DNA from: an uncultured Pseudoxanthomonas sp.
GTDB taxonomy: Bacteria > Pseudomonadota > Gammaproteobacteria > Xanthomonadales > Xanthomonadaceae
Assembly: GCA_946886405.1 (NCBI GenBank)
Contig: CAMPIO010000031.1
Span: 1 to 35,193 of the forward strand
Length of the DNA stretch: 35,193 bases
Direction: 5' to 3'
Shown one piece after another: positions 1-35,193 of this stretch. The position numbers were made by a program, and so were the translations under genes. How positions within the stretch are numbered: the stretch's first letter is position 1; each line of letters begins with the position of its first letter. The notes under the pieces were generated by a model. It was given only the letters and a program-made list of their open reading frames with translations. It made no database searches and was not told the origin of the DNA.

Positions 1-5
1 CCGCC

Positions 6-668
6 ATGGAACGCACGCGCATCCTCCTGTCCGCCTGTCTTGCCGGTGCCGGACTCTTGAGCATCGACGCCCGCGCCGATGACACCATCACCTGCGAGAG
101 CCGCAACGACCGCTACCAGAGCTGTTCGATCGCCACTGCCGGTTACGTCACGCTGGAACGGCAACTGTCGGGGACTGCCTGCACGCAGGGCCGCACGTGG
201 GACTACAACCGCCGCGAGATCTGGGTGGACGACGGCTGCCGCGCGACGTTCCGCGTGCACACGAATTCGTCGGGACACCATGACGACAACCACGATGCCA
301 AGGTCGCCGCCGGTGTCCTGATCGGCGCCGCCATCCTCGGCGCCATCGCGCACAACGCCAACAAGAAGGACGACAAGTACGACGATGACCGCTACCAGGG
401 CGCGCGGCATACGTCCTATGTGCCGTCATGGATGGTCGGCTCGTTCGAGGGCTACAACGCGGTCTACGATCGGGAGGTCACCCTGACGATCAACGCGGAT
501 GGCCGCGCCACGGCGCGCACCCGCGACCAGACCGTCGATGGCTGGATCAACGACGGCCGGCTCAACGTGGGCAACACCTCGTTCGACATCGACCAGTCGC
601 GCGATGGGCTGGTGACGACCCAGGTGGGCGACCGCCACAACGAAGTCCGCTACCGCCGCGTGCGCTGA
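6..668 (+). CDS. Secreted DUF3011 domain protein
   Basis: The 220-residue product starts with a signal peptide (MERTRILLSACLAGAGLLSI, cut near ADARA/D). Residues about 25-85 match DUF3011: paired cysteines, the QSCSIATAGYVTLERQLSG stretch, TWDYNRREIWVDDGCRATF and a following RVH. A histidine/aspartate-rich linker leads to a hydrophobic glycine/alanine segment (VAAGVLIGAAILGAI, about 99-113), a lysine/aspartate-rich stretch, and a C-terminal domain of about 80 residues with beta-type composition. The DUF3011 fold is of unknown function, so I assign no reaction. The hydrophobic segment could be a membrane helix or a glycine-zipper packing element. Only five bases precede the ATG, so the promoter and any longer start lie outside the window. 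It converges on the next gene across a 57-bp gap. The family call is firm; the role is unknown. Confidence 0.85.
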   Translation: MERTRILLSACLAGAGLLSIDARADDTITCESRNDRYQSCSIATAGYVTLERQLSGTACTQGRTWDYNRREIWVDDGCRATFRVHTNSSGHHDDNHDAKVAAGVLIGAAILGAIAHNANKKDDKYDDDRYQGARHTSYVPSWMVGSFEGYNAVYDREVTLTINADGRATARTRDQTVDGWINDGRLNVGNTSFDIDQSRDGLVTTQVGDRHNEVRYRRVR

Positions 669-681
669 GTCGCCCGCGGAC

Positions 682-719
682 GGCAGGCGCGTGTCGCCAT
701 CGCGGCGACCGTACCTGCC
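682..719. terminator. Hairpin between convergent genes
   Basis: GGCAGG (682-687) pairs with CCTGCC (714-719), and an inner GTCGCC (693-698) pairs with GGCGAC (704-709). It lies between two converging stop codons and could end transcription from both sides. There is no T-run on either strand, so an intrinsic terminator is only a possibility. Confidence 0.4.
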
Positions 720-725
720 CCGGCG

Positions 726-1370
726 TCACTGGACCGGCTTGCAGCTCAGCTTGGTGCCGAAGAAGTCCACCGAAGCTTCGCCCTGGTGCTCCCAGTATTC
801 GATACCGGTGCGGCCGTACTTGGCGCCGCTGGCGGCCGGTTGCGGAAACACGATCGCCTGATCGTTGCCCCACGTCATCACGGCGGCCTGCGGGTCGATG
901 TCGTTGTAATACACCATCGTGAACGGCTGGCGGTTGTCGCTGCAGCGGTACTCCACCGTTTTCGGCACGACGTATCCCGGCGCACCGATCGCCAGTTCCA
1001 CCAGACGCGTGCGATACGCCTCGGCAACGCACAGGCGAAGGTCGTCCGCCTTCCAGCAATCATCGCGGCCCTTCGCCCAACCGCGCTGCACCGCCGGGTC
1101 TGCGTCCTTCGCCTCCGCGTAACGCGCGGCCAGGCGGCGATCCAGCGCCGCGAGTTCGGCATCGCCGCAGACCAGTTTCTCGGCGGCACTCTCGGCCTTG
1201 GCGCAGTCGAAGGACGGCGGTGCCATCGCGGGTGCGTCAACCACCGGCGAGGCGGATGCCTCGGCTACGGCGGTGGCGGGCGGTTCCGCGACGGCTGGCG
1301 CAGGCGGCGGTATTGCGGGCTTGCAGGCCGCCAGCAGGGCCACGGCAAGACAGGGCAGCGAGCGTTTCAT
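726..1370 (-). CDS. Lipoprotein with LprI-like and MliC (lysozyme inhibitor) domains
   Basis: The 214-residue protein has a lipobox LLAAC with the lipidated cysteine at residue 16. Lysine at +2 fits an outer-membrane lipoprotein. A proline/alanine linker (17-52) precedes an LprI/DUF1311-type domain (about 54-125) with four cysteines at 56, 68, 105 and 114. The C-terminal part (about 140-212) matches MliC/PliC, inhibitors of C-type lysozyme: a cysteine pair C143/C210, the SGAKY motif at 181-185, and a following EYWEHQGEAS. MliC domains block the lysozyme active site from the cell-envelope side. The gene lies 57 bp after the sensor kinase on the same strand, so it may be the third gene of that operon, which would tie it to envelope stress. 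A GAGGA element before the ATG supports the start. Inhibitory activity is inferred. Confidence 0.85.
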   Translation of the reverse strand: MKRSLPCLAVALLAACKPAIPPPAPAVAEPPATAVAEASASPVVDAPAMAPPSFDCAKAESAAEKLVCGDAELAALDRRLAARYAEAKDADPAVQRGWAKGRDDCWKADDLRLCVAEAYRTRLVELAIGAPGYVVPKTVEYRCSDNRQPFTMVYYNDIDPQAAVMTWGNDQAIVFPQPAASGAKYGRTGIEYWEHQGEASVDFFGTKLSCKPVQ

Positions 1371-1427
1371 GGGGATGTCCTCGTGGCGGGTGACAGCATG
1401 CTACCGCTGGCGGGGCTAAAGCCGGCG

Positions 1428-2687
1428 TCAACGCGTGATGCGCAAGCGGCTGATCGTGCCGCGGCCGGGGGCCGACTGGATCGACAGCGTCCAACCGAAG
1501 TGTTCGCACAGGCGTGCGAGCAGGTCGAGGCCGATGCCGCCACCCTCGCGGCTGCCGCCGCGGGCGAGATGCGCATAGATGCGGCTGATTTCTTCCGGCG
1601 TCATGCCATGGCCGGGATCGCGCACGGTCACGGTGGCGTCCGCATCCAGGCTCACATGGATCTCGCCGCTGTCGCTGTTCTCGATGGCGTTGCGCAGCAG
1701 GTTGCCGATGGCCGCCTGCACGATGTGCAGCGGTGCCGGCACGCTGCATGGCTCAAGCCCCTCGATGACGACCGACAGATCCTTGCCGGCCATCAGGTGT
1801 CGGTGATCGTCGATGATGTCGGGCAGCAGCTCGTGCAGCGGCACGATCTCATTGCTGCGGGACAGGCGTGCGGGATCCTTCGCCAGCGCCAGCAACAGGG
1901 CGATCAGCCGCTCGACGTCGCGCGCGGTGCGGTGGATCCGCCGCACTTGCTGGCGCGCGGCCTCGGGCAGGTCGGTGCGCCCCAGGGCGAGCTCGCTGGC
2001 GCCGGCGATGATGGCGATGGGCGTGCGCAGTTCATGGCTGGCGGTATCGATGAAGATGCGCTCGCGTTCGACGAACGCATCCTGGCGACGCAGGTAGTCG
2101 TTCAATGCGTTGGTGATGACGTGCAGTTCGGAGCTGGCATCGTCTGCCACGGCAACACGTTGCCCGGCGTGGTCCGGCGACAACCCGCCGATATCGTCGG
2201 CCAGGTCCGACAAGGGGCGCAGCGTCGCGCGCACGCCGCGGGCGACGAGTACGCCGATGACCACCAGGACGATGGCCGCGAGCGCCAGCGATCCGAGCAG
2301 CAGCGCGTCCTCGATGGTCTCGATCCCCGTGATGTCGCGCACGACGAAGTAGTCAACGCCGCCCTCGCGCTGGACCAGCACGACGTTCTCGCGCCCCCCG
2401 AACCAGAAATCATCGTGCACGCCAGCGGGCAGCATCGACAGGCCGGGCGGAGGGGGACGGCCGGGAATGCGGTAGAGCTGCAGCGTGTCGGTATCCCGCC
2501 AGGCATGGCCCGGATCTTCGGCGTGCTGGCGGACGTAGTGCGCGATCTCGCGCTGGAGCAGCGACCGCCACACCCGGTCTTCAAGGAAGTCGTCCGCGAA
2601 GACCAGCAGAATGACGGCCGCGAGCAGTACGGCGTACCCGCCGAGCAGGCGCCGGATCTGCGCGTGCAGGCTGCGATGGCGTTTCAT
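1428..2687 (-). CDS. Sensor histidine kinase, ColS-like
   Basis: This 419-residue membrane kinase has TM1 at about 14-32, a periplasmic loop of about 95 residues, TM2 at about 129-149 and HAMP at about 150-205. The HisKA box IDTASHELRTP carries the phospho-accepting H218. The HATPase_c domain has an N-box (NLLRNAIENS, 329-338), G1 (DPGHGM, 357-362) and G2 (GGGIGLDLL, 382-390), so it looks catalytically complete. An ETIE sequence (E123, E126) lies just before TM2. ExxE motifs in this place bind metal in kinases of the PmrB/ColS kind. The gene overlaps the upstream response regulator by 4 bp (ATGA), so the two are co-translated. ColS identity is inferred from the regulator, the ExxE and the lipid A gene neighbours; the signal is unknown. 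Confidence 0.9.
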   Translation of the reverse strand: MKRHRSLHAQIRRLLGGYAVLLAAVILLVFADDFLEDRVWRSLLQREIAHYVRQHAEDPGHAWRDTDTLQLYRIPGRPPPPGLSMLPAGVHDDFWFGGRENVVLVQREGGVDYFVVRDITGIETIEDALLLGSLALAAIVLVVIGVLVARGVRATLRPLSDLADDIGGLSPDHAGQRVAVADDASSELHVITNALNDYLRRQDAFVERERIFIDTASHELRTPIAIIAGASELALGRTDLPEAARQQVRRIHRTARDVERLIALLLALAKDPARLSRSNEIVPLHELLPDIIDDHRHLMAGKDLSVVIEGLEPCSVPAPLHIVQAAIGNLLRNAIENSDSGEIHVSLDADATVTVRDPGHGMTPEEISRIYAHLARGGSREGGGIGLDLLARLCEHFGWTLSIQSAPGRGTISRLRITR

Positions 2688-3376
2688 GCGTCGCGCGCCT
2701 CGTGCGGCACCGCCAGCCGGTAGCCGGTGCGCGGCAGCGTGTGGATCAGCTTGATCGGGAACGGACCATCGACGCTGCGTCGCAGCTCGTAGATGTGCGA
2801 GCGGAGCATGTCGCCATCGGGCGGGCTGTCGCCCCAGAGCGCATGTTCGAGTTGTTGCCGGGTGACGGCGGCCGGGCTGGCCTGCATCAGCGTCTCGAGC
2901 AGCTTGCGGCAGGCGGGGTACAGGTGCAGCGGTTGACCGGCGCGGCTCACCTCCAGCGTGGCCAGGTCCAGCTTCAGATCATGCACCTCGAGCACCTTGC
3001 GGCGTTGCCGGCCCTGCACGCGCGCGAGCAGCGCGTCCAGCCGCACTTCCAGTTCCGGAAGATCGAACGGCTTGGTCAGGTAGTCGTCGGCGCCGGCGCG
3101 GAAGCCGGTGATCTTGTCCGGCAGTTCGTCGCGCGCGGTCAGCATGATCACCGGGATGCTGGAATCGTGCTCTTCGCGCAACCGCCGCAGCACTTCCGGA
3201 CCTTCCAGGCGCGGCAGCATCCAGTCCAGCACGATGGCGTCGTAGACCTGCGTGGTCGCTAGGTGCAGCCCGGTGACGCCGTCGGGCGCCGCATCCATGG
3301 CATGTCCGCGCGCCTCGAAGTAGTCGAACAGGTTCGCCACCAGGTTCCGGTTGTCTTCGATCACCAGCAGCCGCAT
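2684..3376 (-). CDS. OmpR-family response regulator, ColR-like
   Basis: The 230-residue regulator has a receiver domain (1-118) with the acidic pair E8/D9, phospho-acceptor D51 in LDWMLP, T80 and K102. The winged-helix DNA-binding domain (about 128-224) ends in IHTLPRTGYRL. The segment from ALWGDSPPDGD through LRSHIYELRR to IKLIHT resembles ColR proteins as I remember them. I chose the ATG giving MRLLVIEDN, because the receiver fold begins there. An in-frame ATG 36 bp upstream (3412) would add 12 residues, and neither has a clear Shine-Dalgarno site. It is divergent from the envelope-modification operon that starts at 3512, with a perfect palindrome between them, so it plausibly controls that operon. 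Direct autoregulation is inference. Confidence 0.9.
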   Translation of the reverse strand: MRLLVIEDNRNLVANLFDYFEARGHAMDAAPDGVTGLHLATTQVYDAIVLDWMLPRLEGPEVLRRLREEHDSSIPVIMLTARDELPDKITGFRAGADDYLTKPFDLPELEVRLDALLARVQGRQRRKVLEVHDLKLDLATLEVSRAGQPLHLYPACRKLLETLMQASPAAVTRQQLEHALWGDSPPDGDMLRSHIYELRRSVDGPFPIKLIHTLPRTGYRLAVPHEARDA

Positions 3377-3434
3377 GGGCAGGGCCCGCACCAGGGGGAG
3401 GACCGGCAGCATCGCAGGCCGGACGTCGAAGCGC

Positions 3435-3450
3435 CGTCGGAATTCCGACG
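3435..3450. promoter_or_regulatory. 16-bp perfect palindrome in the divergent promoter region
   Basis: CGTCGGAATTCCGACG reads the same on both strands. It lies midway between the start of the response regulator and that of the GT83 gene (135-bp gap). A dimeric regulator could bind it, or it could form a small hairpin in the regulator leader. OmpR-type regulators usually bind direct repeats, so the binder may be another protein. Confidence 0.4.
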
Positions 3451-3511
3451 ATTCTCTTACGCCCCATGATCCACGATCCCGCGGCCCCCTGCAGACCTCC
3501 CGGTTCCACCG

Positions 3512-5218
3512 ATGCCATCGACGCACCTGCGACCCGCTCCCCGCTGGCAGATGCCGCTGCTGCTGACGCTGGTGGTGTGGGCCTTGCTGGCAGGCCTGGG
3601 CCTGCGCGAGCCCATGCCGGCCGACGAACCGCGCTTCGTGCTGGCCGCGTGGACCATGGTCGAGAGCGGCCAGTGGCTGTTCCCGCACCGGGGCGTCGAG
3701 CTGTATGCGGAGAAGCCGCCGACCTTCATGTGGTTGCAGGCCGCCAGCTACCTGCTGGTACGCAGCTGGCACGTGGCGTTCCTGTTGCCGTCGTTGCTGG
3801 CCGCGCTGCTGACGTTGTGGCTGACGGGCGACCTGGCGCGTCGCCTGTGGGGGCGTCGCGTCGTGCCGTACGCGGTGTTCGGGTTGTTCGTCTGCCTGCA
3901 GTTCGCGCTGCAGGCCAAGCGCGCGCAGATCGACATGGTGCTGGTAGGCATGACCACGCTGTCGCTGTGGGCGCTGTTGCGCTATCTGCTGGAGAAGCCG
4001 AGCCCGTGGCTGCTGGCGCTGGGCACCTTCGCGGCCGGGCTGGGTACGGTAACCAAGGGCGTGGGCTTCCTGCCGCTGCTGGTGTTCCTGCCCTGGCTGT
4101 GGGTGAGGGTGAAGACGCGGCAGACGCTGCCGCCACATCGCGGCCTGCATGCCTTGGCCGGCGTGGCCGGATTCATCGCGGGCGCAGGCGTCTGGCTGGT
4201 GCCGATGCTGTCGGCCGCGCTGACGTCGACCGATCCCGCATTGCATGCCTACGCGCGCGAGATGCTGTTCAAGCAGACCGGCACGCGCTACGCCAGTGCC
4301 TGGCACCACGTGAAGCCCGCCTGGTATTACCTGCAGACGATGCTGACGTTGTGGCTGCCCGGCGTGCTGTTGGCGCCGTGGCTGTTGCCGGCGTGGTGGC
4401 GGCGGGTGAAACGCATCGATGCGCGCCATGCGCTGCTGCTGGGGTGGGCGCTGCTGGTGCTGGTGTTCTTCAGTGCCAGCCCGGGCAAGCGCGAGGTCTA
4501 CATTTTCCCGATGCTGCCGGCGCTGGCCGTGGCGGCGGCACCGCTGCTGGCCGGCGTGCTGCGGCGACACGGAGTGCGCGTGGTGTTGTGGTGCTACATG
4601 GCGGCGCTGGCGGTGGTCGCGGGTGCGCTGGGGCTGTGGCTGCTGACGGCGTCGCCCGCGCACGTGAACGCGCTGCTCGAGGGCCGCGGCATGGACATGG
4701 ACACGGTCGTGCAGCTGAGTCACTGGCTGATCGGTTTCGCGGCCGTGGCGGTCGTCGTGATGGTCGCCGCGCGACGGCGCGTCACCGTGGCGCTGGTCGC
4801 GGTGACGGCCGCCCTGTGGACGACGTATGGCATGGGCTTCATGCCGGCGATCAGCCCCGACAGTTCGGCGCAGGCGCTGATGCTGCGTGTCGGCGAGCGG
4901 ATCGGTCCACAGGCGGAGCTGGCGATGCTGGGCTGGCGCGAACAGCATCTGCTGCAGGCCGACCGTCCGGTCACGGATTTCGGCTTCAAGCAGCCGTGGG
5001 TGGCGCAATGGCAGCACGCGCATGCGTGGCTGCTGGAAGCGCCGTCGCGACGCTGGCTGTTCCTGCGCAAGGACGCGATGGGGCCCTGCCTCGACACGAC
5101 CAAGGTCGTGGACATCGGTGCATCCAACCGGCGTGCATGGATCCTCGCGCCGGGCGATGCCTGGATCGTGGGCTGCGAGGTGCCGGCGGACTGGTCGGCG
5201 GATGTCAGCGAAGACTGA
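3512..5218 (+). CDS. GT83 (ArnT-like) integral membrane glycosyltransferase
   Basis: The 568-residue protein is very hydrophobic, with about a dozen predicted membrane helices. Near the N-terminus it has the acidic motif PADEPR (D38, E39), then ELYAEKPP (residues 64-70), both hallmarks of the ArnT/PMT-type GT-C fold. Later SPGKREVYIFPMLPALAV matches the conserved cytoplasm/periplasm junction of ArnT relatives. Such enzymes move a sugar from a polyprenyl-phosphate carrier to lipid A or LPS core on the periplasmic side. A C-terminal region of about 130 residues after the last helices is probably periplasmic. It opens a plus-strand operon with PAP2, EptA, GT2 and LAB_N genes. Which sugar it transfers cannot be read: 4-amino-arabinose would need arnA/B genes, which are absent here, and galacturonate or another hexose is possible. 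The ATG has only a weak ribosome site. Confidence 0.88.
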   Translation: MPSTHLRPAPRWQMPLLLTLVVWALLAGLGLREPMPADEPRFVLAAWTMVESGQWLFPHRGVELYAEKPPTFMWLQAASYLLVRSWHVAFLLPSLLAALLTLWLTGDLARRLWGRRVVPYAVFGLFVCLQFALQAKRAQIDMVLVGMTTLSLWALLRYLLEKPSPWLLALGTFAAGLGTVTKGVGFLPLLVFLPWLWVRVKTRQTLPPHRGLHALAGVAGFIAGAGVWLVPMLSAALTSTDPALHAYAREMLFKQTGTRYASAWHHVKPAWYYLQTMLTLWLPGVLLAPWLLPAWWRRVKRIDARHALLLGWALLVLVFFSASPGKREVYIFPMLPALAVAAAPLLAGVLRRHGVRVVLWCYMAALAVVAGALGLWLLTASPAHVNALLEGRGMDMDTVVQLSHWLIGFAAVAVVVMVAARRRVTVALVAVTAALWTTYGMGFMPAISPDSSAQALMLRVGERIGPQAELAMLGWREQHLLQADRPVTDFGFKQPWVAQWQHAHAWLLEAPSRRWLFLRKDAMGPCLDTTKVVDIGASNRRAWILAPGDAWIVGCEVPADWSADVSED

Positions 5219-5250
5219 ACCGACGACAACCCGATGCGTGCGCGCGCTTC

Positions 5251-5268
5251 CTTTACATGCGTCTTAAC
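5251..5268 (+). promoter_or_regulatory. Possible direct repeat upstream of the PAP2 gene
   Basis: CTTTAC (5251-5256) and CTTAAC (5263-5268) form an imperfect direct repeat with 12-bp phasing inside the 129-bp gap between the GT83 and PAP2 genes. OmpR-family regulators bind such tandem repeats. A CTTAC also occurs at 3456-3460, beside the regulator gene. This is weak evidence for a second, internal promoter. Confidence 0.2.
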
Positions 5269-5347
5269 GCGGTTCCGACGCGCGTCCGACCGCGCTACGA
5301 CGTGACGGCCACCAGCATGCGGGCACCTCCCCGTCGCCACACGTTGC

Positions 5348-6061
5348 ATGTCGTCAGTCCCCTTCCGTCATCCGTCCCGCGCGCTCCGGCGAACGTCGCG
5401 CCTGCTGCCTTGGTCGTTGCCGCTGCTGCTGCTCGCGTGGTGGGCGGCGCGCCATGTCGACATGGCCCTCGCCCACGGGGTGTTCCACTGGGAAGGCGAT
5501 GCGTGGACGCTCAAGCGCAGCCTGCTGCTTGAGGCCACGCTGCATCGCGGCGGGCGTCTGCTGAGCCAGGCCGCCTGGGCGGGCCTGCTGGTCGCCACGC
5601 TGCTGCACTGGCGCTCACCGGCCTCGCAGGCATGGACGCGTCCGGCGGCGCGCTTGCTGTTGGCAGTGTTCACGTCGGTGGCCTGCGTGGCAGCGCTCAA
5701 GGCGCTTACGCATATGGATTGCCCGTGGGACCTCGCCGGTCTGGGTGGCGACCGTGCGTTCGTCGCGCTGTTCGATGCGCGCCCCCTCACGATGGGGCCC
5801 GCCGCGTGCTTTCCTGCGGCGCATGCGGCAGGCGGCTATGCGTGGGTGGCGCTGTATTTCTTCCTGCTGCAGGTAGCGCCGGGCTGGCGTCACGCGGGAC
5901 TTGCCGTCGGCTTGGCGGCGGGATTGGTATTCGGCGTGGCACAGCAACTGCGCGGCGCGCATTTCCTTTCGCATGACGTTGCCAGCCTGGTCGTGTGCTG
6001 GACCGTCGCGTGCATCGTCGAAACCCTCTCGACGCCGCCCTCGCACGAGGCTCGGGCATGA
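5348..6061 (+). CDS. PAP2-family membrane phosphatase
   Basis: The 237-residue protein has about five or six membrane helices and the PAP2 motifs in order: K118 with the following MDCPWDL (123-129), the FPAAHA block with H159, and QQLRGAHFLSHD (199-210), in which H205 and then H209/D210 follow the arginine. PAP2 enzymes remove phosphate from lipid phosphates such as undecaprenyl pyrophosphate, phosphatidylglycerophosphate or lipid A (LpxE/LpxF type). The variant with CPWD and QLRGAHFLSHD is often seen next to EptA-type transferases, as here, so lipid A or a carrier lipid is the likely substrate. The gene ends in a 4-bp ATGA overlap with the EptA gene, so the two are translationally coupled. 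No strong ribosome site precedes the chosen ATG. The exact substrate is inference. Confidence 0.85.
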   Translation: MSSVPFRHPSRALRRTSRLLPWSLPLLLLAWWAARHVDMALAHGVFHWEGDAWTLKRSLLLEATLHRGGRLLSQAAWAGLLVATLLHWRSPASQAWTRPAARLLLAVFTSVACVAALKALTHMDCPWDLAGLGGDRAFVALFDARPLTMGPAACFPAAHAAGGYAWVALYFFLLQVAPGWRHAGLAVGLAAGLVFGVAQQLRGAHFLSHDVASLVVCWTVACIVETLSTPPSHEARA

Positions 6062-7725
6062 GCGCGTCCATCCTCGACCGCACCGCCGCCGGCTCGCGCT
6101 GGCGGCGCTTCCTCAGCCTGCTGGCCGTCCGTCCGCTGCTGCACACGGAAACGCTGATCCTGTTGGCGTGCCTGTACTTCAGCCTGTTCGCCAATACGGT
6201 GTTCTGGCGCGCCGCAGCACCGCAGCCATGGACGCACGGCACATGGACGCTGTCGCTGTTCCTGCTGGTCACCGCCGTGCATGGTGTGTGGCTGGCGTTG
6301 CTGGTCTGGCGGCGCACCGCGCGCGTCGTCCTGTCGTCGCTGGTGGTGCTGGCAGCCATCGCGGGCCACTACATGGCCAGCTACGGCATCTACATCGATG
6401 CCGACATGGTGCGCAACGTCCTGCATACCGATTGGCGCGAAGCCAGCGACCTGGCCGGTGCCGACGCCCTGCTGCCCCTGCTCGCATCGGTGCCAGCGCT
6501 GCTGGTGGTGTGGCGTGTACGCCTGCGTCACCGCACATGGCCACGCATGCTGCTGGCGCGCGCGGTATTCCTCGCTGGCATGGTGGTGGTCGGCCTGCTT
6601 GGCGTGCTGCCCTCGATCCAGCCGCTTACCGCGTTCCTGCGCAACCAGCGCGAAGTGCGCTACCTGGTCACGCCAGCCAACGTGCTCGTCTCCCTGGCCA
6701 AGATCGTCAGCGAAGAGACGCCCGGCACCACGCGCGTACAGCAGCCGATTGGCGAAGACGCCGTGCAGTCGCCTGCCGCGACCATGCGCCGGCCGCGCCT
6801 GCTGGTGCTGGTAGTCGGCGAAACCGCACGCGCCGCCAACTGGGGCCTCAACGGCTACCCGCGCCAGACCACGCCCGAGCTGGCGAAGCGCGACGTGCTC
6901 AATTTCCCGCACGTCGCGGCCTGCGGCAGCAGCACCGAGGTGTCGCTGCCCTGCATGTTCTCGCCGTATGGACGCGAGCATTACGACGAGAAAGAGATCC
7001 GCGGCCACCAGTCGCTGCTGCACGTACTGCAGCGCGCGGGCGTGGCCACGCTGTGGCGGGACAACCAGTCCGGCTGCAAGGGCGTATGCAGCGGGCTGCC
7101 TTTCGAGGATCTGCATGCGCGCACCGACGCAGGGCTGTGCGACGGCAAGCGTTGCGAAGACGGCATCCTGCTGACGGGGTTGGCCGAGGCCGCACGCCGC
7201 CACGCGGGCGACCAGGTGATCGTGCTGCACATGCTGGGCAACCACGGGCCGAATTACTTCGAACGCTATCCACCCGCGTTCAAGGTCTACCAGCCGGTCT
7301 GCGAGACGTCGGACCTGGGCCGTTGCTCACGCACGCAGATCGTCAATGCGTACGACAACGCCCTGCGCTACACCGATCACGTGCTGGCCTCGGCCATCGA
7401 CGCGCTGGCCGACCTGCGGGACTACGACACCGCCCTGCTGTACGTGTCCGACCACGGCGAGTCGCTCGGCGAGAACGGGCTGTACCTGCACGGCATGCCG
7501 TATTCGATCGCCCCCCGCGAGCAGCTCCAGGTGCCGATGGTGGCCTGGTTCTCCGAGGGCTGGCGCACCGCCACCGGCCTGGGCCCGGCCTGCCTGCGCC
7601 GCCAGGCCACGGGCGCGCGCAGCCACGACGAACTCTTCCACACCGTGCTGGGCCTGACCGACGTGAAGACGTCGCTCTACCGGCCCGACCACGACATTTT
7701 CCTGACCTGCCGGAGCGGACGATGA
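6058..7725 (+). CDS. eptA: Phosphoethanolamine transferase, EptA family
   Basis: The 555-residue protein has four or five N-terminal membrane helices (about 30-185) and a periplasmic sulfatase-fold domain (about 240-550). Motifs are complete: VGETAR with nucleophile T256 and metal ligand E255, GSSTEVSLPCMFS, WRDNQSGCKGVC, MLGNHGPNYFERYPPAFKVYQP, YDNALRYTDHVL, and YVSDHGESLGENGLYLHGMPY with zinc ligands D465/H466 and H478. The cysteine pairs expected for stabilising disulfides are present. EptA moves phosphoethanolamine from phosphatidylethanolamine to the phosphates of lipid A, lowering negative charge and polymyxin binding. The start overlaps the PAP2 stop (ATGA), and the end overlaps the GT2 start the same way. 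An upstream in-frame ATG at 5995 is rejected, as it would bury the start inside PAP2. A chromosomal housekeeping EptA, rather than mobile MCR, fits the context. Confidence 0.93.
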   Translation: MSASILDRTAAGSRWRRFLSLLAVRPLLHTETLILLACLYFSLFANTVFWRAAAPQPWTHGTWTLSLFLLVTAVHGVWLALLVWRRTARVVLSSLVVLAAIAGHYMASYGIYIDADMVRNVLHTDWREASDLAGADALLPLLASVPALLVVWRVRLRHRTWPRMLLARAVFLAGMVVVGLLGVLPSIQPLTAFLRNQREVRYLVTPANVLVSLAKIVSEETPGTTRVQQPIGEDAVQSPAATMRRPRLLVLVVGETARAANWGLNGYPRQTTPELAKRDVLNFPHVAACGSSTEVSLPCMFSPYGREHYDEKEIRGHQSLLHVLQRAGVATLWRDNQSGCKGVCSGLPFEDLHARTDAGLCDGKRCEDGILLTGLAEAARRHAGDQVIVLHMLGNHGPNYFERYPPAFKVYQPVCETSDLGRCSRTQIVNAYDNALRYTDHVLASAIDALADLRDYDTALLYVSDHGESLGENGLYLHGMPYSIAPREQLQVPMVAWFSEGWRTATGLGPACLRRQATGARSHDELFHTVLGLTDVKTSLYRPDHDIFLTCRSGR

Positions 7726-8486
7726 GCATCCCTTTCCCAGCCAACGCCGCCATGACGAGCCTGTCCGTCGTCATCCCCGTCTTCAACGAACGCGACAACA
7801 TCGGTCCGCTGGTGGACGAAGTGGTACGCCATCTGCGCGGCAGGGTCGCGTTCGACATCGTCTGCGTCGACGATCAGTCCGACGACGACACGCGCGATGT
7901 CCTGACCACGCTGAAAGCCGAGGTCCCGGAATTGCGGGTGCTGGTCCACCAGCGGCGCAGCGGGCAGAGCGCGGCGATCCGCACGGGCGTGAAGCACGCG
8001 TTGTCGCCGTGGATCGCGACGCTGGACGGCGACGGCCAGAACGATCCCGGCGACATTCCGAAGCTGCTCGCCGCACGCGAGGCCGCCGATCCGCACATCA
8101 AGCTGTTCGCGGGCTGGCGCGTCGAGCGCAAGGACACCGCCAGCAAGCGGTGGGCATCGCGCTGGGCGAACCGCATCCGCCAACGTCTGCTGCGCGACGA
8201 AACGCCGGACACCGGTTGCGGCATCAAGCTGTTCGAGCGCGCCGCCTTCCTCGACCTGCCTTACTTCGACCACATGCACCGCTACCTGCCCGCCCTCATG
8301 CAGCGCGCGGGCTGGAAGACGGTCAGCGTGCCGGTGTCGCACCGCCCGCGCGGATCCGGGCAATCCAAGTACACCAACCTGGGGCGCGCCCTCGTCGGCA
8401 TCCGCGACTTGGTCGGCGTCTCCTGGCTGATCCAGCGCAGCCACGTGACCGCGATCAGCGAGATCAACGCGGGGCGAAAGCCATGA
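7722..8486 (+). CDS. Family 2 glycosyltransferase, polyprenyl-phosphate sugar synthase type
   Basis: The 254-residue protein has a GT-A fold of the DPM1/ArnC kind: SVVIPVFNERDNI (15-27), DDQSDDDT (50-57), the metal-binding LDGDGQNDP (101-109), and HRPRGSGQSKYTNLGRA near the C-terminus. Unlike ArnC it lacks two clear C-terminal membrane helices, with only a short hydrophobic tract near 225-240. Such enzymes load a nucleotide sugar onto polyprenyl phosphate at the cytoplasmic face. The product would feed the GT83 enzyme of the same operon. Related pairs make dodecaprenyl-phosphate galacturonate in rhizobia (RgtE type) or undecaprenyl-phosphate aminoarabinose in enterics, and the substrate here is unknown. 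The start overlaps the eptA stop (ATGA). An internal ATG at 7752 also fits the family start. Confidence 0.9.
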   Translation: MSIPFPANAAMTSLSVVIPVFNERDNIGPLVDEVVRHLRGRVAFDIVCVDDQSDDDTRDVLTTLKAEVPELRVLVHQRRSGQSAAIRTGVKHALSPWIATLDGDGQNDPGDIPKLLAAREAADPHIKLFAGWRVERKDTASKRWASRWANRIRQRLLRDETPDTGCGIKLFERAAFLDLPYFDHMHRYLPALMQRAGWKTVSVPVSHRPRGSGQSKYTNLGRALVGIRDLVGVSWLIQRSHVTAISEINAGRKP

Positions 8487-8821
8487 GCGTGATGGACCAG
8501 GAACTCGTCTGGCTGGGCTGGACCGGCCTGCACATGACGCCGTGGAAACTGATCGGCCTGACCGGCGCGGCGATGTTCGGTGCGCGCTGGGTCGTGCAGT
8601 TCGTCGCCTCGCGACGCGCGCGGCGCCCGGTCATCCCCCGACTGTTCTGGTACATGAGCCTGGCCGGCAGCCTGATGGCACTGAGCTACTTCCTGTTCTC
8701 CTCGAAGCAGGATGCGGTGGGCGTGCTGCAGAACCTGCTGCCTGCGTTCACCGCCGCCTACAGTCTCTATCTGGACATCCGCAACGGACGCGATGCGCGC
8801 ATGCAGGAGCGCCCCGCCTGA
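8483..8821 (+). CDS. LAB_N (lipid A biosynthesis N-terminal) domain small membrane protein
   Basis: The 112-residue protein is a stand-alone LAB_N domain (named after the N-terminus of some LpxB proteins). It has three hydrophobic segments, at about 23-42, 52-68 and 74-95, and the family motifs MFGARWVVQFVASRRA, PRLFWYMSLAGSLMALSYF and SLYLDIRN. The start overlaps the GT2 stop by 4 bp (ATGA). Stand-alone LAB_N proteins often sit beside DPM1-like glycosyltransferases and ArnT-like enzymes. A helper role, such as flipping or presenting the lipid-linked sugar, is plausible but unproven. It ends the operon: its TGA at 8819-8821 touches the reverse-strand stop of the sugar dehydrogenase, with no spacer. 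Confidence 0.88.
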   Translation: MSVMDQELVWLGWTGLHMTPWKLIGLTGAAMFGARWVVQFVASRRARRPVIPRLFWYMSLAGSLMALSYFLFSSKQDAVGVLQNLLPAFTAAYSLYLDIRNGRDARMQERPA

Positions 8822-10090
8822 TCAGCTCCGATTGGGCGTGAGCTTCAGCAACCGCCCGCCACCGCCGTCCTCCAGCAACCACAGCGCACCATCCGGGCCC
8901 TGTTCGACCTCACGGATGCGACGACCCATCGGGTAGCGGCGCACTTCGCGTGCCTGCGTGCCGGTGAATTCGATTTCGACCAGTGCCTGCGAGGCCAGGC
9001 CGCCGATGAAACCCTTTCCGCGGAACCAGGGGAACAGGTTGCCGGTGTAGATGACGAAGCCTGCCGGCGCGATGACCGGCGTCCACCAGGCCTCCGGTGC
9101 GTTCAAGTCCGGCCGCGTCACGTGGTCCGGGATCTGCGTGCCGTCGTAATGGTTGCCGTTGGAGACGACCGGCCAGCCATAGTTGGCACCACGTTCGATC
9201 AGGTTCAATTCGTCGCCACCGGACGGCCCCATTTCATGCGTCCACAACTGCCCCGACGGATCGAAGGCAATACCGAGCAGGTTGCGGTGGCCCAAGGTCC
9301 ACACCTGCGCCGCGATGCCGCCCTGCGCCGCGAACGGATTGTCCGGCGGCAGGCTGCCGTCGTCGTTGAGGCGGATCAGTTTGCCGAGCGAGGATTGCAG
9401 GTCCTGCGCGGGCGTTTGCTGGTCACGCTCGCTCGACGTGATCCACAACTTGCCGTCCGCGCTGAAAGCGAGGCGGTGTCCGTAATGGTTGGCTCCCGAC
9501 ACCTTCGGCATCTGCCGCCAGATCACCTGCAGGTTCGACAGGCTTCCCCCGTTGCCACTGGCATCGAGTTGCAGGGTGGCGCGCGCCACCGCCGCACCGC
9601 GCGTGCCGCCGCTGCCGGCTTCGGCATAGCTCACGTAGACCAGACGGTTGTCGGCGAAGCGCGGATGCGGCAGCACGTCGCCCAGGCCGCCTTGCCCGCC
9701 ATAAGCGACCGTGGGTACACCGACGATCTCGCCGACCTGGCCCGTGGCGACGTTGGCCAGGCGGAGTTTTCCGGATTTCTCGGTGACCAGTAAGCGGCCA
9801 TCGGGCAGGAAGGTCATCGCCCACGGTTCATTGAACGTGGCCACCGGCGTGCTGGTGAACGGTGGGTCGGGGACCTGACGCGCACGCGACAGGCCTGCCA
9901 TGGTGCGGCCCGTGCCGGCGCCCGTCGTATCGGTCGCGGCCGCCGTGGATGGCAGCGCCGTGACCGCCATCGGAACCGCTGGCTGCGCGGCGCGCGAGGC
10001 AACGGCGATCTCCACGCCATCCTCATCCAGCGTCGCACGCTGGCAGGCGGACAGGCACAGGCAACAGGCGAGCAGCAGCGGCAGCTTCAT
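8822..10090 (-). CDS. PQQ-dependent aldose sugar dehydrogenase-like lipoprotein (GSDH/YliI family)
   Basis: The 422-residue protein starts [17 protein letters not shown], a lipoprotein signal with lipidated C16. A longer reading to 10285 would run antisense-like into noncoding sequence and lose this signal. After a low-complexity linker (about 20-75), residues about 85-418 match the six-bladed GSDH domain: [88 protein letters not shown] with the likely catalytic histidine, and [12 protein letters not shown]. Family members oxidise aldose sugars with PQQ, passing electrons to the respiratory chain. No PQQ synthesis genes are in the window. It lies 74 bp after nagX on the same strand and may be cotranscribed, though a link to GlcNAc use is not shown. 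Its substrate is unknown. Confidence 0.9.
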
Positions 10091-10164
10091 GCAGGCGGCA
10101 TCCGGCGGGGGTCGTTGCCCTTGTACGCCTGCGTGGCGAAGAAAAGCGTGATGGGCGCGGAGCT

Positions 10165-11235
10165 TCAGACCTTCAGGTACCAGCCGCGACGATCCATCCC
10201 CCAGACCACCAGCCACCACAGGCCGACGAAGGCCAGCGCGAAGGCCAGCGACGGCACGTAGGGGCCGAAGACCGGCGTCATCCATCCGGCGAATCCACGC
10301 TCATAGAGGAACGCCATGCCGCCGAAGGCAAGCAGCACGTAGGTCATCCCCGCTGCGCCGACATACGCGGCGATGGCATTGACGCCGAAACGGCGACCGA
10401 TGGCCGGCCATCCGCAGCGATCCACGAGCACGTGCGCAAGCGCGAGGGCGAGCATCGCGAAGCCGGCGGTGACCAGGACGAAGGACGATGTCCACAACGC
10501 CTTGTTCACCGGGAACACCAGCGCCCACGGCAGCCCCACCAGCAGTGCGACCACGCCGCCCAGGCAGACCTTGCGCACGTCGCCCTGGCGCAGCCACGCG
10601 CCTGCGCGCACGCCCAGCAACGTGGTGACCACGGCGGGCAGCGTACTCAGCAGGCCCTCGGGATCCTGCCCGCGTTCGAGCACGGCGTCCCACTGGTACA
10701 GCCAGGGTCCGAACAAAGCCGTGTCCAAGCGCGCCGCCAGATGCGTGAAGGGCGCATAGCCCCATGGCGCCATCAACGCCCAGTAACCCACCAGCACCAT
10801 CACGACCAAGGCCCATTGCGTGCGCGGCCGCGCGTACACGGCAAGCAGGCCCGCGACGGCGAAGCAGACCCCGATCCGCTGCAGGACGCCCCACGGCCGG
10901 AAACTCGGCCGGTCCAGCAGCCAGAACGCGAGCAGGTGCAGGGCCAACCCCAGCGCGACGATCTTCGCCGCGCGCCACACGACGGCGCGCCGCAGCACCG
11001 CGCGCGATACGCCCGCTTCACGGCGGGGCACCACGCCCAGCGCTATCGACACGCCCACGATGAAGAGGAAGAACGGGAACACCAGGTCGGTGGGGGTGAG
11101 TCCGTGCCATGGCGCGTGCAGCAAGGGCGCATAGACATGCGACCAGTCACCGGGCGTGTTGACCAGCAGCATGGCGGCGACGGTGAGCCCGCGCAGCGCA
11201 TCGACGGAAGCGAAGCGGGCCGGCGTAGCGCTCAT
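10165..11235 (-). CDS. nagX: NagX, DUF5009/HGSNAT-like membrane acyltransferase family
   Basis: The 356-residue protein has about ten membrane helices and begins [19 protein letters not shown]. The [19 protein letters not shown] block, then [36 protein letters not shown] and [10 protein letters not shown], are diagnostic of the COG4299 family. That family includes bacterial NagX and human heparan-alpha-glucosaminide N-acetyltransferase. In bacterial nag regulons NagX is linked to GlcNAc or chito-oligosaccharide use and is thought to act in or across the inner membrane, but its reaction is not settled. It starts 10 bp after the nagA stop on the same strand, so it is the fifth gene of the nag operon. 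I rejected a longer reading to 11562, which runs inside nagA. The family call is firm; the function comes by context. Confidence 0.9.
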
Positions 11236-11245
11236 CGGCGCGGCG

Positions 11246-12391
11246 TCACTCGCCCGCGATCCAGGTGGCCACCACCCGCAGGTCGGCATCCAGCGCGACC
11301 AGATCGGCCCGGTAGCCGGGCGCGATGCGGCCATGCGTTGCGCCCAGTCCGAGGAACTCCGCCGGATAGGTCGACGCCATGCGCACCGCTTCTTCCAACG
11401 GCACACCGACCAGATGCACGCTGTTGCGCACGGCGGTGGCCATGTCCAGTGCGGACCCCGCCAACGCACCCGCTGCGTTGCGCACCACGCCGTCGACGGC
11501 AGTGATGGTTTCACCGTAGAGGTCGAACGACGGAGTATCCGCACCGACCATCGGCATCGCATCGGTCACCAGGAACACCTTGCCGCGCGGCTTGGCGGCC
11601 AGCGCCACGCGCACGCTGGCCGGATGCACGTGCACGCCATCGACGATCACGCCGCACCAGCAGCCATCGTCTTCCAGCGCCGCACCGACCGCACCCGGCT
11701 CGCGGCCCTGCAACGGCGACATCGCGTTGTAGAGATGGGTGAACCCGGATACGCCGGCCGCGATGCCGGCACGGATCTGCTCGTACGTGGCGGCGGTGTG
11801 GCCAGCGACGACGATCGCACCGCGCGCGACCATCGCACGGATGGTGTCGGCCGGCACCTGCTCCGGCGCCAGCGTCAGCAAGGTCACACCATTGTCGAGC
11901 GACGTCGCCATCGCGATTTCTTCCGCGGCCGGCACGCGGAACTTCGCAGCATCGTGCGTGCCTTTGCGCGCAGGCGCGATGTAAGGCCCCTCCAGGTGGA
12001 TGCCGAGCACGCCGGGCACGCCCTGGGTGATGGCATCACGGGTCGCGTCGATCGCGCGCGCCATGACGTCGGCATCGTCGCTGATCAGCGTCGGCAGCAA
12101 GCCGGTGGTACCGAAGCGGCGGTGCGCCCGGGCGATGACGCGGATCGCATCGACGGTCGTGTCGTTGTTGAACAGCGCGCCGCCGCCCCCGTTGACCTGC
12201 GCGTCGATGAAGCCGGGTACGAGCGCCGCACCTTGCAGGTCATGACGGAGGGCGTCGGCAGGCAGCGCTTCGACGGCGACGAGATCGGCGATCAGTCCGT
12301 CCCGCATCAACACCGCCAGCCCATCGACGAAACCCTCGGGCGTCAGCACGCGCGCGTTGCAGAGGGCGGTGGCGGGGCGCGGGGCGTTCAT
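11246..12391 (-). CDS. nagA: N-acetylglucosamine-6-phosphate deacetylase NagA
   Basis: The 381-residue amidohydrolase has the normal family length. The N-terminal beta-sandwich leads to GFIDAQVNGGGG (60-71), where NagA keeps Q/N in place of the usual HxH. Metal ligand E134 is in HLEGPYIAP, H198 in AGHTAATY, H219 in THLYNAMSPLQGREPG, and the catalytic D277 in VTDAMP. It removes acetate from GlcNAc-6-phosphate in the cytoplasm, giving glucosamine-6-phosphate for NagB-II. The start overlaps the nagB-II stop by 4 bp (ATGA), and the stop lies 10 bp before nagX. The motif set is complete, so I expect an active enzyme. Confidence 0.96.
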   Translation of the reverse strand: MNAPRPATALCNARVLTPEGFVDGLAVLMRDGLIADLVAVEALPADALRHDLQGAALVPGFIDAQVNGGGGALFNNDTTVDAIRVIARAHRRFGTTGLLPTLISDDADVMARAIDATRDAITQGVPGVLGIHLEGPYIAPARKGTHDAAKFRVPAAEEIAMATSLDNGVTLLTLAPEQVPADTIRAMVARGAIVVAGHTAATYEQIRAGIAAGVSGFTHLYNAMSPLQGREPGAVGAALEDDGCWCGVIVDGVHVHPASVRVALAAKPRGKVFLVTDAMPMVGADTPSFDLYGETITAVDGVVRNAAGALAGSALDMATAVRNSVHLVGVPLEEAVRMASTYPAEFLGLGATHGRIAPGYRADLVALDADLRVVATWIAGE

Positions 12392-13422
12392 ACTGTTTCG
12401 GTGACCTTGTTGAGGTGCGGCGGGACGTCGGGATTGTGGCCGCGACGCAGCGCCAGCGCATTGATCGCGCGATAGAAACTCTGGATGGTCAGCAGCGGCG
12501 CGCACGCAGGATGCGGGGCGTCGACCAGCGGAAGATCCCCGCGTCGTGACGCCACCCACACCTGGGCACCTCGCCCGCGGAACTCCTGCGCCAGCGCCAG
12601 CGTGCCGGCTTCGGTTTCGTCCGGTTGCGCGAAGCAGAGCACCGGGAAGCCCGGCCCGACCAGCGCCATCGGCCCGTGCTTCACTTCGGCCGAGCTGTAG
12701 GCCTCGGCATGCAGGCCGCAGGTTTCCTTGAACTTCAAGGCGGCTTCCTGTGCCGCGGCCAGCCCGAGGCCGCGACCCAGCACGAACAGGTTGTGCGCGC
12801 CGACCAGTCCTTCCGTCAGCGGCGACCAGTCGGCTTGCCACGCCCGCTGCAATGCCTCGGGCAACGCGATCGTCGCGTCGTGCAGCGGCGCCTCGTCCTT
12901 CCAGTACGCCGCCAGTTGCAGGATCGCCGCGAGCGAACCGAGATAGCTCTTGGTGGCCGCCACGCTGCGCTCCGGCCCCGCATGCATCGGCAGGACGGTA
13001 TCGGCCAGCTGGGCAAGCGGCGAATCGGCGACGTTAACGATGGCGACAACACGAGCGCCGGCGTCTTTGGCCGCGCTCGCATTGCGCAGCAGATCGGGAC
13101 TCTTGCCTGACTGCGAGATCACGAGATACAGCGCGCCTTTCAGGCGCTGTGTCGCTTCATAGACGGAGCCGACCGACGGCGAGGCCGACGCCGTCACCAC
13201 GCCCAGCTGCGTCTCGAACAGGTATTTGGCGTACGTCGCGGCGTGGTCAGAGCTGCCACGCGCGCAGGTCACGACGAACGGCGGCGGGTCGCGACGCAAG
13301 TCATCGGCCAGCGCTTTCACCGTATCGGCATTGCGGGCGTACTGGTCGGCGATGATCGTGGAGGCCTGGGCGGCTTCCTGGTGCATCAGGGTATCGGCGG
13401 GAGCGGGAAGCGGAGTCGTCAT
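12388..13422 (-). CDS. nagB-II: Glucosamine-6-phosphate deaminase, NagB-II type (double SIS)
   Basis: The 344-residue protein has two SIS domains (about 35-170 and 200-335) and no glutaminase domain. Signature stretches are CARGSSDHAATYAKYLFE, SQSGKSPDLL, VAATKSYLGSL, GRGLGLAAAQEAALKFKETCGLHAEAYSS, AEVKHGPMALV and the C-terminal NPDVPPHLNKVTETV. It resembles the isomerase half of GlmS. In Xanthomonadales and Shewanella this NagB-II/AgaS-like form replaces the classical NagB and converts glucosamine-6-phosphate to fructose-6-phosphate and ammonia. It overlaps nagR upstream and nagA downstream by 4 bp each (ATGA). Context strongly supports NagB-II over FrlB- or AgaS-type relatives. Confidence 0.93.
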   Translation of the reverse strand: MTTPLPAPADTLMHQEAAQASTIIADQYARNADTVKALADDLRRDPPPFVVTCARGSSDHAATYAKYLFETQLGVVTASASPSVGSVYEATQRLKGALYLVISQSGKSPDLLRNASAAKDAGARVVAIVNVADSPLAQLADTVLPMHAGPERSVAATKSYLGSLAAILQLAAYWKDEAPLHDATIALPEALQRAWQADWSPLTEGLVGAHNLFVLGRGLGLAAAQEAALKFKETCGLHAEAYSSAEVKHGPMALVGPGFPVLCFAQPDETEAGTLALAQEFRGRGAQVWVASRRGDLPLVDAPHPACAPLLTIQSFYRAINALALRRGHNPDVPPHLNKVTETV

Positions 13423-14501
13423 GATGAGGTAGGTTCGGGTCGTTCCGCACGCGGCCGCACCGGCGCGGTGGAGCCCCGCACCACCAGCTGCGGCACGAAG
13501 CCCTGGTTGTGCACGGGGGTGGGGTTGTCGTCATAGGCATCGGTACGCAGGCCGGCGATCAGCAGGCGTGCGGCCTGTTTGGCGATGTCCTGCGTCGCCT
13601 GCTTGGCGGTGGTCAGCGGAGGCCACGATTGCTTCGAGAACGGGCTGTCCTCGAAGCCGGCGATGGACAGGTCGTAAGGCACGTTCATGCCGGCGGACTT
13701 GGCGGCGGCCAGCACGCCGGCGGCGATCTCGTCGTTCGAACCGAAGATCGCCGTTGGCGGCTCGCGCAACGCCAGCAGCCGGCGCGCACCGCGGAAGCCG
13801 TCGTCGAAGGTGTAGTCGCCGGGCACCACGAGATGCTTGTCGAGCGTGATGCCGTAGTCCTTCAGCGCCTTCTCGTAACCCGCATAGCGTTCGGTGCTGG
13901 ACCGGTGCGCCAGTCCACCCCACAGGAAGCCGATGCGCTGATGGCCCAACTGGATCAGGTGCTCCGTGATCTCGTAGGCGGCGTCGCGGTCATCGACATA
14001 GACGCACGGCAGGCCGTCTTCCGGATCCTCGGTGGCGGCGATGATGCGCACCAGCTTCACGCCGCGCGCCGCCAGCGCCGTGACCAGATCGGCCCGCTCC
14101 GACATCGGCGCGGTCAGCACCAGGCCCGCCAGTCGCGAACGCTGCACGAAGTCGACCAGCTCATCGGCCAGCAGCGGCGACGTGGAGTCGACCGGATGGA
14201 TCTGCAGGCCGAAGCCGGTTTCCTTGCATGCGGCCAGCACGCCGTTCTGCACGCCGATGATGTGGTACGGGTTGGGATTGTCGTACACCAGCCCGATCAC
14301 GAACGGCGTGCCGCTGCGCAGGTTGCGCGCGGACTGGTCCGGTTCGTAGTCCAGCTCGGCGATGGCGTGCAGCACGCGCGCACGCGTGCCCTGCAGCACC
14401 GACGGTTCGTTGTTGATGACCCGGGACACGGTCTTCAGCGAGACCTTCGCGCGTTCGGCGACGTCCTTGATGGTGGGTCGGCGCATGGGCGTTTCCGTCA
14501 T
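13419..14501 (-). CDS. nagR: LacI-family regulator, NagR
   Basis: The 360-residue repressor-type protein has an N-terminal helix-turn-helix and hinge (TIKDVAERAKVSLKTVSRVI, then NNEPSVL and the DYEPDQSARNLRSG hinge, residues about 9-66). A periplasmic-binding-like effector domain follows (about 68-345), with VYVDDRDAAYEITEHLIQLG and FGSNDEIAAGVL. It sits within the nag operon, overlapping the nagP stop and the nagB-II start by 4 bp. LacI-type NagR proteins of Xanthomonadales repress GlcNAc genes and respond to a GlcNAc pathway sugar phosphate. The two palindromes at 15866-15881 and 16113-16128 are its likely operators. I chose the first ATG (MTETPMRRPT) because of the overlap; MRRPT at 14486 is an alternative. 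Confidence 0.92.
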   Translation of the reverse strand: MTETPMRRPTIKDVAERAKVSLKTVSRVINNEPSVLQGTRARVLHAIAELDYEPDQSARNLRSGTPFVIGLVYDNPNPYHIIGVQNGVLAACKETGFGLQIHPVDSTSPLLADELVDFVQRSRLAGLVLTAPMSERADLVTALAARGVKLVRIIAATEDPEDGLPCVYVDDRDAAYEITEHLIQLGHQRIGFLWGGLAHRSSTERYAGYEKALKDYGITLDKHLVVPGDYTFDDGFRGARRLLALREPPTAIFGSNDEIAAGVLAAAKSAGMNVPYDLSIAGFEDSPFSKQSWPPLTTAKQATQDIAKQAARLLIAGLRTDAYDDNPTPVHNQGFVPQLVVRGSTAPVRPRAERPEPTSS

Positions 14502-15817
14502 GGAGGCGAGTCCGCCATGATGCCGCGTTCCGGCACGGCCGTCGCCGCCTGCTTCGCGGTGCCCACCCTGTGCCCGGCCAGTGCGTAGTACAGGATGTAG
14601 AGGTAGCCCGGGATGGCCAGTCCGGCGAACACCGCCTGGAAGTCGTAATGCTGCTTCAGCACCGCGAACAGCTGCGGCAGGATCGCTCCGCCGGCGATGC
14701 CCATGATCAGCAGGGCCGATCCGGTTTCGGTATGCCGGCCCAGGCCCTTGATCGCCAGCGGGAAGATCGCCGGCCACATCATCGCGTTGGCGAAGCCCAG
14801 CGCGGCGACGAAGCCGACCGACAGGTAGCCGTGCGTCAGGAAGGCGCCGAGGGTGAACAGCACGCCCAGCGTCGCGGAGATGGCCAGGTAGCGTTCCTGC
14901 GATACGAAGCGCGGGATCACGGCCAGGCCGACGAGGTAGCCGGCCAGCATCGCGAACAGCGTGTACGTCGTGAACAGTTTGGTCTGGTCGAGCGGCAGAC
15001 CGAACCCCCGGCCGTACGTGCCGATGGCATCGCCCGCCAACACCTCCACGCCCACGTAGAGGAACAGGCACAGCACGCCCAGCCACAGGTGAGGAAAGTG
15101 CGACAGACCGCGTTCTCCATCGGCGACATCAGCGACGGACGCTGCGTTGACGTCGGACGCTTTCACCTCCGGAAGCGGAGAAAACAGGATGCCGATGGCG
15201 ACCACCACCAGCACGCCGGCCATCACCAGATACGGCAGGTGGATCTTCGCCGCGAATGCATCCAGCAGCACCGCCTTGCCGCCCGCATCGGCCGCCTCGA
15301 CCTGTGCGGCCAGGTCGCCCACCCCGCGCAGCACCAGCGTGCCGAGCACGATCGGCGCCAGCATGCCGGCGACCTTGTTGCAGATGCCCATCAGCGCGAT
15401 GCGTTGCGCCGCACTGTCGATGGGACCGAGGATGCTGACGTACGGGTTCACCGCCGTCTGCAGCAGCGCCAGGCCGCCGCCGATCACGAACAGGCCCGCC
15501 AGCGCGCCGGGATACCAGCGCTGGGTGGAGAACTCGCCGAACATCGCCGCCCCCGCTGCCATCACGAACAGGCTGGCCGCCAGCCCCTTCTTCATGCCGG
15601 TGCGCTTGAGCAACGCTGCCGCAGGCAGGGCCAGGAAGAAGTACGACAGGTAGAACACCATCAGCACGAGAAACGCATTCACCTCGTCCAGATCGAAGGC
15701 GAGCTGCACGAAGGTGATCAACGGGCCGTTGATCCAGGTGAAGAACCCGATGATGAAGAACAGCACGCCGACAATGGCGAGCGAGCGGAACGGACTGGAA
15801 CCGACTGCGGTGGTCAT
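14498..15817 (-). CDS. nagP: GlcNAc inner-membrane transporter NagP (MFS, FHS family)
   Basis: The 439-residue protein has twelve predicted helices and resembles the fucose:H+ symporter (FucP) branch of the major facilitator superfamily. Visible signatures are IVGVLFFIIGFFTWINGPLI, DEVNAFLVLMVFYLSYF, GGLALLQTAVNPYVSILG, PIDSAAQRIALMGICNKV and, in the C-terminal half, ALGFANAMMWPAIFPLAIKGLG and GIAGGAILPQLFAV. In Xanthomonas and Shewanella, NagP imports GlcNAc by proton symport, without phosphorylation, which matches a separate kinase gene here. It is the first gene of the minus-strand nag operon. AAGGGGAA just before the ATG is a good ribosome site. An operator-like palindrome lies about 56 bp upstream. 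A cytoplasmic loop between helices 6 and 7 carries the short acidic insert near SDVNAASVADVADG. Confidence 0.93.
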   Translation of the reverse strand: MTTAVGSSPFRSLAIVGVLFFIIGFFTWINGPLITFVQLAFDLDEVNAFLVLMVFYLSYFFLALPAAALLKRTGMKKGLAASLFVMAAGAAMFGEFSTQRWYPGALAGLFVIGGGLALLQTAVNPYVSILGPIDSAAQRIALMGICNKVAGMLAPIVLGTLVLRGVGDLAAQVEAADAGGKAVLLDAFAAKIHLPYLVMAGVLVVVAIGILFSPLPEVKASDVNAASVADVADGERGLSHFPHLWLGVLCLFLYVGVEVLAGDAIGTYGRGFGLPLDQTKLFTTYTLFAMLAGYLVGLAVIPRFVSQERYLAISATLGVLFTLGAFLTHGYLSVGFVAALGFANAMMWPAIFPLAIKGLGRHTETGSALLIMGIAGGAILPQLFAVLKQHYDFQAVFAGLAIPGYLYILYYALAGHRVGTAKQAATAVPERGIMADSPP

Positions 15818-15865
15818 GGCTTCCCCTTGAGCTGGCGATACCGGGCGACAGCGCCTCGGACATCG

Positions 15866-15881
15866 GGAACAACGTTGTCAA
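15866..15881 (-). promoter_or_regulatory. Probable NagR operator upstream of nagP
   Basis: GGAACAACGTTGTCAA matches 13 of 16 positions of the perfect copy at 16113. The core ACAACGTTGT is symmetrical and one outer arm is degenerate. Its centre is about 56 bp upstream of the nagP ATG, and a TTGACA on the minus strand overlaps it. A CpG-centred palindrome is typical of LacI-family sites. Assignment to NagR rests on the nearby regulator gene. Confidence 0.75.
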
Positions 15882-15999
15882 AGCCCAACAAATGCAGGGC
15901 GAAATGCCGCCTTACATAGCGCCCCGGCATTCCCAGTGTGAGTGCCATGGCGTCGTGCGCTGCAGCATCAAGTCCCATGAGACTTGTCAGGAATACCCC

Positions 16000-16028
16000 T
16001 TGAAATTCAACAATTAACTCCATTGTTG
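16000..16028. promoter_or_regulatory. Dyads in the AT-rich middle of the nag control region
   Basis: TTGAAATTCAA (16000-16010) is a symmetrical 11-mer. CAACAAT (16008-16014) and ATTGTTG (16022-16028) form an inverted repeat around seven bases. The two overlap by three bases. They may bind a second regulator or nucleoid protein. The evidence is pattern only. Confidence 0.3.
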
Positions 16029-16112
16029 CAGGCAATGACAAGCTGAATACGGAGATTGTTTCCGTTTCATGACTTGCCAATGCGGGTCCGGCGCCTATTT
16101 GATGACAGAGTC

Positions 16113-16128
16113 TTGACAACGTTGTCAA
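16113..16128 (+). promoter_or_regulatory. Probable NagR operator upstream of nagK
   Basis: TTGACAACGTTGTCAA is a perfect 16-bp palindrome centred on CpG, about 61 bp before the nagK ATG. It resembles the NagR box described for Xanthomonadales nag genes as I remember it (core GACAACGTTGTC). Its first six bases form a consensus -35 hexamer, so a bound repressor would block RNA polymerase. Confidence 0.82.
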
Positions 16129-16181
16129 ACACTTTCCACACTCCGGCCATATCGGGATGCGGGAGTCCCGGACGCGAACAG

Positions 16182-17225
16182 ATGGGGAGACGTGTGGTCG
16201 CCATAGCGAATCCAATGCCGACGGATGCCATCAGCGGGGCGCACGACGCCTTCATCGCGGCGGATGTCGGTGGCACGCACGTCCGCATCGGCCTGGTCCG
16301 TGGCCGTGGCGACGGCACGCCGGTCAGCGTGCTGGAGTACCGGAAATACGCCTGCGCGGAGCACGCCGGCCTGGGCGACATCGTCGGCGACTTCGTCGCC
16401 GGCCTCGGTGCAACCCGGGTGACGCGCGCAGTGATCGCCAGCGCTGGCTATGCGCTGGAAGACGGCACCGTCATCACCAACAACCTGCCGTGGCGCCTGT
16501 CGCCGAATGAACTGCGCACGCAGCTCGGCTTCGACGATGTCCGCCTGGTCAACGATTTCGAAGCCGTGGCGCACGCCGCCTCGCAGATGGACGCCAGCGA
16601 AGTGCTGCAACTGGCCGGACCCGCAATCGCGCCGAAGCACGGTCCCACGCTGATCCTCGGGCCCGGTACCGGTCTGGGCGCCGCCGTCTGGATTCCGGCC
16701 GGCAAGCGCGCCGTGGTGCTGGCCACGGAGGCCGGCCAGGCCGCGCTGACCGCCGGCAACGCGCTGGAAATGGCATTGCTCGCCGACATGCTGAAGACGC
16801 GCACGCACGTGCCGGTCGAACAGGCCCTGTCCGGACCCGGCCTGATGAACCTGCATGCCGCGCTGTGCGCCGTCCGCGGTGCCGCCTCGCCGACCTACAC
16901 GCGACCGGGCGAGATCACCGCCGCTGCGCTGGCCGGCACCGACCCGCTGGCGCGCGAAAGCCTGGACGTCTTCTGCGGCCTGCTGGGCAGCGTGGTCGGC
17001 GACATGGCCTTGCTGTACGGCGTACAGGGCGGCGTGTACCTCGCGGGCGGCATCCTGCCGAAGATCCGCGATTTCCTGATCCAAAGCAGCTTCGTGTCGC
17101 GGTTCCTCAACAAGGGATCGATGCGCGAAGCGCTGGAGCGCATTCCCGTGAAGCTAGTGGAGCACGGGCAGTTGGGCGTGATCGGCGCGGCCCGGTGGTA
17201 CCTCGGGCAAGAGCACGACGAGTGA
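16182..17225 (+). CDS. nagK: N-acetylglucosamine kinase, glucokinase (Glk) family
   Basis: The 347-residue kinase belongs to the Glk rather than the ROK family. It has the phosphate-binding IAADVGGTHVRIGLV, NNLPWRLSPNELR, LVNDFEAVAHA with the catalytic aspartate, LILGPGTGLGAAVW, ATEAGQAAL, LSGPGLMNLHAAL and GGVYLAGGILPK. It would phosphorylate GlcNAc imported by NagP to GlcNAc-6-phosphate. The nag context favours GlcNAc over glucose, and Xanthomonas has several Glk-like NagK proteins. The start is uncertain. The ATG at 16182 has no ribosome site. A GTG at 16194 (same frame) has GGGGAGA four bases upstream. An ATG at 16215 is also possible. The kinase core begins near MPTDAISGAHDAFIAADVG, so all three give a complete enzyme. 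It heads the plus-strand GlcNAc block. Confidence 0.9.
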   Translation: MGRRVVAIANPMPTDAISGAHDAFIAADVGGTHVRIGLVRGRGDGTPVSVLEYRKYACAEHAGLGDIVGDFVAGLGATRVTRAVIASAGYALEDGTVITNNLPWRLSPNELRTQLGFDDVRLVNDFEAVAHAASQMDASEVLQLAGPAIAPKHGPTLILGPGTGLGAAVWIPAGKRAVVLATEAGQAALTAGNALEMALLADMLKTRTHVPVEQALSGPGLMNLHAALCAVRGAASPTYTRPGEITAAALAGTDPLARESLDVFCGLLGSVVGDMALLYGVQGGVYLAGGILPKIRDFLIQSSFVSRFLNKGSMREALERIPVKLVEHGQLGVIGAARWYLGQEHDE

Positions 17226-17234
17226 CGAGAAGAG

Positions 17235-17250
17235 GCGCCGGTACAGGCGC
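17235..17250 (+). promoter_or_regulatory. Leader hairpin upstream of TonB receptor 1
   Basis: GCGCC and GGCGC flank a six-base loop GGTACA. The same element with loop GGAACA lies before TonB receptor 2 (20215-20230). It sits 10 bp after the nagK stop and 116 bp before the receptor ATG. An mRNA-level or protein-binding role is possible. Confidence 0.45.
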
Positions 17251-17365
17251 AGGCGGTAGCGGTGGCGCCAGGGCTGGCACGCCGCCGATGGAACAACGCG
17301 ATACCAGGCACGGCGGAACAGCGAGAGCGATGGCTGCCGACACTCAAGCAGATCGGAGAGAAACC

Positions 17366-20098
17366 ATGAAGTACCGCAGATCCATCCTTTCGGCCACCAT
17401 CGTGACGTGCCTCGGCATGGCCGTGCAGGTCAACGCGCAGGACGCCGCGCCGGCCGACACGACGGCCACCGACCTCGACACCGTCGTCGTCACCGGCATC
17501 CGCGGCAGCATCGAGAAAGCGCTCGACGCCAAGCGCGACGCCGCCACGCACGTCGAAGTCGTCACCGCCGAGGACATCGGCAAGCTGCCGGCCAAGAACG
17601 TGGCCGACACGCTGCGCCAGTTGCCCGGCGTCAACATCGCGTCGTCCAGCGCCAGCGAAGGCGGCTTCGACGAAGCCGACCGCGTCAGCCTGCGCGGCAC
17701 CAATCCCAGCCTCACCCAGACGCTGGTCAACGGCCACGGCATCGGCACCGGCGACTGGTTCGTGCTCAGCCAGGTGGGCAATGTCGGCCGCAGCGTGAGC
17801 TACTCGCTGTATCCGTCCGAGATCGTCGACCGCGTGGTGGTGCACAAGACCTCCGAAGCGAAGCTGGTCGAAGGCGGCACCGCCGGTTCGGTGAACATCA
17901 TCACCCGCCGTCCGCTGCAGTTCGCCGAGCCGCTGACGATCCAGGGCTCGATCGGCGCGGTCCATTCCGACCTGCCGGGCGACACCAAGCCGCAACTCGA
18001 TGCGCTGCTGAACTGGCGCAACGATGAAGGCACGGCCGGCTTCCTGGTGCAGGTGTTCAACGAGGAGCGCAGCCTGCGTCGCGATGGCCAGGAAGTGGTG
18101 GGCGGCTACGGCACTATCGCGGAGTTTGAAGCGGACGGCGTCACCCGTACCCCCGTGGCGACCAGCAATCCGGACCTGGTGGGCGTGCTGTACCCCAACC
18201 TGATCGGCGCCGCGTTGTTCGAGCAGGTACGCAAGCGCCAGGGTGGCGTGGCCAACATCGAGGCCAAGGTCACCGACAACCTGACGCTGAACGTCAACGC
18301 GTTCTACTCGCGCCTCAAGGCGGACAACTACAACCGCAACTACATGATGTGGGCCAGCCAGTTCATTAACGCGCGCGCCCCAAGCAGTTACACCATTGAG
18401 AACGGCGTGCTGACCAGCGCCACCTACGCGCCGGTCACCGGCGGCACGACCGTCACGCCGTACGGTGTGTACGACATGATCTCCCGACCGGGCGCCGAAT
18501 CCACCTCCAAGTACATCGCCCTGGATGCGGAGTGGAATGCGAGCGATGCACTGAAGTTCGTCTTCCAGCTGGGCTCCACCAAGGGCCGGGGCAGCAGCCC
18601 CACGCAGGACGTGCTGGAAACCGGCATCGCCGGCAATGCCGGCGCGAGTTGGAGCATGAACGGCGTCGGCAATCCGATCGACTGGTCGCTGGGCGGCACC
18701 AATACCGCGGCGAACCACCTGCCGCAGAGCGGCTGGATCTTCGGTGCGCAGGGCATCGACGTGCTGGACAAGGAAGACTGGGCGTCGGCGGATGGCCAGT
18801 TCTTCTTCGACAACGACACCCTGTCCTCGCTGGACTTCGGCTACCGCTATGCCACGCATGAGCGCAGCAACGACTTCTCGCTCGCGCAGGGTCCCAACTG
18901 GGCCACCAACTGGACCGACATCGCGGCGTATCCGACGGCAGGCGGCGCGTACCCCGGCGACTTCGGCGTGGGCGGCAACGTGCCGTCGGGCATCTGGTAC
19001 TACACGCCCGCTCAGCTGGCCGAGATCAACGCCCGCTTCGCCAACCGCAACAACCCGGAGCGCTTCTATTTCTCCGACGTCTACGGCGTGAAGGAAGACA
19101 TCAACGCGGTGTATGCGCAGTTGAACTTCCGTGGCGACCGCTGGAGCGGCAATGCCGGCCTGCGCTATGTACGGACGCAGACCGATGTGCATTACAACCA
19201 GGGACTGCTGCCCAACTCCGGCATCCCCGGTGCCGTGGTGGGCTCGGCGTTCGGCGACTACCTGCCGGTCGTGGTGAACAACGACTACAACGAGCTGCTG
19301 CCCAGCGTGAACTTCAAGTTCGAGCTGACCGACACTCTGGTGGCGCGCGTATCGGGCAGCAAGACCATGACCCGCCCAGACTTCTCCGCGCTGGCCGGCT
19401 CGCTGACGCTGAACGACCTGACGCACGAGGGCAGCGGCGGCAACCCGAACCTCGACCCGCTGGTGTCGACCAACTTCGACGCGTCGCTGGAATGGTACTT
19501 CGCCCCGCGCGCCCTGCTGGCCGCCAGCGTGTTCTCGATGGATATGGACGGCTACGTCGACTTCGGCAACGTGATCGTGCAGTACAAGGACCAGCAGGCC
19601 AGCCAGGCGGCCGGCACCGACGTCTACAGCGACTACCTGGTGTCGATCCCGGTCAACTCGAACGGCAAGGCACGCGGCGTCGAGCTGACTTACGAGCAGC
19701 CGATCGGCGACAACTTCGGCATCAACGCCAACTACACCTACGTGGATGGCGAAGCTGACGGCGGCAAGCCGCTCAACGGCACCTCGGAGAACACGTACAA
19801 CTTCTCCGCCTGGTACGAGAACGATCGCTTCAACGCCCGCATCAACTACAGCTACCGCAGCTCGTTCTATGCCGGCGTCAGCCGCGCCGACAACTTCTAC
19901 CAGGATGACTTCGCCACGGTGTCGGCATCGCTCGGCTTCAAGGCCACCGACTGGCTGACGATCAGCCTGGACGGCCTGAACCTCAACAACCCGAAACTGA
20001 AGTACTACACGGAAAACGACGCGGTGCCCGGTTACCTGCCGCATGCGTTCTACAGCAACGGCCGCCAGTACTACCTGAACTTCCGCTTCAAGTTCTGA
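17366..20098 (+). CDS. TonB-dependent outer-membrane receptor 1 (GlcNAc/chito-oligosaccharide uptake)
   Basis: The 910-residue protein has a signal peptide ending VNAQ/D, a TonB-box-like LDTVVVTG (about 38-45), a plug domain with VEVVTAEDIGKLPAKNVADTL, RQLPGVNI, DRVSLRGTNPSLTQTLVNG and SVNIITRRPL, then a barrel of about 700 residues ending in FRFKF. A terminal aromatic fits the BAM signal. It belongs to the large Xanthomonas/Caulobacter receptor family. The clean ribosome site GGAGAG before the ATG fixes the start. It lies 140 bp after nagK, and receptor 2 follows, with a similar plug motif (GxxxxxxDWF: GHGIGTGDWF here, GQTVASADWF there). In Xanthomonas, receptors of the nag regulon import GlcNAc or chitin fragments. 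That substrate is inferred from context. Confidence 0.92.
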   Translation: MKYRRSILSATIVTCLGMAVQVNAQDAAPADTTATDLDTVVVTGIRGSIEKALDAKRDAATHVEVVTAEDIGKLPAKNVADTLRQLPGVNIASSSASEGGFDEADRVSLRGTNPSLTQTLVNGHGIGTGDWFVLSQVGNVGRSVSYSLYPSEIVDRVVVHKTSEAKLVEGGTAGSVNIITRRPLQFAEPLTIQGSIGAVHSDLPGDTKPQLDALLNWRNDEGTAGFLVQVFNEERSLRRDGQEVVGGYGTIAEFEADGVTRTPVATSNPDLVGVLYPNLIGAALFEQVRKRQGGVANIEAKVTDNLTLNVNAFYSRLKADNYNRNYMMWASQFINARAPSSYTIENGVLTSATYAPVTGGTTVTPYGVYDMISRPGAESTSKYIALDAEWNASDALKFVFQLGSTKGRGSSPTQDVLETGIAGNAGASWSMNGVGNPIDWSLGGTNTAANHLPQSGWIFGAQGIDVLDKEDWASADGQFFFDNDTLSSLDFGYRYATHERSNDFSLAQGPNWATNWTDIAAYPTAGGAYPGDFGVGGNVPSGIWYYTPAQLAEINARFANRNNPERFYFSDVYGVKEDINAVYAQLNFRGDRWSGNAGLRYVRTQTDVHYNQGLLPNSGIPGAVVGSAFGDYLPVVVNNDYNELLPSVNFKFELTDTLVARVSGSKTMTRPDFSALAGSLTLNDLTHEGSGGNPNLDPLVSTNFDASLEWYFAPRALLAASVFSMDMDGYVDFGNVIVQYKDQQASQAAGTDVYSDYLVSIPVNSNGKARGVELTYEQPIGDNFGINANYTYVDGEADGGKPLNGTSENTYNFSAWYENDRFNARINYSYRSSFYAGVSRADNFYQDDFATVSASLGFKATDWLTISLDGLNLNNPKLKYYTENDAVPGYLPHAFYSNGRQYYLNFRFKF

Positions 20099-20109
20099 TG
20101 CATGCACCA

Positions 20110-20139
20110 CCAGCGGCGGGCGCATCCGCCTGCCGCTGG
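20110..20139 (+). terminator. 13-bp GC-rich hairpin after TonB receptor 1
   Basis: CCAGCGGCGGGCG (20110-20122) pairs with CGCCTGCCGCTGG (20127-20139), with one G-U pair and a four-base loop, starting 12 bp after the stop. No T-run follows, so it may protect the mRNA 3' end or reduce read-through rather than terminate fully. Confidence 0.5.
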
Positions 20140-20176
20140 CGCTTCACCGTAGTACCCCCGGCCTCGTGCCGGGGCA

Positions 20177-20194
20177 CCGGCGCCCCCGCGCCGG
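20177..20194 (+). other. Second GC hairpin between the TonB receptors
   Basis: CCGGCGC (20177-20183) and GCGCCGG (20188-20194) flank a CCCC loop. With the stem at 20110 it makes the 225-bp gap strongly structured, which could set different mRNA levels for the two receptors. Confidence 0.4.
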
Positions 20195-20214
20195 CATGGG
20201 AGAAAACCAGGGGA

Positions 20215-20230
20215 GCGCCGGAACAGGCGC
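20215..20230 (+). promoter_or_regulatory. Leader hairpin upstream of TonB receptor 2
   Basis: GCGCC-GGAACA-GGCGC is 16 bp long and matches the element at 17235-17250 in all but one base (loop T to A); the following A is shared too. It lies 94 bp before the receptor 2 ATG. Leader sequence around it is otherwise not conserved between the two genes. Confidence 0.45.
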
Positions 20231-20323
20231 ATCACGGGCATGGCGTGGGGACGCCACCCGGCACATCGCAAGCGGCCGCAGGACCGGGCCGTACATTCTT
20301 CGAGCAATGATGGGAGAGACATC

Positions 20324-23110
20324 ATGAAGCACCGCAAGACTGTTCTATCCGCCGCCATCGTGACGTGTCTGGGCTTCGCCATGCATGCCCAGGCACAGGA
20401 AGCCACTGCGCCCGCCGCGCCCGCGGCGGCCACCGACGATGCGACCGAACTCGATCGCGTCACCGTCGTCGGTATTCGCGCCAGCCTGCAGCAGGCGCTG
20501 GATACCAAGCGCAACTCCGATGCGATCATCGACGTCATCACGGCGGAAGACGTCGGCAAGTTCCCGGCCACCAACGTGGCCGAAGCGATGACCATCATTC
20601 CCGGCGTGACCATCGACAAGGCGTTCGGCCAGGGCGAAAAGGTCAGCATCCTGGGTACCGATCCGGCGTTGAACCGCACGCTGCTCAATGGCCAGACGGT
20701 CGCGTCGGCCGACTGGTTCATCGCCGACCAGCCGGGCCGCACGTTCAACTACTCGCTGCTGGCACCGCAGATCGTCGGCAAGGTCGAGGTCTACAAGTCG
20801 CCCGAAGCGCACATCGACGAAGGCTCCATCGGCGGCACGGTGATCGTCACCACGCGCAAGCCGCTGGACCTGGAAGCCAACAGCGTGTCGGGCCAGGTCA
20901 GCTACCTGTGGAACGACCGCGTGAAGAAGGACGACCCGCAGGCGTCGCTGATGTACAGCTGGAAGAACGATGCCAGCACGTTCGGCGTCCTGGTATCGGC
21001 GCAGACCTCCACCGAGAACATCCGCCGCGACGGCGTGGAATCCTACGGTTCGGTCAGTGCGCTCGACTACCGCGATGGCCAAGGCGGTGGCGGTTCGGTC
21101 AACAACCGCCCGATGGACTGGTCGGTCGGCGCGCCGAAGCCTCAGGTCTGCGTGGATGCATGTGAAGACACGCTGCAGAACAATCTGACCGCGCGGGGCC
21201 CGAACTCGCTGAGCGCGCACTACTTCGAACAGGAACGCAAGCGCGACACGTATTCGCTGGCGTTGCAGTTCAAGCCGGTCGAAGAGCTGGACATCGAATT
21301 CAATGCACTGAAGGTCGAAGCCGGCTACGACAACATGAGCCACTCGATGTTCGCCTTCATGGGCAACGCGTGGAACGGCCTGATGAACCTGACCGATGTC
21401 ACCATCGAGGACGGCGTCATCACGCGCGGCACGTTCGACAACGCGCTGGTGGTCTACGACCTGATCAACCGCAAGGCGACCGTCGAGACCGACTCATACG
21501 ACCTGAAGGCGAAATGGAACGGCGAGCGCTGGTTCGCCTCCGCCGAACTGGGCACCAGCGAGGCCACGGGCGGAACCGGCCAGCAGGTGTTCGGCGAGTT
21601 CCTCAACTGGTCGGACTACACGTATGACATCAGCGGCGCGCCGGGCAATCCGGGCAGCGTGGTGTTCCATGGCGCCAATCCGTTCCTCGACCCGACCGCG
21701 TTCCGCATGGACGGCGGCTGGGGCAGCAACCCGAACAGCGCCGCGACCTGGAACCCGGGCTGGGGCGGCAACATCGTCTTCAAACCGACCAAGGACGAAG
21801 AGACCTACGGCCAGGTCGATTTCGGCATCAAGCTGGATTCCCCGATCTACCAGGTGCGCTTCGGCTACAAGCAGCGCAGCCACGAGACCTCGCAGGTGAT
21901 GGGCGGCGTGTCGCTGGCCGCGGTGGCCGGTTACGGTGACGCTTCGGCCTCGCAGTTCAGTCCGCGTCCGCTGCCGAGCAACTACCTGAGCGGCTTCAGC
22001 GGCGTGGGCGATCTCAACAACCGCTTCACCATCGACGGCTGGGCACTGGCGGACTACATCCTCAGCGGCGACTGGCTAGCCCCGTGGCAGACCATGCCGA
22101 CCCCGAGCACCTTCAACGATCCGTCTTTCGCCGCCAACACGTGGACGATCGAGGAAGACATCAAGGCCGCCTACGTGCAGGCCGACTTCAGCTGGGACCG
22201 CCTGCGCGGCAACGTCGGCGTGCGCTACGTGCAGACCGAGTCGGACAGCGGCAGCTGGGCCTGCACGGTCAACGTCAGCCCGTGCCCGGCCACGTCGTAT
22301 GCGTGGGCCAGCACCAAGAAGAAGTACAACGACTTCCTGCCCAACGTGAACCTGGTGTTCGAAGCGACCGAAGAACTGGTCCTGCGTGCGTCGGCGGCCA
22401 AGGTGATCTCGCGCCCGAACTACGGCGACATGTCGACGTACCTGTGGCTGGGCGACCAGACCCTGACCGGCGGCGGCGGCAACCCGGACCTGGACCCGTA
22501 CGAGTCCACCAACCTGGACGCCGCGGCCGAGTGGTACTTCGCCGACAACGCGATCCTGTCAGGCTCAGTGTTCTACAAGGACATCGGCAGCTACATCCTG
22601 GTATCGACGCGTCCGGAAGTGCACTTCAACCAGGCGCAGCAGGCGGACACCACCTACCAGGTAGCCCGTCCGTTCAACGCCGGCTCGGCGAAGGTGAAGG
22701 GCGTGGCGCTGGCCTACCAGCAGAACTTCGACAATGGTCTGGGCGTGATCGCCAACTACACGTATGCCGATGCCGAATCGGATACCGGTCGCCCGCTGCC
22801 GTACAACTCGGAGAACCAGGTCAACATCAGCCCGTTCTTCGAGAACGAACGCTGGAACGCGCGCATCACCTACTCCTGGCGCTCCAAGTACTTCACCCAG
22901 GTGGACCGCGGCGATGACTTGTGGACCCGCGACTATGCGTCGCTGGATGCGTCCGTGGGCTTCAAGATCAACGACGTCATGACGATCAGCCTCGAAGGCA
23001 TGAACCTGCTGGACGAGGTCTACCACAGCTACGCCACCGACGAACGCCTGACCCGTGGCGCCTACCGCACCGGCCGTCGCTACATGGCTTCGCTGCGCTT
23101 CCAGTTCTGA
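20324..23110 (+). CDS. TonB-dependent outer-membrane receptor 2
   Basis: The 928-residue protein has a signal peptide (cut near HAQAQ/E), a TonB-box-like LDRVTVVGIRASL (about 45-57), a plug with DVITAEDVGKFPATNVAEAM, IIPGVTID, VSILGTDPALNRTLLNG and GTVIVTTRKPL, and a barrel ending in YMASLRFQF. It belongs to the same large Xanthomonas/Caulobacter receptor family as receptor 1, with similar first 15 residues (MKHRKTVLSAAIVTC against MKYRRSILSATIVTC), so the two look like old paralogues. GGGAGAGA before the ATG is a good ribosome site. A strong terminator follows its stop. A role in GlcNAc or chito-oligosaccharide import is inferred from its place between nagK and a hexosaminidase; the two receptors may take different chain lengths. 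Confidence 0.92.
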   Translation: MKHRKTVLSAAIVTCLGFAMHAQAQEATAPAAPAAATDDATELDRVTVVGIRASLQQALDTKRNSDAIIDVITAEDVGKFPATNVAEAMTIIPGVTIDKAFGQGEKVSILGTDPALNRTLLNGQTVASADWFIADQPGRTFNYSLLAPQIVGKVEVYKSPEAHIDEGSIGGTVIVTTRKPLDLEANSVSGQVSYLWNDRVKKDDPQASLMYSWKNDASTFGVLVSAQTSTENIRRDGVESYGSVSALDYRDGQGGGGSVNNRPMDWSVGAPKPQVCVDACEDTLQNNLTARGPNSLSAHYFEQERKRDTYSLALQFKPVEELDIEFNALKVEAGYDNMSHSMFAFMGNAWNGLMNLTDVTIEDGVITRGTFDNALVVYDLINRKATVETDSYDLKAKWNGERWFASAELGTSEATGGTGQQVFGEFLNWSDYTYDISGAPGNPGSVVFHGANPFLDPTAFRMDGGWGSNPNSAATWNPGWGGNIVFKPTKDEETYGQVDFGIKLDSPIYQVRFGYKQRSHETSQVMGGVSLAAVAGYGDASASQFSPRPLPSNYLSGFSGVGDLNNRFTIDGWALADYILSGDWLAPWQTMPTPSTFNDPSFAANTWTIEEDIKAAYVQADFSWDRLRGNVGVRYVQTESDSGSWACTVNVSPCPATSYAWASTKKKYNDFLPNVNLVFEATEELVLRASAAKVISRPNYGDMSTYLWLGDQTLTGGGGNPDLDPYESTNLDAAAEWYFADNAILSGSVFYKDIGSYILVSTRPEVHFNQAQQADTTYQVARPFNAGSAKVKGVALAYQQNFDNGLGVIANYTYADAESDTGRPLPYNSENQVNISPFFENERWNARITYSWRSKYFTQVDRGDDLWTRDYASLDASVGFKINDVMTISLEGMNLLDEVYHSYATDERLTRGAYRTGRRYMASLRFQF

Positions 23111-23120
23111 GTTCTCTCCA

Positions 23121-23132
23121 CCGCTTCGGCGG
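23121..23132 (+). other. TTCG tetraloop hairpin
   Basis: CCGC-TTCG-GCGG is a short but very stable RNA hairpin just after the TonB receptor 2 stop, ahead of the main terminator. Confidence 0.5.
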
Positions 23133-23147
23133 ATTGCTGTTCCCTCA

Positions 23148-23180
23148 CGGGCCTGGACTTGTCCGGGCCCGCTTTTTTTT
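23148..23180 (+). terminator. Rho-independent terminator after TonB receptor 2
   Basis: CGGGCCTGGAC (23148-23158) pairs with GTCCGGGCCCG (23161-23171), with one G-U pair, and is followed by C and eight T residues (23173-23180). It is the clearest intrinsic terminator in the window. Confidence 0.9.
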
Positions 23181-23197
23181 GGGGCATGCTGTGCCCC
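23181..23197 (+). other. Hairpin in the hexosaminidase leader
   Basis: GGGGCA (23181-23186) and TGCCCC (23192-23197) flank a five-base loop. It follows the terminator T-run directly and ends eight bases before the ribosome site GAGGA of the hexosaminidase. It could affect read-through or translation. Confidence 0.4.
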
Positions 23198-23215
23198 TTG
23201 CTATCGAGGACACCG

Positions 23216-25555
23216 ATGAAACGACCCATCGCCCATCGCGCCCTGGCCGGACTGGCCTTTGCCCTGCTGGCGCTGTCCGGCTGCAAGAAGCCATCCGGCG
23301 ATACCGCCGCGGATACCGCCACATCCGCTCCGATCACGCCTTCACTGATTCCGGCGCCTGCGTCACTGCAGACAGGCGAAGGCCGCTTCACTATCAGCGC
23401 GGACACGCGCCTGTCCGCCAGCGGCGAGGCGGCAACACGCGTCGCGCAACAGTTCGCGACCTACCTGCAATCGGCAGGCGGCCCTGCGCTGGTCACGACG
23501 CAGGACGAAGGCAAGGGCACGATCCGCTTCGTGCTGGCGCCTGCCACGAGCGACACGCAGAGCCCGGAGGCCTACACGCTCGACGTGACGTCCGAGGGCA
23601 TCACGGTGAAGGCGCATGACGAGCGCGGCCTGTTCTACGGCGCGGTGACGCTGTGGCAGCTCGTCACCCAGGGCGACAAGGGCCGCGTCACGCTACCCGC
23701 CCTGCACATCGAAGACGCCCCGCGCTTCGGCTGGCGCGGCTTCATGCTGGATCCCGCACGCCACTTCCAGCAGGTCGAGGACGTCAAGAAGATCATCGAC
23801 GCGATGGCGCTGCACAAGCTCAACACGTTGCACTGGCACCTGACCGACGACCAGGGCTGGCGCATCGAGATCAAGCAGTACCCGAAGCTCACGGAGATCG
23901 GTGGCTGCCGCATTCCCGCCGGCGACGGCGGCAAGGATCCCAAGACCGGTGAGCCGCGCCCGTACTGCGGCTTCTACACGCAGGACCAGATCCGCGACGT
24001 GGTGAAGTACGCCGCCGAACGCCACATCACCGTGGTGCCCGAGATCAACGTGCCGGGCCATGCGACCGCCGCGATTTCCGCGTATCCGGAGCTTGGCTCG
24101 ATCGACACGCCGCTGGTGCCGTCGAACGAATGGGGCGTGTTCCCGAACCTGGTCAACGTCGAAGAGCCGACGATCACCTTCCTCGAGAACGTGCTCGGCG
24201 AAGTCGTTGCGCTGTTCCCCGGCACCTATGTGCACATCGGCGGCGACGAAGCAGTCAAGGACCAGTGGGAAGCCTCCGCGCGCGAACAGGCGCGCATGCG
24301 CCAGGTGGGCGCCAAGACCGAGATGGACCTGCAGGGCTATCTGGTCGAACGCCTTGAGAAGTACCTCTCTGCGCATGGCAAGCGCCTGATCGGCTGGGAC
24401 GAAATCCTGGAAGCCAAGCTGCCGCCCGAAGCCACGGTGATGTCGTGGCGCGGCATCGAAGGGGGCTTGCAGGCTGCACGCCAGGGCCACGACGTGGTGA
24501 TGTCGCCGTCCAACAAGACCTACCTCGACTATCTGCAGACCGCCTCGCCGAACGAACCCCCGGGGCGCCCCGCACTGATCACGCTGCAGGATGTCTACGG
24601 CTTCGATCCGGTGCCGGCGGAACTGGAGGAAAGCCAGCGCCACCACATCCTCGGCATCCAGGCCAACCTGTGGACCGAGCACACGCGTACGTTCGCCCGC
24701 CTGCAGCACAACGCCTTCCCGCGCCTGGCCGCCGTGGCGGAAACCGGCTGGACGCCGGCGGCGAAGAAGGATTTCGCCAGCTTCACCGCCCGCCTGCCCA
24801 CGCAGCTGAAGCGCTACGACGCCATCGGCCTGGGCTATGCGAAGACGCCGTTCGAACCGTTGATCGCGATCGAAGAGGACCGCAAGGCCGGCACCGCCAA
24901 GGTTACGCTGTCCAATCCGCTCGTTTACCCCGTGCACTACACCACCGACGGCAGCGCGCCGACGCAGGCCTCGCCGACGTTCGCCACGCCGCTGGACGTG
25001 AAGCTGCCGACCACCGTGCGTGCCGCCGCGTTCGCCGATGGTCGCGCACTGGCACCGTCTTCCACGTTCGAGATCACGCCGGCGTCGCTGCTGACGCGCA
25101 CCGACGAAGCGATGGGCGTGTGCCCGGATGCCGGTCGTCTGCTGCTGCGCCTCGAAGACGATGGCCCGGCCGACGGCGAACGCGCGATCTTCAACGCGAC
25201 GATCTTCTATCCGTGCTGGCAGTGGAACCAGGCCGACCTGGACGGCATTGCCTCGATCAAGGTGCGCGCGGGTCGCATCCCCTACTACTTCCAGCTGGCC
25301 CACGACGAGCCGAACCGCAACTTCGAACCGGCGAAATCGCCGCTGGGCGAACTGGAAATCCTGGGCGGCGGCTGCAAGGGGCACACGTTGGCGACGGTAC
25401 CGCTGCCGGCCGCGCCGAACGGCGATGGCTTCCTCGATCTCGAAGCGGCACTGCCGGCCGGCACCACCGGCAAGCAGGATCTGTGCGTACGCTTCACCGG
25501 CGACACACGCCCGCAGATGTGGGTGCTGGATCGCATCACGCTGCAGCCGCGCTGA
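23216..25555 (+). CDS. GH20 beta-N-acetylhexosaminidase lipoprotein
   Basis: The 779-residue protein starts MKRPIAHRALAGL and has a lipobox LSGC (C23), so it is probably anchored in the envelope facing the periplasm or surface. A GH20b-type N-domain (about 44-165) precedes the TIM barrel (about 170-520), with GFMLDPARHF, LHWHLTDDQGWRIEIK, EINVPGHATAA, the catalytic pair D344-E345 in HIGGDEAVKDQW, and MSWRGIEGG. Next comes a chitobiase-type C-domain (YPVHYTTDGSAPTQASP), then about 150 further residues with three cysteines and no family I can name. It releases terminal GlcNAc from chito-oligosaccharides or muropeptides, feeding NagP. GAGGA five bases before the ATG fixes the start. A terminator ends only 35 bp upstream, so its promoter is unclear. 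Confidence 0.94.
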   Translation: MKRPIAHRALAGLAFALLALSGCKKPSGDTAADTATSAPITPSLIPAPASLQTGEGRFTISADTRLSASGEAATRVAQQFATYLQSAGGPALVTTQDEGKGTIRFVLAPATSDTQSPEAYTLDVTSEGITVKAHDERGLFYGAVTLWQLVTQGDKGRVTLPALHIEDAPRFGWRGFMLDPARHFQQVEDVKKIIDAMALHKLNTLHWHLTDDQGWRIEIKQYPKLTEIGGCRIPAGDGGKDPKTGEPRPYCGFYTQDQIRDVVKYAAERHITVVPEINVPGHATAAISAYPELGSIDTPLVPSNEWGVFPNLVNVEEPTITFLENVLGEVVALFPGTYVHIGGDEAVKDQWEASAREQARMRQVGAKTEMDLQGYLVERLEKYLSAHGKRLIGWDEILEAKLPPEATVMSWRGIEGGLQAARQGHDVVMSPSNKTYLDYLQTASPNEPPGRPALITLQDVYGFDPVPAELEESQRHHILGIQANLWTEHTRTFARLQHNAFPRLAAVAETGWTPAAKKDFASFTARLPTQLKRYDAIGLGYAKTPFEPLIAIEEDRKAGTAKVTLSNPLVYPVHYTTDGSAPTQASPTFATPLDVKLPTTVRAAAFADGRALAPSSTFEITPASLLTRTDEAMGVCPDAGRLLLRLEDDGPADGERAIFNATIFYPCWQWNQADLDGIASIKVRAGRIPYYFQLAHDEPNRNFEPAKSPLGELEILGGGCKGHTLATVPLPAAPNGDGFLDLEAALPAGTTGKQDLCVRFTGDTRPQMWVLDRITLQPR

Positions 25556-25566
25556 TCCGCGCCAAA

Positions 25567-25597
25567 CGACGGGCGCCGGCACGTCCTGCGCCCGTCG
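25567..25597 (+). terminator. 10-bp perfect stem after the hexosaminidase gene
   Basis: CGACGGGCGC (25567-25576) and GCGCCCGTCG (25588-25597) flank an 11-base loop, starting 12 bp after the stop. No T-run follows, only GCTTATTC further on, so termination here is likely but not of the classical type. Confidence 0.5.
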
Positions 25598-25630
25598 CGC
25601 CCGGTGCTTATTCAGAGCTGGATGCGCCTT

Positions 25631-25714
25631 TGTAGGCGCGCCCCATGGGCGCGATGCTTCTGGCTTTGCAGCGAGGGCAGGCGAAAAGCATCGCGCCCGT
25701 GGGGCGCTCCTACA
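25631..25714. repeat. Inverted pair of GTAG-type REPs (pair A)
   Basis: Left arm 25631-25659 begins TGTAGGCGCGCCCC and right arm 25686-25714 ends GGGGCGCTCCTACA. The right arm reversed matches the left in 27 of 29 bases. Each arm also has its own small dyad (GCGCCC/GGGCGC). The GTAG end and paired layout match REP elements known from Stenotrophomonas and relatives, which are mobilised by a RAYT-type transposase encoded elsewhere. The right arm overlaps the end of the VanZ-like gene and supplies its stop codon. Confidence 0.85.
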
Positions 25715-26126
25715 GGCTGGATGCGGGCTTGAAGCGGGCGTCCAGCCTCTGCAATACGTGTCGCAGCGGCATGAAGACCGTCAGCAGGCCCACCACAACG
25801 CCCAGCGTGTTGGCCAGCGCATCGCGGGGATCGGCCATGCGCGTGGTGGTCAGCGCGCCCTGCGCGAATTCCAGCCCGACGCCAAGTACGACCAGCAGCA
25901 ATGCGATGAACAGGCAGGCACCGCGTCTGGCGAACAGCTGCACGGCCGACGCCGAAAGCAGCGCGTAGGCGAGGAAATGCTCCACCTTGTCGCCGCCTTC
26001 CGGTACCGGCGGCAATCCACTCAGGTTCACCAGCGACAGCACGATCACGCTGACGATGGCAAGCAGCCACAGGCCCAGCCACAGACGGGGGCGATGGAAC
26101 GGTTTGAGTGCAGGCGCGTCGCTCAC
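25710..26126 (-). CDS. VanZ-family membrane protein
   Basis: The 138-residue protein has four hydrophobic helices (about 13-35, 47-62, 70-90 and 102-120) and the VanZ signatures DKVEHFLAYALLSASA, GLEFAQGALTTTRMADPRDALANTLGVVVG. VanZ-like proteins are small membrane proteins of uncertain role. The start is GTG, and its GTGA overlaps the stop of the upstream MidA-like gene, so both are co-translated. The TAG stop comes from the GTAG of the adjoining REP arm (ASSL, then stop), so the last residues may have been changed by REP insertion. No catalytic function can be assigned. Confidence 0.88.
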   Translation of the reverse strand: MSDAPALKPFHRPRLWLGLWLLAIVSVIVLSLVNLSGLPPVPEGGDKVEHFLAYALLSASAVQLFARRGACLFIALLLVVLGVGLEFAQGALTTTRMADPRDALANTLGVVVGLLTVFMPLRHVLQRLDARFKPASSL

Positions 26127-27307
26127 AGCCGCCAGCTCAGGTCGTTGAACAGGAACGCCGTGCCGAACTCGACGTCGCTGGAGAAGCCCATCACCTGGAA
26201 GCGCTCCCCCATCTCGCTCGGCAGCGTCAGCCGCTTGGCCTCGTTGCGCAGGCGCAGCAGCGTGGTCTCGTCCGCACGCCCTTCGGCTTCATTCAAGCGT
26301 TCCTGCAACCCGTTGCCGAGCAGGAAGTTCGCCTGCGTGGTGTAACCCGCCAGATCGAAGCCCGCCTGCGTGCCGGCCTCGGCCAGTGCGGTGAAGTCGA
26401 CCGACGCGGTGATGTCCTGCAGTCCTGGCCACAGGTAGGGATCGTTGTGCACGCGATGGCGGTAGTAGGCACGCAACGTGCCATCGTCGCGATCCGGCTG
26501 GTAGAACTCCCGACGCGTATAGCCGTAGTCGACGAACAGCATCACGCCCTTGTCCAGCCCCCCCATCACCGCCTGGATCCAGTACGGCAGCTGTGGCAGC
26601 AACTCGGAGCGATAGCCGTCGGGGAAGGGATGTTCGATGTATCGCTCGACATGCCGTACCGCAGCGGCAAGGAGGGCGTCGGCCGGACGATCGGTACGCA
26701 CGAAACGTCCTGCGTCATCCAGCGCCACGCCCTCTTCGAACACCTCGCCATCGCGCAGCGTGAAGCGCGGTGTCGGCAGGGCATCGATCACTTCATTGGC
26801 GAACAGCACGCCATTCCATGCGTCGGATGGCGGACCATCCAGCCATTCCACCAGGTCGAACACCGGCGGAATAAGACGCTGACCGAGCCGCTCGCGCTGT
26901 CGCTCGCGCAGGTCCGCGCTGGGTTCGAGGATCGCGTAGCGTGCGGGCAGCGCGTCCAGTTCGAGCAGACGCTTGAGCATGATCTCGGCGAACGCGCCAC
27001 TGCCGCCACCGATCTCCACGAACGCCGCCTCAGGGCCCAGTTGCTGCATCACGGGGGCTACCGCCTGCGCCACGCAACTGGCGAACAATGGCCCCAGCTC
27101 CGGCGACGTCGTGAAATCACCGGCCTCACCGAACTTGGTGCTGCCCGCGCTGTAGTAGCCCAGGCCCGGCGCATACAGGCTGCGCTCCATGAAGCGCGAG
27201 AACGGGATGCTGCCGCCCTCGGCCCCGAGCTCGGCACGGATCAGGGCGGCGAGTTGCGCACTGTGGGCCTGCGCAGTGGCGTCGGGAACGGGCAGATCGG
27301 CGTGCAT
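26123..27307 (-). CDS. MidA/NDUFAF7-like SAM-dependent methyltransferase (COG1565)
   Basis: The 394-residue protein matches the COG1565 family: SIPFSRFMERSLYAPGLGYYSAG near the N-terminus, GDFTTSPELGPLFASCVAQ, the SAM-binding FVEIGGGSGAFAEIMLKRL, the LFANEVIDALP block, MLFVDYGYTRREFY and ITASVDFTALAEAG. The mitochondrial relative NDUFAF7 dimethylates an arginine in a complex I subunit. Bacterial roles are not well defined, and whether a complex I protein is the target here is unknown. I chose the ATG at 27307. A GTG at 27331 would add eight residues, but a likely -10 TACAAT (27335-27340) places the transcript start near 27328, after that GTG. It is divergent from the Anbu gene. Confidence 0.88.
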   Translation of the reverse strand: MHADLPVPDATAQAHSAQLAALIRAELGAEGGSIPFSRFMERSLYAPGLGYYSAGSTKFGEAGDFTTSPELGPLFASCVAQAVAPVMQQLGPEAAFVEIGGGSGAFAEIMLKRLLELDALPARYAILEPSADLRERQRERLGQRLIPPVFDLVEWLDGPPSDAWNGVLFANEVIDALPTPRFTLRDGEVFEEGVALDDAGRFVRTDRPADALLAAAVRHVERYIEHPFPDGYRSELLPQLPYWIQAVMGGLDKGVMLFVDYGYTRREFYQPDRDDGTLRAYYRHRVHNDPYLWPGLQDITASVDFTALAEAGTQAGFDLAGYTTQANFLLGNGLQERLNEAEGRADETTLLRLRNEAKRLTLPSEMGERFQVMGFSSDVEFGTAFLFNDLSWRL

Positions 27308-27334
27308 GGCGCACCAGGAGCAAGAGAGCACGTC

Positions 27335-27340
27335 ATTGTA
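27335..27340 (-). promoter_or_regulatory. Candidate -10 element for the MidA-like gene
   Basis: TACAAT on the minus strand, 28 bp before the chosen ATG. A possible -35 TTGCAG is 14 bp upstream, shorter than the usual 16-18. The promoter is therefore tentative, but it favours the shorter gene start. Confidence 0.4.
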
Positions 27341-27392
27341 CGGGTCGTTTCACACTGCAACGCCGGGCCTAGCCAACCCCGGGAGGCGCGCA

Positions 27393-27398
27393 TAGAAT
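27393..27398 (+). promoter_or_regulatory. Candidate -10 element for the Anbu gene
   Basis: TAGAAT ends 28 bp before the Anbu ATG at 27427. No clear -35 lies at the expected distance, so confidence is low. The gap between the two divergent starts is 119 bp. Confidence 0.35.
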
Positions 27399-27426
27399 CG
27401 TGATGCACAGCAGCAACGGACAGGCC

Positions 27427-28257
27427 ATGACCTATTGCGTCGGCATCGAAGTCAACGAAGGCCTGGTCTTCGCCGCGGATACGCGCACCAGCGCTTCCTT
27501 CGACGACGTCCGCGTCTACCGCAAGATGCATGTGTTCGAATGGCCCGGCGACCGCGTGTTCGTCATCATGTCGGCCGGCAACCTGGCCACCACGCAACTG
27601 ACTCTGTCCCGGCTGCAACGCGACATCGACGATCCAGGCGCGACGCGCAGCCTCCGCACGTTCTCGCACCTGTACGAAGTGGCCGAATACGTCGGCGAGA
27701 TGCTGGTGGCCAGCCAGGTGAAGATGAGCGGCGATCTGCAGCAGAGTGGTGTGAACGTGCAGTCCACGCTCATCCTCGGTGGGCAGATCGCCGGTGAGCG
27801 TCCCGGCCTGTACCTGGTGTATCCGCTCGGCAACTGCATCGCGACCTCGCCTGAAACGCCCTACCTGCAGATCGGCGAATCGAAGTACGGCAAGCCCATC
27901 CTCGATCGCATCATCCGCCCGGAAACCCCCCTGGAAGATGCTGCCCGCTGTGCGATGGTCTCGCTGGATTCCACTATCCGCTCCAACCTGTCGGTCGGCA
28001 TGCCGGTGGATATTGCACTGGTGCGCAACGGCGACCTGAAGATCAGCCAGCAGATGCGGCTGGAAGCGGACACGCCCCTGTACGCCGAAATCCACGACAC
28101 CTGGTCACGCAAGCTGGAAGCCGCCGTGCACGGCCTGCCGCGCTTCCCGTGGGAGCCGCAGCGCGAGCCGGAGCCGTCATCCGGTCCGTTGCCGGTAATG
28201 CCGCCACGGCGCGCGCCGTCGCGACAGGATCCCGGCGACGCGCAGGGGCAGCAGTAA
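27427..28257 (+). CDS. anbu: Anbu, proteasome-related bacterial peptidase
   Basis: The 276-residue protein starts MTYCVGIEVNEGLVFAADTR, the Anbu (COG3484) signature. Thr2 is the expected nucleophile after removal of Met1, with D18 and K33 as the other active-site residues. SAGNLATTQLTL, YVGEMLVASQVKMSGDL, STLILGGQI and SLDSTIRSNLSVGMPVDIALV follow, giving a full Ntn-hydrolase beta-subunit fold to about residue 225. The last 40 residues or so form a proline/arginine-rich tail (from about FPWEPQREPEP), which looks disordered. An in-frame ATG at 27400 would bury the threonine, so 27427 is right; GGACAGG precedes it. Anbu forms ring or lock-washer assemblies, and its substrate is not known. It converges on the alpha-E and ATP-grasp genes, its usual partners. 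Confidence 0.94.
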   Translation: MTYCVGIEVNEGLVFAADTRTSASFDDVRVYRKMHVFEWPGDRVFVIMSAGNLATTQLTLSRLQRDIDDPGATRSLRTFSHLYEVAEYVGEMLVASQVKMSGDLQQSGVNVQSTLILGGQIAGERPGLYLVYPLGNCIATSPETPYLQIGESKYGKPILDRIIRPETPLEDAARCAMVSLDSTIRSNLSVGMPVDIALVRNGDLKISQQMRLEADTPLYAEIHDTWSRKLEAAVHGLPRFPWEPQREPEPSSGPLPVMPPRRAPSRQDPGDAQGQQ

Positions 28258-28272
28258 CCGCTCCGCTTTCTT

Positions 28273-28415
28273 GTAGGAGCGACGTGAGTCGCGACCGCGA
28301 ACCCGGACGTTGCTGACGTTACGGTCACGCAAGAGCACGGGACGACAGCCGCTGTGCATGCCTTCAACGTTGATCGACACGTCAGCCGTGCGGTCGCGAC
28401 TCACGTCGCTCCTAC
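28273..28415. repeat. Inverted pair of GTAG-type REPs (pair B)
   Basis: Left arm 28273-28298 begins GTAGGAGCGACGTGAGTCGC. The right arm 28390-28415 is its exact reverse complement, 26 of 26 bases. Ninety-one bases separate them. The pair lies between the convergent Anbu and alpha-E genes, where it could act as a two-way terminator or shield the mRNA ends. The family differs from pairs A and C in its stem sequence but shares the GTAG end. Confidence 0.9.
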
Positions 28416-28428
28416 GGAAGAGCAGGTC

Positions 28429-29370
28429 TCACCCGTGGAAGTAACCTTCCGCGATCGCATCATGCAATGCACTGAGATGCACCTGGATCTGGTCCATGAA
28501 CTGCGCAGGATTGCGCGCAGCCAGCACGGCAGGGTCCGCATTGCGGGTCATGCCCATCACGCGGTTGAGATGGCGATCCACGCCCGGGCGTGGGGGCATG
28601 GTGGGCAGCACGCTCTGCACGCGCGCCAGGCAGAACTGCACGCTGCGCGGGAACTCGTTGTTCTGCAGCAGGAAGCGCAGCGCCAGTTCGGCGGTGACGC
28701 GCTGGCGCACGTGGCGGCGGAACATCTGGTAGCCGGCCAGTGAGCGCAGCACGCTCATCCACTGCATGTTCTGGAAGGCTTCGCGGTCGTCTTCGTTGCG
28801 CGGGGTGACCAGACCGGAGGCGCCGGCATCGATGATGCGCGTGGTCATGTCGGCCTGCTCCAGCGCCGTGCCCAGCCGCAGGAACTGGTAACCGATGTCG
28901 CGACTGACGTTCGCGCTGAGCAGGCCGGAAACCTTCAGGCAGCCGTCGACGATGCGCTGCAGGAAATCGAGCCGGTAGCGGCGGCTCAGGCTGCGCTCAC
29001 CGTGCGCGGCGATGTAGAGATGCAGGTCGTTGATGGCTTCCCATACATCCTGCGGCAGCGTATCGCGGATGCTGCGCAGGATCTCCCGCGCCGCATCCAC
29101 CGTACTCCACAGCGACGACGGATTGCGCTCGTCCAGCAGCAGGAAGCGGATCACGTCCACATCGCCGGCCGCATCACCGGCATCCGGATGGCATTGCTCG
29201 AAGCACTCGCCCGCACCCACGGTTTCGATCATCGGCCGCCACGCGAAGCGCACCGAGCGCGGCATGTCGAGCTGCAACTGGCTGCCCACGCCGACCAGCC
29301 TCGCGGTGTTCTCCGCGCGCCGTACGTAGCGACTGAACCAGTAGAGGTTGTCCGCAACCCGCGACAGCAT
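28429..29370 (-). CDS. Alpha-E domain protein
   Basis: The 313-residue protein matches the alpha-E family (COG2307): MLSRVADNLYWFSRYVRRAENTARLV at the N-terminus and a mostly helical body with repeated helix pairs, e.g. FLRLGTALEQADMTTRIID, where TALEQADMTTR is the conserved second block. No catalytic motif of a known enzyme is evident. Comparative genomics links alpha-E to Anbu, to circularly permuted ATP-grasp enzymes and to transglutaminase-like proteins, where it may be a scaffold or carrier. Its ATG overlaps the ATP-grasp TGA by one base (TGATG), so the two are co-translated. The function is unknown. Confidence 0.93.
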   Translation of the reverse strand: MLSRVADNLYWFSRYVRRAENTARLVGVGSQLQLDMPRSVRFAWRPMIETVGAGECFEQCHPDAGDAAGDVDVIRFLLLDERNPSSLWSTVDAAREILRSIRDTLPQDVWEAINDLHLYIAAHGERSLSRRYRLDFLQRIVDGCLKVSGLLSANVSRDIGYQFLRLGTALEQADMTTRIIDAGASGLVTPRNEDDREAFQNMQWMSVLRSLAGYQMFRRHVRQRVTAELALRFLLQNNEFPRSVQFCLARVQSVLPTMPPRPGVDRHLNRVMGMTRNADPAVLAARNPAQFMDQIQVHLSALHDAIAEGYFHG

Positions 29371-30827
29371 CAGGTGGCCTCCTCGTCATGGTCGGACAGA
29401 TCCACGACCCAGGTGTCCTTGGCGCCGCCGCCCTGCGAGGAATTCACGACCAGCGATCCCTTCACCATCGCCACGCGGGTCAATCCTCCGGTGGTGACAT
29501 AGGTGTCCTGGCGCGACAGCACGAACGGGCGCAGATCAATGTGTCGCGGCGATGGCCCCAGCTTGGTCACGATGGGCGCCGTGGACAGCGCCAGGGTCGG
29601 CTGCGCCATGTAGTTGCGCGGATTCGCCTCGATCAGCGCCTTGAACTTCTCGCGCTGGCGCTTGGTCGAGCGCGGCCCGATCAGCATGCCGTAACCGCCG
29701 GATTCATTGGCCGGCTTGACCACCAGCTTCTCGATGTTCTCCAGCACGTACCTGCGCTCCTTCGCGTTGTGGCACAGGTAGCTCGGCACGTTGGGGAGGA
29801 TGGGGTCCTCGTCCAGGTAGTACTTGATCATCTTCGGCACGTAGGCGAAGACCACCTTGTCGTCGGCTACGCCGGCACCGGGCGCGTTGGCCAGCGCCAC
29901 CTTGCCCGCGCGCCAGCTGCGGATCAGTCCCGGTGCGCCCAGCACGGAGTCCGGGTGGAAGACTTCCGGATCGATGAACAGGTCGTCCACGCGCCGGTAG
30001 ATCACGTCCACCCGCTTCGGCCCGTAGACGGTACGCATGTAGGTGCAGTCATCGTCGGCGACGAACAGGTCATCGCCTTCGACCAGCTCGATGCCCATGG
30101 CCTGCGCGAGGTACGCGTGCTCGAAATAGGCGCTGTTGAACACGCCCGGCGTCAGCAACGCGATCACCGGCGTGTCGCCCGGACGCGGCGACAGCGCGGC
30201 CAAGGTGTCGTAAAGCTGGCTCGGATACTCGTCGACCGGCAGGATGGAACTGGTTTCGAACAGCTCCGGGAACACGCGCTTGGCTACCATGCGGTTCTCC
30301 AGCATGTAGCTGACGCCGCTGGGGATGCGCAGGTTGTCTTCCAGCGCATACAGCGTGCCATCGCCATCGCGCACCAGGTCGGAACCGCAGATGTGCGCCC
30401 ACACGCCCAGCGGCGGCGTGATGCCGACGCACTGTTCGCGGAAGTTCACCGAGTCCTTCAGCAGCATCGCCGGGAACACCTTGTCCTTGATGATCTGCTG
30501 CTTGCCGTAGATGTCACCTATGAACAGGTTCAGCGCGCGCATGCGCTGCTTCAGACCGGCTTCGGTGCGCTGCCATTCGCTGAGCGGGATGATCCGCGGA
30601 ATCAGATCGAACGGCAGCGTGCGGTCGACGTTGCGGCCGTCGGAGTACACGGTGAAGGTGATGCCCTGCACGCGCGCCACCACGTCGGCGGCGAGCTGGC
30701 GCTCGGCGAGTTCGCGACCGGACAGCCCGGCGAGATATTCCACCAACCGGCGCGCTGCCGGTCGCGGCCGTCCATCGGCCTGGATCAGTTCGTCAAAGGT
30801 CGTGGTGCGGTACTTCGCCCAGTCCAT
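29370..30827 (-). CDS. Circularly permuted ATP-grasp protein (DUF404/DUF407 type)
   Basis: The 485-residue protein matches the COG2308 ATP-grasp family. Visible blocks include DWAKYRTTTFDELI at the start, GITFTVYSDGRNVDRTLPFDLIPRIIPLSEW, LEDNLRIPSGVSYMLENRMV, RRVDDLFIDPEVFHPDSVLG, VANAPGAGVADDKVVFAYVP (as ALANAPGAG here), LVVKPANESGGYGMLIGP and LRPFVLSRQ. ATP-grasp enzymes join a carboxylate to an amine through an acyl phosphate. This permuted branch is linked with Anbu and is predicted to make or attach peptide-like tags, but its substrate has not been shown. AGGAAGG before the ATG at 30827 fixes the start; an in-frame upstream ATG to 30884 lacks such a site. It overlaps alpha-E by one base. 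Confidence 0.94.
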   Translation of the reverse strand: MDWAKYRTTTFDELIQADGRPRPAARRLVEYLAGLSGRELAERQLAADVVARVQGITFTVYSDGRNVDRTLPFDLIPRIIPLSEWQRTEAGLKQRMRALNLFIGDIYGKQQIIKDKVFPAMLLKDSVNFREQCVGITPPLGVWAHICGSDLVRDGDGTLYALEDNLRIPSGVSYMLENRMVAKRVFPELFETSSILPVDEYPSQLYDTLAALSPRPGDTPVIALLTPGVFNSAYFEHAYLAQAMGIELVEGDDLFVADDDCTYMRTVYGPKRVDVIYRRVDDLFIDPEVFHPDSVLGAPGLIRSWRAGKVALANAPGAGVADDKVVFAYVPKMIKYYLDEDPILPNVPSYLCHNAKERRYVLENIEKLVVKPANESGGYGMLIGPRSTKRQREKFKALIEANPRNYMAQPTLALSTAPIVTKLGPSPRHIDLRPFVLSRQDTYVTTGGLTRVAMVKGSLVVNSSQGGGAKDTWVVDLSDHDEEAT

Positions 30828-30897
30828 TCGCCTTCCTGGTATCCCTGGCCGGCACATCCGGCAAGAGGTGATGCGTCGCAACATGCCGCGAGAGTGT

Positions 30898-30915
30898 GCA
30901 TGCCGTCAAGCATGC
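30898..30915. promoter_or_regulatory. GCATGC-N6-GCATGC in the ATP-grasp/pteridine reductase divergent gap
   Basis: Two GCATGC palindromes (30898-30903 and 30910-30915) are spaced by CGTCAA, 12 bp centre to centre, in the 182-bp gap between divergent starts. They could be a regulator site. I see no strong promoter hexamers near them. Confidence 0.25.
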
Positions 30916-31009
30916 GTGGGGCCGATCATTCGACTCACAATTCCGGCGCGACCTTGCGCCATTCCGGTGCAAAGCAGGGAGAATGATCGTCCTCGGCCCG
31001 GAGTCCTTT

Positions 31010-31750
31010 ATGTCCACCGCACGTCGCGTCGTCCTGATCACCGGTGCTGCCCGCCGTATCGGTGCGTCCATTGCGCGCCGCCTGCACGCCGACGGTTACG
31101 ACCTGGCCCTGCACTGCCGCGGCTCGATGGCCGACATGCAGGTGCTGACCAGCGATCTGGAAGCGGTACGCCGCCACAGCACGCTGGCGCTGCAGGCGGA
31201 CCTGGCTGCCTTCGACCGGCTGCCCGAACTGGTGGCGAAGACCGTAGGCCACTACGGCCGTCTGGATGCCCTGGTCAACAACGCCTCCGCGTTCTATCCC
31301 ACGCCGGCCGGTACGGCGACACCGGCGCAATGGGAGGAGCTGTTCGCGGTGAACGCCCGTGCACCGTTCTTCCTGGCGCAGGCCGCCGCCCCGCATCTGC
31401 GGGCCTCCCGGGGGGCGATCGTCAACATCGCCGACATCTATGCGGACAGGCCGCGCGCGGACCTTGCGGTGTACGCCGCCTCGAAGGCTGCCCTGCTGGC
31501 GGTCTCGCGGGGGCTAGCCGTCTCGCTGGCACCGGACGTACGCGTGAACGCCGTGTCGCCAGGCGCCATCCTGTGGCCCGACGCCGGCATCGATGCGGAC
31601 GTGCAGGCGAGCCTGCTGGCGCAAACGCCACTGGCGCGTGCCGGCGAGCCGGACAACATCGCCGGCACCGTGGCGTGGCTGCTCGGCGATGCGGCGGGCT
31701 ATGTCACCGGCCAGGTGATCCGCGTGGACGGCGGACGCGGCATCCGCTGA
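31010..31750 (+). CDS. Pteridine reductase (SDR family, PTR1/FolM-like)
   Basis: The 246-residue short-chain dehydrogenase begins MSTARRVVLITGAARRIGAS, with the TGAARRIG nucleotide-binding motif (11-18) in the RR form typical of pteridine reductases, and NNASAFYPTP. The catalytic set is D142 (ADIY), Y155 and K159. An aspartate replaces the usual SDR serine, with 13 residues to Tyr and 4 to Lys, the same spacing as Asp181-Tyr194-Lys198 of Leishmania PTR1. VNAVSPGAILWP and GYVTGQVIRVDGG follow. It would reduce dihydrobiopterin or dihydromonapterin/folate with NADPH. GGAG six bases before the ATG supports the start. It converges on folK and folB, which supports a pterin/folate role. Confidence 0.9.
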   Translation: MSTARRVVLITGAARRIGASIARRLHADGYDLALHCRGSMADMQVLTSDLEAVRRHSTLALQADLAAFDRLPELVAKTVGHYGRLDALVNNASAFYPTPAGTATPAQWEELFAVNARAPFFLAQAAAPHLRASRGAIVNIADIYADRPRADLAVYAASKAALLAVSRGLAVSLAPDVRVNAVSPGAILWPDAGIDADVQASLLAQTPLARAGEPDNIAGTVAWLLGDAAGYVTGQVIRVDGGRGIR

Positions 31751-31756
31751 GCCGTC

Positions 31757-31860
31757 GCGTGCGCCATGCGCACGACCGCGGTGGCCGGCCCCGGCCTTGG
31801 TGGATGATACGGCGCGCTCGCGAGTGAAGGTCTCGCGGTCGTGCGCATGGCGCACGCTAC
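31757..31860. repeat. Inverted pair of GTAG-type REPs (pair C)
   Basis: Left arm 31757-31780 begins GCGTGCGCCATGCGCACGAC. The right arm 31834-31857 is its exact reverse complement (24 of 24). On the minus strand the right arm is preceded by CGTA, giving CGTAGC, so it carries the GTAG. The left arm has CGTCGC at that place and so lacks it. The pair lies between convergent pteridine reductase and folK, starts 6 bp after the former's stop and supplies the TAG of the latter. Confidence 0.88.
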
Positions 31861-32342
31861 GGGAGCGGCACCGGCTGCGGCGGCGTGTCGTGGTCGGGAT
31901 GCTCGCGCCACAGCGCCGCCAGCGTGCGGCCACTGCGTGGATCGATCATGTCCGGTGCGATGTCCACCAGCGGCAGCAACACGAACGCGTGCTTCAGCTC
32001 GTCGCGCGGCAGGCGCAGATTGCCCGGCCCCTGCATCACCAGGTCGTCGTAGAACACGATGTCGATGTCGAGCGTGCGGTCGGAGAACCGTGGGCCGCTA
32101 CGGTCGCGTCCATGCGCATCTTCGAGTGCATGCAGCCAGTCGTTCAGCGCGAGCGGATCCAGGTCGCTGTCGACCACTGCGGCAGCATTGAGGAAGTCGG
32201 TACCGTCGAAACCCACCGAGCGCGTGCGGTAGACGGGCGACAGCACCACGTCGCCGAAGCGTTCGCGAAGCGCCGCAACGGCGACGCGCAGGTGGCGCTC
32301 GGGTTCCACGTTGCTGCCGAGGCTGAGGTAGGCCTTTCCCAT
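31857..32342 (-). CDS. folK: HPPK, 2-amino-4-hydroxy-6-hydroxymethyldihydropteridine diphosphokinase
   Basis: The 161-residue enzyme begins MGKAYLSLGSNVEPERHL, with the conserved LGSN (8-11). Next come SPVYRTRSVGFDGTDFLNAA and RFSDRTLDIDIVFYDD (85-100), whose D92/D94 bind magnesium. The HPPK signature is close to the usual form, but SDRT stands before LDID. The final PRDELKHAFVLLPL block is present. It adds pyrophosphate from ATP to hydroxymethyl-dihydropterin in folate synthesis. The start is two bases after the folB stop, so both are cotranscribed. The stop TAG is formed by the GTAG of REP pair C, and the last ten residues (HDTPPQPVPLP) look like low-complexity tail. A longer reading to 32471 would overlap folB and is rejected. 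Confidence 0.94.
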   Translation of the reverse strand: MGKAYLSLGSNVEPERHLRVAVAALRERFGDVVLSPVYRTRSVGFDGTDFLNAAAVVDSDLDPLALNDWLHALEDAHGRDRSGPRFSDRTLDIDIVFYDDLVMQGPGNLRLPRDELKHAFVLLPLVDIAPDMIDPRSGRTLAALWREHPDHDTPPQPVPLP

Positions 32343-32344
32343 GG

Positions 32345-32704
32345 TCAAGCCGGACGCACGCCGCGCTCGATCAACACGCCGACGTTGCGTGCGCCGGTAA
32401 CGGCGCCCGGCTTGCTCAACTTCAGCCGCACCCACGCCACGCCGAACTCCTCGCGGATGATCGTCGCGCACTGCTCTGCCAGCGTCTCGACCAGTCCGAA
32501 GTTCGCCGCCTCGACGAACGAGATCAGTCGCTTCGATACCGCCTTGTAGTCCAGCGTATGCGCGATGTCGTCGCTCGCCGCCGGCACGCGGTTGTCGAAG
32601 GCCATCTCCACGTCGAGCGCGACGGTCTGGCGGATGCCGCGCTCCCAGTCGTAGATGCCGATGACGGTCTCGATGCGCAGGTCTTCGATGAAAACGATGT
32701 CCAT
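32345..32704 (-). CDS. folB: Dihydroneopterin aldolase FolB
   Basis: The 119-residue enzyme has the usual length. YDWERGIRQTVALDVEMAFD carries the active E21. SDDIAHTLDYKAV, NFGLVETLAEQ (E73) and RLKLSKPGAVTGARNVGVLIER with catalytic K98 complete the family pattern. It cleaves dihydroneopterin to hydroxymethyl-dihydropterin and glycolaldehyde, the substrate of FolK encoded next. It starts 52 bp after the mscS-type gene on the same strand. The ATG at 32704 starts at the conserved MDIVFIEDL; an in-frame ATG at 32743 would add 13 unsupported residues. Confidence 0.95.
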   Translation of the reverse strand: MDIVFIEDLRIETVIGIYDWERGIRQTVALDVEMAFDNRVPAASDDIAHTLDYKAVSKRLISFVEAANFGLVETLAEQCATIIREEFGVAWVRLKLSKPGAVTGARNVGVLIERGVRPA

Positions 32705-32756
32705 GGGGAGCTCGGGATGCGGGAGCGGGAATGGTACGCGCAATCCGCCGCCGGCC

Positions 32757-34022
32757 TCAGCCCGAAACCGCCGCGACGGCCGCCATGTCCGGTGATTGCA
32801 GCCGGCGCACGTCCGCTCCTCCCGGTTGCTGGAATACCTGCAGTCCGAACTCCGGCAGGATCGCCAGCAGGTGGTCGAAGATGTCGGCCTGGATACCCTC
32901 GTATTTCCCCCACGCCACGGTGCGGGTGAAACAGTAGATCTCCAGCGGCAAGCCGGTCGGCCCCGGCGGCAGCTGGCGCACCAGCAGCGTCATGCCATCG
33001 TGGATGTCGACATGCGCGCGCAGGTAGGCTTCGACGTAGGCGCGGAACGTACCGAGGTTGGTGATGCGCCGCTGGTTGACCGGCTCGCGGCCGTGGTCGG
33101 CGAGGCGAGTGTTCCAGTCATCCAGTTCGCCGCCCTTGCGCTGCAGGTAGTCGCCCAGCAAGCGGAAGCGCCGCAATCGTGCCTGGTCGCCTTCACCCAG
33201 GAAGCGCACGCTGTTCTGGTCCAGGTGCATCGCGCGCTTGATGCGCCGGCCACCGGATTCGCTCATGCCCCGCCAGTTCTTGAACGAGTCGCTGATCAGC
33301 TTCTTGGTGGGGATGGTGGTGATGGTCTTGTCCCAGTTCTGCACCTTCACCGTGTGCAGCGCGATGTCGATGACATCGCCGTCGGCGTTCTGGCTGGGCA
33401 TCTCGATCCAGTCGCCCACCCGCACCATGTCGTTGGAGCTGATGGTCACGCTGGCCACCAGCGACAGCAACGTGTCCTGGAACACCAGGATCAGCACCGC
33501 CATCATCGCGCCCAGGCCCGACAACAGGATCACCGGCGAGCGGTCGATCAGTGCGGCGACCATGAGTACCGCCGCGACGACGAACACGATGATCTTCAGC
33601 AGCTGCAGGTAGCCCTTGATCGGCTTGTCGGCCGCATCCGGACGGCGCTGGTACACCTCGTTGGCCAGGTCGAGCGCCGCCGCGATGGCCAACGCGACCG
33701 TGAGGATGATGAAAGCAAAACAGACGTTGCGGACCACGGTCACCAGCAGTGCGGGCAGGTCTGGCACGAAGGCGACACCGGCGGCCAGCACCACCGCGGG
33801 CACCACGTTGGCCAAACGCGGGATCACCCGCAGGCGCACCTGATGGTCGCCCTGCCCGAACGGCAGCGTGGCGAGCAGGCGGCGCAGGCCACGCAGCAGC
33901 ACGCGCTTGGTGATCCAGTTCGCCAGCCACGCCAGCAACACAAGCGCGCAGGCGACAACGACGGTGTAAGCCCATGGATACGGTGCAAGGCTCGCGCGCA
34001 GGGCGTCCAGGTGTTCGGTCAT
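32757..34022 (-). CDS. MscS-family mechanosensitive channel, YbdG type
   Basis: The 421-residue protein has about five membrane helices in its first 195 residues and the MscS pore-lining block GLGAMMAVLILVFQDTLLSL (169-188), followed by VASVTISSNDMVRVGDWIEMP. The cytoplasmic part has VKVQNWDKTITTIPTKKLIS (226-244) and SFKNWRGMSESGGRRIKRAM, which match E. coli YbdG closely, including its length (415 there). YbdG-type channels open under osmotic downshock with miniature conductance. AAGGGG before the ATG fixes the start. It is first of three same-strand genes with folB and folK, but a shared promoter is not proven. Confidence 0.92.
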   Translation of the reverse strand: MTEHLDALRASLAPYPWAYTVVVACALVLLAWLANWITKRVLLRGLRRLLATLPFGQGDHQVRLRVIPRLANVVPAVVLAAGVAFVPDLPALLVTVVRNVCFAFIILTVALAIAAALDLANEVYQRRPDAADKPIKGYLQLLKIIVFVVAAVLMVAALIDRSPVILLSGLGAMMAVLILVFQDTLLSLVASVTISSNDMVRVGDWIEMPSQNADGDVIDIALHTVKVQNWDKTITTIPTKKLISDSFKNWRGMSESGGRRIKRAMHLDQNSVRFLGEGDQARLRRFRLLGDYLQRKGGELDDWNTRLADHGREPVNQRRITNLGTFRAYVEAYLRAHVDIHDGMTLLVRQLPPGPTGLPLEIYCFTRTVAWGKYEGIQADIFDHLLAILPEFGLQVFQQPGGADVRRLQSPDMAAVAAVSG

Positions 34023-34090
34023 TCCGTTACCCCTTCAAATGGTTCATGCATGCCTGGTCGTCCTGCATTGCGCAGGAAGGCACGTCGGTT

Positions 34091-34119
34091 GGCGGAGTGG
34101 AAAGCCTAGCCACCCCGCC
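34091..34119. other. Hairpin between tsaD and the mscS-type gene
   Basis: GGCGGAGTGG (34091-34100) and CCACCCCGCC (34110-34119) form a stem with one A-C mismatch and a nine-base loop in the 131-bp gap. No T-run follows on the minus strand. It may reduce read-through from tsaD. Confidence 0.35.
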
Positions 34120-34153
34120 TTGAACCTGAACGGAATCTGCCCGCCGCGCCGTG

Positions 34154-35191
34154 TCAGCCAGCGGCTACGACGGCAGGCAGCGTGGCCATGTCCCAGCGCG
34201 GCGTGACCTTCACTTCCGCGGTCTCGTGCTGGCCTGCTTCCAACCGGAGTGCGCCGGCGAAGGCGATCATCGCGCCGTTGTCGGTGCACAGGGACGGCCG
34301 CGGGAAGCAGGCGCGGCCACCGCGCTTCGCCGCCAGGTCCTGCAACTTCGCGCGCAAGCGCTTGTTGGCGCCCACACCGCCGGCGATGACGATGACGTCG
34401 CTGCCGGCCGCATCCAGCGCACGCGCGCACTTGATCGCCAGCGTGTCGACCACGGCATCCTCGAAGCCGCGCGCGATGTCGGCCCGGGTCTGCTCGGACT
34501 GGTCGCTGTCGCGCCAGGCCAGCAGCACCTGGGTCTTCAGACCGCTGAAACTGAAATCGAGGCCGGGCCGATCGGTCATCGGCCGCGCGAACTTGAACCG
34601 GCCCGGCGTGCCCTTCTCTGCCAGCGCCGCGAGCTGCGGGCCGCCCGGGTAGGGCAGGCCCATCATCTTGGCGGTCTTGTCGAAGGCCTCGCCGGCGGCG
34701 TCATCCAGGGTTTCGCCCAGCAGCCGGTAGCGGCCGATGGCGTCCACGGCCACCAGCTGGGTATGCCCGCCGGATACCAGCAGGGCGACGAACGGTGCTT
34801 CCGGTGGGTCGTCCTCCATCAGCGGCGCCAGCAGGTGGCCTTCCATGTGGTGGACGGCGACGGCAGGCACGTCCAGCGCCCACGCCAGGGACCGGGCCAC
34901 GCCGGCCCCGACCAGCAAGGCGCCGACCAGGCCCGGACCGGCCGTATAGGCCACCCCGTCCAGGTCGCCGGTGGTCAGGCCGGCCTCGGCCAGGGTCTGC
35001 CGGATCAGCGGCAGCAGCTTGCGGACGTGATCGCGGCTGGCCAGCTCGGGCACCACCCCGCCGTATTCGGCGTGCAGGGCGATCTGGCTGTAGACCGCAT
35101 GGGCACGCAGCCCGGCCGCGCCGGAAAGACCGGTGTCATAGACGGCCACGCCGGTCTCGTCGCAGCTGGTTTCGATGCCGAGGACTTTCAT
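34154..35191 (-). CDS. tsaD: tRNA N6-threonylcarbamoyladenosine synthase subunit TsaD
   Basis: The 345-residue protein begins [19 protein letters not shown]. It holds the HxxxH metal site (H115, H119 in [10 protein letters not shown]), [41 protein letters not shown] (DFSFSGLKT here) and [12 protein letters not shown], with the C-terminal [12 protein letters not shown]. It transfers the threonylcarbamoyl group to A37 of ANN-decoding tRNAs together with TsaB and TsaE. The ATG lies two bases from the window edge, so its promoter is not visible. All motifs are intact and I expect a complete enzyme. Confidence 0.97.
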
Positions 35192-35193
35192 GA

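Follow-up and report, generated by a model that had tools for sequence, protein, structure and literature searches.

A conserved C-terminal tail on a Pseudoxanthomonas Anbu hydrolase and its association with an ATP-grasp/Alpha-E pair

The Anbu hydrolase encoded in the 35 193 nt stretch of Pseudoxanthomonas DNA analysed here (referred to as the window) ends in a conserved C-terminal tail that is kept almost exclusively in genomes carrying an ATP-grasp/Alpha-E gene pair. This distribution suggests that the protease itself is where the pair acts or docks, and the data indicate Anbu as the pair's partner or target. The reading favoured here, to which a probability of about 0.6 is assigned, is that the tail serves the pair as a site of recognition or modification. 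The Anbu, Alpha-E and ATP-grasp families were already known; the tie between tail and pair is the new point.

Anbu, a proteasome-like Ntn hydrolase of 276 aa, is encoded at 27427–28257 on the forward strand. On the reverse strand lie the genes for the Alpha-E protein (PF04168; 313 aa; 28429–29370) and the circularly permuted ATP-grasp protein (PF14403; 29370–30827), the latter comprising 485 aa from the ATG at 30827, with a reading frame that stays open upstream to 30884. An earlier, sequence-only reading of the window had assigned these same families, and profile and structure searches bear it out. Anbu matched the Pfam Proteasome family (PF00227) with an E value of 2.3e-07, and its PDB matches (5 of 5) were entries named Anbu or peptidase, the best being 5loy, a designed Anbu (6.3e-78). 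It combines the Ntn fold and a long C-terminal helix (predicted at residues 217–236) with the proteasome-type N-terminal Thr, Asp17 and Lys32/33. Its sequence begins with MTYC (27427), and removal of the initiator Met leaves Thr2 as residue 1; T1, D17 and K33 are all present, and the active site is intact, as had been claimed. The Alpha-E protein matched PF04168 over the full length of the profile (E value 3.9e-84) and is predicted to be almost entirely helical (model pLDDT 94.4). The ATP-grasp protein likewise gave a full-length match to PF14403 (6.7e-159) and was homologous to a solved relative, 3n6x (2.3e-159), in an alignment spanning query residues 7–475; the GGYG and DVDD-like blocks described earlier appear in its translation as SGGYG and RRVDD. 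A profile search of the three proteins revealed no AAA+ ATPase among them.

Base 29370 is common to the stop codon (TGA) of the ATP-grasp gene and the start codon (ATG) of the Alpha-E gene, in agreement with the one-base overlap noted previously. The Anbu and Alpha-E genes are convergent, with 171 bp from stop codon to stop codon. Between their ends lies a perfect 26 nt inverted repeat (28273–28415; arms 28273–28298 and 28390–28415), which is REP-doublet-like and possibly a two-way terminator; no T-run terminator was found. Searching the window with one strict −24/−12 pattern gave no sigma-54 site ahead of either the ATP-grasp or the Anbu gene. In Burkholderia cenocepacia, a DUF404/407-DUF403-transglutaminase cluster is reported to be under NtrC/sigma-54 control (PMC5491218).

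It is apparent from genome comparisons that the three genes do form a conserved neighbourhood. Among 149 genomes of the window's family, ATP-grasp and Alpha-E were found above the cut-offs in an identical set of 38; Anbu was found in 44, with 35 genomes carrying both Anbu and the pair. The genome G054 retains the cognate pair; Anbu was not found in it. The proposed co-occurrence thus stands for most Anbu genomes, but it is not exclusive, and the refuting condition named for it applies in part: in a larger draw of 395 genomes, Anbu was present in 140 and was accompanied by Alpha-E in 106 of these, the other 34 lacking it. Since T1, D17 and K33 are kept in 33 of those 34 genomes (the remaining one has a 42 aa relic), the role of Anbu is not confined to removing a tag that the pair makes. 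No ATP-grasp or Alpha-E pseudogene relics were detected at the loss sites of 11 loci (tblastn, E 0.01). The sequence-only reading had also singled out the location of the peptidase on the opposite strand. Anbu in relatives is convergent with the pair, on the same strand or unlinked, and trios of convergent layout are seen repeatedly in Pseudoxanthomonas, Rhodanobacteraceae and Nevskia/Solimonas-type loci, so this arrangement is common in the lineage rather than odd. The absence of a transglutaminase gene from the ORFs of the window was confirmed with one transglutaminase query, and a genome-wide search of relatives having the pair and this Anbu type found a Bact_transglu_N-type protein in 0 of 15.

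The Anbu tail (residues 244–276; 28156–28254, forward strand) is predicted to be disordered, with model pLDDT values below 50 for residues 256–276, and consists of a linker followed by the motif PPRRAPSRQDPGDAQGQQ-COOH (28201–28254). The consensus at the tail end is PPRRxxxRxDP[GE]DxxxQQ. All 62 tail-bearing Anbus, that of the window included, share both motif Asp residues and the QQ end without exception; the tails end in GQQ, AQQ or SQQ, with two terminal Gln residues in 52 and three in 10. In tail-bearing Anbu genes, dN/dS was 1.03 for the linker, 0.175 for the motif and 0.166 for the body. The linker therefore evolves neutrally, and the motif is under purifying selection as strong as that on the body. 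The motif has many synonymous changes (pS 0.42), which places the constraint on the peptide and not on the DNA. According to two studies, Pseudomonas aeruginosa Anbu assembles via its C-terminal helix (PMC5666114), and the C-termini in this protein family generally point away from the rings, where extensions could be interaction sites (PMC8665760). All of the 20 more distant Anbus of the family that were read next to a pair (L125–L144) lack the tail, and Anbu chains in the PDB, at 240–251 aa, are too short to hold it; the pair thus needs no tail in general. The tail, the most informative feature of the locus, had gone unmentioned in the sequence-only reading.

Where the genome has Alpha-E, 61 of 61 intact, complete window-type Anbu genes encode a tail with terminal QQ; where Alpha-E is lacking, 0 of 33 do. 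This count leaves out G293 (broken Anbu) and G301 (gene cut by a contig end). Locus matching places 42 of the 61 tail-bearing and 24 of the 33 tail-less genes outside the set that first suggested the tie. For 21 of these 61 tail-bearing genes, the distance to the pair is at least 30 kb or the pair is on another contig, so linkage does not explain the association. Nor was the tail removed together with the pair by one deletion in G137, G173 and G273, in which the syntenic place from which the pair is missing (L116, L182, L181) is 5′ of Anbu and the tail is 3′. G457 and G538 lack both the cognate pair and the tail, and have instead a transglutaminase and a distant pair (Alpha-E 29–30 % and ATP-grasp 49–50 % identical to those of the window); that they are tail-less despite this pair ties the tail to the matching pair. 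Exceptions were observed in G489, where the cognate pair adjoins a tail-less Anbu, and in G403 and G497, whose altered, Q-rich tails lack the QQ end. The Anbu gene of G031 is split over two contigs, and its C-terminal piece bears the tail. In G146 and G322, which lack Alpha-E, a chance QQ directly follows the helix, with neither a QQ end nor the motif.

With the sister family added, supported branches require the cognate pair to have been lost six times independently, and the tail is gone in all six (P=0.031); in the window's family alone, it was lost in five of five (P=0.0625). Six events are the minimum with which this sign test can pass 0.05. A pure lineage effect was considered and rejected on the basis of these independent pairs. 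A quick tree from the Anbu body alone had far less support, with one pair on starred branches. The trees comprised 55 genomes (window's family) and 61 genomes (sister family included, with 8 of its 12 window-type Anbus). Near-duplicates were removed manually and rows with few aligned letters by a filter; 30 short loci (L151–L180) were also left out. G293 was set aside, as its broken Anbu lies within a stretch of several split genes; G240, with the 42 aa relic, is in the 55-genome tree, uncounted for pair or tail, and absent from the larger one; G129, which has neither Alpha-E nor tail, shares no flanking genes and is outside both. E213 was also considered as a second contact, being the only body column invariant in all 62 tail-bearing Anbus and changed in all five loss lineages of the family; it is not relied upon, since the sister-family sequence P0124, the one read by eye, has Asp at that place.

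In the mechanism proposed, the module would consist of Anbu, Alpha-E and ATP-grasp, lacking a transglutaminase. Each Anbu subunit would carry, behind its assembly helix, a flexible linker and then the C-terminal peptide, which would serve as the recognition element for the cognate pair. The pair would bind this peptide in trans and most likely act there. It could dock on the Anbu particle, whether to regulate it or to hand off a product, or it could attach an amine or amino acid to the carboxylate at the chain end. We infer the physical binding; a covalent change of the tail is putative, and the least certain element. Counting against the tail reading are G489, G403 and G497, G054, the tail-less distant Anbus and the minimal number of events, as well as the report that no complex of Yersinia Anbu with the other proteins of its operon was detected (PMC6376114).

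The covalent form of this reading is advanced tentatively. The ATP-grasp enzyme would activate the carboxylate of the terminal Gln (or another) and join an amine, amino acid or peptide to the tail, with Alpha-E as an adaptor, by analogy with tubulin tyrosine ligase or RimK. Anbu might then be the substrate of the pair, though this is doubtful, and ligation to its -QQ tail would switch the activity or location of the particle. The invariant QQ, the constraint confined to the motif, the alignment with 3n6x and the phosphate release from ATP described for the Yersinia homologue (PMC6376114) are consistent with it; the variable number of terminal Gln residues, the other terminal residues of G403 and G497, and the pair without Anbu in G054 speak against it. 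Alternatively, nothing would be attached: the tail, as a short linear motif, would hold the pair on the outside of the particle, so that its product is made beside the hydrolase. Such a docking role is possible, with the same counterpoints as the recognition or modification reading. A neutral linker followed by a constrained end motif is what docking peptides usually show, and the predicted disorder and the outward-facing C-termini of the family agree with it.

The correlation could also arise in the absence of any direct contact, if tail and pair served a single pathway and decayed independently once it was dropped, the Anbu body keeping another job. The Anbus of genomes without the pair do retain intact catalytic residues (33 of 33) and a constrained body (dN/dS 0.113, G129 left out), and G489 lost the tail and kept the pair. 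This explanation is nevertheless unlikely, given that the losses coincide in six of six cases and that the non-matching pair of G457 and G538 does not preserve the tail. Still less probable is the tagging-like system proposed from gene neighbourhoods (Iyer 2009, as cited in PMC6376114 and PMC5666114), in which the pair tags other proteins with peptides and Anbu trims or degrades the tagged proteins: Alpha-E is missing from 34 of 140 Anbu genomes, 33 of these keeping the catalytic residues checked, the transglutaminase is missing from 15 of 15 relatives, and the tracking of the pair by Anbu's own tail is left unexplained.

The same two papers give no known substrate for Anbu, Alpha-E or their ATP-grasp, and report negative pull-downs and peptidase assays (PMC6376114, PMC5666114). 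The tail offers a first concrete handle on what this unexplained system does: it provides a specific 18-residue peptide, its partners and natural loss mutants, so that binding or modification of the protease by the pair can be asked about directly. If Anbu is indeed the substrate, the 'tagging system' would tag the protease and not the prey, and a bacterial proteasome homologue would be modified at its own tail.

One of the closest known systems is the four-gene operon of Yersinia bercovieri, which is described as encoding ATP-grasp, Alpha-E, a transglutaminase-like protein and Anbu (PMC6376114). The Anbu, Alpha-E and ATP-grasp families are identical to those of the window; in contrast to that operon, a transglutaminase was found neither in the window (one query) nor, for the Bact_transglu_N type, in the 15 relatives, Anbu of the window type may be convergent, on the same strand or unlinked, and it has a conserved tail for which the solved chains are too short. 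Pupylation uses a separate small tag protein, Pup, ending in GGQ or GGE, and a glutamine-synthetase-like ligase of the PafA type. What the two have in common is a disordered, Gln-ending peptide accompanied by a proteasome relative and an ATP-dependent amidoligase family. The tail of the window, however, is fused to the protease and is not a free tag, it does not end in GGQ, the neighbouring ligase is an ATP-grasp protein, and there is no AAA+ ATPase among the three proteins; the locus is thus not of the Pup type. Tubulin tyrosine ligase and RimK also belong to the ATP-grasp enzymes and have flexible C-terminal tails as their targets, and it is this combination of enzyme and tail that the locus resembles, with the difference that the enzyme of the window is circularly permuted and probably partnered with Alpha-E.

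The three genes of the module were identified from open reading frames and family matches. Anbu, a proteasome-like peptidase, occupies 27427-28257 on the + strand; Alpha-E (PF04168; 28429-29370) and a circularly permuted ATP-grasp (PF14403; 29370-30827, with the ORF open up to 30884) lie on the − strand and are referred to as the pair. For Anbu and the ATP-grasp, solved relatives were found as well. The stop codon of the ATP-grasp gene overlaps the start codon of Alpha-E by a single base, which bears out the overlap proposed in the sequence-only reading. The gap between the converging Anbu and Alpha-E genes holds a perfect, REP-doublet-like 26-nt inverted repeat (arms 28273-28298 and 28390-28415, spacer 91 nt), and a search of 27300-31100 for a T-run terminator found none. 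Elsewhere in the window, a 779-aa ORF (2684-5023, − strand) has response-regulator and DNA-binding domains confined to its last third; its true start is probably internal.

The best 80 of at least 581 confirmed ATP-grasp relatives were taken as loci (fetched stretches of related genomes). The closest named genome among them is Pseudoxanthomonas sp. 3HH-4, with an ATP-grasp 98% identical to that of the window. In the trio loci of these best 80, several layouts were seen, with Anbu convergent, on the same strand, upstream or missing nearby. The opposite-strand position of Anbu is thus as the sequence-only reading described it, but it is not unusual, since convergent trios are repeated in Pseudoxanthomonas, Rhodanobacteraceae and Nevskia/Solimonas-type loci. 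Many of the loci L034-L059 (Halomonas, Nitrincola and others) have ATP-grasp/Alpha-E and, no more than ~8 kb off, transglutaminases plus a second, fused copy, with no Anbu in the fetched stretch; the modules therefore mix freely.

Genome-wide statements refer to relatives of the window's genome. In 149 genomes drawn evenly from its family (inferred from genome G001), Alpha-E was found in 38, an ATP-grasp above the cut-off in the same 38, and Anbu in 44. A Bact_transglu_N transglutaminase was present in 11 of the 149 and in none of the 15 with both Alpha-E and an Anbu of the window's type, in agreement with the absence of a transglutaminase gene from the window noted earlier; generic Transglut_core proteins are uninformative here, being near-universal (146/149). 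In two transglutaminase-type operons (L128, 5927-7344; L141, 6496-7452), the ATP-grasp gene is broken into two reading frames, possibly by frameshift or assembly error. A larger draw of 395 genomes, scored for Anbu and Alpha-E, gave 140 and 112, respectively. The expected co-occurrence of Anbu and the pair holds in part: Anbu and Alpha-E were found together in 106 genomes, but 34 of the 140 Anbu genomes lack Alpha-E.

A first reading of Anbu C-termini revealed, after LPRFPWE, a tail ending PPRRxxxRxDP[GE]DxxxQQ in window-type Anbus of genomes with the pair; it was missing in those without. In the window it spans 28156-28254, and residues 256-276 of the Anbu structure model are disordered (pLDDT under 50). 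The larger draw served next as a test of this pattern, using intact, complete window-type genes (≥63% identity); a broken gene (G293), one cut by a contig end (G301), a relic (G240) and one split over two contigs (G031, its C-terminal piece bearing the tail) were set aside. The terminal QQ was present in 61/61 Anbus from Alpha-E-positive genomes and in 0/33 from Alpha-E-negative ones, which also lack the motif (0/33); by hand matching of loci, 42 of the 61 and 24 of the 33 were new relative to the set that gave the idea. The pair is not adjacent to Anbu in 21 of the 61. With the window included, the 62 tails are 30-37 residues long; none varies at either motif Asp or at the terminal QQ (the closing run is two Q in 52 and three in 10), and only G231 departs elsewhere in the motif. 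A QQ end was also seen in 118 of the best 120 of 7999 database homologues, which come with no genome context.

Selection was estimated from 505 close pairs of tail-bearing genes and 130 of tail-less genes (without G129). In the former, the body had a dN/dS of 0.166 and the last 20 codons one of 0.175, against 1.03 in the linker; the DNA of the motif is free to change, since its pS is 0.42. The tail-less body gave 0.113. T1, D17 and K33 are intact in 62/62 tail-bearing and 33/33 tail-less Anbus; even where pair and tail are gone, Anbu therefore still looks like an active hydrolase with a constrained body.

In the gene orders compared, the names folK, folB, mscS, tsaD and Hex are working labels presumed for window genes, and PTR is a pteridine reductase by family match. 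One clade (L101-L103) has tsaD-folB-(mscS)-ATP-grasp-Alpha-E-Anbu-folK-PTR-methyltransferase, with small variations. In a Xanthomonas-like clade, seven first-draw loci (L104, L106, L108-L111, L113) keep Anbu at folK-PTR-methyltransferase with the pair elsewhere, beside tsaD-folB in all four of these genomes for which the surroundings of the pair were retrieved (L105, L107, L112, L114). The pair alone is gone between mscS and Anbu in G137 (L116) and G173 (L182), and mscS and the pair are gone between folB and Anbu in G273 (L181). Most other Alpha-E-negative genomes retain Anbu with folK-PTR-methyltransferase, G129 (L123) being an exception. In G240 (L207, 6145-6270), all three genes are lost between mscS and folK, leaving a 42-residue Anbu relic.

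A quick tree made earlier from only the Anbu body was poorly supported. Five losses of the pair are required by a tree built on five flanking genes of 55 genomes, and the tail was lost in the same five. A sister family of 217 genomes yielded Anbu matches in 30 and Alpha-E in 30, with 12 complete Anbus of this type (≥65% to L012). Ten of the 12 genomes have a cognate pair, six by comparison with the window's (ATP-grasp 77-83% identical) and four taken as cognate from an Alpha-E within 0.1 kb of Anbu. Seven of these ten Anbus end in QQ, two are Q-rich with another end (G403, G497) and one is tail-less (G489); in the other two genomes (G457, G538), the sole pair is a distant one accompanied by a transglutaminase, and Anbu is tail-less. 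QQ ended 23 of 29 sister-family-type homologues read. The combined tree (61 genomes, including 8 of the 12) forces six cognate-pair losses, and the tail goes in the same direction in 6/6 independent pairs under strict and lenient definitions (p=0.031). The tail changes 8 (strict) or 7 (lenient) times versus 6 for the pair; it changes without pair loss in G489 and, under the strict count, in G403/G497.

The tail has a constrained motif, is lost repeatedly together with the pair, and is absent in the genomes read that have only a non-cognate pair. The most likely explanation is recognition of the tail by the cognate ATP-grasp/Alpha-E pair, which would bind it, either for docking or for a possible covalent modification. 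Tail and pair might instead belong to a shared pathway and be lost together without contact; this is less likely, and the coincidence of six of six independent losses speaks against it, although six events are a small number and limit the case for recognition too. Also against recognition are G489 (L267, 4766-7971), the one clear exception, whose cognate pair adjoins a tail-less Anbu; G054 (L146, 6004-8432), which has a cognate pair and in whose genome Anbu was not found; and other Anbu lineages, which adjoin ATP-grasp/Alpha-E tail-less in 20/20 read in the family. About 12 kb from this pair, G054 has another ATP-grasp/Alpha-E, joined in a single long frame and accompanied by transglutaminases (L145).

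The portions of PMC5666114, PMC6376114 and PMC8665760 available treat the Anbu C-terminal helix, and PMC8665760 also C-terminal domains on other family members; these portions make no mention of a tail like the window's, and its novelty is claimed only against the literature found, in part, for Anbu, Alpha-E and ATP-grasp. According to PMC6376114, the Yersinia ATP-grasp released phosphate from ATP, and neither a complex nor peptidase activity was found for Yersinia Anbu. Solved Anbu chains, at 240-251 aa, are too short to carry such a tail, so the Yersinia negatives are no test of it.
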